A stretch of DNA of 64,000 bases from Amorphus orientalis (GTDB taxonomy: Bacteria > Pseudomonadota > Alphaproteobacteria > Rhizobiales > Amorphaceae), in assembly GCF_030814015.1 (NCBI RefSeq), contig NZ_JAUSUL010000003.1:310001-374000 (forward strand), in the 5' to 3' direction. This document shows, in pieces, positions 1-64,000 of the stretch; within the stretch, counting starts at the first letter, position 1; each line of letters opens with the position of its first letter. The translations under genes and the position numbers were made by a program. Under the pieces are notes generated by a model. That model did not search any database. It was not told the origin of the DNA and was given only the letters and a program-made list of their open reading frames with translations.

Positions 1-519
1 ATGCCCGGTGACCTTGCGCGGGCCGGCCAGCCGGGCGCCGCCGAGCCCCGCCCGGTCGGCTGTGGAAAGCCGGGTCCCGCCCAGCCAGGCGCCGCGCCCC
101 TTGGCTGCCAGGAACATCTCGTCGCGGCGGGGGCAGTAGACGGCAGCGGCGGTCGGACGCCCCTCGGTCACCACGGCAAGCGAGATGGTCCATTCGTCGG
201 CGCCGCGGAGAAAGGCCCGTGTGCCGTCGATCGGGTCGACCACGAACACCGAGGCCCGCGCCAGGCGCTCCGAGGTGTCGGCGGACTCTTCCGAGAGCCA
301 GCCGTAATCCGGCCGTTCGCCGGACAGACGCGTCCGCAGAAACCGGTCGACGGCGAGATCGGCCTCGGAAACCGGCGAATTGTCGCCCTTGGTCCACTGC
401 TTGACCGAGCCATCGAAATAGCCGAGCGCGATCCGCCCCGCCTCCCGTGCGGCGGCTTCCAGAAGGCCCGTATCGGTGCCCAGATCCGTGCCGGGAAGGG
501 TCGCGTTATCGTCCGGCAA
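1..519 (-). CDS. cysQ: 3'(2'),5'-bisphosphate nucleotidase / inositol monophosphatase family, 3' end cut by window edge
   Basis: The first 173 residues of an inositol-monophosphatase-fold enzyme are visible; the C-terminal part lies outside the window. Two family metal-site motifs are readable: WLSEES (about residues 74-79) and DPIDGTRAF (95-103), whose Glu and Asp residues bind Mg2+. CysQ members hydrolyse 3'-phosphoadenosine 5'-phosphate to AMP, clearing a by-product of sulfate assimilation; plain inositol-1-phosphatase is the main alternative. I place the start at a TTG at 519, which overlaps the pmbA stop by 14 bp, so the two genes probably form one transcript with pmbA first. No ATG start fits. 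The start codon is an inference; the family call is firm, the CysQ subtype less so. Confidence 0.8.
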   Translation of the reverse strand, partial: MPDDNATLPGTDLGTDTGLLEAAAREAGRIALGYFDGSVKQWTKGDNSPVSEADLAVDRFLRTRLSGERPDYGWLSEESADTSERLARASVFVVDPIDGTRAFLRGADEWTISLAVVTEGRPTAAAVYCPRRDEMFLAAKGRGAWLGGTRLSTADRAGLGGARLAGPRKVTGH

Positions 520-1849
520 TCGTCATTCCTTTGATCGCGATCGTCGGTGTGTTGACGACGCGGTTTTCCTCGAGGTCATCGGCAACGATCATATTGAGGA
601 ACATGTCGCCGAGATTGCCGGCGATGGTGATCTCGCTCACCGGGTAGGCAATTTCGCCGGCCTCGATCCAGAACCCGGCGGCGCCGCGTGAGTAGTCGCC
701 GGTCACGAGATTGACGCCCTGGCCGATCAGCTCGGTCACGAACAGGCCGTCGCCGATCTCGCGCAGCAGCTCCTCCCGGGACATCTGCCCGGCCGCCAGC
801 GTCACATTGGTGGGGCCGGGCGACGGCGCACCCACGCCCCGGCGCGCCCGGCCGTTGCTTTCCAGACCGAGTTCGCGGGCGCTCGCGCTGTCGAGCAGCC
901 AGCTCTTGAGGACGCCGTTCTCGACCAGCTCCAGCGGGCCGCCCGCGATCCCCTCCCCGTCGAAGGGACGCGACGCCAGGCCGCGCGGCCGGAACGGATC
1001 GTCGGTGATGGTCACGCCGTCGGCGAAGATCTTCTCTCCCATCTTGGACTGCAGGAAACTGGTCTTGCGCGCCACGGCGGCGGCGTTGATCGCGCCCAGG
1101 AGATGCCCCACGAGGCTCGAGGCGATGCGCGGCTCGAACACGACCGAGCCCTTGCGGGTGGTGATCTTTTCCGGCTCCAGCCGCCGCACGGCCCGCTCGC
1201 CGGCACGGGCTCCGATCCAGTCGTCCTCGGGCATGTCGGCGAGGTGTACCCGCCCTTCGGACCAGTAATCGCGCTCCATCCGCGTGCCGTCGCCGGCGAT
1301 CGCCGAGGCGCCGCGGCCGTGGCGGGTGACCCGGTAGCCGCCGGAAAACCCGTCGGAGGTCACCAGGACCACCCCGCCCGACGAGGCGGAGGCCGACGCA
1401 CCGCCGGAGCGGGTCACGCCGGCGACGTCCAGCATCGCCGCCTCGACCCGGTGCGCCGCGCTGGTCAGGACGTCGGCATCCGGAAACACCGCATCTTCCA
1501 GATCCAGGGCCGCCTCGCTCTGGCCGAGCCGGTCCCGGTCCGCAAGGCCTGCGAACGGGTCTTCCGGCGCGACCTTCGCCATGGCGACGGCGCGATCGGC
1601 CAGCGTCCCCGGATCTTCCGTCATGTTAGCCGAGACCACCGCCGACCGGCGCCCGACGAAGACCCGCAGACCGAGATCCGCGCTCTCGGAGCGTTCGGTC
1701 TCTTCCACCTTGCCCTCGCGCACGTCGACCGAAAGGGCGGTGCCGTGGACGACGACCGCATCGGCAGCGTCCGCGCCGGCGCTGCGCGCGGCGGCCACGA
1801 GGCGCTCGGCGCAGTCGGCAAGCTGGGAAAGGTCGGTCTGGTCGGTCAT
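506..1849 (-). CDS. pmbA: TldD/PmbA family metalloprotease subunit, PmbA type
   Basis: The 447-residue product has the length of E. coli PmbA (450) and the Gly-rich, Asn-rich C-terminal half of the TldD/PmbA family (for example GVGAPSPGPTNVTL and VTGDYSRGAAGFWIE). PmbA pairs with TldD in a cytoplasmic protease complex. TldD carries the HExxxH zinc site; no such motif is seen here, which supports PmbA. The start at 1849 (MTDQTDLSQL) is chosen because an AGGA ribosome site sits just upstream and the start fits the family length; an in-frame ATG 105 bp upstream adds unrelated residues. The gene runs straight into the cysQ-like gene with a short overlap. Confidence 0.9.
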   Translation of the reverse strand: MTDQTDLSQLADCAERLVAAARSAGADAADAVVVHGTALSVDVREGKVEETERSESADLGLRVFVGRRSAVVSANMTEDPGTLADRAVAMAKVAPEDPFAGLADRDRLGQSEAALDLEDAVFPDADVLTSAAHRVEAAMLDVAGVTRSGGASASASSGGVVLVTSDGFSGGYRVTRHGRGASAIAGDGTRMERDYWSEGRVHLADMPEDDWIGARAGERAVRRLEPEKITTRKGSVVFEPRIASSLVGHLLGAINAAAVARKTSFLQSKMGEKIFADGVTITDDPFRPRGLASRPFDGEGIAGGPLELVENGVLKSWLLDSASARELGLESNGRARRGVGAPSPGPTNVTLAAGQMSREELLREIGDGLFVTELIGQGVNLVTGDYSRGAAGFWIEAGEIAYPVSEITIAGNLGDMFLNMIVADDLEENRVVNTPTIAIKGMTIAGR

Positions 1850-2176
1850 GAAACGTCCTGCGGTCCGGAATGGAACGACACCGGGCGGCCGACGGGCGCG
1901 ACCGGAACCGGGCCCGCCCGTGAGGCGGTGCAACTTGTTCGCTTGATCCGTCATGTACGGAGCGGCGCCATCCGGCGCAACCGCCGCAGCGCTTTGCCGC
2001 TGCTTTCAGCGCTGTGGGGCCTGGCCGGCCAAAGGTGGTTTAAGAAAGGTTCCCGCGATCTCCGGAATTGCGACGCCCCGTTTAATGGGGCCGAAAAGTG
2101 GCGCCCCTATAGTGGCCTCATGACGACGCGGATCGGCACGCAAGAAACCGCCGACCGCTTCAGTAGGAGAGCACAC
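1850..2176. other. Intergenic region between divergent pmbA and the DUF6101 gene
   Basis: This 327-bp stretch has no convincing gene. Toward the plus-strand gene it holds a short hairpin (GCCCC at 2075-2079 pairing with GGGGC at 2087-2091) and a TATAGT hexamer at 2108-2113 resembling a sigma-70 -10 box, without a clear -35 at the right distance. Promoters for both flanking genes are expected here, but only this weak -10 candidate is visible. Confidence 0.4.
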
Positions 2177-2737
2177 ATGATCCAGGCCGTTCCAGAGACG
2201 GAGGCGCGCGCCCTTGCTGCCAACGACGATGCGCAGCCGTGCCAGCTCCCGAGCAAGCTGTGCATTCCGGGCGCCCACGAAACCCTGCACGTCCACATCG
2301 ATCGCGACCGTGCGCTGCTGCGCCGGGTGAGCGCGGAAGGCACGGAGACCGCGGTGGTCCCGATGGCCGCCTATCGCGGCGTCGCGGTCAGCGCGACCTA
2401 CGAAGCCGCCACCGGGCCGGTGTTCCAGGTGACGCTCTGCCACCCGGATCCGAGCCTCTCGGTGCCGCTGGCATCCGGCTCCTGCACGTCGGAAGTCGGC
2501 ATCGCCTGGCGGTCGTGGGCCGCGGCCCTGGAGCGCCCGCTCCTGGTGCTGGACACCGACGGCAGCGTGTCGGCCCGGCTCGACCGGATGGGCGCCATCT
2601 TCGCGGAAAAGCCCCTGCCCCGTCGCAAGGGCTCCCCGGTCGTCGGCCGGCGCTCGCGCTTCGCCCGCCGTCGCGACTTCGGCCGCCCGACCGGCGAAGT
2701 CTGCCGCGGCGAACGCGAGATCATCGCGCGGAATTAG
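2177..2737 (+). CDS. DUF6101 family protein
   Basis: A 186-residue soluble protein of a family I know only from Hyphomicrobiales and which has no assigned function. There is no signal peptide or membrane segment. The C-terminus is very basic (RRKGSPVVGRRSRFARRR) and closes with REIIARN, an ending I associate with DUF6101 proteins. The start at 2177 has a good TAGGAGA ribosome site 6 bp upstream. The gene stands alone, divergent from pmbA and convergent with ubiA. The basic tail could mean nucleic-acid or membrane-surface binding, but that is only inference. Confidence 0.75.
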   Translation: MIQAVPETEARALAANDDAQPCQLPSKLCIPGAHETLHVHIDRDRALLRRVSAEGTETAVVPMAAYRGVAVSATYEAATGPVFQVTLCHPDPSLSVPLASGSCTSEVGIAWRSWAAALERPLLVLDTDGSVSARLDRMGAIFAEKPLPRRKGSPVVGRRSRFARRRDFGRPTGEVCRGEREIIARN

Positions 2738-2991
2738 GGTTGTCTTTGCCGCTCACGCCAGCGCGCTACCGCCCGCGGCTGCGCTAGCGCGGCCTCCGGC
2801 CGGCGCGCGGGCGCGCGCTGTTGGTGATGTCCGGCTAGGCCTCAGATGGTCATGATTGCTGGAAACCAGATTTTGCGAGGCAACCCGTTTCGGGCTCGCA
2901 GGAATGCTCCCCAGAGCACGACGGTCCGGCGGCCGGTGAGGCCACCCAGCCGGAGCAGGTGCGCGAAGCGCATTCGGCGTGAAGATCCCGC

Positions 2992-3933
2992 TCAGAAAAG
3001 CCCGGCGTTGCGCACCAGCCCGTCGGCGACGATGCCGAGGAAGAAGATCCAGCCGGCATGCCAGTTGGAGCGGAACAGCTTCAGGCAGACCATCGGTTCG
3101 GCGATGTCGAGCACCTTGATCTGCCAGGCCAGATGCGCGGCGAACCCGCCCAGTCCAAGGAAGGCGAGCGGCCCCACACCGGCGAGATAGGTGGCCAGCG
3201 CGAGCACGGCGACGGTTGCGGTCGCGAACGCCGACAGGATCGGCTTGGTCCGCGGCCCGAACAGGAGCGCCGTCGACTTGATCCCGACCAGGACGTCGTC
3301 CTCCTTGTCCTGGTGCGCGTAGATCGTGTCGTAGAAGATCGTCCACAGGATCGACCCGGCATAGATCAGCAGCGCCGGCCAGGCGAGCGCGCCGAACACC
3401 GACGTCCAGCCCAGGAACGCACCCCACGAGAACGCCAGCCCGAGCACGAACTGGGGCCAGTAGGTGATCCGCTTCATGAACGGGTAGATCGCCACCACCA
3501 GCAGCGAGCACAGCCCCATGATGATCGTGAAGCGGTTGAACTGGAGCAGCACCGCGAGCCCGATCAGGGACAGGATCACCATGAACACCGCCGCCTGGCG
3601 CCGGGTCACCTGGCCGGAGGGGATCGGGCGCCCGCGGGTGCGGTAGACCTGGGCGTCGAGATCCTTGTCGACGATGTCGTTGAAGACGCAGCCCGCGCCG
3701 CGCATGGCCACCGCTCCGATCAGGAACAGCAGCCAGTGCCACGGATTGGGGATCGCATAGCCTGCCGCGTCGCTGGCCAGCGCCAGCGACCACCAGCACG
3801 GCCACAAAAGAAGCTGCCAGCCGACCGGCCGCTCCAGCCGCGCCATGCGGGCATAGGGCAGGAACCAGGCCGGCGAGTAGCGTTCGACCCAGTGGCCTTT
3901 GACGGTGTCGGGGAGCGACGCGCTTTCAGTCAT
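2992..3933 (-). CDS. ubiA: 4-hydroxybenzoate polyprenyltransferase
   Basis: The 313-residue integral membrane protein condenses 4-hydroxybenzoate with a polyprenyl diphosphate, the first membrane step of ubiquinone synthesis. Both aspartate-rich Mg2+-diphosphate motifs of the UbiA superfamily are visible: NDIVDKDLD near residue 84 and YAHQDKEDD near residue 208. About eight hydrophobic segments lie between and after them. Length matches bacterial UbiA (about 290-320). It is transcribed alone, convergent with the DUF6101 gene. The 254 bp between the two 3' ends contain only GC-rich palindromic text and no gene. Confidence 0.95.
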   Translation of the reverse strand: MTESASLPDTVKGHWVERYSPAWFLPYARMARLERPVGWQLLLWPCWWSLALASDAAGYAIPNPWHWLLFLIGAVAMRGAGCVFNDIVDKDLDAQVYRTRGRPIPSGQVTRRQAAVFMVILSLIGLAVLLQFNRFTIIMGLCSLLVVAIYPFMKRITYWPQFVLGLAFSWGAFLGWTSVFGALAWPALLIYAGSILWTIFYDTIYAHQDKEDDVLVGIKSTALLFGPRTKPILSAFATATVAVLALATYLAGVGPLAFLGLGGFAAHLAWQIKVLDIAEPMVCLKLFRSNWHAGWIFFLGIVADGLVRNAGLF

Positions 3934-4082
3934 CGGACGGTTCCGGCCTTGTCTGCGGTTAACCCTCCGGAAATCGCGCAGTCCCGCCTGCCGGTCAAGG
4001 CACGTCCGCTCGACCCCCGCGCGCGGCGGTGCTAGGGGAAGGCGTCCATTCCCGACATCCGAGAGACATGACCACCCGCACC

Positions 4083-5348
4083 ATGAACATCCTGCTGATC
4101 GGCGGCGGCGGCCGCGAACATGCGCTCGCCTGGGCCCTCAAGAAGTCCCCGCGCATTCATCGCCTGATCGCCGCACCCGGCAATCCGGGCATCGCCGCGA
4201 TCGCGGAAACCGCAAAGCTCGACGCCGCCGATCACGCCGCCGTTGTCGCCTTCTGCCGCGACACCGCGATCGATCTGGTGGTCATCGGGCCCGAGGCGCC
4301 CCTGGTTGCCGGCCTCGCCGACGATCTCGAGGCGGCCGGCATCCGCGTCTTCGGCCCGTCGAAGGCGGCGAGCGCGCTGGAGGGATCGAAGGCCTTCACC
4401 AAGGAACTGTGCGCCGAGGCCGGCATTCCCACCGCCGCGTTCCGGCGCGCCGCCACCCTGGAAGCCGGATTGGCCGCCCTCCAGGAGATGGGCGCGCCGA
4501 TCGTCGTGAAGGCGGACGGGCTCGCGGCCGGCAAGGGTGTGGTCGTCGCCGAGACCCTCGAAGAGGCAACCAAAGCCATCGAAGCCTGCTTTTCGGGCGC
4601 CTTCGGCGACGCCGGGGCGGAAGTCGTGCTGGAGGAGAAGCTGGTCGGCGAGGAGGCGAGCTTCTTTGCCGTGACCGACGGCGAGACCGTGGTTCCGCTC
4701 GCCACCGCCCAGGACCACAAGCGCACGTTCGACGGCGACCGGGGCCCCAACACCGGCGGAATGGGCGCCTACTCGCCGGCGCCGGTCATGACCGATGACA
4801 TGATCGCGCGGACCATGTCGGAAATCGTCGAGCCGACGGTGGCCGCCATGCGTGCCCGCGGCACGCCGGTGCGCGGCGTGCTCTATGCCGGCCTGATGAT
4901 CACCGACGAGGGCCCGCAGCTGATCGAATACAATGTCCGCTTCGGCGATCCGGAATGCCAGGTCCTGATGATGCGGCTGACGAGCGATCTGGCCGAGCTC
5001 CTGATGGCCGCCGCCGAGGGCACCCTCGCGGAGACCGAGGTCACCTGGTCCGACGACGCGGCGCTCACCGTGGTGATGGCCACCCGGGGCTACCCCGGTC
5101 CGGTCGAGCGCGGCAGCGGGATCCGCGGCCTGGAGGCCATCGACGATCCCGATACGGTCGTGTTCCACGCCGGCACCAGCCTCGACGGAAGCAGGCTCGT
5201 CGCCAGCGGCGGCCGCGTCCTGACCGTGACCGCGACGGGCGCGACCATCGCGGAAGCGCGCGAGCGGGCCTATGCGGCCGTGGCGAAGATCGACTGGCCG
5301 GAAGGCTTTTTCCGCTCCGACATCGGCAATCGGGCGCTGGACCGGTAG
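4083..5348 (+). CDS. purD: Phosphoribosylamine-glycine ligase (GARS)
   Basis: This is the ATP-grasp enzyme that joins glycine to 5-phosphoribosylamine in the second step of de novo purine synthesis. It begins with the family signature [17 protein letters not shown] and later shows the ATP-grasp core ([13 protein letters not shown]) and the purD signature RFGDPECQ. Length is 421 residues with this start, normal for PurD. An in-frame ATG at 4068, preceded by GAGAG, would add MTTRT and may be the true start; I chose 4083 from the family N-terminus. It is a monocistronic housekeeping gene, divergent from ubiA. Confidence 0.95.
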
Positions 5349-5445
5349 GAGCTGCCGCGCAAAGCCCACCCATGTGCGCCATCGCGCCCCCATGCCCGGT
5401 GGGCACGGATCCGCCGACCCTCTCGCTGCGTAGCGGACACGAAAC

Positions 5446-5480
5446 GACAAGCCGTCGGCGGCCTCCGCCGGCGGCTTGTC
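5446..5480 (+). terminator. Strong hairpin downstream of purD
   Basis: A 16-bp stem (GACAAGCCGTCGGCGG with its complement, one mismatch) closes on the 3-base loop CCT about 100 bp after the purD stop. It has the strength of a transcription terminator, but only a short ACTTTCC follows instead of a T-run, so it could instead be an mRNA-stabilising 3' end. It also lies 33 bp upstream of the next gene. Confidence 0.5.
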
Positions 5481-5512
5481 ACTTTCCGGACGCGACACGC
5501 AAGAGAGGCGCC

Positions 5513-5911
5513 ATGACCATGCCGAACAGCAAACGCCTCCTCCAGGCGATGGTGGCCGTCCTTGCACTGGTGCCGGTCTCCGCCGGGTTGGCCGGCGTCC
5601 TCCTCGGACCGTCCGCGTTTGCGCCGTCGGGCGACTGGCCGGTCGATCTCGACAGCCATTTTCATTATCTGTCCGGGATCTTTCTGGCGATCGGGCTCGC
5701 CTTCTGGGCGACGGTGCCCGCCATCGAACGCAAGACGACCCTTTTTCGGCTGGCGGCCGCGGCGGTCGTCTTAGGCGGAGCGGCCCGGCTCCTGTCGCTG
5801 GTTGTCGACGGCGTCCCCTCCCCGCCGCATCTCGTCGGGCTCTGCCTCGAACTCGTCGTGACGCCGCTTCTCGTCGTCTGGCAGGCACGCGTCGCGCGCG
5901 CCACCGACTGA
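5513..5911 (+). CDS. Small membrane protein, DUF4345 family
   Basis: A 132-residue protein with four predicted hydrophobic segments (about residues 11-34, 52-68, 78-97 and 107-125). The pattern of a DSHFHYLSGIF stretch after the first segment followed by a short helical bundle is that of DUF4345 proteins, which have no known activity. The start at 5513 has GAGAGG five bases upstream; a second ATG two codons later is possible. It is monocistronic, set off from purD by a strong hairpin. The family call is moderately sure; the membrane topology is directly visible. Confidence 0.7.
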   Translation: MTMPNSKRLLQAMVAVLALVPVSAGLAGVLLGPSAFAPSGDWPVDLDSHFHYLSGIFLAIGLAFWATVPAIERKTTLFRLAAAAVVLGGAARLLSLVVDGVPSPPHLVGLCLELVVTPLLVVWQARVARATD

Positions 5912-6145
5912 CGGTGACTGTTCGGCCAACGCCTATGATCCGAGCGGCGGCAGCGACCGGATGGCGGCTTCGGGCCGCCCTTGCGGCGGCTGGTCGTCAG
6001 GCACCGAGGCGACCCCTTGCCCTTCGCCGCGCTTCACGGTCATCTATGCAACAAAAAATTGCTGCGTTCGAATCCTGATCGCGGCCGTTCGGCGTTGTTA
6101 TGGGCGGACGGCTTCCGGTGCCGTCGGAAATGGGAGGCGGCGGCC

Positions 6146-6505
6146 ATGCGCGTGATGGTTCTGGTGAAGGCGACAGAGACGTCCGAGGCCGGCGTGATGC
6201 CCACGTCCGAGCTGCTCGAGGCGATGGGCGCCTTCAACGATCAGTTGAGCGCAGCGGGAATCCTGCGCGACGGGGGCGGCCTGAAGCCGACCTCGAAAGG
6301 CAAGCGCGTCGCGTTCGACGGTGAAGGCCGAACCGTGATCGACGGACCGTTCAGCGAAACCGGGGAGCTCGTCGCGGGATTCTGGATCTGGGAGGTGAAG
6401 GACCTCGAGGAGGCCGTGGCATGGGTGAAGCGCTGCCCCAACCCGATGCCCGGCCCGAGCGAGATCGAGATCCGCCCGTTCTACGAAGAAGCCGATTTCG
6501 CCTGA
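6146..6505 (+). CDS. YciI family protein
   Basis: A 119-residue soluble protein of the YciI-like dimeric alpha-beta barrel group. Typical features are the opening MRVMVLVKATETSEAG, the central VIDGPFSETGELVAGFWIW and the tail IEIRPFYE. Many relatives lie beside sigma factors or small-molecule enzymes and have no proven reaction. The start at 6146 is supported by GGGAGG eight bases upstream. The next gene, DUF1428, is another small ferredoxin-like-fold protein on the same strand. The 234 bp upstream of this gene hold no recognisable gene. Confidence 0.85.
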   Translation: MRVMVLVKATETSEAGVMPTSELLEAMGAFNDQLSAAGILRDGGGLKPTSKGKRVAFDGEGRTVIDGPFSETGELVAGFWIWEVKDLEEAVAWVKRCPNPMPGPSEIEIRPFYEEADFA

Positions 6506-6566
6506 GCGCCGCCGGGGCAATCGGGCTGCGCCTTTCGTATTTCACCGAATGCAATCGAGGTCGGAC

Positions 6567-6950
6567 ATGTCCTACGTGGATGGATTCGTCATTGCCGTTC
6601 CTGCCGCCAACAAGCAGGCCTTCATCGACCATGCCCGCGTCGGCGACGGCGTCTTCATGGATCTCGGCGCAACGCGCGTTGTGGAATGCTGGGAAGACGA
6701 CGTGCCCGACGGAACGGTGACGGATTTCCGCCGCGCCGTGCAGGCAACTGCCGACGAGAAGGTGGTGTTCTCGTGGATCGAATGGCCCGACAAGGCGACG
6801 CGCGACGCCGCCATGGCCAAGATGATGGAGATGATGTCCGATCCGTCGAAGGTCGATCCGCGGATGGATCCGGCGAAGAACCCCATGCCGTTCGACGGCA
6901 AGCGGCTCGTTTTCGGCGGCTTCGCGCCGGTCGTCAGCCTGCCCGACTGA
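6567..6950 (+). CDS. DUF1428 family protein
   Basis: A 127-residue protein with the DUF1428 pattern: an opening MSYVDGFVIAVP, a conserved ECWEDDVPDG segment near residue 40, a FSWIEWPDK segment, and an ending with MPFDGKRLVFGGF. The family adopts a dimeric alpha-beta barrel fold and has no established function. The start at 6567 has GAGG upstream and matches family N-termini; an ATG 18 bp earlier is not needed. It sits between a YciI protein and a haloacetate-dehalogenase-like hydrolase and may be cotranscribed with them. Confidence 0.88.
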   Translation: MSYVDGFVIAVPAANKQAFIDHARVGDGVFMDLGATRVVECWEDDVPDGTVTDFRRAVQATADEKVVFSWIEWPDKATRDAAMAKMMEMMSDPSKVDPRMDPAKNPMPFDGKRLVFGGFAPVVSLPD

Positions 6951-7046
6951 GGAGCAGGCCGGGCCGGAGAGCCCATCCTTGCGCTCCCGCGCCTCGACCG
7001 GCATGCTCGCCGTTCTTTCCGATGGTCCCGGTCCCGCGAGGTCTCA

Positions 7047-7976
7047 ATGCGCGAACTTCCCGAGCTCTTTTCCGGATTTCGCTCGGAGACCATCGAAGGC
7101 GACGGGACCGACATTTTCTGCCGGATCGGAGGGGAAGGGCCGCCGCTGGTCTGCCTGCACGGCTTTCCCGAGACCCACGCCATGTGGCACCGGATCGCCC
7201 CGGCGCTCGCCGCGCGCTACACGGTCGTCCTGCCCGACCTGCGCGGTTACGGCCAGAGCGGGATGGTCGGCGCGGGGGCGGACGTCACGGCCTATTCGAA
7301 GCGGGCCATGGCCAAGGACGTCGTGGCCGTCATGAACCGTCTGGGCTATTCCAGCTTCCGGGTGGCGGGTCACGACCGCGGCGGCCGGGTGGCCTATCGG
7401 CTGGCGCTTGATTTCCCCGAGGTCGTGGAAAAGCTGGCGTTGCTCGACATCATTCCGACGGCTGCCATGTGGGACGGGATCACCGTTCAGCGGGCGCTTG
7501 CCGCCTATCACTGGCTGTTCCTGGCCCAGAACGAGCCGATGCCGGAGCTGCTGATCGCCCGTGCCCCGATCCAGTATCTCGACTACACGATGGCGGCCTG
7601 GACCAAATCCGGCAACCTGACCTCGTTCGACGAGCGCGCGCTGGCCCACTATCGGGCCTTCTACAAACAGACGGAGCGGATGCACGCCACCTGCGAGGAC
7701 TACCGCGCCGGCGCCACCGCCGACTGGGACGACGATCGCGCCGATCAGGAAGCCGGCCGGAAGATCGCGGCGCCCACTCTGGTGCTTTGGGGGTCCCACG
7801 GCATCCCGGGGCACGGCATCGGCCCGCTCAGGATCTGGGAAGACTGGGCGGAGAACGTCGAGGGCCACGAGATCGAGTCGGGACATTTCCTGTGCGAGGA
7901 AGCCCCCGACGAAACGCTCGCTGCCCTGCTCCTGTTCTTCGAGGAACCGGAAGCCGACGAGGATGCCCCGCAGTAG
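7047..7976 (+). CDS. Alpha/beta hydrolase, fluoroacetate/haloacetate dehalogenase type
   Basis: A 309-residue alpha/beta hydrolase. It carries HGFPETHAMWHR near residue 38 and the nucleophile elbow GHDRGGR at 108-114. From established structures of fluoroacetate dehalogenase (Rhodopseudomonas RPA1163), the working residues are Asp110, Asp134 and His280 (catalytic triad), Arg111 and Arg114 (carboxylate grip) and His155, Trp156 and Tyr219 (fluoride pocket). All eight are present here at the same residue numbers. The expected reaction is hydrolysis of haloacetate to glycolate and halide in the cytoplasm. Defluorination itself is inferred; a chloroacetate or unrelated carboxylate substrate is possible. 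It lies after a DUF1428 gene, convergent with tadA. Confidence 0.85.
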   Translation: MRELPELFSGFRSETIEGDGTDIFCRIGGEGPPLVCLHGFPETHAMWHRIAPALAARYTVVLPDLRGYGQSGMVGAGADVTAYSKRAMAKDVVAVMNRLGYSSFRVAGHDRGGRVAYRLALDFPEVVEKLALLDIIPTAAMWDGITVQRALAAYHWLFLAQNEPMPELLIARAPIQYLDYTMAAWTKSGNLTSFDERALAHYRAFYKQTERMHATCEDYRAGATADWDDDRADQEAGRKIAAPTLVLWGSHGIPGHGIGPLRIWEDWAENVEGHEIESGHFLCEEAPDETLAALLLFFEEPEADEDAPQ

Positions 7977-8000
7977 AGCCGGGGCCGGAGCGCGACGGGC

Positions 8001-8474
8001 TCAGCGCCGATCGCGGAAGAAGTCGCGCAGCAGCGACGCCGCCTCGGTCTCGCCGAGACCGCCATAGACCTCCGGCGCGTGATGGCAGGTCGGCTGCGAG
8101 AAGACGCGCGGGCCATGCTCCACCCCGCCGCCCTTCGGATCGGCGGCTCCGAAATAGAGCCGGCGCAGACGGGCAAACGAGATCGCGCCGGCACACATCG
8201 GGCACGGTTCAAGGGTGACATAGAGATCGCAGCCGGTGAGCCGCTCGTCGGCGAGCGCCCGGCACGCCTCCCGGATTGCCAGGATTTCGGCGTGCGCGGT
8301 CGGGTCGAACAGTTCCCGCGTGCGGTTTCCGGCGGACGCGACGAGCGTTCCGTCCTTGACGATCGCCGCGCCGACGGGCACCTCTCCCCGGGCCGCCGCG
8401 GCCCGCGCCTCGTTGAGAGCCGTGTCCATGAAGGACGATGCCGCAGGCCGCTCTTTACTGGCAGTTTCCGTCAT
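8001..8474 (-). CDS. tadA: tRNA-specific adenosine deaminase
   Basis: TadA deaminates adenosine-34 to inosine in tRNA-Arg(ACG). The zinc-site motifs HAEILAIREAC and PCPMCAGA are intact, with the catalytic Glu in HAE. The ending SQPTCHHAPEVYGG followed by LLRDFFRDRR is typical of alphaproteobacterial TadA. Starting at 8474 gives 157 residues and includes the FMDTALNEAR first helix; an internal ATG at 8429 would give 142 residues and clip that helix. Neither start has a good ribosome site. The ATG at 8474 shares the palindrome TCATGA with the divergent rluB start. Confidence 0.92.
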   Translation of the reverse strand: MTETASKERPAASSFMDTALNEARAAAARGEVPVGAAIVKDGTLVASAGNRTRELFDPTAHAEILAIREACRALADERLTGCDLYVTLEPCPMCAGAISFARLRRLYFGAADPKGGGVEHGPRVFSQPTCHHAPEVYGGLGETEAASLLRDFFRDRR

Positions 8475-9957
8475 GACCGATCCGTCCACTCCCCCGTCCC
8501 AAGACCGCATCGCCAAGGTGATCGCCCGCGCCGGCCTCTGTTCGCGCCGCGAGGCGGAAGCCTGGATTGCCGAGGGCCGCGTCGCGGTCAACGGGGTCAC
8601 CCTCGTCACGCCCGCCGTCACCGTCGGCCCCCGCGACACCGTCACCGTGGACGGCCACGAACTGCCCACCAAGGAGCGCACCCGCCTGTGGCTTTACCAC
8701 AAGCCGCGCGGCCTGGTGACCACCACGCGCGACCCGGAGGGCCGCCCGACGGTGTTCGAGCGCCTGCCGACCGACCTGCCGCGCGTGATCTCGGTCGGCC
8801 GCCTCGACATCAACACCGAGGGTCTGCTGCTCCTCACCAATGACGGCGGCCTCGCCCGCGTTCTCGAACTGCCGGCGACCGGCTGGCTGCGCAAATACCG
8901 GGTGCGCGCCCACGGCCAGGTGACCCAGGCGGATCTGGACAAGCTGAAGGACGGGATCGCCGTCGACGGGATCCTGTACGGGGCCATCGAGGCGACCCTC
9001 GACCAGGTCCAGGGCACCAACGTCTGGATCACGATGGGGCTTCGCGAAGGCAAGAACCGCGAAGTGAAGAACGTGCTGACGGCGCTGGGACTGCAGGTGA
9101 CCCGGCTGATCCGGATCTCCTTCGGTCCGTTCCAGCTCGGCGAACTCTCGCTCGGCACCGTGACCGAAGTGCCCGGCCGCACCCTGCGCGACCAGCTCGG
9201 CCGGAAGCTGGCCGCCGAGGCCAATGCCGATTTCACCGCGCCGATCACCCACCAGACCGGGCGCTCCGAGCCGCAGGCCGGATCGGCGCAGACCGCCGGT
9301 CGCGGATCCAGGCGCGACGACGCGGGCACAAGGCCGCGCCGCGAGGGGCGCCCGATGACCAGCGACAAGCGCCGCGCCCGCAGCCGGGCCGACGAGCGCA
9401 CCGGCCCGTCCGACCGCCCCCGCCACGGACGCCCGGACCGGGAGGAGCGCCCGGCGCGGTTCGAGGCCCGCGAAGGCGGACCGGAGGGACGGCGGCCGCC
9501 CCGTGGAGGCGGCACCTACGCACCCGGGGACCGCCCCCGGAGAGACGAAGGGACAGACGGGCGCGGCGAGCGGAAGGACCGGAAGGGCGGATTTTCCGGA
9601 CGCGGAGAGGACGCGCGCGGCGACCGCCCGGTGCGCGGGCGACGGCCCGAAGACAGCCCGGGCGGAAAGGGCGCGGGACGCCCGCCCCGCCGGGGCGGAG
9701 ACTCTCCGGCCCGCTCGACCGGAGACAGGGCCGGCCCGCGGCCGGAGCGGTCGGATCGCCCAGGGCAGGAGGCTGGCTCCGCCGGCGCCGCAAAGCGGTC
9801 TGGCCCTAGGACCGGAGGCGATGAGCGTCCGCGCGGCCGGCCGGGCGGAAAGCCCGGAGCCGGCGCACCCGCTGGCAAGAAACCGTCTCGCGGCAACGGC
9901 CGGCCACCCTCCGGCGGCCAGCGCCCGTCCGGCCCGGGCAAGGGACCCCGCCGGTGA
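8473..9957 (+). CDS. rluB: 23S rRNA pseudouridine synthase (RluB/RsuA family) with long disordered C-terminal tail
   Basis: The first 240 residues hold an S4 RNA-binding domain (about 10-60) and an RsuA-type pseudouridine synthase domain with catalytic Asp112 in GRLDINTEGLLLLTNDG; RluB makes pseudouridine at 23S rRNA position 2605 (E. coli numbering). The remaining 250 residues are low complexity, dominated by Arg, Gly, Pro, Asp and Ser, with no fold visible. Such tails are frequent in alphaproteobacterial members and probably bind RNA. Total length is 494, against about 290 for E. coli RluB. The start at 8473 has no clear ribosome site. The stop overlaps the rsmD start (GTGA). Confidence 0.9.
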   Translation: MTDPSTPPSQDRIAKVIARAGLCSRREAEAWIAEGRVAVNGVTLVTPAVTVGPRDTVTVDGHELPTKERTRLWLYHKPRGLVTTTRDPEGRPTVFERLPTDLPRVISVGRLDINTEGLLLLTNDGGLARVLELPATGWLRKYRVRAHGQVTQADLDKLKDGIAVDGILYGAIEATLDQVQGTNVWITMGLREGKNREVKNVLTALGLQVTRLIRISFGPFQLGELSLGTVTEVPGRTLRDQLGRKLAAEANADFTAPITHQTGRSEPQAGSAQTAGRGSRRDDAGTRPRREGRPMTSDKRRARSRADERTGPSDRPRHGRPDREERPARFEAREGGPEGRRPPRGGGTYAPGDRPRRDEGTDGRGERKDRKGGFSGRGEDARGDRPVRGRRPEDSPGGKGAGRPPRRGGDSPARSTGDRAGPRPERSDRPGQEAGSAGAAKRSGPRTGGDERPRGRPGGKPGAGAPAGKKPSRGNGRPPSGGQRPSGPGKGPRR

Positions 9958-10529
9958 GGATCGTCGGCGGCCGCTTTCGCGGTCAGCGGCTGTCCGCGCC
10001 GTCCGGGATGGCCACCCGGCCCACGACGGACCGCCTGCGCGAGGCCATCTTCAACATTCTGGAACACGGCTACGACGATCCGGTCGACGGCGCGCGCGTG
10101 CTCGATCTTTTCGCAGGAACCGGTGCGCTCGGTCTGGAAGCCCTCTCCCGGGGCGCGAAGTTCACGCTGTTCGTGGAACAGGCGGCGGGCGCGCGCGGCT
10201 GCCTGCGCGAAAATGCCGACGCGCTCGGGCTCACCGGCCTTGTGCGCATCTGGCGCCGCGACGCCACGAAACTGGGCCCGGTGGGGACGCTCGCCCCGTT
10301 TGACATCGCCGTCTGCGACCCGCCTTACGGACAGGGGCTGGGCACGGCGGCGCTGGCATCGGCCCTTGCCGGCGGCTGGCTGAAGCCGGGCGCGCTGTGC
10401 GTTCTGGAGGAGACGGTTCGCGAGGAGATCGACGCGCTCGACGGGTTCGACGTGCTGGAACGCCGGACCTATGGCGACACCGCCGTCACGTTCCTGAGGG
10501 CTGCATCGGCCCCGGACGAACCCGCCTGA
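9954..10529 (+). CDS. rsmD: 16S rRNA (guanine-966-N2)-methyltransferase
   Basis: A 191-residue class I SAM-dependent methyltransferase that methylates G966 of 16S rRNA during 30S assembly. It opens with the RsmD signature MRIVGGRFRGQRL and RPTTDRLREAIFNIL, then the SAM-binding VLDLFAGTGALGLEALSRG and the catalytic DPPYG. It uses a GTG start whose last two bases begin the rluB stop, so it is translationally coupled to that rRNA modification gene. Both act on ribosomal RNA, which explains the pairing. Confidence 0.95.
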   Translation: MRIVGGRFRGQRLSAPSGMATRPTTDRLREAIFNILEHGYDDPVDGARVLDLFAGTGALGLEALSRGAKFTLFVEQAAGARGCLRENADALGLTGLVRIWRRDATKLGPVGTLAPFDIAVCDPPYGQGLGTAALASALAGGWLKPGALCVLEETVREEIDALDGFDVLERRTYGDTAVTFLRAASAPDEPA

Positions 10530-10544
10530 TCGGCGGGCGGCGCC

Positions 10545-11273
10545 TCAGGCCGCACTCTCCGCAATGGCCGCCTCGGCGTCCTTGATCGCGCGCGGCGTGC
10601 CGACGTGCAGCCACAGCCCGTCCATCCGCACGCCGTACATGCGCCCGTCGGAAATCGCCCGATCGAACAGCGTGTTGAGCGAGAAAGCGCCGTCCGGCGC
10701 GTTTTCGAACATGCGTGGCGCGAGGATCGCCGCTCCGGCGTAGGCAAACGGCGCGACAAGGCGCTCCTGACGCCGGATGATGTGGCCGTCGGTCGCCAGA
10801 TCGAAATCCCCCGATCCGTCATAGCCGACCGACGTCACCGTCGGCGCCAGCATGAGCAGCCCGTCCATGCGGTCCGGATCCCACGCTTCGGCGAGCCGGA
10901 TCAGGTTCGGCCGGGCCCCCTCGATCCAGAACGTGTCGGCGTTCAGGAGAAAGAAGGGCTGCTCGCCCAGATGCGGGAGCGCCTTGGCGATGCCGCCGCC
11001 GGTATCCAGCAGCGCGGCGCGCTCGTCGGAGATCACGATCTTCGGCGACGGGCGCCGGGTCAGATGCACCTCCACCAGATCGGCCAGATAGTGGACGTTG
11101 ACCACCGCCTCCTCGACGCCGGCGGCCTCCAGCCGTTCCAGGCCGTAGTCGATCAGCGCCCGTCCGGCGACCTCCACGAGGGGTTTCGGCGTGGTTGCGG
11201 TGACGGGGCGCATCCGCTTGCCGAGACCGGCGGCAAGGATCATGGCGCGTTTCGGAAAATGCTCAGTCGACAT
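10545..11273 (-). CDS. murU: N-acetylmuramate-1-phosphate uridylyltransferase, MurU type
   Basis: A 242-residue nucleotidyltransferase with the sugar-phosphate NTP-transferase signature MILAAGLGKRMRP (from residue 11) and the pocket motif LLDTGGGIAKALP. Next to an AmgK-type kinase it is best read as MurU, which activates MurNAc-1-phosphate to UDP-MurNAc in the peptidoglycan recycling route that bypasses MurA. A mannose-1-phosphate guanylyltransferase would look similar; the kinase neighbour decides the call. The start at 11273 gives the family N-terminus but has no ribosome site. It is 19 bp downstream of the tsaE-amgK fusion, hence cotranscribed. Confidence 0.85.
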   Translation of the reverse strand: MSTEHFPKRAMILAAGLGKRMRPVTATTPKPLVEVAGRALIDYGLERLEAAGVEEAVVNVHYLADLVEVHLTRRPSPKIVISDERAALLDTGGGIAKALPHLGEQPFFLLNADTFWIEGARPNLIRLAEAWDPDRMDGLLMLAPTVTSVGYDGSGDFDLATDGHIIRRQERLVAPFAYAGAAILAPRMFENAPDGAFSLNTLFDRAISDGRMYGVRMDGLWLHVGTPRAIKDAEAAIAESAA

Positions 11274-11292
11274 GGAGGGTGCTTCGGCCCGA

Positions 11293-12810
11293 TCAGGATT
11301 TTGGCGCGAGATCCGCAAACGCGGCATCGTAGAAGTCGGTGAGGTTGCCAAATACGGGGTCGGTGAGGGTTCGCGCAAGATAGGATGACACGCGCGGGAT
11401 GTGGGCGAGATAGCCGGTCTTGCCGTCGCGCCGGGCCAGCCGGGCGAAAATGCCCAGAACCTTGGTCGCGCGCTGGGCCGCCATCAGCGCATAGGCGAGC
11501 GCGAAATCGTCCCGGTCGAAGTCCGGATCGGCCGCCGCGCGCGCCGCACAGTAGCGGTCGAACAGGCGCGCCTCCTGCTCCGGCGATACGGTCACGCGCA
11601 CGTCCTGCAGGAGCGAAGCGACATCGTAGGCGCTCGGGCCGATGAGCGCGTCCTGGTAGTCGAGCAGGCCGACCTTGCCGAGACCCTTCCGCCCCTCCAG
11701 CCACATCAGGTTGGGCGAATGGAAGTCCCGCAGAAGCCAGTGCTGTTCGGCGTCCTCGACCAGCGGGAAGAGGTCGTCCCACGCCTTCAGGAACGCCTCC
11801 TGGGCGCCCGATTCCATTTCTCCTCCGGTGGCGAAGGGAATGAACCAGTCGGGATAGAGCGACAGCTCAATCAGGAACACGCCCCGGTCGAACGGCGGCA
11901 GGACATGGCGCGCGCCGCCGGGAAGCGGCACGCTCTCGATCATCGGCCGGTTGTGGAGATCGGCCAGAAGATCGACCGCCAGTGCATATCGATCTTCGTC
12001 CACCTGCCCGTCCCTGAGGATCGGATCGCGTCCGAGATCCTCCAGCAACAGGAACCCCGCCTCGAAATCGTGGGCGATGACGCGCGGCGCGGAATAGCCG
12101 TGGGCGCGCAGCCCGTCGCCGACCGCCACGAACGGCCGAACGGTTTCCGCAAGATGCGCCCGCTTGCTGTAGGGCTGGCCGCCATAGATCGCCGGACCGT
12201 CGGGCTGGGTCGGCGCGTTCATCAGGATGGCCGGCTCCCGGCCGCCGCCGATCCGTTCATAGGCGCGCGACGACGCATCGCCCTGAAGATGACGGCGCGT
12301 CGCGCGGCGGTATCCGGCGTTGACCAGAAAGCGCCGCGCCGCCCGGCTCCGGGCAAGCCGATGCGCGAAGGAGGGCGCGGCCTCCAGCGACGCCGAGCGC
12401 ATTTCGGCGCCCGGCTCGGGTTCCAGCGCGATGGCAAGCGCCGGCGCCGGCAGCATCCCGTCCCCCTGTTCGGGCCACTCCACCAGCACCGCACCCTCCA
12501 CCAGGAGATCGTCCAGAGCCAGTTCCGCCGCCTCTTCCGGATCGCTCAGCCGGTAGAGATCGACGTGCGCGATCTGAAGGCGCGGCAGGTCGTAGGGCTG
12601 CAGCAGCGTGAAGGTCGGGCTCGGCACCTCCAGATCGGGATCGTCGGCGATGGCCCGCAGCAGGGCCCGGGCGAAGGTCGTCTTGCCGGCGCCGAGCGGA
12701 CCGGAGAGCGTGACGAGATCGCCGGGCTTGAGCACGGCGGCGATATCCTCGGCGAGACGCACCGTGTCCGTCTCGTCGGAAAGCGTGAGGGTCGAAACGG
12801 GTTCGCTCAT
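11293..12810 (-). CDS. Fusion of TsaE (t6A tRNA modification ATPase) and AmgK-type anomeric sugar kinase
   Basis: A 505-residue two-domain protein. Residues 1 to about 150 are TsaE: Walker A GPLGAGKTT at 37-45, then the TsaE motifs SPTFTLLQPY and HVDLYRL and the EW near 111; TsaE assists the TsaB-TsaD complex that makes threonylcarbamoyl-A37 in tRNA. Residues about 155-505 are an aminoglycoside-phosphotransferase-fold kinase with catalytic RDFHSPNLMW (361-370) and metal-binding DYQD (384-387); such kinases (AmgK) phosphorylate MurNAc/GlcNAc at C1. No stop or frameshift separates the halves. The downstream murU supplies the next recycling step and the upstream gene is divL. Confidence 0.9.
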   Translation of the reverse strand: MSEPVSTLTLSDETDTVRLAEDIAAVLKPGDLVTLSGPLGAGKTTFARALLRAIADDPDLEVPSPTFTLLQPYDLPRLQIAHVDLYRLSDPEEAAELALDDLLVEGAVLVEWPEQGDGMLPAPALAIALEPEPGAEMRSASLEAAPSFAHRLARSRAARRFLVNAGYRRATRRHLQGDASSRAYERIGGGREPAILMNAPTQPDGPAIYGGQPYSKRAHLAETVRPFVAVGDGLRAHGYSAPRVIAHDFEAGFLLLEDLGRDPILRDGQVDEDRYALAVDLLADLHNRPMIESVPLPGGARHVLPPFDRGVFLIELSLYPDWFIPFATGGEMESGAQEAFLKAWDDLFPLVEDAEQHWLLRDFHSPNLMWLEGRKGLGKVGLLDYQDALIGPSAYDVASLLQDVRVTVSPEQEARLFDRYCAARAAADPDFDRDDFALAYALMAAQRATKVLGIFARLARRDGKTGYLAHIPRVSSYLARTLTDPVFGNLTDFYDAAFADLAPKS

Positions 12811-12843
12811 GATCGGACCGGGAGCACTCCTGGGCCGGGCCGC

Positions 12844-15234
12844 CTAGGCGAGCCGCGGACGGTCGGGAAAACGGACGGTCACGGTGGTCCCGGCGCCGGG
12901 TTCGGACCGGATGTCGACCGAACCGCCGTGAAGTTCGACGAAGCTTTTCACGATGGCAAGACCCAGTCCGGCGCCCCGCCTGCGGCCGCCCGACGGATCG
13001 GAGACGAACCGGTCGAACACCGCATCGATCTTCTCCGCCTCGATGCCGCGACCCTGGTCGGAGACCGTCAGGACGATCTCCCCCGACTGGCGCCGTCCGA
13101 GGATCTCCACGGAACCGCCCTCCGGCGAGAAGGTGACGGCATTGGCCAGAAGATTGTAGATCACCTGGCGGATGCGCTTCTCGTCGCCGCTGAAGCTGCC
13201 GACCTCGTCCGGAATGTCGGCAACGACGGCGAGCCGCGCCTCCTTGATGCGATCCTGCAGGCCTTCCGTCGCGGACGCGACGACGGCGGCGAGATCCACG
13301 GTCCCCGGCTCCAGCTCCATGATGCCGGCGTCGATGGTCGTGAGATCGAGAATGTCGTTGATGATCGCCAGCAGCGCCTCGGACGAGGCGTGAATGTAGC
13401 TGGCATATTCGCGCTGCTTCTCGTTGAGCGGGCCGATGCCGCTCCCGGTCAGAAGCTGGGTGAAGCCGATGATGGTCGTGAGCGGCGAGCGCAGCTGGTA
13501 CGATACGTGGCCGATGAAGGCGGTCTTGAGCCGGTCGGCCTCCTCCAGCGCCACGTTGCGCTCCTTCAGGGCGCGCTCGACCTTCACCGTGTCGGTCACA
13601 TCGACGAAGGTGGCGAGCGTGGCGCCGTCGGGCAGCGGCACGGTGGCATAGTCGATCACGCTGCCGTCGGCACGCTCGAGCCGATCGGCGATCGCTTCGC
13701 GGCGGTCGTCCAGGCTGGTCACGGTGCCGGCGATCTTGACCCAGGCGGCGCGGTCGGACGGCCCCTTTGCGCAGGCCTGGCTGACCCGGGTGATGTGGGT
13801 GCGGTCGGCCCGTGCCTCCGCCGGCAGCTGCCAGAGCGCGGAGAACACCGGATTGCACAGGCGCAGCCGGCCGTCGGGGCCGAACACCGCCACGCCTTCG
13901 GCCAGATGATCCAGGGTCTCGCTCTGGACCCGGATCAGCGCGTTGTAGCGGCTTTCCAGGTCGAGCCGCTCGGTGACGTTCTCGTAGACATAGGTCACGC
14001 CGCCGTGGGGATGCGGATTGGTGATCACCCGGAGCGTCTGACCATCGGGCAGATGCCACCACTCCTCGAAGCTCTCGACGGCCTGGTAGCCCCGGGTCAC
14101 GCCCTTGACCCAGGCATCGAAGTCCGCCTGCTCGGGCAGCTTGCGCTGAGCCCTCAGCGTCTTCAGAAGCGCCTCGTCGGCGGGATGGCTGTCGAGGTAG
14201 CCGGCATCCAGATCCCACAGGGCCCGGTAGGCCGGATTGTAGAACTGCAGCCGCCGGTCCGGGCCGAAAACTGCGACCGGCGTGGCCAGCTCGTCGAGGG
14301 TGCGCGCATGGAAGTCGACCGTTCGGCGCAGGGCGGCGTGGGTCTGCTCGAGCTCGCTGACGTCGATCGCCACCCCGACGCTGCCGCCCTCACCGATGAT
14401 TTCGACCACGTCGAGGGTCCGGTTCTCGCCGTGAATGACGGTGGAGACACGCGCCTCCGCCCGCCCGCTTTCGGTCCGGGCCCGGGCCAGCATCTGGCGG
14501 CCGGCCGTATCCAGGAGTTCGTCGCCGGCCGCCACCGCCGATGCGGCATCCGGCTGATCGACCGCGGCGGCATAGGCGGCGTTGACCCAGGACAGCGTGC
14601 CTGCCGCCGTCCGGATCCAGAGCGGATAGGGAAGCCGGTCCATGAAGGCGTCCACCACGCCCTCCGCCACGGTCGGCGCCGGGCCCGGCGCGGTCGGTTC
14701 GCGAACCGGGGCGAATCCGACCGCAGCGGCAGCACCCGCCACGCGGCCGGCACACGAAACCCGATGGCCGGCACGCGTGCGCACCTCGCGCAGGAAGGCG
14801 GTGCCGCTGTCCTTCAGGGCGTCGACATCCGCGGCCAGACCGGCGGCGTCCTTCGCATCGACCCAGCCGGCGAAATCGGCAAGCGCGTCCGCGCTGCCGG
14901 GCGTCTCGTCGAGATCGTGTCCGCCGTAGACCTCCGGCCCGTCCCCGGACAGAGGGAAGACGAGGATCCGGCGGTCGGTCGCCGCCACCAGCGCCTCGGC
15001 CTGTTCCGCCCGCGTCGCCGCTTCCTCCGCCATTCGCGCAGCGGACCGGCTCCGCTCGTAGAGAACGGCGGCGAGCCCGCCGAGGCCCATGGCCGCAAGC
15101 AGCGCGACCCCGGCCGTGGTCGCCAGAAGGGCGCCCGCCCCGCCGGCCGGACCGGAGGCCGCATCCGCGGGACCCGCCACGAGGCAGCCGGCAACAGCAA
15201 GGACGGCGCGCGGCCGGAGCATCGGGATGATCAT
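12844..15234 (-). CDS. divL: DivL-type PAS sensor kinase with tyrosine in the H-box
   Basis: A 796-residue membrane-anchored sensor protein. A hydrophobic segment lies at about 33-59, followed by PAS-like modules (roughly 195-300, 306-420 and 430-550), a HisKA dimerisation domain and a HATPase domain with N-box (YNLLANAV, 693-700), G1 (SDQGRGI) and G2 (GAGLGLA). At the phospho-acceptor position the usual SHELRTPL reads SYQLRSPL, so Tyr579 replaces His. That substitution defines DivL, the essential Caulobacter cell-cycle protein that senses DivK and controls CckA-CtrA. The assignment rests on this residue and on domain layout. The 796-residue length fits Caulobacter DivL (about 770). Confidence 0.88.
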   Translation of the reverse strand: MIIPMLRPRAVLAVAGCLVAGPADAASGPAGGAGALLATTAGVALLAAMGLGGLAAVLYERSRSAARMAEEAATRAEQAEALVAATDRRILVFPLSGDGPEVYGGHDLDETPGSADALADFAGWVDAKDAAGLAADVDALKDSGTAFLREVRTRAGHRVSCAGRVAGAAAAVGFAPVREPTAPGPAPTVAEGVVDAFMDRLPYPLWIRTAAGTLSWVNAAYAAAVDQPDAASAVAAGDELLDTAGRQMLARARTESGRAEARVSTVIHGENRTLDVVEIIGEGGSVGVAIDVSELEQTHAALRRTVDFHARTLDELATPVAVFGPDRRLQFYNPAYRALWDLDAGYLDSHPADEALLKTLRAQRKLPEQADFDAWVKGVTRGYQAVESFEEWWHLPDGQTLRVITNPHPHGGVTYVYENVTERLDLESRYNALIRVQSETLDHLAEGVAVFGPDGRLRLCNPVFSALWQLPAEARADRTHITRVSQACAKGPSDRAAWVKIAGTVTSLDDRREAIADRLERADGSVIDYATVPLPDGATLATFVDVTDTVKVERALKERNVALEEADRLKTAFIGHVSYQLRSPLTTIIGFTQLLTGSGIGPLNEKQREYASYIHASSEALLAIINDILDLTTIDAGIMELEPGTVDLAAVVASATEGLQDRIKEARLAVVADIPDEVGSFSGDEKRIRQVIYNLLANAVTFSPEGGSVEILGRRQSGEIVLTVSDQGRGIEAEKIDAVFDRFVSDPSGGRRRGAGLGLAIVKSFVELHGGSVDIRSEPGAGTTVTVRFPDRPRLA

Positions 15235-15413
15235 GGTCTTGGCGGCGGGCCGTGTCCGCGGGTTCGGGGGTGCACCTGAAGCAACCTGCGTGCAGGCCGG
15301 TCGGAAAAGCCTCCAGGCGCGAATCGCAGCCCGGCGAGTTTAGTCGATCCGGCGGCGCTTTGGGACCCGAAGCGTGCGGCCCGGTCGGTTGGGGCACGGC
15401 ATGTCCCGCAAAC

Positions 15414-15442
15414 GAAAAACGCCGGCCCGAACGGACCGGCGT
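15414..15442 (-). terminator. Rho-independent terminator of ahcY
   Basis: Read on the minus strand, a 10-bp stem (ACGCCGGTCC with GGGCCGGCGT, one wobble) with a GTTC loop is followed by GTTTTTCG. It lies 54 bp past the ahcY stop and upstream of the divL start, so it separates ahcY from the divL operon on the same strand. Confidence 0.85.
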
Positions 15443-15495
15443 CTTCCGAAATGCAGTGTCGGAGGGCGCCGGATGATCCGGCGCCGCCGCCTCGA

Positions 15496-16902
15496 TCAGT
15501 AGCGGTACTGCTCGCCCTTGAACGGACCCTTCACCGGCACGCCGATATACTCGGCCTGCTCGTCGGACAGCTGGGTGAGTTCGGCGTTGAGCTTGCGCAG
15601 ATGCAGCTCGGCGACCTTCTCGTCCAGGTGCTTCGGCAGCACGTAGACCTTGTTCTCGTACTGCTCGCCCTTGGTCCACAGCTCGATCTGGGCGAGCGTC
15701 TGGTTGGCGAACGAGGCCGACATCACGAAGCTCGGATGGCCGGTCGCGTTGCCGAGGTTCACCAGACGGCCCTCGGAGAGCAGGATCATGCGCTTGCCGT
15801 CCGGATACTCGATCAGGTCGACCTGCGGCTTGACGTTCTTCCACTTGAAGTTCTTCAGGCCGTCGACCTGAATCTCGTTGTCGAAGTGGCCGATGTTGCA
15901 GACGATCGCCATGTCCTTGAGCGACCGCATGTGATCGACGGTCAGAACGTCCTTGTTCCCGGTCGCCGTGACCACGATGTCGGCGCGCGGAGCACCCTCT
16001 TCCATCGTGACGACCTCGAAGCCGTCCATGGCGGCCTGCAGGGCGCAGATCGGGTCGATCTCGGTGACCATCACGCGGGCGCCAGCGCCCGACAGCGACT
16101 GGGCCGAGCCCTTGCCGACGTCACCGTAGCCGGCGACGATGGCGACCTTGCCGGCCATCATCACGTCGGTACCGCGACGGATCGCGTCGACCAGCGATTC
16201 ACGGCAGCCGTACTTGTTGTCGAACTTCGACTTGGTGACGGAGTCGTTGACGTTGATCGCCGGGAACGGCAGCTCGCCGCGCTTCTCCATCTGGTAGAGA
16301 CGCATGACGCCCGTGGTCGTCTCCTCGGAGACGCCCTTGATGGCATCGCGGCAGCGCGAATAGAAGGTCGGATCCTTCTCGAGGCGACGCTTGATGGTCG
16401 CGACGAGGGCCTTCTCTTCGTCGTTCTTCGGGTTGTTGAGGACCGACGGATCCTTCTCGGCCTTGGCGCCGAGCATGACGAGCATGGTGGCGTCGCCGCC
16501 GTCGTCCAGGATCATGTTGCAGGTCTCGCCGTCACCCCAGTCGAGGATGCGGTCGGCGTACTCCCAGTAGTCCTCGAGGCTCTCGCCCTTGACGGCGAAC
16601 ACCGGCGTTCCGGTGGCGGCGATGGCCGCGGCGGCCTGGTCCTGGGTCGAGAAGATGTTGCAGGAGGCCCAGCGCACGTCGGCGCCCAGGGCGACCAGCG
16701 TCTCGATGAGGACGGCGGTCTGAATCGTCATGTGGAGCGAGCCGGCGATCCGCGCGCCCTTGAGCGGCTTCGACGCCGCGTACTCCTCGCGCACGGCCAT
16801 CAGGCCGGGCATCTCGGTTTCGGCGATGTCGATCTCCGTCCGACCCCAATCGGCCAGGCCGATGTCCTTGACGACGTAGTCGGATGCGGGCTTGTCGAGC
16901 AT
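15496..16902 (-). CDS. ahcY: Adenosylhomocysteinase
   Basis: AhcY splits S-adenosylhomocysteine into adenosine and homocysteine, relieving product inhibition of methyltransferases and returning homocysteine to methionine synthesis. The 468-residue protein has the NAD-binding GYGDVGKG and the family stretches [16 protein letters not shown] and C-terminal [10 protein letters not shown]-like ending ([10 protein letters not shown]). Start 16902 has a strong AAGGAG ribosome site. A perfect 9-bp inverted repeat lies about 108 bp upstream and is a likely operator. The gene ends at its own terminator and the PTS-Ntr genes lie upstream on the same strand. Confidence 0.97.
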
Positions 16903-17009
16903 GTGTATCGCTCCTTGTCTGTGATTTCGTGCGTTCAGCGCGCGCGAAAGGGCCGCGGCGCGCCACGTGAGGGAGGGTATAGCGGTCCAGAGGCCCGGGT
17001 TCAATAAGG

Positions 17010-17029
17010 ATATAAAGATTTCTTTATAT
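17010..17029. promoter_or_regulatory. SahR-like operator upstream of ahcY
   Basis: A perfect inverted repeat ATATAAAGA-TT-TCTTTATAT sits in an A+T-rich island about 108 bp upstream of the ahcY start, in otherwise very G+C-rich DNA. Palindromes of this kind (ATAAAGA with TCTTTAT) are recognised by SahR, an ArsR-family repressor that responds to S-adenosylhomocysteine and controls ahcY and methionine genes in many Proteobacteria. The palindrome is directly visible; the regulator name is inferred from my memory of the motif. No sahR gene lies in this window. The remaining 250 bp up to the HPr gene hold no gene. Confidence 0.7.
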
Positions 17030-17282
17030 TGAGCCGCCCGGCGCATCGGTCCCATGCGATCGGACGAGACAGCCCGTCCGATCGGCACAAACCGGTCGGA
17101 CGACGAAAAACGGCTCTGGATTCAGGTATTTGGGTGGGGCGGACGCGCCCCGGGCAATCCTGCCTGAAGGCGGTGTGCCCTCGGAGCCCGTCCATTCGCA
17201 ATCCGCCGGACGGAGCGAACCGGGATCGGGATCGCGCACCTTCGGGATCGCGCAGCTTATTGAATCTGGAGCCCCACGCGAC

Positions 17283-17585
17283 CTAGGCCCCCGGCATCGC
17301 ATCCTCGCCGAACCCGCTCTCGACCAGCTGGGTCAGCGCATCGATCACCGCCTCGGCTTCCGGCCCCGTCGCGGTGATGGTGATCCCGGTTCCCGGCCCG
17401 GCGGCCAGCATCAGGAGCCCCATGATGGATGTGCCGCCCACCGACTGGCCATCCCGCTCGACGGTGACGTCCGCCCGGAACTGCTCGGCGCACTTGACGA
17501 ATTTCGCGGATGCGCGGGCGTGCAGCCCGCGTTGATTGACGATGACGAGCCTGGCGGACCGAACCGCATCCGCTTCGTCCGTCAT
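17283..17585 (-). CDS. ptsH: HPr-family phosphocarrier protein of the PTS-Ntr branch
   Basis: A 100-residue HPr homologue. The active-site histidine is His22 in GLHARASAKFVK, and the regulatory serine is Ser53 in GTSIMGLLML, the site that HprK phosphorylates. In alphaproteobacteria this protein relays phosphate from EI-Ntr to EIIA proteins and acts in regulation rather than sugar uptake. It overlaps the upstream EIIA gene by 4 bp (ATGA), so the two are translationally coupled. An NPr/ptsO name would be equally reasonable. The stop lies close to a GGGGGC-rich stretch without a clear terminator. Confidence 0.93.
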   Translation of the reverse strand: MTDEADAVRSARLVIVNQRGLHARASAKFVKCAEQFRADVTVERDGQSVGGTSIMGLLMLAAGPGTGITITATGPEAEAVIDALTQLVESGFGEDAMPGA

Positions 17586-17983
17586 CGGCCCGAAAGAACC
17601 TGGCTGGCCACGCTGATATATTTCTGGCCGGCGGTCTTGGCGTCGTCGACGGCCTGAACCAGCGGCGTGTCGGCCCGCACGCTGGCGAGCTTGACCAGCA
17701 TCGGCAGATTGACGCCGGCGATCACCTCGATCGCACCGGCCCGCATGACCGAAATCGCGAGATTGGATGGGGTGCCGCCGAACATGTCGGTCAGGACCAC
17801 GACGCCGCTCCCGTCATCCACGGAGTTGATCGCCTCGACGATGTCGGTCCGGCGCTGCTCCATGTCGTCGTCCGGTCCGATCGAGATCGTGGCGATGCGC
17901 TCCTGCGGACCGACCACATGCTCAAGCGCGGCCTGAAGTTCTTCGGCCAGGCGCCCATGGGTGACGAGGACGAGCCCGATCAT
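17582..17983 (-). CDS. PTS EIIA component, mannose/fructose (Man) family
   Basis: A 133-residue EIIA-Man fold protein. The phospho-accepting histidine is His9 in MIGLVLVTHGRLA and the domain core VVVLTDMFGGTPSNLA is typical. In alphaproteobacteria lacking PTS permeases, this EIIA is an output of the phosphorelay, thought to regulate other proteins according to its phosphorylation state. It lies between hprK (229 bp upstream) and the HPr gene (4-bp overlap). The start at 17983 is fixed by the fold, which begins with this beta strand; upstream in-frame residues are unrelated. Members are named manX or ptsM in different species. Confidence 0.92.
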   Translation of the reverse strand: MIGLVLVTHGRLAEELQAALEHVVGPQERIATISIGPDDDMEQRRTDIVEAINSVDDGSGVVVLTDMFGGTPSNLAISVMRAGAIEVIAGVNLPMLVKLASVRADTPLVQAVDDAKTAGQKYISVASQVLSGR

Positions 17984-18212
17984 CGAAGACAGCAGTCCGC
18001 TGACATGACCCCAGGACCACTCGCCGTGCGGCGATGCCGCACGCTGCGGAGCGAAAGACTGTTCAGCACGGTGGAAATCGCACAACCTCGCACGGATCTG
18101 ACCCTGTCCGCCGGTCGCCGGCACCAGCCGGAAACGATCGGCGTCGCCGCCCGAGAGGAAGCCCCCGCGCGACGTGCCGGCCAGATTCTGTCAGCCGGCC
18201 CCCGGTTTCAAG

Positions 18213-18683
18213 TCAAATCGTTGGATTCTCCCGTTCGATTCCGAACCGTTCCGCCAGAATGCGCGCCCGCACGGCCGCACAGGCCTGCCATCCCGTCCCG
18301 CAGACGGGTTGCCGCGCAAGCCGCAGGCCCTCGATCGTGGTCACCAGGGCGCCCGGCTCCGGCAGCCGTTCGGCGTCCGCCAGGTCGACGATGTCAACGA
18401 CGAGGCGCACCACGGCCGCGGTCTCGAAGTCGGTTGCGACGATGCCGAAGCCGCGCAGTTCCAGCCGCCCGGCGATCTCGGAGGGCGCCCGCGCGACGAG
18501 GCGCCCGTTGACCGCCGCCACGGCGACCCGGTCGTCGGAGACCAGCTGGGCGTACCGTCCGCCCGCGCGCTCCGCTTCCACGAGCTGGGCGGCAAGCGCA
18601 CTCTTTCCCGCTCCCGACGGCCCGCGAACCAGCACGCCGACGGCCCCGATCAGCAGGCATGTGGCATGGATCGTGGGAGCCAT
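18213..18683 (-). CDS. hprK: HPr kinase/phosphorylase, short one-domain form
   Basis: A 156-residue protein equal to only the C-terminal catalytic domain of Firmicute HprK (about 310 residues). The Walker A GPSGAGKS is at 21-28 and the SDDRV segment near 59-63 supplies metal-binding aspartates. It phosphorylates the regulatory serine of HPr, here Ser53 of the neighbouring carrier. The short form lacking the N-terminal domain is normal for Alphaproteobacteria, so this is not a truncation. It is 18 bp downstream of chvG and probably in that operon. Confidence 0.93.
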   Translation of the reverse strand: MAPTIHATCLLIGAVGVLVRGPSGAGKSALAAQLVEAERAGGRYAQLVSDDRVAVAAVNGRLVARAPSEIAGRLELRGFGIVATDFETAAVVRLVVDIVDLADAERLPEPGALVTTIEGLRLARQPVCGTGWQACAAVRARILAERFGIERENPTI

Positions 18684-18701
18684 CGCGTCCGCCTGGCCCC
18701 T

Positions 18702-20492
18702 CTAGGCCTGCGACAGGGCGGGCAGCCGGACGATGAACCGGGCGCCCGCGACCTCGCCCGGCGCGCCGTTCTCGGCGGGCCGGTTCTCGGCGGAGATCGT
18801 GCCCCGGTGCGCCTCCACGATCTGGCGCGAAATGGACAGGCCCAGCCCCGAATTGTCGCCGAACCCCTGGACCTCGGGCCGGTCGGTGTAGAAGCGCTCG
18901 AAGATGCGCTCGATCTTCTCCGCGGTGATGCCCGATCCGCAGTCGTCGATGACGACCTCCACGTCCCCGTCGATCCGGCGGGCCGTGACCGTGATGGTCC
19001 CGCCTTCCGGCGAGAACGAGCGCGCATTGTCGATCAGGTTGGTGAACACCTGGCTCAGCCGGCTGTCGTGTCCGTTCACATAGTAGGCATCGCGCGCCTT
19101 GCGGGAGCCGGCATTGGTCACGTTCAGCCGGATGGCGATCCCCTGGGGTCGGGCCAGTTCGCGCTGCAGCTCGACGACGGCTTCCAGCAGATCGGCGAGG
19201 TTCACCGGCTCCGCGTCGCGGCGTGCGAGCTCGGCATCCAGCCGCGAGGCGTCGGAAATGTCGGAGATCAGCCGGTCGAGCCGGCGCACGTCGTGCTGGA
19301 TGATGCCGAGCAGGCGCTCCCGCGACTCCTCGGTCTTGGCCCGCGGAAGCGTCTCCACGGCGCTGCGCAGCGAGGTCAGCGGGTTCTTGAGTTCGTGGGC
19401 GACGTCGGCCGCGAACGCCTCAATGGCATCGATGCGGTTATGAAGGGCCGCCGTCATCTCCTTCAGGGCTCGTCCCAGATCGCCGATCTCGTCGTGGCGC
19501 TCGGCAAAGGAGGGGATCGCGTCGCGGCCGCGCACCCCGCGCCGGACCCGGTCCGCGGCGGCGGCCAGCCGGCGGATCGGACCGGCGATCGTCCCGGCCA
19601 TCAGGATCGAGAGCACCGCCATCACGCCGACGGAAACCAGAAAGACGCGGACGATGGCCAGCCGCTCCGCCCGGAGAATGGAGTCGATGTCGCCGCCCTG
19701 GGTCGACAGGAGCAGCGCGCCGAGAACGGCGCGGAACCGCTGGATCGGAACCGCGACGGAGACGATCAGCTCGCCCTTGTCGTTGACCCGCACGACGCTC
19801 GCCGGAGCGCCCGAAACGGCTCGCTCGACCTCCGGATACTCCTTGCCGTTGGCGCCGCCGATCTCTTTATAGACCGGCAGGTCGCCGTGCAGCGTCCACC
19901 CCTTCAAGCGCTCCCAGATCCGCTCCAGCGGACCGGGCTCGCTCTCCTGGGGCGGCGGCAGATCGAAGCGCAGGATCTGCCCGCGCGAATAGAGATGCCG
20001 GGAATCGAGCAGCAGCAGGCCTTCCCGGTCGTAGATCCGGGCCCGGGTCTTCGTCGGAGAGATCAGGCGCCGCAGGATTGGCGCGACGCGCTCCGGATTG
20101 ATCGGAAAGTCCAGCGCATGAGTGCCCTGGTCGATCGGGGCGACGCTTTCGCCCGCCTGGAGCTCGAGCAGCCGTTCCGGATCCACCGAGATCGTGTCGG
20201 TGTCCACCGTCGCGGACGCGGCGATCGCCGCGGCGATGATCTCACCCTGAATGAGCAGGCTTTCCACCCGCGCATCGATCAGGCCGGCGCGGAACTGGTT
20301 CAGATAGAGGGTGCCGGAGACCAGCGCGACGAGGCCGACCAGATTGAGCGCAAGAATGCGGCGGGTGACGCTGGAGAAGACATAGGTGGACAGCATCCTG
20401 CCCACGCCGCGCCCGACACGGCCGACGAAACGGAGCGGCCGCCGCCGCCGCTGGCCCTTCGGGGCCGCATATGTATCCGTTTCGACAGCCAT
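18702..20492 (-). CDS. chvG: Sensor histidine kinase ChvG (ExoS)
   Basis: A 596-residue membrane kinase. Two transmembrane segments (about 46-66 and 281-302) enclose a periplasmic sensor domain, followed by HAMP, HisKA with phospho-acceptor His366 in DVAHELKNPL, and a HATPase domain with NLIDNARSFSPEGG and GLGLSISRQ. ChvG with ChvI responds to acidity and envelope stress and controls exopolysaccharide, motility, virulence or symbiosis genes in Rhizobiales; ExoR is its usual periplasmic inhibitor, not seen here. It starts 29 bp after chvI ends and precedes hprK closely. The start at 20492 is chosen over an ATG 60 bp upstream that would run into chvI. Confidence 0.95.
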   Translation of the reverse strand: MAVETDTYAAPKGQRRRRPLRFVGRVGRGVGRMLSTYVFSSVTRRILALNLVGLVALVSGTLYLNQFRAGLIDARVESLLIQGEIIAAAIAASATVDTDTISVDPERLLELQAGESVAPIDQGTHALDFPINPERVAPILRRLISPTKTRARIYDREGLLLLDSRHLYSRGQILRFDLPPPQESEPGPLERIWERLKGWTLHGDLPVYKEIGGANGKEYPEVERAVSGAPASVVRVNDKGELIVSVAVPIQRFRAVLGALLLSTQGGDIDSILRAERLAIVRVFLVSVGVMAVLSILMAGTIAGPIRRLAAAADRVRRGVRGRDAIPSFAERHDEIGDLGRALKEMTAALHNRIDAIEAFAADVAHELKNPLTSLRSAVETLPRAKTEESRERLLGIIQHDVRRLDRLISDISDASRLDAELARRDAEPVNLADLLEAVVELQRELARPQGIAIRLNVTNAGSRKARDAYYVNGHDSRLSQVFTNLIDNARSFSPEGGTITVTARRIDGDVEVVIDDCGSGITAEKIERIFERFYTDRPEVQGFGDNSGLGLSISRQIVEAHRGTISAENRPAENGAPGEVAGARFIVRLPALSQA

Positions 20493-20520
20493 GACGGGAT
20501 CGGCACCGTTTTCGGGCCGA

Positions 20521-21222
20521 CTACATTTCCTTGAACCGGTAGCCGACGCCATACAGCGTTTCGATCATGTCGAAGCTGTTGTCGACCACCTTGAACTTCT
20601 TCCTCAGCCGCTTGATGTGACTGTCGATGGTCCGGTCGTCGACATAGACCTGATCGTCATAGGCCGCGTCCATCAGCGCGTTGCGGCTCTTCACGACACC
20701 CGGCCTCTGGGCGAGAGCGAACAGGATCAGGAACTCCGTCACCGTCAGCGTGACCGGCTCGCCCTGCCAGGTGCAGGTGTGCCGCTCCTGGTCCATCTTC
20801 AGCTGGCCACGCTCCAGGATCTTGCTGGCGTCGGTCGCCTTCGGGGCCGTGCCGTCCCGCGGCTGGGCCCGGCGCATGACGGCCTTGACCCGCTCCACCA
20901 GGAGGCGCTGGGAAAACGGCTTCCGGATGAAGTCGTCGGCGCCCATCTTCAGCCCGAACAGCTCGTCGATCTCCTCGTCCTTGGAGGTGAGGAAGATCAC
21001 CGGCATGTCGCTCTGCTGACGCACGCGGCGCAGAAGCTCCATGCCGTCCATGCGCGGCATCTTGATGTCCAGGATCGCCAGGTCCGGCGGATCCTGGGAC
21101 AGGCCCTGCAGCGCGGACGAGCCATCGGTGTAGGTCTGGACCCGGTAGCCTTCCGATTCGAGCGCGATGGACACGGAAGCCAGGATGTTCCGGTCGTCAT
21201 CGACGAGTGCAACCGTCGCCAT
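20521..21222 (-). CDS. chvI: Response regulator ChvI
   Basis: A 233-residue OmpR-family regulator. The receiver domain carries the acidic pocket DDD at 8-10, phospho-acceptor Asp52 in [12 protein letters not shown] and the conserved Lys in FIRKPFS. The C-terminal winged helix includes [16 protein letters not shown] and ends GVGYRFKEM. Partner of the downstream ChvG kinase. A good AAAGGACG ribosome site precedes the start. Its promoter should lie in the 255-bp region shared with the divergent hugZ-like gene. In rhizobia ChvI also affects central carbon metabolism, which fits pckA lying only 1.2 kb away. Confidence 0.97.
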
Positions 21223-21477
21223 TCAGCGTCCTTTCGTCGCGGGTTCGCGCCGCGCAAGTCTGCGATCCGGCGCTTTTTCGTCGTAAGACGGGTCAATTAC
21301 GAGGAAAATATGGCCCGTCTCCGGTCCTGCGAAAGTCCCCGCTTGAGCCAAATCATTGCAGAAGCCTCGATTTTGGGGCTTTGTTGCGCGCACATGACCG
21401 TGCCGGAGTTAGGAAGACCCCGGCAAGAAAGCGGTCCGCGACCCGTCCGACTTTCAGCCAACGCCCAACCGAACGCG

Positions 21478-22206
21478 ATGTCGAGCGAATTCGAACCCGG
21501 CCCCGCTGCCAAGCAGCTCCTGCGCACCAGTTTCCAGGGTGCGCTGGGAACCCTGGACGCCGAAACCGGCGCGCCGCACGTTTCGCTCGTCACAGTGGCA
21601 ACCGCGCCGGACGGGGCCCCGATCCTGCTCCTGTCGGATCTGGCCCGGCACACGCGGAACCTGAAGGCGGACGATCGGGTCTCGCTTCTCGCAAGCGAGG
21701 CGACGACCCCGGGAGATCCGCTTGCCCTCGCCCGGGTCACGGTGATCGGGCGTATCCACCGCATCGCGTCGCCGGCGGCGGACCGCAACCGCTTCCTGGC
21801 GCGGCAGCCGGAGGCGGCCGAATACGCCGACTTCCCCGATTTCGGGTTCTATCGGCTGGAACCGGAAAGCGCCCATCTGGTCGCGGGCTTCGGCCGGATC
21901 GTGACGCTCTCCGCCGCCGACATCATGACGGATCTCTCCGACGCGCAAGCGCTCGTCGAGGCGGAGCCGGGTGCGATCGAGCACATGAACGCCGACCATG
22001 CCGATGCGGTCGCGCTCTATGCCGAAAAGCTGGCGGGCAAGGGTCCCGCCGAACGCCCCTGGCGGGTGTGCGGGATCGACCCGGAAGGCATCGATCTGGT
22101 CGCCGGCCACCACGCCGCCCGCGTCGATTTCCCCGAGCGCATCACCACGCCGGGTGCACTGCGATCCGCACTCAAGGCACTGGCCGACCAGGCGCGCGCC
22201 TCGTGA
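21478..22206 (+). CDS. HugZ-family pyridoxamine-phosphate-oxidase-like protein with DUF2470 domain
   Basis: A 242-residue protein. The first part is a split-barrel flavin-reductase or haem-binding domain (LRTSFQGALGTLD, HVSLVTVATAPDGAP, LLLSDLARHTRN). The last 80 residues form a DUF2470 domain with the motif EHMNADHADAV. Proteins with this layout include HugZ-like haem oxygenases and haem-utilisation proteins. The ligand here is unknown. The start at 21478 lacks a visible ribosome site; an ATG at 21394 in frame is an alternative with a Ser/Pro/Arg-rich leader. The gene is divergent from chvI and 238 bp before pckA. Confidence 0.8.
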   Translation: MSSEFEPGPAAKQLLRTSFQGALGTLDAETGAPHVSLVTVATAPDGAPILLLSDLARHTRNLKADDRVSLLASEATTPGDPLALARVTVIGRIHRIASPAADRNRFLARQPEAAEYADFPDFGFYRLEPESAHLVAGFGRIVTLSAADIMTDLSDAQALVEAEPGAIEHMNADHADAVALYAEKLAGKGPAERPWRVCGIDPEGIDLVAGHHAARVDFPERITTPGALRSALKALADQARAS

Positions 22207-22297
22207 GCGTCACCGAATTGCCGGAATCCCCCCTTTTGACGGGAACAAACCCAAGTCCGCACTGTTTTGCTTGTCACGGGCACGGGGGTTTACTACG

Positions 22298-22331
22298 TTC
22301 GCGCGAGTTTTCGCGCGAGTTTTCGCGCGAG
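22298..22331. repeat. Three 12-bp direct repeats upstream of pckA
   Basis: The unit TTCGCGCGAGTT occurs at 22298-22309 and 22310-22321, and its first 10 bases again at 22322-22331. Each copy contains the 8-bp palindrome TCGCGCGA, so the same DNA face is presented every 12 bp. A weak sigma-70-like promoter (TTGTCA 22271-22276, 17-bp spacer, TACGTT 22294-22299) would put transcription start within the first copy. The array lies 114 bp before the pckA start and may be a regulator-binding array. Confidence 0.85.
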
Positions 22332-22444
22332 GGGGCGCGGAACAGCCGCAGTCGGAACTGAACCGACACATCATGAATGCTGCGGCGCAACATGGTTGCT
22401 GATGGCTCAGACCACACGCCAGCTGATTTAAGAGAGGCAGAACA

Positions 22445-24058
22445 GTGAAAGAATTCGGCTTGCGCAATCCAAACGCCGGGATCGAGACGATTGGTCTCGC
22501 CGGGTTGGCGTCGATCCACTGGAACCAGAGCGCCCCCAGCCTCTACGAACAGGCGATCCGCCGCAACGAAGGCCAGCTGACCGCCGCCGGGACCCTGGCG
22601 GCCGACACCGGCGTGCACACCGGACGCTCGCCGAAAGACAAGTTCGTGGTGCGTGATTCCGGCACCGAGGACCAGATCTGGTGGGATAACAACAAGGCGA
22701 TGGAGCCTGCCGCGTTCGACCGCCTTCTGGAGGACATGCGCGACCACGCCAAGGGCATGAACCTGTTCGGCCAGGACCTTTATGGCGGCGCCGACCCCGA
22801 CTACCGGATCAACGTCCGCGTCTACACCGAATACGCCTGGCATTCGCTGTTCATCCGCAATCTGCTGATCCGGCCGGATCGCGACGCGCTGACGAGCTTC
22901 GTACCGGATCTGACGATCATCGACCTGCCGAGCTTCTCCGCCGATCCGGAGCGGCACGGCTGCCGCAGCGAGACGGTCATCGCCTGCGACTTCACCCGCA
23001 AGATCATCCTGATCGCGGGCACCTCCTATGCGGGCGAGATGAAGAAATCGGTCTTCACCCTGCTCAACTACCTGCTTCCGCCCAAGAACGTCATGCCGAT
23101 GCACTGCTCGGCCAATCTCGGCGCGAACGGCGACACGGCCGTCTTCTTCGGTCTGTCGGGCACCGGCAAGACGACGCTGTCCGCCGATCCCAAGCGCAAG
23201 CTGATCGGCGACGACGAGCACGGCTGGAGCGAGAACGGCGTCTTCAACTTCGAAGGCGGCTCCTACGCCAAGATGATCAAGCTGTCCCAGGAGGCCGAAC
23301 CGCAGATCTGGGCCGCCACCCATCGCTTCGGCGTCATCTACGAGAACGTCACCATCGATCCGGACACCCGCGAGCCCAATTTCGACGACGGGTCGAAGAC
23401 CGAGAACACCCGCGGCGCCTACCCGATCGAGTTCATGCCCAACATCGCGACGGGCAGTGTCGGGCCGAACCCGAAGAACATCATCATGCTGACCGCCGAT
23501 GCGTTCGGCGTGATGCCGCCGATCGCCAAGCTGACTCCGGCCCAGGCGATGTACCATTTCCTGTCGGGCTACACCGCCAAGATCGCCGGCACGGAAAAGG
23601 GCGTCACCGATCCCGAAGCGACCTTCTCCACCTGCTTCGGCGCGCCGTTCCTGCCGCGCCACCCGGTCGAGTACGGCAACCTTCTGCGCGAGCTGATCGC
23701 CCGCCACGAGGTGGACTGCTGGCTCCTGAACACCGGCTGGACCGGCGGCGCCCACGGCGTCGGCCACCGCATGCCGATTTCCGCGACCCGGACCCTGCTG
23801 GACGCGGCGCTCGACGGCTCGCTGCATTCCGCCGACTACCGCACCGATCCGAACTTCGGCTTCGCGGTTCCGGTCTCGGTGCCGGGCGTGGACAGCAAGA
23901 TCCTCGATCCCCGCTCCACCTGGGACGACAAGGCCGGCTACGACCGGCAGGCGGCGCGTCTGGTGGGTATGTTCGTCGACAATTTCGCCCGCTTTGCCGA
24001 CCACGTGGACGCCAGCGTGCTGCAGGCCGCGCCCGAACTCTCAAACGCGGCCGAATAA
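22445..24058 (+). CDS. pckA: Phosphoenolpyruvate carboxykinase (ATP)
   Basis: PckA converts oxaloacetate and ATP to phosphoenolpyruvate, the entry step of gluconeogenesis from TCA intermediates. The 537-residue protein has the kinase-1a P-loop [11 protein letters not shown] at 236-246, the metal-site region LIGDDEHGW and the family stretch [13 protein letters not shown]. It starts with GTG, preceded by AGAGAGG. Expression probably responds to regulators acting on the repeat array upstream. The proximity to chvI and the PTS-Ntr genes is typical for Rhizobiales. A terminator lies 30 bp past the stop. Confidence 0.97.
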
Positions 24059-24087
24059 GCCGACTTTCCGCTTTCGAACGTGTCACG

Positions 24088-24120
24088 ACGCGCTCCGGGA
24101 AACCGGGGCGCGTTTTTCTT
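24088..24120 (+). terminator. Rho-independent terminator of pckA
   Basis: An 11-bp stem (ACGCGCTCCGG with CCGGGGCGCGT, one mismatch) with a GAAA tetraloop is followed directly by TTTTTCTT. It lies 30 bp after the pckA stop and before addB. Confidence 0.92.
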
Positions 24121-24218
24121 GTGGAGCCGGGGCGATCGCTGGTGGAAGGGCCAACGGCGGTCTCGCGTCCCTGGGACGGGACAGGCTAGATTGGTCGCCA
24201 AACGTCGGACCGAGCCCC

Positions 24219-27200
24219 ATGCCCCGCGTCTATTCCATCGCGCCGTCGACACCCTTCCTTCCGACCCTCGTCGCCGCACTTCGCGACGGCTCGCTGTGGC
24301 CGGACGGTCGCGTGCCGGACGATCCCCTCGCCCTTGCCGATGCCACGATCTATCTGCCCACCCGGCGCGCGGCGCGGGTGCTGGAGGCCGCCTTTCTCGC
24401 CGATGCCGGGTCCCCCAGCGTGGTGCTGCCGGACATCCGCGCGATCGGCGACGTGGCGGAGGATCTCCTCGCCCTGGACGAGACGCGCGCCGCCGACCTC
24501 GGCCAGCCGGTGCTTCCGCCGCTGACGCGCCGGGTCGCCATGGCCGGTCTGGTCCGGAGCTGGGCCACACGGCTTCATGCGGAGACGCTGGACCTCCTGC
24601 CCGGCGAGACCGTCTCCGTTCCGACCTCCCCGGCCGACGCCGCCCGGCTCGCCACCGACCTCCTCGACCTGATGGACCAGGTGGAGACCCAGGAGGCCGA
24701 CTGGGCCGCGCTCGCGCAGCTGGTTCCGGAGGAACTGGCGGCCTACTGGCAGGTGACGACCACCTTTCTTGAGGTCGCCGTCACCGCCTGGCCGGACTTT
24801 CTCGCCGAACAGGGCATGATGGAGCCCGCCCAGCGGCGCCGTCTCCTGGTCGAGGCGGAGGCGGACCGGCTCGCGGCGTCGCGGCCGAAGGGGCCTGTGA
24901 TTGCCGCCGGCTCGACCGGCTCGATCCCGGCCACCGCCCGGCTGATCGCAACCATCGCCGGGCTTCCGACCGGCGCCGTCGTGCTGCCCGGCCTTGATTT
25001 CGATCTCGACGACGCGGCCTGGACGGCCATCGACGATCCGGCGGACCCGGCCTTCAGCCATCCCCAGTACGGGCTCAAGCAGCTTCTGCGGCGCATCGGC
25101 ATCGAGCGGTCCGACGTCCGCGCTCTCGGACCGGTCCCGACCGGTGCCTCCGCCGCGCGGACCACCCTCATCTCGTCCGCCTTCCGGCCGGCGGCAACCA
25201 CGGAGGCCTGGGCGGCCCCCGAGGCCAACGCGGAGGCGGCGATCGCGGGGCTCGCCCTGATCGAGGCGGAGACCTCTCGGGAAGAGGCCACCGCCATTGC
25301 ACTCGCCCTGCGCGAGACCCTGGAAACGCCGGGCGCCACAGCGGCTCTGGTCACGCCGGACCGGGCCATCGCCCGGCGCGTGGCCGCCGAGATGAAGCGC
25401 TGGGAGATCGCCGTCGACGATTCCGCCGGCCGGCCGCTCGGCACCACCACCGCCGGCCTGTTCGCCCGGCTCGCCGCCGCGACCGCCACCGGCGGCGACG
25501 CGCACACGCTCATTGCCCTCCTCAAGCACCACCAGTGCCGGATCGGGCTGGATCACGACGTCTACCGGGAGGGCGTGGACGCGCTGGAGCGCCACGTTCT
25601 GCGCGGACACCGGGTCCGGCCCGGCTCGGACGGACTGCGCGCGGCGATCGCGCACCGCCGGTCCGAATGGGCCGACAAGGCGAAGAACCTCGCGCCCCTG
25701 GATGCCGCGGAGACCCTGGTGGACGCCCTGTCCGCCGCCCTGGCACCGCTGGAGGATCTCACGCGGGCCGCCGAACAGGTCGCCATCTCCGCCTTCGCCG
25801 CCGCGCATCTGGCCGTCGTGGAGGCGCTGGCGCACGACCCGGCGCGCCCGGATGCGCTCGCCCGGACGGCCGACGGCCGGGCGCTTCTCACCGCGCTGGA
25901 CGGGCTCGCCCAGACCGGCGGGGTCTATTTCGACGTTCTCCCCGCCGACTGGCCCTCCCTGTTCGAGGCGCTGGCCGGAGATGCCGCCGTGCGCGGGCCC
26001 GTGCCGACCGACGACCGTCTGTTCGTCTGGGGTCCGCTGGAGGCCCGTCTCCAGTCGGTCGACCGGCTCGTGGTCGCCGGCCTCAACGAGGGCAGTTGGC
26101 CGGCCGCCGTGGAGATCGGACCGTGGATGTCGCGGCCGATGATGACCGCCTTCGGCCTGGAGCCGCCGGAGCGGCGCATCGGCCTTGCCGCCCACGACGT
26201 GGCCCAGGCACTCGGCGCGCGCGACGTCGTGCTGACCCGCGCCCGGCGCGTGTCCGGAACGCCCACGGTCGCCTCGCGCTGGCTGCAGCGCCTGCGCACG
26301 GTCGCCGGACCCACGGCGTCCGAGGCGATCGCCGCACGCGGGCGCACCTATCTCGACTGGGCGTCCGCCCTCGATGCGCCCTCCGGCCCGCCCGTGCCGG
26401 CACCCCGACCCGCTCCCGCTCCCCCGGTGGTCGACCGACCGGACCGGCTGAGCGTCACCGAGATCGCCACCCTGATCCGCGATCCCTACGCCATCTACGC
26501 CCGGCATCTCCTGCGGCTGAAGCCCCTCGATCCGATCGCACCGCCTCTGGAGGCGTCCGAACGCGGCACGCTGATCCACGACGTGCTCGCCCGGTTCGTC
26601 GCCGAATGGACCGGTCCGTTCGACGCCACCGCCGTCGCAGCGCTGGTCGAGATGGGCCGCGAAGCCTTCACGAAGCTCGACGAGGCGGAGGTCGCCGCCC
26701 TCTGGCTGCCCCGGTTCGCCCGGATCGCGGAGGCGTTCGTTGCCCGCGAGGCCACCCTTGCGACCAGGATCCGGTCCCGTCTGGTGGAAATCCGCGGCCG
26801 GCTGGAGCGCCCCACGCCGGCCGGACCAGTCACGGTCGCCGGGCGCGCCGACCGGGTCGACCTTCTGAGCGACGGAACCGTCGCGCTCTATGACTACAAG
26901 ACCGGCTCCTCGCCGTCCGCCCAGGAGGTCGCGGCCCACCTGGAGCCGCAGCTCACGCTGGAAGCGCTGATGCTGCGCGAAGGCGGTCTCGAATCCGTTC
27001 CGGCCGATCAGACCGTGTCCGACATCGCCTATATCGAGCTGAAGGGGGCCCGCGAGCCGCTGACGGTGCGCTCGATCCTGGACAACAAGGCCGGGAAGGA
27101 CGCCGCGACCCTCGTCGCGGAGGTCGATCAGAAGCTCCGGGCCCTTCTCTCCGCCTACGCGATGGACGGCAGCGTCTATCTCTCCCGCGCGCGGATCCAG

Positions 27201-27281
27201 CGCGAGAAGAGCTTCGGCGGCGACTATGACCACCTCGCCCGGGCCCGGGAGTGGGCGCTCTCGGTGGAGGGCGGCGAATGA
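24219..27281 (+). CDS. addB: Double-strand break repair protein AddB
   Basis: AddB is the nuclease and scaffold subunit of the AddAB helicase-nuclease, which resects DNA double-strand ends for RecA. The 1020-residue protein begins MPRVYSIAPSTPFLPTLVAAL, the alphaproteobacterial AddB opening, and lacks a Walker A motif, as expected for this branch where the helicase fold is degenerate. The PD-(D/E)xK nuclease site is visible near the C-terminus as LYDYKTGSSP. The ATG at 24219 is chosen by family alignment. The last bases overlap addA (ATGA), so both subunits are made from one message. Confidence 0.93.
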   Translation: MPRVYSIAPSTPFLPTLVAALRDGSLWPDGRVPDDPLALADATIYLPTRRAARVLEAAFLADAGSPSVVLPDIRAIGDVAEDLLALDETRAADLGQPVLPPLTRRVAMAGLVRSWATRLHAETLDLLPGETVSVPTSPADAARLATDLLDLMDQVETQEADWAALAQLVPEELAAYWQVTTTFLEVAVTAWPDFLAEQGMMEPAQRRRLLVEAEADRLAASRPKGPVIAAGSTGSIPATARLIATIAGLPTGAVVLPGLDFDLDDAAWTAIDDPADPAFSHPQYGLKQLLRRIGIERSDVRALGPVPTGASAARTTLISSAFRPAATTEAWAAPEANAEAAIAGLALIEAETSREEATAIALALRETLETPGATAALVTPDRAIARRVAAEMKRWEIAVDDSAGRPLGTTTAGLFARLAAATATGGDAHTLIALLKHHQCRIGLDHDVYREGVDALERHVLRGHRVRPGSDGLRAAIAHRRSEWADKAKNLAPLDAAETLVDALSAALAPLEDLTRAAEQVAISAFAAAHLAVVEALAHDPARPDALARTADGRALLTALDGLAQTGGVYFDVLPADWPSLFEALAGDAAVRGPVPTDDRLFVWGPLEARLQSVDRLVVAGLNEGSWPAAVEIGPWMSRPMMTAFGLEPPERRIGLAAHDVAQALGARDVVLTRARRVSGTPTVASRWLQRLRTVAGPTASEAIAARGRTYLDWASALDAPSGPPVPAPRPAPAPPVVDRPDRLSVTEIATLIRDPYAIYARHLLRLKPLDPIAPPLEASERGTLIHDVLARFVAEWTGPFDATAVAALVEMGREAFTKLDEAEVAALWLPRFARIAEAFVAREATLATRIRSRLVEIRGRLERPTPAGPVTVAGRADRVDLLSDGTVALYDYKTGSSPSAQEVAAHLEPQLTLEALMLREGGLESVPADQTVSDIAYIELKGAREPLTVRSILDNKAGKDAATLVAEVDQKLRALLSAYAMDGSVYLSRARIQREKSFGGDYDHLARAREWALSVEGGE

Positions 27282-30200
27282 CCCGGCGCGAAATCCCCGA
27301 AGCGACCCAGGTCGCCCAGGCGCGGGCCGCAGCGCCCGGCGCGTCCGCCTGGGTGTCGGCCAATGCCGGGTCCGGCAAGACCCATGTCCTAGTCGAGCGG
27401 GTGGTGAACCTGCTCCTGTCGGGCGTCGCGCCGGGACGCATCCTCTGCCTGACCTTCACCAACGCGGCCGCCGCCCAGATGTCGCAGCGGGTGTTCGACC
27501 GGCTGGCCGCCTTCGCGCGGGCCGACGACGCCGCCCTCGACACGCTGCTGGAAGGTCGGCTCGACGGTCCGGCCGGTCCCGATGACCGGACCCGCGCGCG
27601 GCGCCTGTTCGCCGCCGCCCTGGAGACGCCCGGCGGGCTGAAGATCCAGACGATCCACGCCTTCTGCGCCATGCTGCTGCACCAGTTCCCGCTGGAGGCG
27701 AACCTGGCCGCCCGCTTCACGGTCCTGGACGACACGGCGGCCAACGAACTCGTCGACGCCGCCATCGCCCAGACGCTGGCCGAGGCGGCGGCGGACCCGC
27801 AGGGCCCGCTGGCCGACGCGATCGCGGCCATCCTGCCGCTTTCGGCCGATCTCACCCTGATCCAGTCGATCCGGGCGATGGTCACCGAGCGCGAGGCCTT
27901 CCGGCTGTGGATCCGCCACGCCGGCGATCTCGAAGACGCCATCGGCGACCTCAAGGCAGCCCTGGGGCTCGACCCATCCGATACGCCGGACAGCCTCGCC
28001 GACGAGATGTTGGCCTCCCCTCATTTCGATGACGGCTTCCGGTCCGCCTATGCCGGCGCGCTGGCCCGGGGCGGCGCCAACGACATCAAGCAGGCGGACC
28101 GGATCGCGATTGCGGCCGACCCCATGCGCGATCCCGCCGAACGCGCGGAAGCCTGGCTCGACATCTTCCTGACCGCCAAGCGCGAACCGCGCAGCGACAA
28201 GGGGGCCGGCAGCAAGGGCGTTCGGTCGGCCCTGCCGGATCTGGACGACCGCTTCGCGGCCGAACAGGCCCGCCTGATCGCGCTTCTCGACAAGGCCAGA
28301 GCCCACCGTGCCGTCTCCGCGACCGCCGCGCTCGCCCGTCTCGCCGACCGGGTGATCGCCCTCGTGGAAGCGGAGAAGGCGCGCGAAGGCTTCGTCGACT
28401 ACGACGACCAGATTGCCCGAACGGCCGCACTCCTGTCCCGTTCGGAAGCGGCGGACTGGATCCAGTACAAGCTCGATCAGGGCATCGACCACATCCTGGT
28501 CGACGAGGCCCAGGACACGAGCCCGCGCCAATGGGAGATCGTGAACGCCCTCGCAAGGGAATTCTTTGCCGGCAAAGGAGCGCGATCGGGACCCCGGACC
28601 GTGTTCGCCGTGGGCGACGAAAAACAGTCCATCTACGGTTTCCAGGGCGCGGCCCCGGCGACCTTCGGCGAGCAGCTGAGGCACTTCAGGAGCCTGGCGG
28701 AGCGCGCCGAGAGCACCTTCAACGCGGTGCGGCTCACCCTTTCCTTCCGCTCGACCCCGGACGTGCTCGGCGCGGTCGACGCCGTCTTCGCCGACCCAAA
28801 TCTGCACCGGCGAATCGAGAGCGCCGGCGAGGGCCTCGTGCACGAGCCGATCCGCGCCAACGACCCCGGCAAGGTCACGCTCTGGCCGCTCACGGAAACC
28901 CAGGACAGCACGATCCCGGACGACTGGACGCTGCCCCTCGATCATGAGGCCGCCGCATCCGGCGAATGGCAGCTCGCCGAACGGATCGCCGCGACGATCC
29001 GCGGCTGGCTCGACAGCGGCGCGCGGCGGCCCAACGGGGCCCGGATTAAAGCGGGCGACGTCCTCATTCTGGTGCGCAAGCGCAAGCCGTTCGCGGACGT
29101 GGTCATCCGCTCCCTGAAGGCGGCGGGCGTACCGGTGGCCGGCGCCGACCGGCTGACGGTCACCGAGCACATCGCGATCGAGGACCTGATCGCGCTCGGC
29201 CGCTTTCTTTTGACCCCGGCCGACGACCTGTCACTGGCCGCCGTTCTCAAGAGTCCCCTGTTCGGCCTCTCCGAAGAGGAGCTTTATCGGTTGGCGTCCG
29301 GGCGCGAGGGTACCCTGGAAGCCGCCCTCTTCGCGCGCCGCGATGACCCGGTGCTCGCCGCCGTGGCGGAGCGGATCGCCCGCTGGCGGCGGATCGCACT
29401 GTCGGGACGACCGTTCGACCTGTTCGCGACGGTGCTCGGGGCGGACGACGGACGCCGGCTGTTCCGCTCCCGGCTCGGCACCGAGGTCGACGACGTGCTC
29501 GATGCGTTCCTCGATCTGGCCCTCGATTACGAGCATACCGGCATCCCGACCCTGGAAGGCTTTCTGACCCGGGTGACGGCCAGTGCCAGCGAGCTCAAGC
29601 GCGAGAGCGACACCGCGCCGGAAGCCGTCCGGGTGATGACCGTCCACGGCGCCAAGGGCCTGGAGGCGCCGATCGTCTTTCTGGCTGACGGCTGCGCGGC
29701 CCCTGTCCACGGAAGCCACGCCCGCAAGATCGTGCCGCTGCCGCCGATCAGCCATCCCAATGCGGCCCGCCCGCTCGTTTGGGCGCCGAACCCCGACCAC
29801 AAACCCTCCCGGGTGGCGGACGTGATCGAGGCGGAACAGGCGAGCCAGAAGGACGAATACGCCCGGCTGCTCTATGTCGCCATGACCCGGGCGGAAGACC
29901 AGCTGATCGTCTGCGGCTGGAGCCCGAAGCGCGGTCCCCACGAGGAATGCTGGTACCGGCTGATCGAAACCGGGCTGGCGCCGGACCTCGTCGACGTCAC
30001 CGATGACGAGGCAAACGTCGTCGCCCGCGAATGGCACGGCGTGCGTACTGAGCGCACTGCCCCTCCCGAGCAGGACGAGCCGGCCGCCGCACGGACCCGC
30101 ACGCCGCTGCCGGACTGGGCGCGAACCCCGGCGCCCCCGCCGGTCGTGCGCGCGCCGGCGCTCAGCCCGTCCGGCGCCCTGCCCCATGATGCAGGCTCCG

Positions 30201-30814
30201 TCCGCCGTGCCGGGGAGACTGATCGGGCCGATCCATCCATGGACCCGGAAACCGTCCGCCGGACCGCGCTCCTGCGCGGCGACCTGACCCATCGCCTGCT
30301 CGAACTCCTGCCCGATGCGCCACCGGACGAGCGGCCGGCGGCGGGCCGTCGGATTCTGGCCGTGCATCCGGGCGCCCAGAGCCTCGACGGCGAGGCGATT
30401 ATCGCCTCAGTCCTCGCCATTCTCGATGACCCGCAGTTCGCCCCAGTGTTCGGCCCCGGAAGCCGGCCCGAAGTCGCCGTCGCCGGCCGGCTTCCGATCG
30501 GCGGCGTGGAGCGGCTTGTGACCGGACGCATCGACCGGATGGTGCAGGCCGGCGGCCGGGTCCTGATCGTCGATTTCAAGTCGGACCGGCCGGCGCCGGC
30601 CACCGTGGATGACGTGCCCCAATCCTACATCGCCCAGCTCGCCCTCTACCGCGACGTGCTGCGGCCGCTGGTCGGCGACGCCGCCCTCGAGGCCGCGCTC
30701 GTGTGGACCGACAGTGGCCGTCTGATGAAGGTGCCGCCGGCCGACCTCGATCGGGCGCGGGCCGCCGTCGACGCCCAGGCAGCGGAAGAGCCCGGCGGGT
30801 TTCCCGTTGCTTGA
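27278..30814 (+). CDS. addA: Double-strand break repair helicase AddA
   Basis: The 1178-residue UvrD-type helicase and nuclease subunit of AddAB. It shows Walker A ANAGSGKT at about 28-35, LCLTFTNAAAAQM (motif Ia), LVDEAQDTSPRQW (motif II), VGDEKQSIYGFQGA (motif III), MTVHGAKGLEAP (motif V) and YVAMTRAEDQL (motif VI). The C-terminal nuclease domain has the catalytic VDFKSDRP. It is translationally coupled to addB by the ATGA overlap; trxA follows 148 bp later. Confidence 0.96.
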   Translation: MTRREIPEATQVAQARAAAPGASAWVSANAGSGKTHVLVERVVNLLLSGVAPGRILCLTFTNAAAAQMSQRVFDRLAAFARADDAALDTLLEGRLDGPAGPDDRTRARRLFAAALETPGGLKIQTIHAFCAMLLHQFPLEANLAARFTVLDDTAANELVDAAIAQTLAEAAADPQGPLADAIAAILPLSADLTLIQSIRAMVTEREAFRLWIRHAGDLEDAIGDLKAALGLDPSDTPDSLADEMLASPHFDDGFRSAYAGALARGGANDIKQADRIAIAADPMRDPAERAEAWLDIFLTAKREPRSDKGAGSKGVRSALPDLDDRFAAEQARLIALLDKARAHRAVSATAALARLADRVIALVEAEKAREGFVDYDDQIARTAALLSRSEAADWIQYKLDQGIDHILVDEAQDTSPRQWEIVNALAREFFAGKGARSGPRTVFAVGDEKQSIYGFQGAAPATFGEQLRHFRSLAERAESTFNAVRLTLSFRSTPDVLGAVDAVFADPNLHRRIESAGEGLVHEPIRANDPGKVTLWPLTETQDSTIPDDWTLPLDHEAAASGEWQLAERIAATIRGWLDSGARRPNGARIKAGDVLILVRKRKPFADVVIRSLKAAGVPVAGADRLTVTEHIAIEDLIALGRFLLTPADDLSLAAVLKSPLFGLSEEELYRLASGREGTLEAALFARRDDPVLAAVAERIARWRRIALSGRPFDLFATVLGADDGRRLFRSRLGTEVDDVLDAFLDLALDYEHTGIPTLEGFLTRVTASASELKRESDTAPEAVRVMTVHGAKGLEAPIVFLADGCAAPVHGSHARKIVPLPPISHPNAARPLVWAPNPDHKPSRVADVIEAEQASQKDEYARLLYVAMTRAEDQLIVCGWSPKRGPHEECWYRLIETGLAPDLVDVTDDEANVVAREWHGVRTERTAPPEQDEPAAARTRTPLPDWARTPAPPPVVRAPALSPSGALPHDAGSVRRAGETDRADPSMDPETVRRTALLRGDLTHRLLELLPDAPPDERPAAGRRILAVHPGAQSLDGEAIIASVLAILDDPQFAPVFGPGSRPEVAVAGRLPIGGVERLVTGRIDRMVQAGGRVLIVDFKSDRPAPATVDDVPQSYIAQLALYRDVLRPLVGDAALEAALVWTDSGRLMKVPPADLDRARAAVDAQAAEEPGGFPVA

Positions 30815-30962
30815 CGGTCCCGGTCGGCGTGCCTACGTTCCATCCAACCGAAAGGCGGTGCGCTGGAGCCCGAAAGCCCCGTCCGCCCTGCTTTTCCTCC
30901 GACCGAAATGCCTTGCCTTCCGTCCCTGACGGTCCTGGCCGGGCCCTTATCGAGGTGATGCC

Positions 30963-31286
30963 ATGAGCAACCCTTCCAACGTGACCGACGCCTCCTTCCA
31001 GAGCGACGTTCTGGAGTCCAGCGAGCCGGTCGTCGTCGACTTCTGGGCCGAGTGGTGCGGCCCCTGCAAGATGATCGCCCCGGCGCTCGAGGAGATCGCC
31101 CAGGAGATGAACGGCAAGGTCAAGATCGCCAAGCTCAACGTCGACGAGAACCAGGAAACCGCCATCAAGTACGGTGTCCGCTCGATCCCGACGCTGATCC
31201 TGTTCAAGGACGGGGCCCCGGCCGCCACCCAGATCGGTGCGGCGCCCAAGGGCCGTCTGTCCGACTGGATCAACTCGTCGATCTGA
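30963..31286 (+). CDS. trxA: Thioredoxin
   Basis: A 107-residue thioredoxin 1 with active site WCGPCK after VVVDFWAE, and the cis-proline in RSIPTLILF. It reduces disulfides in the cytoplasm, for example in ribonucleotide reductase and methionine sulfoxide reductase. It follows addA on the same strand, an order common in Rhizobiales, and is closed by a hairpin terminator. The ATG at 30963 lies just after GAGGTGATGCC, giving a workable ribosome site. Confidence 0.97.
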
Positions 31287-31312
31287 TCCGCCGTCATGGC
31301 GCTGCGCCTGCG

Positions 31313-31349
31313 ACGAGCCCGACCGCCACTGGCCGGGCTCGTATTCTTG
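31313..31349 (+). terminator. Terminator after trxA
   Basis: A 12-bp stem (ACGAGCCCGACC with GGCCGGGCTCGT, one mismatch) with a 6-base loop is followed by ATTCTTG. It lies 26 bp past the trxA stop. The T-run is interrupted, so efficiency is uncertain. Confidence 0.7.
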
Positions 31350-31409
31350 TGCGCGGACGCTTACATACGACGCGACCGATACCGGCCTGAACCAGACTGA
31401 AGACGAGCG

Positions 31410-32024
31410 ATGATGAGCAACGAAACGGCGAACAAGACCAACCCGGACGAGATCGAAGGCGATCCGTCCGAAGACATTGAGGCTGCCGCCGTCGAAACGG
31501 ACGAGGACGGCGTCGACGATCCGGTCGTCCGCCTGGAGCGCGAAGCGGCCGAGCTGAAGGACCAGCTCCTGCGGGCCCTCGCCGATGCGGAGAACACGCG
31601 CCGGCGGGCCGAGAAGGATCTGGCCGATGCGCGCCGCTACGCCGTGGCCGGCTTTGCCCGGGACATGCTGTCGGTGAGCGACAATTTCCGGCGCGCGCTG
31701 GACTCCAAGCCGGAGGGCGAGATTGCCGAGGATCCGGGCGTGAAGGCCCTGATCGAAGGCATCGAGATGACCGAGCGCGAGCTTCTCAACGCCTTCGAGA
31801 AGCACGGCATCGTCAAGATCGTGCCGGAAGGCGAGCGCTTCGATCCGAACATGCATCAGGCCATGTTCGAGGTTCCGAACCCGGAGGTCGCCTCCGGAAC
31901 CGTGGTGCAGGTGGTCCAGCCCGGCTACAAGATCGCAGACCGGGTGCTGCGTCCGGCCATGGTGGGTGTCGCCAAGGGCGGCCCGAAGGCCCCGAAGCCC
32001 TCCGAGGGGTCGAGCGAGGAATAA
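31410..32024 (+). CDS. grpE: Nucleotide exchange factor GrpE
   Basis: GrpE releases ADP from DnaK and acts as the thermosensor of the Hsp70 cycle. The 204-residue protein has an acidic disordered N-terminus, a long coiled coil (about 40-85, [20 protein letters not shown]), and the C-terminal beta domain with [15 protein letters not shown] and [17 protein letters not shown]. Two adjacent ATG codons (31410 and 31413) could start translation. dnaK and dnaJ are not in the window. A CTTG near 31346 might be part of a heat-shock promoter, but no convincing -10 accompanies it. It is convergent with moaE 28 bp away. Confidence 0.97.
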
Positions 32025-32052
32025 GGCGGAAACTCAGGGCGTTTCAGCGCCG

Positions 32053-32520
32053 TCAGCGGGCCCAGCGCTCGGTGGCGGCATCGTCTTCGTCCTTCGCCGC
32101 GACCCAGCCGCCAGCGCTTCCGTCCGCCCGGTGCTCCTTCTTCCAGAAGGGCGCGCGGGTCTTCAGGAAATCCATCAGGAAGGCGGCGGCCTCGAACGCG
32201 GCCGCCCGGTGGGCGGACGCAGCCACCACCAGAACGATCGTCTCGCCTGGCAGCACACGCCCCGAGCGGTGCACCACGCGAAGGCCCAGCAGCGGCCAGC
32301 GCGTCACTGCCTCGTCGGCGATGCGTCCGATCTCCGCCTCAGCCATCCCCGGATAGTGTTCGAGTTCGAGGGCGGCGAGCTGTCCGCCCTCGTCCCGGCA
32401 CAGACCCGTGAACGCCACGACGGCGCCGATGTCGGACCGACCCGCGCACGCGGCCGCCTGTTCGCCGGCGACGTCCACCGGCTCCGGCCCGACGCGGATC
32501 GACGGCGTGACGGCGGCCAC
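32053..32520 (-). CDS. moaE: Molybdopterin synthase catalytic subunit
   Basis: MoaE with MoaD inserts the dithiolene sulfurs into precursor Z to form molybdopterin. The 155-residue protein has the family pattern GAVVAFTGLCRDE, LELEHYPGMAE, HRSGRVLPGE, and the catalytic-lysine region FWKKEH. It starts 5 bp after the moaD stop, so the two subunits of the enzyme are cotranscribed. Confidence 0.96.
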   Translation of the reverse strand: MAAVTPSIRVGPEPVDVAGEQAAACAGRSDIGAVVAFTGLCRDEGGQLAALELEHYPGMAEAEIGRIADEAVTRWPLLGLRVVHRSGRVLPGETIVLVVAASAHRAAAFEAAAFLMDFLKTRAPFWKKEHRADGSAGGWVAAKDEDDAATERWAR

Positions 32521-32525
32521 GGCGG

Positions 32526-32777
32526 TCAGCCTCCGGTCATCGGTGGAAACAGCGCGACTTCCCGCGCACCCGCCAGCGGCGCGTCGGGCTGGGCATGGAC
32601 CCGGTCGACCGCGACCCGGATCGCGCGCGGCTCTTCGAGCGCGAAAGCATGGTTCGGGCTGCGGGTCCTGAGCCAGTCGACGAGATCGCCGGCCGTGGCG
32701 ACATCGGCTGGAAGGTCGACGTCTTCCTCCTCGACCCCGACCCGCTCGCGTACCCAGGCGAAATAGACAACACGCAT
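32526..32777 (-). CDS. moaD: Molybdopterin synthase sulfur carrier subunit
   Basis: An 83-residue ubiquitin-fold protein that begins MRVVYFAWVRERVG and ends FPPMTGG. The terminal Gly-Gly is adenylated and thiocarboxylated to carry sulfur to MoaE. Its ATG overlaps the pgsA stop by one base (TGATG), so it is coupled to pgsA. The pgsA-moaD-moaE order is common in Rhizobiales. Confidence 0.94.
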   Translation of the reverse strand: MRVVYFAWVRERVGVEEEDVDLPADVATAGDLVDWLRTRSPNHAFALEEPRAIRVAVDRVHAQPDAPLAGAREVALFPPMTGG

Positions 32778-33349
32778 CACTCGGCCTCGACGATATGGGG
32801 CACTCCGCCCCGGATATAATCGTAGCCGGTCCACACCGTAAGGGCGGCGGCGATCCACAACACCACCAACCCGACGACCTCGGCCGCCTGGGCTACCGAT
32901 CCCAGCAGCGGCGCAACCAGGAGCACGGCGATCGCGACGAGCTGCATCGTGGTCTTCCACTTGGCCACCTGACTCACGTGGATCACCACCGTGCCGCCGA
33001 GGAACTCGCGCAGTCCGGAGACGAAGATCTCCCGCATCAGGATGAAGACGGCGGCCAGCACGTGCAGGCCGACGATCGTGCCGTCGGCGGCGAGCGCCAC
33101 CAGAAGTGCGGCGACGATCAGCTTGTCGGCGATCGGATCGAGCATCCGCCCGAGCGCGGTGGTCTGGTTCAAGGCCCGCGCCAGATAGCCGTCGACATAG
33201 TCGGAAAGGGCTGCGACCACGAACAGGATCACCGCCACCCACCGGGCCGTCTCGCTCGGAACCAGCAGCAGGGCAGCCACCACCGGTACGGCCGCGATGC
33301 GGACATAGGTCAGGATGTTCGGGATCGTGAGCGCGTCGCGGCTGGTCAT
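32777..33349 (-). CDS. pgsA: CDP-diacylglycerol-glycerol-3-phosphate 3-phosphatidyltransferase
   Basis: PgsA makes phosphatidylglycerol phosphate at the inner membrane. The CDP-alcohol phosphotransferase signature is complete at about residues 47-71: D-x2-D-G-x2-A-R-x8-G-x3-D-x3-D (read as DYVDGYLAR then GRMLDPIADK). There are about five hydrophobic segments. The start at 33349 (MTSRDALTIPNILTYVRI) matches the family; an upstream ATG adds an unrelated leader. It heads the pgsA-moaD-moaE transcript. Confidence 0.96.
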   Translation of the reverse strand: MTSRDALTIPNILTYVRIAAVPVVAALLLVPSETARWVAVILFVVAALSDYVDGYLARALNQTTALGRMLDPIADKLIVAALLVALAADGTIVGLHVLAAVFILMREIFVSGLREFLGGTVVIHVSQVAKWKTTMQLVAIAVLLVAPLLGSVAQAAEVVGLVVLWIAAALTVWTGYDYIRGGVPHIVEAE

Positions 33350-33477
33350 CTCAGGGTCCAGGACAAGCAAATGGCGGGCCGTGTCGGACAGACCACAGCA
33401 CCGTCCCCCGGTCAACGCAACGGTCGGTGACGCGGAGGGTTCCGACCCGCCAGAGCTCTCGATCCCCGCAACGCCGT

Positions 33478-34332
33478 CTACTGCCGCGTCGGAATGGTCC
33501 GTAGATAGGCCACGACCGCCGTCAGATCGGCATCGGTCATGCCGTGATAGTAGGGATAGCCCATCGGCGGCTTGAGCGGGGTTCCATCCGGACGGACGCC
33601 CTCGGCGATGGCGCGCTTGATCTCCTCATCCGACCAGGCGCCGATGCCCGCCTCCGGGTCCGGCGTGATGTTCGCGGCGACCGCCACACCCCAGGGTCCG
33701 GGGAATTCGCGACCGCCCGCGCCGAGCCCGGCAACCGGGTCCGGATGCCCGTCCGTCCAGCGCGTGTGGCACTCCATGCAGTGGGCGATGGTCGTCAGAT
33801 AGAACCCCTCGGTCTCGATGTTCCCGGCGCGCGCCGCTTCCGGGATCGGCTCGTCCGCACCCGGAAACGGCTTTGCGACGATGATCTGGCGATAATCCGG
33901 CGTCGGCACCTGGTTCTCGACCGCGGGCAAGCTCCGCAGGTAGGCGACGATCGCATCAAGATCCCGTGGCGACAGCACCTTGTAGAAGGCGTAGGGCATC
34001 ACCGGCGCGAGCGGGGTGCCGTCGGGCCGGATCCCGCCGACGAGAGCCGTCTTGATATCGGCATCCGACCAGGCCCCGATGCCGGTCGCTTCATCCGGCG
34101 TGATGTTGGAGGCGGTGACCGTGAACGGCGGTTCGTCGAAGGTCAGGCCGCCCGACAGCGCCCGCTCCATATCGGGCCCGCCCGGGCCGATCGGCGTGTG
34201 GCAGTTGCCGCAGGCCATCACCGTGTTGACGAGATAGTCGCCGCGCTCGACGAGCGTTTCCGCTGCCGCGCCCGAAACGAGCGCGGTCAGCAGTCCGAAG
34301 CCGGCGGCAGCCGGCACGAACCAGGACGTCAT
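33478..34332 (-). CDS. Di-haem c-type cytochrome, duplicated domain
   Basis: A 284-residue exported cytochrome. A signal peptide ends near AAAE (residue 25). Two haem-attachment motifs are present: CGNCH at 41-45 and CMECH at 185-189, each followed by a Met ligand region (PVMPYAFYK and PPMGYPYYH). The halves are clearly duplicated: ITPD..GIGAWSD..IK..RPDGTPL occurs in both. This layout resembles the cytochrome subunits of alcohol or aldehyde dehydrogenases. No dehydrogenase partner lies adjacent, so the electron donor is unknown. It stands alone between pgsA and uvrC. Confidence 0.88.
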   Translation of the reverse strand: MTSWFVPAAAGFGLLTALVSGAAAETLVERGDYLVNTVMACGNCHTPIGPGGPDMERALSGGLTFDEPPFTVTASNITPDEATGIGAWSDADIKTALVGGIRPDGTPLAPVMPYAFYKVLSPRDLDAIVAYLRSLPAVENQVPTPDYRQIIVAKPFPGADEPIPEAARAGNIETEGFYLTTIAHCMECHTRWTDGHPDPVAGLGAGGREFPGPWGVAVAANITPDPEAGIGAWSDEEIKRAIAEGVRPDGTPLKPPMGYPYYHGMTDADLTAVVAYLRTIPTRQ

Positions 34333-34543
34333 GTGAAGTGTCTCCCAAGACCGAGCGCGCAGGCGCCTTTGGCCGGCGCCGCCACGTCGGTGAGCAATTT
34401 TCGGATGGTAGAAACAGGCTGCTTCTTCCCGACCGCTGCCGGGCCGGAAAGGTTCGCAACTAGACGGAAACGGAAAAGCTTCAAACCGAAACGCCGGAAC
34501 GCAACCCCTCGCAATCCTCCGACGCTTCTAGTTTACATCTACT

Positions 34544-36541
34544 TCAGTTTGCGCGGTCGTGGAAGTGGGAATAGATCGACTTCGCCATCGCCTCCGAGAT
34601 CCCCTCGACGGCGGTGAGGTCGTCGACGCCGGCCTTGGAGACGGCCTTCGCGGTTCCGAAATGGCGCAGGAGCGCGCGCTTGCGGGCAGCCCCCACACCC
34701 GGGATCTCGTCGAGCGGATTGGCGGCGATCTCCTTGGACCGCTTGGCCCGGTGGGTTCCGATCGCGAACCGGTGCGCCTCGTCGCGCAGGCGCTGGATGT
34801 AGTAGAGCACCGGATCGCGCGGCGGCAGCCGGAACGGCGCCTTGCCCGGACGGTGGAATTCCTCGCGGCCGGCCTCGCGATCGACGCCCTTGGCCACGCC
34901 GACGAGCGCCAGATCCTCGATGCCGAGTTCGGCAAGCACCTCATTCGCGACGGCAAGCTGGGTCGCCCCGCCGTCGATCAGGACCAGATCCGGCCACGGG
35001 CCGATCCCCTCCTCCTCCGGATCGCGCTCGCCCTTCGGCCCGGCCTCCTTCAGGAGCCGCTTGAAGCGGCGCTCCAGCACCTCGCGCATCATGCCCAGAT
35101 CGTCGCCGGGGGTGACGTCCTCGGACTTGATGTTGAACTTGCGGTAGTGCGCCTTGGCGAATCCCTCCGGGCCGGCGACGATCATGCCGCCGACCGCGTT
35201 CGTGCCCATGATGTGGGAGTTGTCATAGACCTCGATGCGGCGCGGCGGCGCCGGCAGTTCGAACGTCTCGGCAACGCCTTTCAGGAGGGTGGCCTGGCTG
35301 GCGCTTTCGGCCATCTTGCGGCCGAGCGCCTCCTTCGCGTTCTGGCGGGCGTGATCGGCCAGTTCGCGCTTGGTGCCGCGCTGGGGCCGGGTCACGGTCA
35401 CCTTGTGGCCGGCCCGTTCGGAAAGCGCGGCCGACAGAAGCCCCTCTTCCGGCAGCGCCTCGGAGGTGAGGATCATCCGCGGGCACGGCTTGTCGTCGTA
35501 GAACTGGGCCAGAAAGCTTTCCAGCACTTCCGCGGACGACCAGTGCGCGTCGGCCTTGGGGAAATAGGCGCGGTTGCCCCAGTTCTGGCCGGTGCGGAAG
35601 AAGAACACCTGGATGCAGCTCTGCCCGCCTTCCTGGTGGACGGCGAAGACGTCGGCTTCCTCGATCCCCTGCGGGTTGATCCCCTGATGGGACTGGATGT
35701 GGGACAGCGCGGCGAGCCGGTCGCGGTAGCGGGCGGCCTGCTCGAAATCGAGCCGCTCGGCGGCCTGCTCCATCTCGGTCGCCAGGTCCGCGCGCACGGC
35801 CTTGCTCTTGCCGGCCAGGAAAGTGCGCGCCTCATCCACCAGGGTCTTGTAGGACTGGGCATCGATCTCGCCCGTGCACGGACCCGAACAGCGCTTGATC
35901 TGGAACAGCAGACAAGGCCGGCTGCGGCTTTCGTACACGGAATCGGTGCACGAGCGCAGCAGGAACGCCTTCTGCAGCGCGTTGATGGTGCGGTCCACGG
36001 CGCCGGCGGAGGCGAACGGCCCGAAATAGGCGCCCTTGCGGCTGCGCGCGCCGCGATGCTTCACGATCTGCGGCGCCTCGTGATCGCCGGTGATCAGGAT
36101 GTAGGGAAACGACTTGTCGTCGCGCAGCAGGACGTTGAAGCGCGGCCGCAGCCGCTTGATCAGGTTCGCCTCGAGGAGAAGCGCCTCGGTCTCCGTGCGG
36201 GTGGTGACGAACTCCATCGCCCGTGTGTTGGCGATCATCGTCAGCGTGCGCGCGGCGAGCCCGACAGGGCGCGCATAGTTGGCCACGCGCTTCTTCAGGC
36301 TGCGCGCCTTGCCGACATAAAGCACGTCGCCTTTGTCATCGAGCATCCGGTAGACGCCCGGCGCGTTCGGCAGCCGCTTGACCACGTCCGCGATCAGATC
36401 CGCGCCGACCCGCGCTTCCCCGTCGGCGGTCTCGTCCACCGGCTGGAGCGCGATGTGCTCGAACGCCTCGTCCGCGGGCAGCCCGGCGGAGTCCGGCTCC
36501 GTGGCAGGGCGGGTCGTCGATGGGGAATCGGTCTCGGTCAT
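34544..36541 (-). CDS. uvrC: Excinuclease ABC subunit C
   Basis: UvrC makes both incisions flanking a lesion in nucleotide excision repair. The 665-residue protein has the GIY-YIG nuclease domain ([20 protein letters not shown], about 55-75), a UVR motif near 245, an RNase-H-like second nuclease ([26 protein letters not shown]) and a C-terminal helix-hairpin-helix pair ([17 protein letters not shown]). Its start overlaps the stop of the short-chain reductase gene by 4 bp (ATGA). The N-terminal 45 residues ahead of GIY-YIG are longer than usual and acidic. Confidence 0.97.
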
Positions 36542-37305
36542 TCCTGGATATTTAGGACGTCCGGTGTCTGCCAGCCAAGATGCTGGCCGCCATCGAGGAA
36601 AACCGTCTGTCCCGTTATCGACGGCATATCCACGAAATAGCGCACCGTGGCACCGAACGCATCGAGCGACGGCCCCGTCTTAAGGAGCACGCCGTCCACC
36701 TGCCGCCGGAAGTCGTCCTCGCTCTGACGCTCCCCCTGCAAGGTGGGGCCAGGCGCGATCGCGTTGACCCGGATGCGCGGTGCAAGCGCCTGGGCCATGG
36801 TCTCCGTCATCGCCGCGAGCGCCGCCTTGGACGCGCCGTAGGCGAAATGGGTCGGGACCGGCTTTTCCACCCGCTGGTCGGTGATGTTGACGACCACCCC
36901 GCCCGCATCGTCGGCAACCTGGCGGGCGAACGCCTGGGTCAGAAAGGCCGGGGCGGCGGCGTTGATCGCCATGTGGGTGCGGAAGGCGTCCGGGCTCATG
37001 GTCTCGAACCCGTCGTCGCCGAACAGGGCCGCGTTGTTGACCAGGACGCCGAGCGGGCCGAGCGCGGAGGACGCCTCCTCGACGATGTCCGCCAGGCCGT
37101 CCAGATCCGTGAGATCGCCGGCAACGACGGCCGCCGTCGTGCCCTTGCTGCGCAGCTTGGCAGCGAGATCCTCGGCCGCGTCCCGCGAGCTGTGGCAATG
37201 GATCGCGACCGCATAGCCGTTGGCGGCAAGATCTTCGGCGATGGCGCGCCCGACGCGCTTCGCGCCTCCCGTGACCAGCGCCGTTCTGGCAATCGCCCCA
37301 GCCAT
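36538..37305 (-). CDS. Short-chain dehydrogenase/reductase, pteridine-reductase-like
   Basis: A 255-residue Rossmann oxidoreductase. The cofactor motif is [15 protein letters not shown], a variant of TGxxxGxG where Lys-Arg suggests [15 protein letters not shown], the catalytic YGASK and a C-terminal LDGGQHLGW follow. TGGAKRVG with the LDGGQ ending is typical of FolM/PTR1-like dihydromonapterin or pteridine reductases, but the substrate is not certain. It is translationally coupled with uvrC, an arrangement I would not link by function. Confidence 0.82.
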
Positions 37306-37415
37306 AAAACCCTTCCCCCTGTCGCCGAAGATTGTCTGCGGCGGTCGCCGCTACCTTGTCACATACGGCGGTTTCTTATACGCGGATCGCACAGCAGCGC
37401 CCGACCGAAGGCAAG

Positions 37416-38144
37416 ATGACCGCTCCCGTCAACATCGTCTGCATGAAGTGGGGGACCGTTTACGGCCCGCACTACGTCAACCGGCTCCACGCCATGGTCG
37501 CGCGCCAGCTCGACCTGCCGTTCCGTTTCATGTGCTTCACCGACGATCCGACCGGGATCGATCCGAAGATCGAAACGGCGCCGCTTCCCCCCATCACGCT
37601 GGACGCCTATCAGGACTATCCCTGGAAGAAGCTCGCGCTGTTCAACCGCACGCTGGCCGACCTGGAAGGCACCGCGCTGTTTCTCGACCTCGACCTGATC
37701 GTGGTCGACCGGCTGGAGCCCTTCTTCGAATACGAGCCCGGCAAGCTCGCCATCATCCACAACTGGACCCACCCGGACCGTCGCGTGGGGAACTCCTCGG
37801 TGTTCCGGTTCGAGATCGGCGCCGATCCGCAGGTCCTGGACACCTTTCACGAACACTCCGTCCAGCACTGGGTCGATCTCTACCGCAACGAGCAGGCCTA
37901 TCTCTCCCACATGAAGCCGGAGCTCGTGTTCTGGCCGGGCCCGTGGTGCGTCTCGTTCAAGAAGCACTGCCTGCCGAAAGGCATCAGGCGCTGGTTCGTG
38001 CCGGCCAAGATCCCGGAAGGCACGAAGATCGTCGTCTTCCACGGCCACCCGAAGCCGGACGAGGCCTTCGAAGGCCGCTGGCCCGGCGGCATCCACAAGC
38101 GCCTGCGTCCCGCCCGGTGGATCGGCGACCACTGGCGCGAGTAG
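37416..38144 (+). CDS. Putative glycosyltransferase, GT8-like with DxD motif
   Basis: A 242-residue soluble protein with the feel of a short nucleotide-sugar transferase: MKWGTVYGPHYVNRL opening, RFMCFTDDPTGI, then ALFLDLDLIVVD with a DxD metal site near 92-96 and HGHPKP near 212. The region from FVPAKIP to WPGGIHKR is conserved in rhizobial proteins annotated only as glycosyltransferase. Donor and acceptor are unknown. Start 37416 (MTAPVNIV) is chosen by the domain start; an ATG at 37332 is too far upstream. The next gene, a family-2 transferase, begins 4 bp after its stop. Confidence 0.7.
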   Translation: MTAPVNIVCMKWGTVYGPHYVNRLHAMVARQLDLPFRFMCFTDDPTGIDPKIETAPLPPITLDAYQDYPWKKLALFNRTLADLEGTALFLDLDLIVVDRLEPFFEYEPGKLAIIHNWTHPDRRVGNSSVFRFEIGADPQVLDTFHEHSVQHWVDLYRNEQAYLSHMKPELVFWPGPWCVSFKKHCLPKGIRRWFVPAKIPEGTKIVVFHGHPKPDEAFEGRWPGGIHKRLRPARWIGDHWRE

Positions 38145-38148
38145 GCAG

Positions 38149-39054
38149 GTGGCCGAGCCCGACGTCTCCTATCTCGTCACCGTCTACAACAAGGCAGAGG
38201 CGCTGCCCGCGGTCTGGGAAAGCCTGAAGGCACAGGCCGGCGACCACAGCCGCGAGTTCGTCTTCGTGGACGACGCATCGACGGACGGGTCGATGGCCGT
38301 GCTCGAAGGCTTTGCCCGCGAGGACGCTCGGGTCCGGATCCTCGCCAATAGCGAAAACCGCGGTCCCGCGATCCGCCTCAACCAGGCGGCCGAGGCCGCC
38401 ACCGGCCGGATCCTGCATCCCCTCGACGGCGACGACCTGCTGCCGCCCAACGCCACCCAGTGGATGCTCGCCAGGCTGGCCGAGATGAACGTGCCGCTGC
38501 TCTACGGACGCCGCCGGAAGACCACGCCGAAACGGATTTCCTCGGAAGCCTATGTGGCGGAGATCGAGCAGCCGCTGATCCAGGCCGCGACCCGGCCCAT
38601 CGTCCACATCGCGCTGGTGGTGGAGCGGGCGCTCTATATCGCCGCCGGCGGCTGCGACGAGACCGTCTTCATCCAGGACCAGTCGCTGGCGCTCAGGCTC
38701 GCCGCCGCAGCCCCCCGCATGGCCGTGACCGACGCGACGGTGGTGTGCGCGCCGCGCCAGTCCGAACCGACCCTGTCGGCGGACAAGCGGCAGCAGCATC
38801 ACGACCGGTTCCTGTCGGCCTATCACCTGCTGGCGACCCTCGACCGCCGGCATTCCGCCCGGCCCGCCCTGAAGCGACTTGCCATCTCGGCGGCCTGGAA
38901 GCTCAGGCGGGACGAAGGCGGCCTGGCCTATCTGTCCGCCGACTTCTGGCGCTATCTGGCCAGCGAGATCGGGTTTCCCGTGGGCAGCCCCGAAACGCTG
39001 GCGGCGATCGCGGCCCGCATGGCGGCACTCGACGGCATCCGGAGACCCTCCTGA
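38149..39054 (+). CDS. Family 2 glycosyltransferase
   Basis: A 301-residue GT-A-fold transferase. It opens PDVSYLVTVYNKAEALP, then VFVDDASTDGS (nucleotide-binding Asp), NRGPAIRLNQAAEAATG and the DxD-type motif HPLDGDDLLPP near 88-98. There is no membrane segment, so it probably works on a lipid-linked or soluble acceptor at the cytoplasmic face. It uses a GTG start with GGCAG upstream, 4 bp after the previous transferase, so both are likely made together. Its product could be an exopolysaccharide, lipopolysaccharide or a small glycoconjugate; nothing nearby decides this. Confidence 0.83.
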   Translation: MAEPDVSYLVTVYNKAEALPAVWESLKAQAGDHSREFVFVDDASTDGSMAVLEGFAREDARVRILANSENRGPAIRLNQAAEAATGRILHPLDGDDLLPPNATQWMLARLAEMNVPLLYGRRRKTTPKRISSEAYVAEIEQPLIQAATRPIVHIALVVERALYIAAGGCDETVFIQDQSLALRLAAAAPRMAVTDATVVCAPRQSEPTLSADKRQQHHDRFLSAYHLLATLDRRHSARPALKRLAISAAWKLRRDEGGLAYLSADFWRYLASEIGFPVGSPETLAAIAARMAALDGIRRPS

Positions 39055-39067
39055 GCGGACTTCTGGG

Positions 39068-40411
39068 TCACGCCGGAAACGCGCGCGGCACGCGCCGCCG
39101 GCAGCGCCACAGAAGCGTCAGCCCGCGCATGCTCAGGAACGTGACCAGCGCCAGCCACAGGCCGTGATTGCCGAACGCGGGAACGGCCACCGCCCAGATC
39201 GCGAAATAGGCGGCCAGCGAGATCAGCATCATGTTGCGCATGTCGTCGGTCCAGGTCGCGCCGATGAAGACGCCGTCCATCTCGAACGCCAGCACCCCGG
39301 CCAGCGGGACCACCACCGCCCAGACCAGATAGTCCCGCGCCACCTCCCGCACGCCCGGCGCCGTGGTGATCGCGTCGATGACCAGCCCGCCGCCCAGGAA
39401 GATGGCCAGCGACAGGACCGCGGCCACGGCGAAGCCCCACGTGACGCTCAGCTTGACCGCCCGTTCGAATGCCGGGCGGAACCGGGCACCGAGGGCCCGG
39501 CCGGCGAGCTGCTCGGCGGCGGTAGCGAACCCGTCGAGAAAGAACGAGCAGAACAGGAAGAAATTCAGGAGCACGGCGTTCGCAGCCAGAGTGATGTCGC
39601 CGGCGCGCGCGCCCTGGGCGGTGAAGAAGGTGAAGGCGGTCATCAGCGCCAGCGACCGGATCATGATGTCCCGGTTCACCACCCCCATGCGCAGAAACTG
39701 TGCCCGGTCTGCGATCCGAGCCCGGGAGGGCCAGCGGTCTTTCGGCAACAGGCGGGCGACGAGGACGAGCGTCAGCACCAGCGCGCACGCCTCCGCGGCG
39801 ACCGACGCCCACGCGACCCCGGCGACGCCGAAGTCCCAGACCAGCACCAGGAGGACATTGAGCGCGACGTTGACCGCGCACAGCACGAACTGGATCGTGA
39901 GGCCCGTGCCAGCCCGCCCCAGCCCCAGGAGCCAGCCGAGCAGAGCATAGTTCATGAACTGGAGCGGCGCGCCCACGACACGGACCTGGAAATAGGTTCG
40001 GGTGGCCCGGTCCACCGCCTCACTCGCCCCCATCAGCGACAGGAAGCCGGCCAGGATCGGCCCCTGCAGGGCGATCACCAGAAGGCCGGCGCCCGCCGCG
40101 ACCAGAAGCGCGCGGACCAGCACCGCCTGGACTTCCGCCCAGTCCTCGGCTCCGAAGGCCTGGGCCGTCAGCCCGGTCGTCCCCATCCGCAGAAAGTTGA
40201 AGGTCGTGCCGAGAAAATCGAACAGGATCGCGCCCACGGCGATCGCGCCGAGCAGGGCCGCGTCGCCGAGCTGTCCGATCACCGCGGTGTCCGAAATCCC
40301 GATCAGCGGGGTGGTGACATAGGCGAGCGTCATCGGCACGGCGATGGCGAGCACCATGCGGTGGGTCACCGCGAACGGGCGGATCGGGGCGGCAGTGGAC
40401 GGGGCGTCCAT
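39068..40411 (-). CDS. MATE family efflux transporter (DinF-like)
   Basis: A 447-residue protein with about twelve transmembrane helices in two pseudo-symmetric halves, the MATE layout. Family stretches include PLIGISDTAVIGQLGD near residue 32 and PLAGVLAFEMDGVFIGATW in the second half. DinF-type members expel organic cations or oxidative by-products using proton or sodium gradients. The substrate cannot be inferred. It is convergent with the family-2 transferase (13 bp apart) and divergent from the histone-deacetylase-like gene. Confidence 0.92.
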   Translation of the reverse strand: MDAPSTAAPIRPFAVTHRMVLAIAVPMTLAYVTTPLIGISDTAVIGQLGDAALLGAIAVGAILFDFLGTTFNFLRMGTTGLTAQAFGAEDWAEVQAVLVRALLVAAGAGLLVIALQGPILAGFLSLMGASEAVDRATRTYFQVRVVGAPLQFMNYALLGWLLGLGRAGTGLTIQFVLCAVNVALNVLLVLVWDFGVAGVAWASVAAEACALVLTLVLVARLLPKDRWPSRARIADRAQFLRMGVVNRDIMIRSLALMTAFTFFTAQGARAGDITLAANAVLLNFFLFCSFFLDGFATAAEQLAGRALGARFRPAFERAVKLSVTWGFAVAAVLSLAIFLGGGLVIDAITTAPGVREVARDYLVWAVVVPLAGVLAFEMDGVFIGATWTDDMRNMMLISLAAYFAIWAVAVPAFGNHGLWLALVTFLSMRGLTLLWRCRRRVPRAFPA

Positions 40412-40569
40412 GATCGGGAGCTTTCGGGGCGCGAGGATCGACGCGATCCATCAACCCGATCGGGACGTATGCTTCAACCAGGGATCCGTCATCCGATCGG
40501 TCCTTTGCGTGCGAAGGCCGCATGGATCGGTCGAGGGCCGGTATTGAAGCCCGCCGGCCGGACACCAGA

Positions 40570-41484
40570 ATGAAAGGCGTCATGCTGCTGCCGATCGTCC
40601 ACAATCCCCGCTACAACGCGGAATTCCCGTCCGACCACCGCTTTCCCATGGGCAAGTTCAAGCGCGTGGCCGAGGTGCTCGTGGAGGAGGGCCTGGTGGG
40701 GCCCGGCACCTTCCACGTCCCCGGCGAGGCGCCGGCGGCCTGGATCGCGCTCGCCCACGACCGCGCCTATGTCGATCAGGTGCTGGGCTGCGAGGTGCCC
40801 ACCAAGATCGCCCGGGAGATCGGCTTCGCCATGACGCCGCCCGTGGCACTCAGGGCCCGCTGCGCCAGCGCCGGCACCCTCCTGACCGCACAGCTGGCCA
40901 TGGAGCACGGCATCGCCTGCAACACGGCCGGCGGCAGCCATCACGCCCGCTTCGAGCAGGGGGCGGGCTTCTGCGTCTTCAACGACGTGGCGATCGCGAT
41001 CCGGGTCTTGATGGCCGACGGCGCCGTCGAGCGGGCCCTCGTCATCGACTGTGACGTGCATCAGGGCGACGGGACGGCGGCGATCTTCGCGAACGATCCG
41101 TCCGTGTTCACGCTCTCCTTCCACGCCGAGAAGAACTATCCCGTGCGCAAGGTGCCCTCCTCGCTCGACGTTCCGCTGTTCGACGACTGCGACGACGAGC
41201 ACTATCTCGACGCCATCCGGGACGTGGTCCGCACGACGATCCACAATGTCCGGCCCGACATCGTGTTCTACAACGCCGGGGTGGACCCGCACCGGGACGA
41301 TCGGCTGGGCCGGCTGGCGCTGTCCGACGAAGGCCTGATCGAGCGCGACCGGTTCGTCATCGACGCCGTGCGCGAAGCCGGCATTCCCCTCGCCGGCGTG
41401 CTCGGCGGCGGCTACGAGCGCGACATCGACCGGCTGGCCCGCCGCCACGCGACGCTGCACCGGGTGGCGGCGGAGTTTGTGTGA
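40570..41484 (+). CDS. Histone deacetylase superfamily hydrolase
   Basis: A 304-residue arginase/deacetylase-fold enzyme with a single zinc site. The motifs GGSHHARFEQGAGFCVFND (His-His charge relay), VIDCDVHQGDGTA (Asp and His zinc ligands) and NAGVDPHRDDRLG (third ligand Asp) are complete. Bacterial members include acetoin-utilisation and acetylpolyamine hydrolases; this compact form resembles class IV HDAC-like proteins of unknown substrate. Start 40570 (MKGVMLLPIVHNPRY) is chosen over 40522; 40582 is possible. It is divergent from the MATE gene over 158 bp. Confidence 0.9.
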   Translation: MKGVMLLPIVHNPRYNAEFPSDHRFPMGKFKRVAEVLVEEGLVGPGTFHVPGEAPAAWIALAHDRAYVDQVLGCEVPTKIAREIGFAMTPPVALRARCASAGTLLTAQLAMEHGIACNTAGGSHHARFEQGAGFCVFNDVAIAIRVLMADGAVERALVIDCDVHQGDGTAAIFANDPSVFTLSFHAEKNYPVRKVPSSLDVPLFDDCDDEHYLDAIRDVVRTTIHNVRPDIVFYNAGVDPHRDDRLGRLALSDEGLIERDRFVIDAVREAGIPLAGVLGGGYERDIDRLARRHATLHRVAAEFV

Positions 41485-41494
41485 GGCTTTACTT

Positions 41495-41926
41495 CCGTCA
41501 CGCCGAGTTCGCTTCGCTCACCGGCTCCGGGCGGGCGGCTTTCCTTCGTCCCGGTCGCTTCGCTCCTCGCCTCTTGACCGGCCGGCGCGCCGTCGCGCGC
41601 TCGTGGCGTGGTCGGAATCGGGTACACGCGAGTTAATTCGAGCCGCTCCCCCATCCACCGCTCATTCCGGCGAAAGCCGGAATCCAGGGCAGCACGATGG
41701 GCGTCTGACGATTTGGCCCTGGGCTCCGGCTTTCGCCGGGGTGAGCGGAGAAAAAGCCCGGCTCCAATTCAGACGCGAGCCTCTGCTTTTCTCCCCGCAA
41801 TCCCGGACGGAAAACCGGTTCCCACTTTTCCTGGGATTGCTCCCGCGAAGCCAGCGGACGACCGTCCGCCGGCCATACTTGGCCGCCCCTCGTGGAGCGG
41901 TGAGCGAAGCGAACTCGCGTGAACGG
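41495..41926. mobile_element. MITE-like element with outer inverted repeats of about 29 bp and an inner imperfect 33-bp palindrome
   Basis: The 447-bp gap between the deacetylase-like gene and fdhA is almost wholly filled by this element. Outer arms are 41495-41523 and 41898-41926, sharing the core AGTTCGCTTCGCTCACCG in opposite orientation. Nested inside, 41658-41690 and 41716-41748 form a second inverted pair (29 of 33 match) around a 25-bp loop; each inner arm itself contains GGCGAAAGCC-type palindromes. No transposase and no clear target duplication are visible. Translated, the inner arm gives the well-known spurious IPAFAGM peptide of bacterial intergenic repeats. It could be a non-autonomous transposon or a REP-type structure. 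Confidence 0.65.
41658..41748. repeat. Inner 33-bp imperfect inverted repeat (REP-like)
   Basis: Left arm 41658-41690 starts CCGCTCATTCCGGCGAAAG; right arm 41716-41748 is its near complement. Each arm can fold on its own through CCGGC-GAAA-GCCGG, so the unit can form either one long cruciform or two small hairpins. Such units occur in many copies in several bacterial genomes. Confidence 0.8.
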
Positions 41927-41931
41927 AAAAT

Positions 41932-43125
41932 CTAAGCCGCGATCGCCCCGTGCGGATCGATCACGAACTTCTTGGCCGCCCCGCCGTCGAAGTCGGCGTA
42001 GCCCTGGGGCGCCTGGTCGAGGCTGATCATCTGCACGTTGACCGCCTTGGCGATCTCCACCCGCCCGAACAGGATCGCCTGCATGAGCTGCCGGTTGTAG
42101 CGCATCACCGGGCACTGACCCGTATGGAACGAGTGCGACTTGGCCCAGCCGAGCCCGAACCGGAGGCTGAGCGAGCCGGTCTGGGCCGCCTTGTCCTCCG
42201 CGCCCGGATCCTCCGTCACGTAGAGGCCGGGAATGCCGATCTGGCCGCCGGCCCGGGTCAGCGCCATGGCGGAGTTGAGCACGGTCGCCGGCTGTTCGTG
42301 GGCGTGGTCGTGGCCGCACCCGTGGGCCTCGAAGCCGACGCAGTCGACGAAGGCGTCGACCTCGGGCGTTCCGGCGATTTCCGCCACCATCTCGCCCAGG
42401 TCGGCGTCCTGCCTGAGATCCACCGTCTCGCAGCCGAAGCTTTTGGCCTGGTCGAGCCGCTCGGCAATCATGTCGCCCACGATCACGCAGGCCGCTCCCA
42501 GAATCTTGGCGGAGGCAGCGGCGGCAAGCCCCACCGGCCCGGCGCCGGCGATGTAGACGATCGAGCCCGGCCCGACGCCCGCCGTGACGCAGCCGTGGAA
42601 GCCGGTCGGGAAGATGTCGGAGAGGAGCGTCAGATCCTTGATCTTCTCCAGCGCGCGGTCGCGGTCGGGAAAGCGCAGCAGATTGAAGTCGGCATAGGGA
42701 ACCATGACGTATTCCGCCTGCCCGCCGACCCAGCCGCCCATGTCCACATAGCCGTAGGCCGCCCCGGGGCGGGACGGGTTGACGTTCAGGCAGATGCCGG
42801 TCCGCCCTTCCTTGCAGTTGCGGCAGCGGCCGCAGGCGATGTTGAACGGCACGGAGACGATATCGCCCTTTGAAATGAACTCCACGTCGCGGCCGCATTC
42901 GATCACCTCGCCGGTGATCTCGTGGCCGAGCACGAGGCCCTGGGGCGCCGTGGTGCGGCCGCGGACCATGTGCTGGTCGGAGCCGCAGATATTCGTGGTC
43001 AGCACCTTCAGGATCACCCCGTGATCGCAGCGCCGGCTGCCCAGCGCCAGTTCCGGAAAGGCGATCGTCTCCACGGTGACCTTGCCCGGCCCCTGATAGA
43101 CGACGCCCCGATTGCCCTCACTCAT
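41932..43125 (-). CDS. fdhA: Glutathione-independent formaldehyde dehydrogenase
   Basis: A 397-residue zinc-dependent medium-chain dehydrogenase, the same length as Pseudomonas putida FDH (399). Visible features are NICGSDQHMV (catalytic Zn Cys), LGHEITGEV (His, Glu), structural zinc cysteines in CGRCRNCKEGRTGIC, and the NAD-binding GAGPVGLAAAASA near 177. The insertion GCGHDHAHEQPATVLN is specific to the FDH and formaldehyde dismutase group. It oxidises formaldehyde to formate with tightly bound NAD, or dismutates it. GGGAGG precedes the start at 43125. The stop abuts the inverted-repeat element. Confidence 0.94.
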   Translation of the reverse strand: MSEGNRGVVYQGPGKVTVETIAFPELALGSRRCDHGVILKVLTTNICGSDQHMVRGRTTAPQGLVLGHEITGEVIECGRDVEFISKGDIVSVPFNIACGRCRNCKEGRTGICLNVNPSRPGAAYGYVDMGGWVGGQAEYVMVPYADFNLLRFPDRDRALEKIKDLTLLSDIFPTGFHGCVTAGVGPGSIVYIAGAGPVGLAAAASAKILGAACVIVGDMIAERLDQAKSFGCETVDLRQDADLGEMVAEIAGTPEVDAFVDCVGFEAHGCGHDHAHEQPATVLNSAMALTRAGGQIGIPGLYVTEDPGAEDKAAQTGSLSLRFGLGWAKSHSFHTGQCPVMRYNRQLMQAILFGRVEIAKAVNVQMISLDQAPQGYADFDGGAAKKFVIDPHGAIAA

Positions 43126-43295
43126 CCTATCCTCCCGAGTGTCTCTTATGGCGGGACTGTCGGACAGTTCGGGCAGGCCGGCTCCACAGGAAACGACAGG
43201 AACGGCGTCGCCAGCGACGCGCGCGCCGATGGCAATTGACGCATGTCGCGCGTCATGCGACATTCGGACTCATCGACGGGCGTCGGGCGGCCACC

Positions 43296-43574
43296 ATGAT
43301 CGTGAGCTTTCGCCACAAGGGCCTCAAACGGTTCTACGAAAGGGGCGACGCCAGCCGATTGCCCGCGGACCAGGTGGAGCGGATCCGAGACATCCTGACC
43401 GTCCTCGATACCGCGGAGGATCTCGATACGATCGCCCGGCCGTCCTTTCGACTGCATCCGCTCAAGGGCAGCCGGCGCGGACAATGGGCGGTGACCGTTC
43501 GAGCGAACTGGCGGATCGTCTTCCGCTTCGAAAAGCCGAACGTGATCGACGTGGATCTCGAGGATTATCACTGA
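43296..43574 (+). CDS. higB: HigB-type toxin (RelE superfamily)
   Basis: A 92-residue RelE-fold protein: MIVSFRHKGLKRFYERGD opening, RLHPLKGSRRGQWAVTV in the middle and WRIVFRFEKPNVIDVDLEDYH at the end, which is the standard HigB/Graves-disease-carrier-like toxin pattern. Such proteins cleave ribosome-bound mRNA. The toxin precedes its antitoxin, the usual higBA order, and the gap is 13 bp. Catalytic basic residues are present, so it looks active. It sits beside the intergenic repeat element and fdhA, in the most accessory-like part of the window. Confidence 0.92.
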   Translation: MIVSFRHKGLKRFYERGDASRLPADQVERIRDILTVLDTAEDLDTIARPSFRLHPLKGSRRGQWAVTVRANWRIVFRFEKPNVIDVDLEDYH

Positions 43575-43587
43575 AGGACCGACCGCA

Positions 43588-43878
43588 ATGGCGATGCACT
43601 CCCCCTCCCATCCCGGGCGACTCGTTGCAGCCGATCTGGAAACCCTCGGGCTGAGTGTGGCGGACGGAGCGAAGGCACTCGGAGTGACCCGGTCGCAGCT
43701 CTATCGGGTCATCAAGGGCGAGAGCGCGATCTCCCCGGAAATGGCGCTCCGCCTGGAAGCCGTGCTCGGCTCGACTGCTGATCACTGGCTGCGCATGCAG
43801 GCGGCGTTCGATCTCGCCCGCCTCCGCAGCGCGCCGGACAACCCTGCCAAGGGACTGAGGCGGCTCGACGCGGCCTGA
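43588..43878 (+). CDS. higA: HigA-type antitoxin
   Basis: A 96-residue XRE-family DNA-binding antitoxin. The helix-turn-helix is at about 20-65 (LSVADGAKALGVTRSQLYRVIKG, split here as LSVADGAKALGV plus TRSQLYRVIKG), followed by ISPEMALRLEAVLG and the HigA-typical WLRMQAAFDLA. It would neutralise HigB and repress the pair. It begins 13 bp after higB with its own ATG and GGACCGACC upstream. Confidence 0.93.
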   Translation: MAMHSPSHPGRLVAADLETLGLSVADGAKALGVTRSQLYRVIKGESAISPEMALRLEAVLGSTADHWLRMQAAFDLARLRSAPDNPAKGLRRLDAA

Positions 43879-43905
43879 CAGGGGCGCCGCCCCGGTCCCG
43901 CCGGT

Positions 43906-44661
43906 TTACAGCACCGGCAGGATCCGTTCCATGATCCTGGCCGACGAGGCCGAGACCGCGTCGACGAAGTCATTGAAATCGAACCGGGATTCCGTGCCGG
44001 CGAGGTCGGAGAGCGCGCGCACCACGACCCACTCGACGTCGTGCATTTCCGCCACCTGGGCGAGTGCTGCTCCTTCCATCTCCACGGCGCGTCCGCCGTG
44101 GGTCTGGAACAGCCGCCCGCGGGTGGTCTCGCAGTTCACGTACTGATCGCCGGACAGTACCGTGCCGAACACCACTTTCGGCGCCCGCGGTGCGCCGCCG
44201 GACGCCTCCGCCTTCATCGCCGGCAGCTCGATGCCCTCCAGCGCGGACGCGATCCGGGCTCGCGTGGCGGACTTCAGATCGAAGCCGAATTTCTCGGTGG
44301 CATTGAAGAACGGCAGGTGGCCGGCCTGATAGACCTTGAGTTCCTCGGCCTCGAACCAGCCGAAATCGTGCTGCAGCAGCTTTTCGGCGATGACGACATC
44401 GCCGATGGCGAGATCCGGATCCAGCCCGCCGGCCACGCCGGAAAACACGATCGTCGTCGCCTTGAACCGGTCGATCAGAAGGGTCGCCACCATCGCCGTG
44501 TTCACCTTCCCGATACCGGTTCCGACCAGCACCACGTCCCGGCCGAACAGCGTTCCGTGATCGAACCGCAGATGCGCGATCTCGACGCTGTCGCGGCAGT
44601 CGAGCTCGGCCCGCAGCACGGCGAGCTCCTGGGGGATGGCGCACTGGATGGCGATGGTCAT
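43906..44661 (-). CDS. mtnN: 5'-methylthioadenosine/S-adenosylhomocysteine nucleosidase
   Basis: A 251-residue nucleoside phosphorylase-fold enzyme. It opens IAIQCAIPQELAVLRAEL, has VVLVGTGIGKVNTAM, and the catalytic AVEMEGAALAQVA and VVRALSDLAGTESRFDFNDF with the base Asp. It cleaves adenine from methylthioadenosine or S-adenosylhomocysteine, an alternative to AhcY, which is also in this window. A GGAGG ribosome site supports the start at 44661. It is convergent with higA and divergent from uvrD. Confidence 0.9.
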   Translation of the reverse strand: MTIAIQCAIPQELAVLRAELDCRDSVEIAHLRFDHGTLFGRDVVLVGTGIGKVNTAMVATLLIDRFKATTIVFSGVAGGLDPDLAIGDVVIAEKLLQHDFGWFEAEELKVYQAGHLPFFNATEKFGFDLKSATRARIASALEGIELPAMKAEASGGAPRAPKVVFGTVLSGDQYVNCETTRGRLFQTHGGRAVEMEGAALAQVAEMHDVEWVVVRALSDLAGTESRFDFNDFVDAVSASSARIMERILPVL

Positions 44662-44849
44662 GGGCAGGCCTCCGGGAGAAAAATCGCGCCCATCAAAGGC
44701 AAACCCGAACGGCAGCCGCAAGCCGTCCGCCGCGCCGGCTGGTCCGGCACCCTTCTTTCGGCCGGTTCCGGACCCATGTTGTGGAGCAGGACGGCACCCG
44801 CGGCGCCCCCGCTGTTGCCGGATTGTTCCATTCGGATCAGGATCACGGA

Positions 44850-47216
<2,367 letters not shown>

Positions 47217-47359
47217 GCCGGCTCACGACACCCGGACGGGTCGAGGCGCCGTCGGCCGTCCACCATTGGTTCCGCCGGTCGGCTTGCGCGAGCGACGGGT
47301 GTAGTCTAGTTCCGTTGGCCTTCGCGGCGCGGGGGCGTTTCAACGAAGGGGTGAGAGAC

Positions 47360-48649
47360 ATGGATCGCATTCGGCTCAGGGGCGGCTCGCCGCTGAATGG
47401 CACGATCCCGATCTCCGGCGCCAAGAACGCCGCGCTCCCCCTGATGATCGCGAGCCTGCTCACCGACGAGACGCTGACGCTGGAAAACGTGCCGCGCCTG
47501 CGCGACGTCCACCAGCTGTTCCATATCCTGTCCAATCACGGCGTCGACTGGTCCGTGGAAGGCAAGCGCGCCGGCCAGGACGGCATGTCCGGCCAGACCG
47601 TTCACCTCTGCGCCCGTGCCATCGTCGACACCACGGCCCCCTACGAGCTGGTCTCCACCATGCGGGCGAGCTTCTGGGTGATCGGCCCTCTGGTCGCGCG
47701 CATGGGCGTTGCACGGGTCTCCCTGCCCGGCGGCTGCGCCATCGGCACACGTCCGGTGGATTTCTTCATCGAGGGTCTGCAGAAGCTCGGCGCCGAGATC
47801 GAGATCGATCAGGGCTACGCGATCGCCAAGGCGCCGAACGGGCTCAGGGGCGCCCACATCGCCTTTCCCGGCGTGTCCGTGGGCGCGACCCACACGCTGA
47901 TGATGGCGGCGAGCCTGGCCAAGGGCGAAACGGTGCTGTCCAACGCGGCGCGCGAACCGGAGATCGTCGACCTCGCCCAGTGCCTGACCGCGATGGGCGC
48001 GAAGATCGAGGGCGCCGGCACCTCGGAGATCGTGATCCAGGGCGTCGACCGGCTGTCCGGCGCCCGCCACCGGGTTCTCCCGGACCGGATCGAGACCGGC
48101 ACCTATGCCATGGCCGTGGCCATGACCGGCGGCGACGTGACCCTGGACCACGCCCGGGCCGATCTCCTGTCGGCGCCGCTGGCGATCCTGGAACAGGCCG
48201 GTGCCGAGATCACCGCCACCAATCGTGGCATCCGCGTGCGCCGCAACGGCGCCGGGATCACCGCCGTCGACGTCAGCACGGAACCGTTCCCGGGCTTCCC
48301 GACCGATCTCCAGGCCCAGTTCATGGCCCTCATGACCCGGGCGAAGGGCACCTCGCACATCACCGAGACGATCTTCGAGAACCGGTTCATGCACGTGCAG
48401 GAACTCGCCCGGCTCGGCGCCAAGATCCATCTCGACGGCCAGGTGGCCACCGTGGAGGGCGTCGAATCCCTGCGCGGCGCCCCGGTGATGGCGACGGACC
48501 TCAGGGCATCCGTGTCGCTGGTGATCGCGGGCCTCGCCGCCGAAGGCGAGACCACGATCAACCGCGTTTATCATCTCGACCGGGGGTTCGAGCGCCTGGA
48601 AGACAAGCTCGGCCGCTGCGGTGCCGACATCGAACGGATCTCGGGCTGA
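47360..48649 (+). CDS. murA: UDP-N-acetylglucosamine 1-carboxyvinyltransferase
   Basis: MurA commits UDP-GlcNAc to peptidoglycan by adding enolpyruvate from PEP. The 429-residue protein begins [20 protein letters not shown] with the Lys-Asn pair at 22-23, and has the catalytic Cys126 in [13 protein letters not shown], which is the fosfomycin target. GAGAG precedes the start. It opens a long plus-strand string of housekeeping genes that ends at yacG. Together with amgK-murU in this window, it gives the cell both de novo and recycling routes to UDP-MurNAc. Confidence 0.97.
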
Positions 48650-48788
48650 CGCCCGCGCGCCTTCCGGTCCGGCCCGCCGGCCGCTTGCGGCCACCGCCGA
48701 CGTTGCGTCGCGGCGGGGAAGTGACTAGGGATTTGGCGAACGGCTCTGCCATGGTGTCCGCCTCCTCAATCCTAAAAGACGCTCGCCC

Positions 48789-49226
48789 ATGACGCCCTTG
48801 AAGCTCGCGGCTCTCGACAGCGAAGATCTTTCCGTCGTCTCCGCCCACGTCCAGGATGCGGTCCTGATGGTCAAGGACCTGCGCTGGCGGCCCGCCGACC
48901 AGCGGTTCGTGGTCGCGCTCAACCGCTATGCCTGGGAGGCGAAGGGAAAGCGCCGCGATCCTGGCCAGCGGCGGCAGGCTGTGCTCGATTTCGCCCGCGT
49001 GACCGCCGCGCGGGCCATGAAGCTGCGCCGGGACGTGCCGGACGCCGTCCTGTCGCTTCTCGCGGTGACCTTCGAGGAGACCGAGGCGCCGGCCGGGCGC
49101 ATCACGCTGCATTTTTCCGGCGGCGGCTCGATGGAGCTCGAGGTCGAATGCATCGAGGTGACGTTGACCGATCTCGGCTCGGCCTGGGCCGCCCAGGCCC
49201 GGCCCGAACACGATCTGAGCGACTAG
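48789..49226 (+). CDS. DUF2948 family protein
   Basis: A 145-residue protein of a Hyphomicrobiales and Rhodobacterales family with no known function. It opens LKLAALDSEDLSVVSAHVQDA, has DLRWRPADQRFVVALNRYAWE, and closes with ECIEVTLTDLGSAWAA. The predicted fold is mostly beta. It is found almost always between murA and hisD, as here, which points to a conserved housekeeping role. No signal peptide. Confidence 0.9.
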   Translation: MTPLKLAALDSEDLSVVSAHVQDAVLMVKDLRWRPADQRFVVALNRYAWEAKGKRRDPGQRRQAVLDFARVTAARAMKLRRDVPDAVLSLLAVTFEETEAPAGRITLHFSGGGSMELEVECIEVTLTDLGSAWAAQARPEHDLSD

Positions 49227-49351
49227 GGCGTTTACCGGCGAAGCTCGACGCGCTCGCCGGACGAGGCGCAGAATGACAAGTCCGCAGCGCCGCCGAACGG
49301 CTTCGCCCGCAGACCGGATGGCGCCGGGTTCAGTTTGAGGAGCAGGGGACC

Positions 49352-50644
49352 GTGTCCTTGAGACTGTCCAGTACCGAGAGCGATTTCGAGAGCCGCTTCG
49401 CCGCCCTGCTCGCCACCAAGCGGGAATCGTCAGACGACGTGGACCAGACCGTGCGCGCGATCGTCGCCGACGTGCGGGCCCGCGGCGACGCTGCGCTGGC
49501 CGAATACACCGCGCGCTTCGATCGGGTCGATCTCGCCACCGTCGGGATTGCGATCGGTCCGGAGGAGCTGGCCGCCGCAGAAGCCGAGATCACCGAGGAG
49601 CAGCGCGCCGCCCTCGCCTTCGCCAAGGGCCGCATCGAGTCCTATCACGCCCGACAGAAGCCGCAGGACGCCCGCTTCGTGGACGACGCCGGGGTCGAAC
49701 TCGGCTGGCGCTGGTCGGCGGTTCCGTCCGTCGGCCTCTACGTCCCGGGCGGAACGGCGGCCTATCCCAGCTCCGTCCTGATGAATGCGGTGCCGGCCAA
49801 GGTCGCCGGCGTGGACCGGGTCGTCATGGTCGTGCCGACGCCGGACGGCGCGATCGCGCCCCTGGTGCTGGCGGCCGCGAAGATCGCCGGCGTCGACGAG
49901 GTCTACCGGGTCGGCGGGGCCCAGGCCGTCGCGGCGCTGGCCTACGGGACCGAGACCATCGCCCCGGTCGCCAAGATCGTCGGCCCCGGCAACGCCTATG
50001 TGGCCGCCGCCAAGCGCCAGGTGTTCGGAACCGTCGGCATCGACATGATCGCCGGGCCATCCGAGGTCGTCGTCGTGGCCGACGCGGACAACAATCCCGA
50101 TTGGATCGCCGCCGACCTTCTGGCCCAGGCCGAGCACGACACCGCCGCCCAGTCGATCCTGATCACCGACGACGCCGGTTTCGCCGACCAGGTCGCCCGC
50201 GCCGTCGAAGCCCAGCTCACCACGCTGCCGCGCGCTGCGATCGCCGCCCCGAGCTGGCGCGATTTCGGTGCGATCATCGTGCTCGATGACCTTGCCGACG
50301 CGCCTCCCCTGGTCGACCGACTGGCGCCGGAACATCTCGAACTCGCTGTCGCCGATCCCGACGCGCTGGCCGACCGCATCCGCCATGCCGGCGCGATCTT
50401 CCTGGGCGCCTACACGCCGGAAGCCGTCGGCGATTATGTGGCCGGCTCCAACCACGTGCTGCCCACGGCCCGCTCGGCGCGCTTCTCGTCCGGACTGTCG
50501 GTGCTGGACTTCATGAAGCGCACGTCGCTTCTGCGCTGCGACGCCGACAGCCTGGCACGGCTGGGCGCCGCGACGCGCACCCTGGCCGCGGCCGAAGGCC
50601 TCGACGCCCACGGCCGCTCCGTTTCGGTCCGTCTCAACAGGTAG
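49352..50644 (+). CDS. hisD: Histidinol dehydrogenase
   Basis: HisD performs the last two oxidations of histidine synthesis, from histidinol to histidine, with two NAD+. The 430-residue protein has the family stretches [40 protein letters not shown] (here [14 protein letters not shown]), [18 protein letters not shown] and LAPEHLEL, with zinc-ligand His and Gln in these motifs. It uses a GTG start with GAGGAGCAGGGG upstream. The other his genes are not nearby. Confidence 0.97.
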
Positions 50645-50649
50645 GCACC

Positions 50650-51144
50650 ATGGCATCCGGCGGCGGCACAGACGACACCAAGCGACTGGTCGGCGTCGAC
50701 CTGGACGAGACCTCGATCGAACGCGCCTCGCCGGACATCGAGCACGAACGCGCCGTCGCCATCTACGACCTGATCGAGGAGAACCATTTCGCCCCGATCG
50801 GGGACGACGACGGCGGGCCCTACCGGCTGGCGCTGGCGATCGTGGAAAACCGTCTCGTGTTCGCGGTCACCCGGGAGGACGGCACGGAGGTGGTGACCCA
50901 CGTCCTGTCGCTCACGCCGTTCCGGAAGATCGTCAAAGACTATTTCCTGATGTGCACGAGCTATTTCGAGGCCATCAAGACCGCGTCGCCGAGCCAGATC
51001 GAGGCCATCGACATGGGCCGGCGCGGCGTCCACAACGAGGGCTCCCAGATCCTGATGGATCGCCTCAACGGCAAGGTCGAGATCGACTTCGACACCGCGC
51101 GGCGCCTGTTCACGCTGCTGTGCGCACTGCATTGGCGGGGCTAG
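50650..51144 (+). CDS. UPF0262 family protein
   Basis: A 164-residue conserved protein of Alphaproteobacteria with no assigned function. It shows the family pattern: [43 protein letters not shown] and [17 protein letters not shown]. It starts 5 bp after hisD and is followed closely by the small phosphatase gene. The conserved hisD neighbourhood suggests a housekeeping role but nothing in the sequence tells what. Confidence 0.93.
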
Positions 51145-51149
51145 ATGCG

Positions 51150-51587
51150 ATGTCGGGCGCAGCCGCCCGTCCCGGCGCTGTCCTGTTCGTCTGCCGGCAG
51201 AACGCGGTTCGCTCGCCGATGGCGGCGGAACTGGCACGCCATTATTTCCCGAAAAGCCTCTACGTGCGCTCCGCCGGCGTGGTCGACGACGGCGAGCCCG
51301 ATCCCTTCGCCGTCGCGGTGATGGACGAACTCGGCCTCGATATCTCCAAGCACCACCCGCGCTCGCTTGAGGAACTGGCCGACACCAGCTTCGACCTCGT
51401 GGTCACGCTCGCGCCCGAGGCGCACCACCGGGCGCTGGAGATGGCGCGGACCCAGGCCTTCGACGTCGAATACTGGCCGACCCCCGATCCGACGGTCACC
51501 ACCGGGTCGCGCAGCCAGATCCTCGATGCCTACCGCTCGGTCCGGGACGGGCTGGCAAACCGGATCAAGACCCGCTTTGCTCCTTGA
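51150..51587 (+). CDS. Low-molecular-weight phosphotyrosine phosphatase / arsenate-reductase-like protein
   Basis: A 145-residue LMW-PTP fold protein. The active-site loop CRQNAVRSP (C-x5-R-S) follows the first strand VLFVC, and DPT near residue 117 supplies the general acid region. These proteins act on phosphotyrosine or on other phosphates and some reduce arsenate. The gene is in a fixed position between the UPF0262 gene and infA in many rhizobia, which argues for a housekeeping role rather than arsenic resistance. It starts 5 bp after UPF0262. Confidence 0.88.
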   Translation: MSGAAARPGAVLFVCRQNAVRSPMAAELARHYFPKSLYVRSAGVVDDGEPDPFAVAVMDELGLDISKHHPRSLEELADTSFDLVVTLAPEAHHRALEMARTQAFDVEYWPTPDPTVTTGSRSQILDAYRSVRDGLANRIKTRFAP

Positions 51588-51916
51588 GCCGGCGGCCCTC
51601 CGGTCCGATGCCGGCGGAAAGGGCTGAGGCCGGGGCCGCGGACCGGCGGCCGGCGCGCGACGGATACACCGACCCGCGCCCCTCCGCAGGCTGATTGAAT
51701 CGGACCGGAAAATGCTCTACCGCCTTTTCCACTTCGGCGGGAACGGCTGGACACTGAAAACGAACGGGACAGAATGTCTTGGGACTGTCCTTTTCATCCG
51801 GACTGGTTCACTGTGCGCCGACATGCCCAAGGCTGCCGATTGGAAGAAGTGTTTCCATCTCACGCGCAATTCGTTAGGTTCACGCCAAACCGGTACCGCA
51901 GAGACCTTCAGCACGC
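51588..51916. other. Intergenic region upstream of infA
   Basis: This 329-bp stretch has no convincing gene. The first half is G+C-rich palindromic text. The second half is richer in A+T and holds a TTGGAA with GAAGAAGTGTTTCC near 51838-51858 and AATTCGTTAGG near 51870, about 40-80 bp before infA, where an infA promoter is expected; no strong match to the sigma-70 consensus is visible. A long leader for infA is likely. Confidence 0.4.
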
Positions 51917-52135
51917 ATGGCCAAAGAAGAAGTCCTGGAATTTCCCGGCACGGTCACGGAGCTTTTGCCGAATGCGACATTTCGAGTGAAGCTCGAAAAC
52001 GAGCACGAAATCATCGCACACACGGCAGGTCGCATGCGCAAGAACCGTATCCGGGTTCTTGCCGGCGACAAGGTTCTGGTCGAAATGACGCCCTATGATC
52101 TCACCAAGGGCCGGATCACCTATCGCTTCAAATAG
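51917..52135 (+). CDS. infA: Translation initiation factor IF-1
   Basis: A 72-residue S1/OB-fold protein that occupies the ribosomal A site during initiation. The sequence [20 protein letters not shown] and [24 protein letters not shown] (read as [15 protein letters not shown]) is typical. It is followed by maf 57 bp later and then yacG, the standard alphaproteobacterial order. Essential and highly expressed. Confidence 0.98.
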
Positions 52136-52192
52136 GGCGATGATCCCGGTCGCCTTCGGCAATTCGTTTTAACCGGCTAGGCTTTCTCCGCC

Positions 52193-52864
52193 ATGACCGC
52201 TTCCCCCACACTTGTTCTCGCCTCGGGATCGCCGCGCCGGCTGGCACTGCTCGAGCAGATCGGCATCGTGCCGGACCATCTGGCGCCCACCGATGTGGAC
52301 GAAACGCCGATGGACGGCGAAGCGCCGAACCGGCTGGCCCAGCGCCTGGCCCAGATGAAGGCCGAAGAGGCCCTGGAGCGCACCCGCGCCGACAAGACCA
52401 TCGGCCCGGCCCACATCCTGGCCGCCGACACCGTGGTCGCGCTCGGGCGCCGTGTCCTTCCCAAGGCGGAAGGGATCGCCGAGGCCGAAGCCTGTCTCTC
52501 GGCCTTGTCGGGACGCGGCCATCGCGTGTTCACCGGCGTCTGCCTGATCACCCCGAAGGAACGGGTCCGGCTGCGCACCGTCGAGACCCGGGTCAAGTTC
52601 AAGCGCCTGTCGCGCGCCGAGATCGATTTTTATCTCGCGTCCGGCGAATGGCACGGGAAGGCGGGCGGCTACGCGATCCAGGGCCTGGCGGCGATCTTCG
52701 TGTCCAAGCTGATCGGGTCCTACACCAACGTGGTCGGCCTTCCGCTTTTCGAGACCGCCGCGCTTCTGACGGGAGACGGCTTTCCGGTGGCGCAGGACCG
52801 GTCTCCGACAGCCCCGGAAGTACCGTCCGAAGACGCGCCCGCCGCTCAGCCGAATCCCGCCTGA
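52193..52864 (+). CDS. maf: Maf-like nucleoside triphosphate pyrophosphatase
   Basis: A 223-residue Maf protein that hydrolyses non-canonical or selected nucleotides (dTTP, UTP, m7GTP in different groups). Visible family stretches are [29 protein letters not shown] and [14 protein letters not shown] with the conserved Asp-Thr-Val. The C-terminal 25 residues are a Pro-Ala-rich extension. It starts 57 bp after infA and 21 bp before yacG, so all three are probably cotranscribed. Confidence 0.95.
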
Positions 52865-52885
52865 GCCGGGCGACGGACGAGACAG

Positions 52886-53113
52886 ATGGCACAAGACCCG
52901 AAATCGGCCGCCCGCACCGGCCAGACCGTCGCAAAGGGACGCGGCAAGCGATCCTGCCCGATCTGCGGCAAGCCGACTGACGATGCCTACCGGCCGTTCT
53001 GCTCCAAGCGATGCGCCGACATCGACCTCGGCAAATGGCTCGGCGGAACCTACGCGATACCCGTGGTGGAAGAAGACGGATCGGCCGGCAGCGGCGGACC
53101 GGACGACGACTGA
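52886..53113 (+). CDS. yacG: DNA gyrase inhibitor YacG
   Basis: A 75-residue zinc-finger protein. The Cys4 site is CPICGKP and FCSKRCADIDLGKWL, normal for YacG, which binds GyrB and inhibits gyrase in E. coli. It has a basic N-terminal tail and an acidic C-terminal tail. It ends the infA-maf-yacG transcript just before a hairpin terminator. Confidence 0.94.
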   Translation: MAQDPKSAARTGQTVAKGRGKRSCPICGKPTDDAYRPFCSKRCADIDLGKWLGGTYAIPVVEEDGSAGSGGPDDD

Positions 53114-53133
53114 TCCGCGCAAAAGGCGGGCTG

Positions 53134-53163
53134 GCGCGCAAATGCGCACAATTGCGCGCTTTT
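53134..53163 (+). terminator. Rho-independent terminator of the infA-maf-yacG operon
   Basis: An 8-bp perfect stem (GCGCGCAA with TTGCGCGC) around a 10-base loop is followed by TTTT, 20 bp past the yacG stop. Confidence 0.85.
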
Positions 53164-53167
53164 AGCC

Positions 53168-53196
53168 TTGCAATCGCACCGCAACATTAGCAAAAT
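53168..53196 (+). promoter_or_regulatory. Putative sigma-70 promoter of the 68-residue protein gene
   Basis: TTGCAA (53168-53173), a 17-bp spacer and CAAAAT (53191-53196) give a plausible promoter right after the terminator of the previous operon. Transcription would begin near 53203 and leave a leader of about 90 bases before the small gene at 53292. Confidence 0.45.
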
Positions 53197-53291
53197 TCAA
53201 GATAGTGTGATCGACCTTTCCGGGGGCTTGCACGCTGTCAGACATCGCGCGCGAGCTTCCCTGGGCAGGTCGTTGTTCAAGGAACGAGACT

Positions 53292-53498
53292 ATGTCGGAC
53301 TACGTCGTTCGCGCGGTTCGTCACGACCAGCACGGAATGCCTTCGCCGAGCATCCTGCGTGCCAGCCTTCCGGTCGAGGCGGACGTCGTCGCAATCCAGC
53401 AAGCCAAGAATTCGGCCTCCTACTGGCGCATCGGTGACGGCGGATACGCCTGGCTGTCCGATCCGGAAGGCAAGACGATCTGGTCCATCACCGTGTGA
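53292..53498 (+). CDS. Small uncharacterised protein
   Basis: A 68-residue protein I do not recognise. It opens MSDYVVRAVRHDQHGMPSPS and ends with WRIGDGGYAWLSDPEGKTIW and a short tail. It is soluble, has no cysteine, and is rich in aromatic residues at the C-terminal half, which looks like a small beta sheet. An AAGGAACGAG ribosome site and an upstream promoter candidate support it as a real gene, monocistronic between yacG and rpmJ. Length and position suggest a small regulatory or structural protein, but no function can be stated. Confidence 0.6.
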   Translation: MSDYVVRAVRHDQHGMPSPSILRASLPVEADVVAIQQAKNSASYWRIGDGGYAWLSDPEGKTIWSITV

Positions 53499-53647
53499 AC
53501 CGGTATACGGACGTGCCTGACCGGTGCTGATCGCACGGGTTGCCCGAAATAGGGCTCGCGCTGTCGTTTCTGCCCCCGCGGATCCCCGCGGATGTGTTGA
53601 CAGATAGGTCGCCAGCGCCCATACAACGGCGCTTAGATTTCGAGTTG

Positions 53648-53682
53648 GGCGCGCGCGGAGCCCGTGCGCGCCTTTGTTGTTT
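53648..53682 (+). terminator. Hairpin with T-rich tail just upstream of rpmJ
   Basis: A 9-bp stem (GGCGCGCGC with GTGCGCGCC, one mismatch) around a 7-base loop is followed by TTTGTTGTTT. It ends 17 bp before the rpmJ start, so it either terminates transcription of the 68-residue gene or acts as an attenuator in the rpmJ leader. Confidence 0.6.
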
Positions 53683-53698
53683 GTCCAGGGTCCGACCG

Positions 53699-53824
53699 AT
53701 GAAAATCAAGAACTCGCTGAAGGCGCTTCTGAAGCGCGATCGGAACAACCGGCTGGTCCGCCGCAAGGGCCGCGTCTTCATCATCAACAAGAAGGCGCCG
53801 CGCTACAAGGCGCGCCAGGGCTGA
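53699..53824 (+). CDS. rpmJ: 50S ribosomal protein L36, type B (YkgO)
   Basis: A 41-residue, strongly basic protein: [18 protein letters not shown], a short [13 protein letters not shown], and [10 protein letters not shown] at the end. It lacks the four Zn-ligand cysteines of the standard L36, so it is the zinc-independent form (E. coli ykgO). In Rhizobiales this form is often the only L36. It is the shortest gene in the window. A hairpin lies just upstream and could regulate it. No Zur-type box is recognised. Confidence 0.95.
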
Positions 53825-53963
53825 GGTCATCCGGCGATGACCGCCTCGCCGGTCCGCCGTACCGATCCGGCCTGCCGGCCGTTGCGATCACAAGCCATTG
53901 AGAGCGGCCGCATCCGGTGCGGAGCGCTTTGACGGCGTGCGTCCGGCGCCCCATACTCAGCGC

Positions 53964-54602
53964 ATGATCATCCGGCTTCTTGCGCTCAGCCTGTCCTTCG
54001 GCCTTGCCGTCACACCGGTCCTCGCACAACGCGATCAGGACCGCGTGCCGATGGACGACGAGCGCCTCGAACAGGCGACCGAACCCCCGCCGGAGGACGC
54101 ACCGGCTCCCGACGAGACGCGCCAGGCGCGCCTCGACCGGCTGTTTGGCCGTTTGAGCCAGACCGAAGACCCCGAACAGGCCAAGGGCATCGCCCGGAAC
54201 ATCCAGCGCGAATTCCTGCGCTCCGGCAGCCCGACCACCGACCTTCTGATGCGGGAGGCCGCGGCCGCGATCGAGGCCGAGGACCTCGCCGTCGCCCTCG
54301 ACGTGCTCGATGCCGTCACCCGTCTCCAGCCGGACTATGCCGAGGGCTGGAACCGCAGGGCGACCGTCCACTTCATGCAGGACAATTACGGCCGCGCGCT
54401 TGCCGACATCGAACGCGCGCTCGCGCTGGAGCCCCGCCACTGGGGCGCGATCAGCGGCCTGGCCACCATCCTGAAAGCCCTCGAGCAGCCCGAGGAGGCC
54501 GCCGAGGCCTACGACAAGGCACTGGCCATCTACCCGGCCCAGGAGCGGCTCAGGAAGGCGCGCGAGGATCTGGAATCCGAGCTCGACGGCGAGGATATCT
54601 GA
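53964..54602 (+). CDS. Exported TPR protein
   Basis: A 212-residue protein with a Sec signal peptide (MIIRLLALSLSFGLAVTPVLAQ, cut after about residue 21, shown as LLALSLSFGLAVTPVLA) and tetratricopeptide repeats from about 100 to 205 (ALDVLDAVTRLQPDYAEGW, ALADIERALALEPRHWG, AAEAYDKALAIYPAQE). Such proteins are periplasmic scaffolds for protein interactions. The start at 53964 gives the signal peptide. The Pro/Glu-rich segment after the signal is probably disordered. It stands alone, convergent with the RND permease gene. Its partner is unknown. Confidence 0.8.
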   Translation: MIIRLLALSLSFGLAVTPVLAQRDQDRVPMDDERLEQATEPPPEDAPAPDETRQARLDRLFGRLSQTEDPEQAKGIARNIQREFLRSGSPTTDLLMREAAAAIEAEDLAVALDVLDAVTRLQPDYAEGWNRRATVHFMQDNYGRALADIERALALEPRHWGAISGLATILKALEQPEEAAEAYDKALAIYPAQERLRKAREDLESELDGEDI

Positions 54603-54748
54603 CCCGGCCGCGAAACCGCCCGCCGTCGCATTTCCTTCTGCGGTTTCCGATGAGGTGGAAACGCCTGATCGACAGGAAATGTCCCCAGGTTCACTGGCTC
54701 GATCAATTCCTCCTCGTTCAGATTGAACCAATCCGAACGGGAATTGCT

Positions 54749-57700
54749 CTATTCGCCGGCGTCGCTGACGAGAGCCTTTCCTGGCGTCCCCCGCCCCCCG
54801 CGATCGATCGTCGCCAACAGGCGCCCGATATCGCCGCCGATCCCGATCAGCGACGGCACAAGGATCAGCACGAGCACCGTTGCGGCAGCGATGCCGAACA
54901 CCATGGTGATCGCCATAGGCAGCAGGAACTGGGCCTGCAGGCTGGTCTCGAACAGAAGCGGCGTCAGTCCGCCGATGGTCGTGAGCGACGTCAAAAGCAC
55001 GGCGCGCAGACGATCCCGGCTGGCACCGACGGCGGCGGTCGCCAGATCGTCGCCGCTGCGCAGGCGCTCGTCCAGCCGGCTCACCAGAATGATGGAGTCG
55101 TTGACCAGGATTCCGGTCAGACCCAGAAGGCCGATGAGGCTCATGATCGTCAGGTTGAAGCCCAGCAGAAGGTGACCCAGCACCGCGCCGACGAGGCCGA
55201 AGGGGATGATCGCCATCACCGCCAGCGGCCGCCAGTAGGAGCCGAACACCCAGGCCAGGATGATGTAGATCACCGAGAGCGCGATAACGGTGCCGGCCTT
55301 CAGGTCGGCGAACGATTCCCGACGCTCCTCGTCGCGGCCGGCAAACGAGAAGCCGACGCCGTAGCGCGCCGCGATCTCCGGCAGGACGTCGGTCCTCAGG
55401 AGTTCCGTCACGGCCGTTCCCGTGTTGACCTCATGATCGACGTCGGCGGTCACGGAGACGGTCGTCTTGCCGTCGCGGCGCAGGATCACCGAGAACGCGT
55501 CGCGCTCGTTCAACGACACCACCTCCGACAGGGGTGCGAAGATGCCGCTCGGGCTCTTCAGCCACATCTCGCGCAGCGCGGCGTCGCCCGTGCCGTCCTC
55601 GGCGAGCTGCACGCGCACCTTCACCTCCTCGTCGCCCACCGGAATGCGGCGCGCGATCACGCCCTGGAAGGCGTTGCGCACCTGGGTGGCGACGCTGTCC
55701 AGGGTAAAACCCAGCGCCGAGCCGCGCGGGGTGAGTTCGAGCGTCAGTTCCGGCTTGCCGTAGGGCAGGTCGTCGGAGACCGCACTGACGCCCGGCACCC
55801 CTTCCAGCGCGGCGATCACCTCCTGGGCCGCGTCCTTCAGGACCGCCGGCGACGCTCCGGTGAGCTTGATGTCGAGATCGCGCCCCGGAGGCCCTCCCCG
55901 CCTCTGGTTGATGGCGAACTGGGTCATGCCGGGGATGTCGGGAACCGCTTCCCGCCAGGCACGCACGATCTCCGGCGTGCGCACGCTGCGCGCCTCCGAT
56001 GCGGTGAGCTGGACGTCGAACTCCGCGAGATTGTCGCCCCGGTTGCGGCCCGCCGCACCGAGCGTCGCGGTGACCGAGCGGATCAGTGCCTCCGATCCGC
56101 CCGAGAGCTGCTGTTCGGCGACGTCCAGCGCCTCGCGGATGGTTTCCACGGCGGCGATCACCTCGTCTTCCGGCGTGCCTGCCGTCACTTCCAGGGTCGC
56201 CCGCAGGCTTTCGGCCTCCGGCGACGGGAAGAAGACGAATCCGATCCGCCCGCCGGCGACCAGCCCGTACCCGACCACGATCAGCGCAGCGACGGCGGCC
56301 GCGATGGTCGCGTAGCGCCAGCGATAGGCAAGATCCACGAACCCGCCGAAGACGCGGTCGCGGAACACGGCGAAGTTGCGGTCGAACCAGGTGCGGAAGC
56401 TCCGCTGCGGTCCTCCCGACGCCAGCCGCGCCGCGCGGCGCCGCGCACCACGGACCAGAACCGTCTCGATCGCGGCGGAGATCGCGAAGGCAGTGACCGC
56501 CAGCACGAGCCAGGTCAGCGGCCTGCCGAGGGCCGCCTCGGCCGCATCCGCCCGGGACGCGATCCCGCCCAGAACCGGCGGCAGCACGTACGCCGGCACC
56601 GCCAGCACGAGCGCCAGCGCCACCGCGATCAACGCGCCGACGCCGATCTGGCGCAGCCCCGAGCGCTCCACCGCCGGGCCGCCCCCGCCGGAGTGTGCAA
56701 GATGGGCGGGCAGGACGAGGAAGCATTCGATCAGCGACGCCGTCAGCACGGCGATGGTGACCAGCGGCAGCACCTCGATCATCTGACCCATCACCCCGCC
56801 CAGCAGGAACAGCGGAGCGAAGGCCGCGATGGTGGTCAGGCTCGCCGCCGTGACGGGGGTGATCATCTGCAGCGCGCCGCGCTCGGCAGCCACCGGCGGC
56901 GGTTCGCCCGCCGCTTCCCGGGTCGCCGCCTGCTCGGCCACCACGATCGCGTCGTCGACGATGATGCCCAGCATCATGATGAGGGCGAACAGGCTCATCA
57001 TGTTGATGGTCTGGCCGGTGGCGAACATGATGCCGAGGGTCGCCGCCATGGAAATGGGAATGCCCAGCGCGACCCATGTCGCGATCCGCGCGTTCAGGAA
57101 GGTGAACAGGACCACCAGGACGACCAGCAGACCCTGCCAGCCGTTGCGGACCAGAAGATTGATCCGGTCCCAGAGGAAGCTCGCCTGGTCCTGGGTCTCG
57201 AGGATCTGCAGGGTCGGCGGCAGCTGCCCGCGCACCTCTGTGAGATAGGTCTTCAGGATCGCGTCGGTCTCCAGCGCATCGGCGGTGACGGCGCGCTGGA
57301 CGAGAATGCCGATCGCCGGATTGCCCTGATGAATGCCGCGCAGCGCATCGTCGTCGAAGGCCTCGCCGACGCTGGCAATCTCGCCGACGGAGATCCGTTC
57401 GCCGCCGGCAAACCCCTTCACCTCGATGTCGCGGATGGTCTCCGGCGTTTCGCCCGGAGCGAGCGCCCGGACCTGCTTCTCCACCGTGCCGCCGACGGTG
57501 CCCGACGGGCGGTCCAGGGTGTTGTCCGCGATCGCTCCGGCGATGTCCCCGATCGTCATGTCGAGCTTCAGGAGGGTCGGTTCCGCGACCGTGATGGCGA
57601 CCTCGCGGTCGCGGAAATCGGAGAAGGTGACCTTGTCGATCCCCCGGTCGAGCAGATCGTCGCGGATCCGCTTGGCATAGACCTGCAAAGCGGATTCGGG

Positions 57701-58159
57701 GAACGGCCCGGTCAGGATCAGCTTGGCGACGGTGTCATGGAAGCGCTCGCTGGAGATCGTCGGCCGCTCGCTCTCTTCCGGCAGGGTCGTGATCCGGTCC
57801 AGCTCCTGCTCCACATCCGACAGCGCCTTCTGCATGTCGGTCGCCGGATCGAATTCGAGGATGGTCGTTCCGGCACCTTCCCGGGCATAGGAGGTGATCT
57901 CCTCGACCCCGTCGAGAAAGCGGACCGCCGGTTCGACCGCGTCGAGAATGTTGGCTGCCACGTCCTCCGCGCTCGCCCCCGGCCAGGAAATGCTGATGGT
58001 GATCTGCTTTTCCTCGATGGTGGGAAAGAACTGCGTGTTGATGCGCATGAGGGCCGCGACGCCGGCAATCAGCATCAGCACCATCAGGAGGTTCGCCGCG
58101 TTCGGATGCCGGACGAAAATGCCGATCAGGCCGCCGCGGCGCGGTGCCGGCGCGCTCAT
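54749..58159 (-). CDS. RND efflux permease (AcrB/MdtB-like, HAE1-type)
   Basis: A 1136-residue inner-membrane transporter with twelve helices and two large periplasmic loops. The proton-relay Asp pair appears as GIIVDDAIVVAEQAA near residue 395. The opening IFVRHPNAANLLMVLMLIAG and the later FGLVGAVLGHLLLGFNL then LTGILVNDSIILVSRLD are typical. It is about 80-100 residues longer than AcrB because of an insertion with basic stretches between the two halves. Substrates could be drugs, detergents or other toxic compounds; no regulator or outer-membrane channel lies adjacent. It overlaps the adaptor gene by 4 bp. Confidence 0.93.
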   Translation of the reverse strand: MSAPAPRRGGLIGIFVRHPNAANLLMVLMLIAGVAALMRINTQFFPTIEEKQITISISWPGASAEDVAANILDAVEPAVRFLDGVEEITSYAREGAGTTILEFDPATDMQKALSDVEQELDRITTLPEESERPTISSERFHDTVAKLILTGPFPESALQVYAKRIRDDLLDRGIDKVTFSDFRDREVAITVAEPTLLKLDMTIGDIAGAIADNTLDRPSGTVGGTVEKQVRALAPGETPETIRDIEVKGFAGGERISVGEIASVGEAFDDDALRGIHQGNPAIGILVQRAVTADALETDAILKTYLTEVRGQLPPTLQILETQDQASFLWDRINLLVRNGWQGLLVVLVVLFTFLNARIATWVALGIPISMAATLGIMFATGQTINMMSLFALIMMLGIIVDDAIVVAEQAATREAAGEPPPVAAERGALQMITPVTAASLTTIAAFAPLFLLGGVMGQMIEVLPLVTIAVLTASLIECFLVLPAHLAHSGGGGPAVERSGLRQIGVGALIAVALALVLAVPAYVLPPVLGGIASRADAAEAALGRPLTWLVLAVTAFAISAAIETVLVRGARRRAARLASGGPQRSFRTWFDRNFAVFRDRVFGGFVDLAYRWRYATIAAAVAALIVVGYGLVAGGRIGFVFFPSPEAESLRATLEVTAGTPEDEVIAAVETIREALDVAEQQLSGGSEALIRSVTATLGAAGRNRGDNLAEFDVQLTASEARSVRTPEIVRAWREAVPDIPGMTQFAINQRRGGPPGRDLDIKLTGASPAVLKDAAQEVIAALEGVPGVSAVSDDLPYGKPELTLELTPRGSALGFTLDSVATQVRNAFQGVIARRIPVGDEEVKVRVQLAEDGTGDAALREMWLKSPSGIFAPLSEVVSLNERDAFSVILRRDGKTTVSVTADVDHEVNTGTAVTELLRTDVLPEIAARYGVGFSFAGRDEERRESFADLKAGTVIALSVIYIILAWVFGSYWRPLAVMAIIPFGLVGAVLGHLLLGFNLTIMSLIGLLGLTGILVNDSIILVSRLDERLRSGDDLATAAVGASRDRLRAVLLTSLTTIGGLTPLLFETSLQAQFLLPMAITMVFGIAAATVLVLILVPSLIGIGGDIGRLLATIDRGGRGTPGKALVSDAGE

Positions 58160-59520
58160 CGGCGAACGCTTTCGGACGCGGTGCGCGAGGACGAGGCGTC
58201 CGGCGCGGGCGTCCGGATGGTCTCTTCCACCAGGAGCCCTTCACCCGCCCCGGGTATCCGGGTCGCCAGGACCCGCTCGCCGGCCACGAGCCCGCCGTCC
58301 ACGATCACCTCGGCACCGTCCCGGGCCAGGATCGTCACTTCGCGCGGCTCCAGCCTGCCGTTGCGCACGACGAACACGGTGTCGCCGCCATAGACGACCT
58401 CGGAGGCCAGCCGCACGGAGGACGGGAAGGTCCGGCCGGGCAGGCGGATCTCGACGAAGGCGCCGGGACGCGGCAGGGCCGTCTCCGCCGACGGGGCGAT
58501 CCGCGCATAGACCTGGATGCCGCCTCGGACGGCGGAAATCTCCGCCCCGACCCGATTGATCGTCGCCCGGTAGGTGCGCCGGACGTCGCCGATCTGCCAG
58601 ATGACGTCGATCTCGCGGCCGACGAGGGCATCGCCTTCGCCGACCAGGCCGCCGTACTGGGTGTCGGAGAGGGTGAACTCCGCGTCCACCGCATCGACCC
58701 GGTCCAGCGTCAGGGCGACGTCGCTTTCGACCACCTTGCGGCCGACTTCCACGTTTTCGGAGACGACGATCCCGTCGAAGGGCGCGGTCAGCGACGCGTC
58801 ATCGAGGTTGCGTTCCGCCTCGCGCACGCGCCACTCCAGCCGGTCGATCGCCGCGCGCTGCTGCTCGATGCCGGCGGTCTCGACATTGATCTCGTTGGTC
58901 AACTGATCGAGGGCCTGGCGGCGCTGACTGACGATCAGGGTCCGCTCGTCCAGCGCCTGTTCGGAAACGGCGTTCCGCTCGACCAGGCGCTGCGCGCGGT
59001 CCAGATCCCGTTCGGCCAGCTCCAGCTGGGTTTCGGCCTGGGTCACCGCGCTCTGTCTGAGCGCCACGCGCGCCTCGGCGGCCGCCAGCTGCGCCCGCGT
59101 CTCCGCCAGATTGGCCCGCGCCGCCGTCAGCGCGCCCTCGTAGGCGAAGTCGTCGATGGTCAGGAGGACATCCCCCTTCTCGACCAGCCCGCCCACTTCC
59201 AAATTGGGATGGACAGCGACGACCTTGCCGCCCACCAGCGCCCTGAGCTCCACCCGGGCGGCCGAGACGATTTCGCCGTAGGTCTTCAGCACCGGAACGT
59301 TGGCGGCCCGGCGCACCTCCACCGTCCCGACGGGAACTGCGGTTTCCTGGGGCGGACGACGCGTCACTTCCGGCCGGGTGGAGACCATCCACTGGGTCAG
59401 CGCGACGGCACCCACCAGAATGAGGACCGGCAGAACGGCCCTGGCGGCCAGGCTGATCGCCCGGGTCACCGGCCGGCTCTTTTTCGGTGCCTGATTGTCA
59501 TCCACGAAGCCTGTCCCCAC
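58156..59520 (-). CDS. RND efflux periplasmic adaptor (membrane fusion protein)
   Basis: A 454-residue adaptor that bridges the permease and an outer-membrane channel. One transmembrane anchor is at about 24-45, followed by barrel-sandwich parts (VGGKVVAVHPNLEVGGLVEKGD), a long alpha-hairpin coiled coil (about 110-240) and beta-barrel and membrane-proximal domains (SLTAPFDGIVVSENVEVG). It starts with GTG at 59520; a GTG at 59505 is an alternative. It is coupled to the permease by ATGA. No TolC-type gene is present, so the channel must be encoded elsewhere. Confidence 0.9.
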   Translation of the reverse strand: MGTGFVDDNQAPKKSRPVTRAISLAARAVLPVLILVGAVALTQWMVSTRPEVTRRPPQETAVPVGTVEVRRAANVPVLKTYGEIVSAARVELRALVGGKVVAVHPNLEVGGLVEKGDVLLTIDDFAYEGALTAARANLAETRAQLAAAEARVALRQSAVTQAETQLELAERDLDRAQRLVERNAVSEQALDERTLIVSQRRQALDQLTNEINVETAGIEQQRAAIDRLEWRVREAERNLDDASLTAPFDGIVVSENVEVGRKVVESDVALTLDRVDAVDAEFTLSDTQYGGLVGEGDALVGREIDVIWQIGDVRRTYRATINRVGAEISAVRGGIQVYARIAPSAETALPRPGAFVEIRLPGRTFPSSVRLASEVVYGGDTVFVVRNGRLEPREVTILARDGAEVIVDGGLVAGERVLATRIPGAGEGLLVEETIRTPAPDASSSRTASESVRR

Positions 59521-59647
59521 TCATCACGCACGGGATACGCCACCTGCGGGCCCCGCCGACGCTCAGCCGGGCGACGGCCGATCAGACGCGCCAAGGCGCG
59601 CCGCGCGGCAGCCCGGCACGCATTCAAACGCGGGCCCCTGATCTTTC

Positions 59648-60640
59648 CTACGCGTCGGCTTCGAAATCGGACGGGTCGAAGCGATAAACCGTGCTGCAGA
59701 ATTCGCAGGTGACGATGATATCACCGTCTTCGACCATCTCGCTGCGTTCTTCCGGATCGAACTGGCGAAGAATGCCTTCGACCTTTTCCCGCGAGCACCC
59801 ACAGGTCTCCGCGACCGGGGTCGCATCGAACACGTGCACGTCGCGCTGGTGAAAGAGCCGCAGAAGCAGCCGCGGCGGCGCCACGTCCGGATCGATCAGC
59901 TCGTGGTCCTCGACCGTGCCGACCCGGGCCAGCGCCTCGACCCACGCATCGTCCTCCGGGACGTCGTCCTCGCCCTGCGCGTCCGGCGCGTCGCCGGGAT
60001 CGAGATCGCGATGCCGGATGCGGTCTTCTGACTCCGGCAGGAACTGCATCATCAGCCCGCCGGCGCGCCAGGAGTGGCGCATGCCTTCGCCGTCGTGGCG
60101 CTCGAGCACTTCGGCAACGGCCAGCCGGACGGTCGTCGGGATCTGCTCGGACTGGGCGAAATAGGCGTGGGCGACCTCTTCCAGGCTGTCGCCGCTCAGC
60201 GGAACGACGCCCTGGTAGCGGCGCATGTGGCCGCCCGGGTCGATGGTCAGCGCCAGATGGCCCTCTCCCACCAGATCCGTGAACGAGGGCGTCCCCGCCG
60301 CCACGAGCGCGGCGATCGCCTCGTCATCGAAGCGCGCATAGGCGCGCACCTGATCGGGAGATCGGAAGTCGACCACCAGCAGGCTGACCGGCCCGTCGCT
60401 CTGGATCTGGGTGATGAAGCGGCCTTCGAACTTCAGCGCGCTGCCCAGAAGAACGGTGAGCACCAGCGCCTCGCCGAGGAGCCGGGCGACCGGTTCCGGG
60501 TAGCCGTGGCGCGACAGGACGGTGTCCACCACCGGTCCCAGATGCGCCACGCGCCCGCGCACATCGAGAGCATTCACGGAAAACGGCAGGACGAGATCGT
60601 CCGCCGGCAGCCGCACTGCCCCCGTGCCTGGATCGCTCAT
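59648..60640 (-). CDS. hslO: Redox-regulated chaperone Hsp33
   Basis: A 330-residue Hsp33. The zinc-binding cysteines are in the C-terminal domain as CGCSREKV and CEFCSTVY, i.e. CxC followed by CxxC, which form disulfides on oxidation and activate the chaperone. The N-terminal part has [18 protein letters not shown] and [14 protein letters not shown]. The start at 60640 overlaps the argF stop by 4 bp; an ATG 30 bp earlier is less likely. An acidic insertion ([20 protein letters not shown]) lies in the middle. The argD-argF-hslO order is usual for Rhizobiales. Confidence 0.95.
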
Positions 60641-61578
60641 TCCGCCGCCGCTGTCTCCGCCAAACACCATGCCAGAATCCCTTTCTGCGCATGTAGGCGG
60701 TTTTCCGCCTCATCAAAGACGACCGACTGCGGGCCGTCGATCACGCTTTCCGTGACCTCCTCGCCGCGGTGGGCCGGCAGGCAGTGCATGAAGATCGCGT
60801 CCGGCGCCGCCGCCGCCATCAGCCGGTCGTTCACCTGGTACGGCTTCAGCAGGTTGTGCCGCCGCTCGCGTTCCCGGTCGCCCATCGACATCCAGGTATC
60901 GGTGACGACGCAGTCGACGCCGTCCACCGCTTCGAACGGGTCTTCCGTCACGACGATCTTCGCACCGGCCTTGCGGGCCTTCTCGACCAGATCCTCGTTC
61001 GGAGCCAGTTGCTGCGGCGTCGCGATCCTGAGCTCGAAGGCGAAGCGTTCGGCCGCGTGCATCCAGGAGACTAGCACGTTGTTGGCGTCGCCGGTCCAGG
61101 CCACCTTGCGGCCCTTGATCGGCCCGCGATGCTCTTCGAAGGTCAGCACGTCGGCCATGATCTGACACGGATGCGAAAGCTTGGTCAGGCCGTTGATCAC
61201 CGGCACGGTGGCGTACTCGGCGAATTCCGCCAGCGCATCGCCGTCGAGGATCCGGATCATGACCGCGTCGACATAGCGCGACAGCACCCGCGCCGTGTCG
61301 GCGATGGTCTCGCCGCGGCCGAGCTGCATCTCCGCTCCGGTCAGCATGATCGTCTCGCCGCCGAGTTCGCGCATCGCCACGTCGAAGGAGACGCGGGTCC
61401 GGGTCGACGGCCGTTCAAACACCATGGCCAGCACACGACCCGCCAGCGGGCCGTGGCCGCGCCGGGCCCCGGACCGGTTGGCCTTCATCCGCAGGCTGTC
61501 GTCGATGATGCCGCGCAGCACCGAACTCGGCATCTGGTCGAGATCGAGAAAATGCCGCTTTGATCCGTTGGTGCTCAT
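60637..61578 (-). CDS. argF: Ornithine carbamoyltransferase
   Basis: ArgF joins carbamoyl phosphate to ornithine to give citrulline in arginine synthesis. The 313-residue protein has the carbamoyl-phosphate-binding [27 protein letters not shown], and the ornithine-binding [10 protein letters not shown] and [12 protein letters not shown]. It overlaps argD upstream (ATGA) and hslO downstream (ATGA), so the three genes are a tightly coupled operon. Confidence 0.97.
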
Positions 61579-62780
61579 GCAGCCCCTCCTGACTGAGCGG
61601 TTTTGGCCGCGGCGATCGACCGCGCGGCCTTGTCGAGGCGGCTCACGGCCTCCTCGATTTCCTGATCGCTGATGACCAGCGGCGGCATCAGACGCACGAC
61701 ATTGTCGGCGGCGGCGATTGCGACCAGCCCCTGCTCCCGCGCCGCGGCGATCACTTCGGCCGGAGCAACCCGGCATTTCAGTCCCTGCAGCAGGCCTTCG
61801 CCCCTGACCGTTTCGAAGATCGACGGATGGCTGTCCACGAGGCCCGCCAGCCGCTGCTTGAGCACGAGGCCGCGCGCGGCGACCTGGTCCAGGAATCCCG
61901 GCTCGAGAATGACGTCGAGCACCGCATTCCCGACCGCGCAGGCGAGCGGGTTGCCGCCATAGGTCGATCCGTGGGTGCCGGGGACCATGGCATCTCCGAC
62001 CTCGGCCGTCGCCAGACAGGCCCCGAGCGGAAACCCGCCGCCGATCCCCTTGGCGATCATCATGATGTCGGGCACGACGCCGAACCATTCGTAGGCGAAC
62101 AGCTTGCCGGTCCGCCCCACGCCGCACTGGACCTCGTCGAAGATGAGAACCGCGCCGGTCTCGTCACACAGCGCGCGGGCGGTGCGGAGAAACTCGTTGG
62201 ACAAGGGACGGATGCCGCCTTCGCCCTGAATGGGCTCGACCATGATCGCGGCCGTTTCCGGACCGACAGCGGCCTTCAGCGCTGCGACATCGTCGAACGG
62301 CACCTGGTCGAAGCCTTCCAGCGGAGGGCCGAAGCCTTCCAGATACTTCGGATTGCCGCCGGCCGCGATCGCCGCCATCGTCCGGCCGTGGAACGCGCCC
62401 TCGACAGTGACGATGCGGACCCGCTCCGGGGCGCCCCGGTCGTACTGATAGCGACGAGCCGTCTTGATCGCCGCTTCCGCCGCCTCCGTGCCGGAATTGG
62501 TGACGAAGACCCGCTCGGCGAACGTGGCCGCGCAAAGGCGCTCGGCAAACCGTTCCTGCTCGGGAATCCGGAACACGTTCGAGGTGTGCCAGACCTTCCC
62601 GGCCATGTCGGTCAGCGTCTCGACGAGATGCGGATGGGCGTGGCCTAGCGACGACACGGCGATACCGGACCCGAAATCGAGATAGCGTCGCCCGTCGGAC
62701 CCGTCGAGCCACACGCCTTCGCCGGTCTGGAAGGCGAGATCCGTACGCGCATAGGTCCTGTAGACGGCCGAAGCAGCCAT
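61575..62780 (-). CDS. argD: Acetylornithine aminotransferase
   Basis: ArgD is a PLP-dependent class III aminotransferase acting on N-acetylornithine in arginine synthesis (and often on succinyl-diaminopimelate). The 401-residue protein has [18 protein letters not shown], the [18 protein letters not shown] segment and the PLP lysine in [14 protein letters not shown]. The start at 62780 has GAGAGA upstream. It leads the argD-argF-hslO operon, with a promoter and hairpin candidate about 160-220 bp upstream. Confidence 0.96.
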
Positions 62781-62937
62781 GATCTCTCTCAACGGTTGGC
62801 GGGGCGCAGGCCCCGCGATGTGCGGGGGCCGACGCTCCTCGGGTGGTCCGGTATGTCTCAGCGACATGACGGGATGAGCCGACGGCGGACAGCGGTTCTG
62901 CAGACCGCGGTCGCGGCGCCAAGCCCGAAAAACAAAT

Positions 62938-62960
62938 CGTGCCGCCAAATTGGCGGCACG
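62938..62960. promoter_or_regulatory. 11-bp perfect inverted repeat in the argD leader
   Basis: CGTGCCGCCAA and TTGGCGGCACG are perfect complements separated by a single A. It lies just downstream of the argD promoter candidate and, on the minus strand, is followed by ATTTGTTTTTC. It is therefore either an operator overlapping the start of transcription or a terminator/attenuator hairpin. It is 158 bp from the argD start. I do not recognise it as a standard ArgR box. Confidence 0.75.
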
Positions 62961-62970
62961 AAGAAAGATT

Positions 62971-63001
62971 TCTATATTCGGACTACCCGGGCTTCTGTCA
63001 A
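62971..63001 (-). promoter_or_regulatory. Putative sigma-70 promoter of argD-argF-hslO
   Basis: On the minus strand a perfect TTGACA (63001-62996) is followed after a 19-bp spacer by TATAGA (62976-62971), or after 18 bp by ATATAG. Transcription would start around 62965, immediately at the inverted repeat. The remaining 455-bp argD-gcrA interval holds no gene; the gcrA side contains two small palindromes near 63120-63149. Confidence 0.6.
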
Positions 63002-63235
63002 TCTTTCTGGGCTTTTTCGGGGCCAACCGGCCGTGCCAATCGGCTGGGGAAAACCGAATTCGTCCACCGCGACGAGTCACCCGGAATCTTGTCAGCGATT
63101 CTCGCGATGTTGTAGTCTACTGCACATCGAGGCACGAGATATCGTGCAGAGCCACCCCGAAACCCGACGGCGCAGTGGCGCGACCCGGTCGCGCAGCGTG
63201 GCCGGATTCCGTGAGCCACAGACGGAGGTGACCGA

Positions 63236-63808
63236 ATGAGCGAAGAACCGACCGCGTCCTGGACCGACGAACGGGTCGAGCTTTTGCAGAAGCTCTGGTC
63301 AGAAGGTCTCAGCGCCAGCCAGATCGCCACCCAGCTCGGCGGGGTCACGCGGAACGCGGTGATCGGCAAGATCCACCGGCTCGGCCTGTCGGGCCGCGCG
63401 AAGACGCCCAGCCAGCAGCGGCCGCGCAAGCAGCGCCCCGCGCCCAAGCCGGCCGGCCGCGTCGCCGCCAGCGCCAGCAGTTCCGGCGCCGGCGCCACCC
63501 AGACCGTGGCCCGGGCAAGCCGGGTCGTCGGAAATGCCGCCCTGAAGATCGCCACCGATCCGGAACCGGAGACCGCGCCCGCCGTCGCGGCTCGCGGCCA
63601 GGCCGAGATCGTGCCGTTCGGCGACCGCAAGACGCTTCTGGAGCTGAACGAACACACCTGCCGGTGGCCGATGGGCGACCCCGGGTCGCAGGATTTCGCC
63701 TTCTGCGGCCGCGAAAGCACCCCGGGCGAGCCCTATTGCGCCGCCCACGCCCGGGTGGCCTACCAGCCGGCACCGGACCGTCGCAAGTCGCGCAACGGCG
63801 GCAAGTAA
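63236..63808 (+). CDS. gcrA: Cell-cycle regulator GcrA
   Basis: A 190-residue GcrA protein. The N-terminal helix-turn-helix (SWTDERVELLQKLWSEGLSASQIA, shown as WTDERVELLQKLW and LSASQIATQLGGVTRNAVIG) binds methylated GANTC sites; the linker is a disordered basic Ala/Pro/Arg stretch, and the C-terminal CRWPMGDPGSQDFAFCGRE segment with conserved cysteines binds sigma-70. It controls S-phase genes with the methyltransferase CcrM. The GAGGTGACCG before the ATG is a fair ribosome site. Divergent from the argD operon. Together with divL, it gives this window two of the alphaproteobacterial cell-cycle regulators. Confidence 0.96.
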   Translation: MSEEPTASWTDERVELLQKLWSEGLSASQIATQLGGVTRNAVIGKIHRLGLSGRAKTPSQQRPRKQRPAPKPAGRVAASASSSGAGATQTVARASRVVGNAALKIATDPEPETAPAVAARGQAEIVPFGDRKTLLELNEHTCRWPMGDPGSQDFAFCGRESTPGEPYCAAHARVAYQPAPDRRKSRNGGK

Positions 63809-63835
63809 GCCGGGCCTGCCGCAGGGCAGCGTTCT

Positions 63836-63859
63836 CCGGTCAGGCGACCGCCTGGCCGG
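63836..63859 (+). terminator. Hairpin downstream of gcrA
   Basis: An 11-bp stem (CCGGTCAGGCG with CGCCTGGCCGG, one mismatch) closes on a 2-base loop 28 bp after the gcrA stop. The T-run is weak (CTTTTGG 11 bp later), so termination is plausible but not certain. Confidence 0.5.
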
Positions 63860-64000
63860 CCGAGGTGGCTTTTGGGGATGTCCCGCTCAACCGGGCTCGG
63901 CCTGACCGGGACGGACATGATCGAGACGACCGATCCGGAGCCATGCCCCATCTCCCGGATGTGTCGGGCCCAGCAGACCAGGCGTCATCGGCGCGGGGAT
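63860..64000. other. Window end, no resolved gene
   Basis: Short open frames run to the edge, for instance from ATG codons at 63878 and 63917 on the plus strand, but none gives a recognisable protein in the visible part. A gene may begin here. Confidence 0.3.

Follow-up and report, generated by a model that had tools for sequence, protein, structure and literature searches.

The open reading frame at 7047-7976 of the Amorphus orientalis DNA analyzed here (a stretch of 64,000 nucleotides, called the window below) is probably an ortholog, inherited mainly by descent, of RPA1163 from Rhodopseudomonas palustris CGA009 and would encode a haloacetate (fluoroacetate) hydrolase; we infer its chemistry, its relative rates on C-F and C-Cl bonds and its use in the cell. 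The protein family itself was already known, and what is newly added is the orthology and the conserved genomic position of the RPA1163 group. Enzymes that cleave C-F bonds tend to be presented as rare catalysts that break down poisons or pollutants. The organism of one genome paper is, we presume, a member of the same order. That paper counts such a gene among contaminant-degrading enzymes, and the accessible part of its text makes no mention of purD (PMC6754898). Among the papers listed from one open-access library, we found none linking a fluoroacetate or haloacetate dehalogenase to purD.

An RPA1163-type hydrolase in A. orientalis

The gene and its active-site codons, in window coordinates, are as follows.

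7047..7976, plus strand: putative RPA1163-type fluoroacetate/haloacetate dehalogenase, an alpha/beta hydrolase of 309 aa (open frame, alignment, fold, tree)
7374..7376, plus strand: codon of the nucleophile Asp110, first residue of the motif DRGGRVAYR (DRxxRxxxR, with Arg111 and Arg114; alignment numbering)
7509..7514, plus strand: codons of His155-Trp156, two of the three fluoride-pocket residues (alignment)
7701..7703, plus strand: codon of Tyr219, the third fluoride-pocket residue (alignment)
7884..7886, plus strand: codon of the catalytic base His280 (alignment)

The Pfam assignment of the protein was Abhydrolase_1, and it passed no curated NCBIfam cut-off. When PDB chains were searched with phmmer the best match was RPA1163 (3r3u; E 8e-101, query 2-299 against chain 4-301), followed by D4B (9c9f), Alr0039/NOS0089 (3qyj), a Pseudomonas protein labeled epoxide hydrolase (4bat), DAR3835 (8sdc), 4nvr and FA1 (1y37). 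RPA1163 numbers are obtained by subtracting 2 from the 3r3u chain index, and the two proteins aligned without gaps, 154 of 298 residues (52%) being identical. In this gapless alignment Asp110, Arg111, Arg114, Asp134, His155, Trp156, Tyr219 and His280 all stand at their RPA1163 numbers, as the earlier note had reported, and in the alignment to RPA1163 and related dehalogenases that it had proposed the pocket residues were retained, with no loss seen. The protein has the Asp-His-Asp triad (Asp110, His280, Asp134), the sequence DRGGRVAYR at 110-118, an instance of DRxxRxxxR that includes the predicted carboxylate-binding arginines, and, by sequence alignment, the fluoride-pocket residues His155, Trp156 and Tyr219. 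The description of the active site as complete held for these eight residues and failed for the whole substrate pocket, in which Ala152 and Thr181 replace Lys152 and Lys181 of RPA1163, both of them targets of mutation in work on that enzyme. As a cross-check of the larger alignment, its columns for the dehalogenase H-1 show the published numbers D105, H150, W151, Y213, H272, W180, S147, Q245 and M246, as printed in the accessible part of PMC12955510.

The fold agreed with the alignment. An AlphaFold2 model built from nine sequences had a mean pLDDT of 81.1 and a pTM of 0.85, and its top Foldseek matches in the PDB were RPA1163 entries (for example 5o2i_A, TM 0.90/0.94). VIA-align, which uses the entries' own numbers and pairs model residues 1-302 with 3r3u residues 1-302, gave Z scores of 37.7-39.0 with rmsd 1.9-2.0 for RPA1163 chains, 36.6 for NOS0089 and 35.3 for D4B. 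The identification as an RPA1163-type enzyme was upheld, by the shared fold and by orthology from tree and position (see below).

The eight residues mark a common family

The residue set had been put forward as the signature of a rare activity; in sequence terms this rarity is unsupported, the same eight residues being common in the order and occurring through the class. All eight were present in 71 of 74 homologs and DRxxRxxxR in 73 of the 74, a set fetched by similarity alone that leans to close relatives. Of these, 20 come from 41 genomes of relatives (own copy excluded); the order (297 genomes) added 26 and the class (289 genomes) another 28, the order-wide and class-wide homologs being the best-scoring loci. 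A mixed alignment, from which the truncated L059 protein (178 aa) was left out, had the set in 129 of its 138 rows; the exceptions include a Trp155 branch (4nvr, a Klebsiella plasmid copy and an Acetobacter plasmid copy) and the Streptomyces cattleya homolog. Homologs at E<=1e-60 occurred in 149 of the 297 sampled genomes of the order and homologs at E<=1e-80 in 38 of the 289 of the class, and 347 of 72,556 plasmid records matched the family at E<=1e-30. As the set is near-universal among homologs it marks membership in a common family, and because the eight residues vary so little there, they cannot alone predict activity. A hydrolase whose nucleophile is a serine has also been reported to cleave fluoroacetate (PMC13230308, cited in part).

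The branch in which Trp replaces the fluoride-pocket His155 consists of L148 (2064-4829, a Klebsiella pneumoniae plasmid), L150 (1992-2885) and PDB 4nvr, and it probably acts on a different substrate. On the Klebsiella plasmid the hydrolase gene lies in a run of leuC, leuD, a fumarylacetoacetate hydrolase family gene, the hydrolase and a LysR gene, with IS elements adjoining; 58 Klebsiella plasmid records matched the family at E<=1e-30. Streptantibioticus cattleyicolor is a fluoroacetate producer, and the homolog on its plasmid pSCAT (L147), at 39% identity and on a long branch, has Leu at the Arg114 and Trp156 positions and is probably not a standard fluoroacetate dehalogenase. Natural single changes within the RPA1163 clade, His155 to Asn in Parvibaculum (L103) and Asp134 to Glu in Pelagibius (L033), are useful variants for probing the roles of these residues. 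A haloarchaeal plasmid, from Haloarcula sp. JP-L23 (L149), encodes a homolog of 50-52% identity in which all eight residues are present; this suggests that the gene has passed between domains.

The RPA1163 group occupies a conserved position downstream of purD

Gene order in the window is ubiA (minus), purD (plus), a small ORF, YciI, DUF1428, the dehalogenase gene (plus), tadA (minus), rluB (plus) and rsmD (plus).

4068..5348, plus strand: purD, conserved upstream neighbor (NCBIfam TIGR00877, 542 bits, cut-off 288; synteny)
5446..5480, no strand: strong hairpin downstream of purD and ahead of the inserted genes, its 16-bp stem GC-rich and not followed by a long T run (fold)
5514..5911, plus strand: small ORF downstream of purD and upstream of the dehalogenase gene, with ATG 5514 taken as its start (homolog in the congener)
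6146..6505, plus strand: YciI-domain protein, inserted (Pfam PF03795, 58.3 bits, stretch from 6152)
6549..6950, plus strand: DUF1428 protein, inserted (Pfam PF07237, 140.7 bits)
8001..8681, minus strand: tadA-like tRNA adenosine deaminase ORF, convergent conserved neighbor (best match NF008113, 123.6 bits, below the cut-off of 150; synteny)
8473..9957, plus strand: rluB-like rRNA pseudouridine synthase, block member (TIGR00093, 121.4 bits, cut-off 109.3; RluB NF007976, 162.5 bits, below the cut-off of 290)
9954..10529, plus strand: rsmD, block member (TIGR00095, 137.1 bits, cut-off 117.5)

The small ORF at 5514..5911 had no NCBIfam match, and the true start of the tadA-like gene probably lies inside the ORF at 8001..8681. 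With the hairpin in between, the dehalogenase gene may lie outside the purD transcript.

Synteny was scored by searching the neighbor proteins against the DNA around homologs, with 4-kb flanks (less at contig ends) at 80 named loci. The 80 were the top-scoring among at least 582 loci found by motif patterns that include His-Trp and by a query alignment of mostly syntenic proteins; counts from them lean to the clade of the A. orientalis gene, and some loci repeat one genome under two names. purD was found at 58 of the 80 loci, tadA at 46, rluB at 45 and rsmD at 36; at least one of the four was present at 64, and all four were absent within the stretch examined at 16. The YciI and DUF1428 genes adjoin the dehalogenase gene in A. 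orientalis as the earlier note had stated; they are not conserved there, YciI being near none of the 80 named relatives and DUF1428 near one. Neither was accepted as a functional partner, on the same counts.

Among the 20 homologs from relatives (1.5-kb flanks), 11 had at least one conserved neighbor, and the copy of the congener (L004) is 4.9 kb from purD on its upstream side and about 10 kb from tadA on its downstream side. The twelve with neighbors, the congener included, are at least 48% identical to the A. orientalis protein; the only close homolog lacking such neighbors is L016 (49-50% identical), and none of the seven homologs with 47% identity or less had any. Conserved neighbors were present at 25 of the 26 further order-wide loci and at all 30 loci of RPA1163 relatives. 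They were found at none of the 28 class-wide loci, 27 of which come from other orders (1.5-kb flanks, less at contig ends; best-scoring loci only). Since the CGA009 genome was not seen in the sample, homologs 98% identical to RPA1163 from two genomes (G486 and G456), which by this identity appear to be Rhodopseudomonas palustris-like, stand in for its locus. Both lie in the full block purD-FAcD-tadA-rluB-rsmD (L182 and L183) and hence RPA1163 is very probably found at the same genomic position, the purD ... tadA-rluB-rsmD position that the A. orientalis gene shares with its group.

Wherever purD was hit (at 92 of 126 loci and in three longer stretches) it came first and was co-directional with the dehalogenase gene, 95 cases out of 95. 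The gap between them was -4 (an ATGA, GTGA or TTGA overlap) at 17 of the 92 loci, two identical pairs included, and 150 bases or less at 72, such that in part of the order the start of the dehalogenase gene overlaps the purD stop codon or follows it closely. These short or overlapping gaps suggest joint transcription in many species. The congener (G001; L113 and L185) shows the block stretched, with about 4.9 kb from purD to the gene and about 10 kb from the gene to tadA; in its insert, homologs of YciI and of the small ORF adjoin purD.

Phylogeny and mode of inheritance

In a careful maximum-likelihood tree of 88 hand-picked rows, a 47-row clade (bootstrap 97, SH-aLRT 92) united the A. orientalis protein with RPA1163, the homolog 98% identical to RPA1163 and 37 of the 38 syntenic rows. 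FA1, H-1, NOS0089, D4B, 4nvr and 27 class-wide rows from other orders fell outside, and RPA1163 is the only characterized enzyme placed in the tree that falls in the purD-linked clade. In a quick tree of 115 rows, a set of 95 rows (support 80) included RPA1163 and every one of the 82 syntenic rows and excluded FA1, H-1, NOS0089, D4B and 4nvr. From this second tree 29 loci had been left out as near-duplicates or fragments, 24 of them syntenic and five non-syntenic (L048, L055, L062, L093 and L105), and of the 30 loci of RPA1163 relatives L152, L155, L167 and L173 alone entered it. Neither tree had an outgroup from other alpha/beta hydrolase families or DAR3835. A row was called syntenic if purD, tadA or rluB lay within its stretch, the congener L004 being scored by hand from longer stretches. 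The syntenic label changed state nine times on each tree, against means of 25.0 and 27.6 after shuffling. The clade and the shared position together lead us to regard the gene as the RPA1163 ortholog, inherited mainly by descent in Hyphomicrobiales, an order name taken from sampled genomes whose rows are identical to those of named Hyphomicrobiales or Stappiaceae records.

The fit is not perfect. Syntenic L014 (tadA and rluB) lies outside the 47-row clade and nine non-syntenic rows lie inside it. Some rows within the clade bear names from other orders or families. L033 (Pelagibius), L087 (Amaricoccus) and L103 (Parvibaculum) are non-syntenic and come from metagenome-assembled genomes, and one further such row, L046 (Agaricicola, filed under Paracoccaceae), is syntenic. 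L033 is the nearest row to the pair formed by the A. orientalis gene and its congener, with weak support (82/29). The misfit rows from other orders could reflect transfer or mis-binned contigs, and these rows together with the nine state changes mean that losses, moves, transfer or mis-binned contigs played a part. Within its own family, matches at E<=1e-40 occurred only in the congener and in two of eight other sampled genomes (G005 and G009).

Dehalogenase distances and PurD distances at the same loci were correlated (r 0.61, n 93; highest value in 1000 permutations 0.10), as expected under joint inheritance, although shared species history alone would give the same. Between A. orientalis and the congener, dN was 0.141 and dS 0.82 for the dehalogenase gene, a dN/dS of about 0.17 that compares with 0.22 for purD and 0.155 for rsmD, and the GC content of the gene was 0.672 versus 0.686 for the 64-kb stretch. 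On the whole these data support descent under purifying selection. The earlier statement that the gene bears no sign of transfer is mostly borne out by the conserved block, the neighbor-like constraint and the ordinary GC content; what it leaves out are the few rows from other orders inside the clade, with L033 (weakly supported) the nearest.

Pocket differences and comparison with characterized enzymes

RPA1163 residues Trp142, Tyr154 and Trp185 are also kept in the A. orientalis protein, and Tyr141, Met145, Tyr149, Lys152, Lys181 and Ala254 of RPA1163 are replaced by Met, Ile, Arg, Ala, Thr and Pro. We take these six positions to lie in or near the pocket, and presumably all of them line it. 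Lys152 has been proposed to be part of an outer substrate-binding site of RPA1163 (PMC11465415, cited in part). At this position Ala is found in the A. orientalis protein, FA1, NOS0089 and D4B, Ser in H-1 and Lys in the congener; among the 74 similarity-fetched homologs Lys occurs 21 times and Ala 18 times. Lys152 thereby appears as a trait of RPA1163 rather than of its orthologous group, and Ala152 does not exclude activity, because FA1 and NOS0089 have Ala and H-1 has Ser. Position 181 is Thr in the A. orientalis protein and in 39 of the 74 homologs versus Lys in 14, and thus Lys181 of RPA1163 is not typical. PDB titles describe Lys181 and Trp185 mutants of RPA1163 and structures with bulky 2-fluoro acids; the A. 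orientalis protein has Thr and Trp at these positions.

Growth selections of H-1 on 2-fluoropropionate almost exclusively kept Trp180 and also kept Met246, and favored small apolar residues at the position that matches RPA1163 Lys152 (PMC12955510, cited in part). Trp185 of the A. orientalis protein matches H-1 Trp180, and Pro254 stands at the H-1 Met246 position, where RPA1163 has Ala. Trp150 of FA1, the counterpart of Trp156 here, was required for fluoroacetate and not for chloroacetate (PMC11022551, cited in part), and so the presence of Trp156 favors activity on C-F bonds. We predict that the enzyme would act on both fluoroacetate and chloroacetate and that its range among larger acids would be somewhat different.

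Of the characterized enzymes RPA1163 (PDB 3R3U) is most fully matched: it shares the fold, the eight residues, Trp142, Tyr154 and Trp185, the gapless alignment, the clade and, judged by its 98%-identical homologs, the genomic position, but differs by the 52% identity, the six pocket changes and the three ORFs and hairpin that precede the A. orientalis gene. H-1 (DehH1, Delftia acidovorans plasmid pUO1) has the eight residues and a Trp180 equivalent to Trp185, but is 41% identical and lies outside the syntenic clade. Its gene is on a conjugative plasmid, where IS1071, IS481, crcB and a LysR gene lie within the 6.8 kb displayed, whereas the A. orientalis gene has no linked crcB; as the pUO1 record says only "alpha/beta hydrolase", we identified H-1 by residue numbers that match those printed. 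FAc-DEX FA1 (Burkholderia sp. FA1, PDB 1Y37), NOS0089 (Alr0039, PDB 3QYJ) and D4B (PDB 9C9F) likewise have the eight residues and Ala at 152, but are 40, 48 and 46% identical over the aligned stretches and fall outside the syntenic clade, and D4B has Arg at position 185.

Proposed reaction

Arg111 and Arg114, which we take to be the residues that hold the carboxylate, would by analogy with RPA1163 hold that of the substrate. Asp110 would then attack the alpha carbon in an SN2 reaction, the leaving fluoride would be held by His155, Trp156 and Tyr219, and His280 with Asp134 would activate a water that hydrolyzes the aspartyl ester to give glycolate and halide. The RPA1163 mechanism on which this is modeled consists of SN2 attack by the aspartate, an ester intermediate and activated water with the triad Asp110-His280-Asp134, fluoride being stabilized by His155, Trp156 and Tyr219 (PMC11022551, cited in part); RPA1163 is a homodimer with half-of-sites reactivity (PMC11465415, cited in part). 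On this analogy we expect, with good confidence, that the A. orientalis enzyme hydrolyzes haloacetates in vitro.

The genome encodes a CrcB fluoride exporter (98.8 bits, above cut-off) and a GlcD-like protein (546.9 bits, below the curated cut-off of 567.9), next to which there is a second, weaker match. Both genes are on other contigs than the dehalogenase gene, and no fluoride or glycolate gene was linked to the latter; with these unlinked genes the cell could take care of the products. No match to a fluoride riboswitch was found among the 150 of 822 first-look candidates from the genome that were scored.

What the enzyme might be for

Identity as an epoxide hydrolase, of the Cif-like type or a related one that resembles fluoroacetate dehalogenases, seems very unlikely. 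Cif-like epoxide hydrolases (PDB 3KD2) share the fold and the active-site His/Tyr pair (PMC8244358, cited in part), Cif chains match the A. orientalis protein at E about 1e-25, and HGFP with its aromatic residue is usual in epoxide hydrolases (PMC7429986, cited in part), but RPA1163, FA1 and H-1 also have HGFP. The RPA1163 match (8e-101) has an E-value lower by about 75 orders of magnitude, such that the protein is closer to characterized dehalogenases than to other alpha/beta hydrolases, and the tree groups it with RPA1163, though no Cif row was included. DRxxRxxxR, which separates the dehalogenase family from epoxide hydrolases and is lacking in the epoxide hydrolases of the same study (PMC7429986, cited in part), is present. 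Epoxide hydrolases would have an aromatic residue after the catalytic Asp; here Arg111 follows Asp110. We therefore disfavor this identity on the presence of the motif. Even less probable is that the gene is decaying or non-functional in the genus after the inserted genes cut it off from purD. Three ORFs and a strong hairpin do intervene, the congener has gaps of 4.9 kb to purD and about 10 kb to tadA, and a scan of 5300-8250 for sigma-70-like promoters gave no site, although such a scan has little power in a GC-rich genome; but the gene is full length, has all eight residues and shows a dN/dS of about 0.17 between the two congeners.

Another alternative concerns the physiological role rather than the chemistry. 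The RPA1163 machinery may have been kept while the job selected in the order is another hydrolysis, of another natural 2-halo acid or of an endogenous carboxylate with another leaving group or an ester, with C-F cleavage as a side activity. We give this nearly an even chance. In its favor are an old purD-linked gene, always downstream and co-directional (95/95), with gaps of -4 at 17 and of 150 bases or less at 72 of 92 loci, a constraint like that of its neighbors, the atypical Lys181 of RPA1163 (Thr in 39 of the 74 homologs, Lys in 14) and the lack of linked fluoride genes. On the other hand, hardly any homolog has lost a residue of the halide-pocket trio, a pattern to be expected if selection acts on halide release, and RPA1163 does cleave fluoroacetate (PMC11022551, cited in part). 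Retention of the gene beside purD in much of the order is hard to explain by fluoroacetate alone; that its main native role is something other than fluoroacetate breakdown strikes us as close to a balanced proposition, natural haloacetates or another carboxylate being possible native substrates. Such a role and haloacetate hydrolysis in vitro do not exclude each other.

The conserved purD linkage argues against a recently acquired poison-degrading trait. A tentative reading, to which we give somewhat less than an even chance, is that the RPA1163 group is an ancestral purD-linked gene of Hyphomicrobiales selected for a native metabolic or protective hydrolysis, of natural haloacetates or of some other carboxylate, C-F cleavage being a long-standing side activity or just one of several uses. 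If so, the Thr181/Ala152 pocket of the A. orientalis protein would be more usual for the group than that of RPA1163. The orthologous group is in any case a source of many natural pocket variants at positions 141, 145, 149, 152, 181 and 254. The best-studied C-F cleaving enzyme belongs to a gene group whose position is conserved over much of a large bacterial order, and this conserved position makes what the enzyme is for an experimentally testable question.
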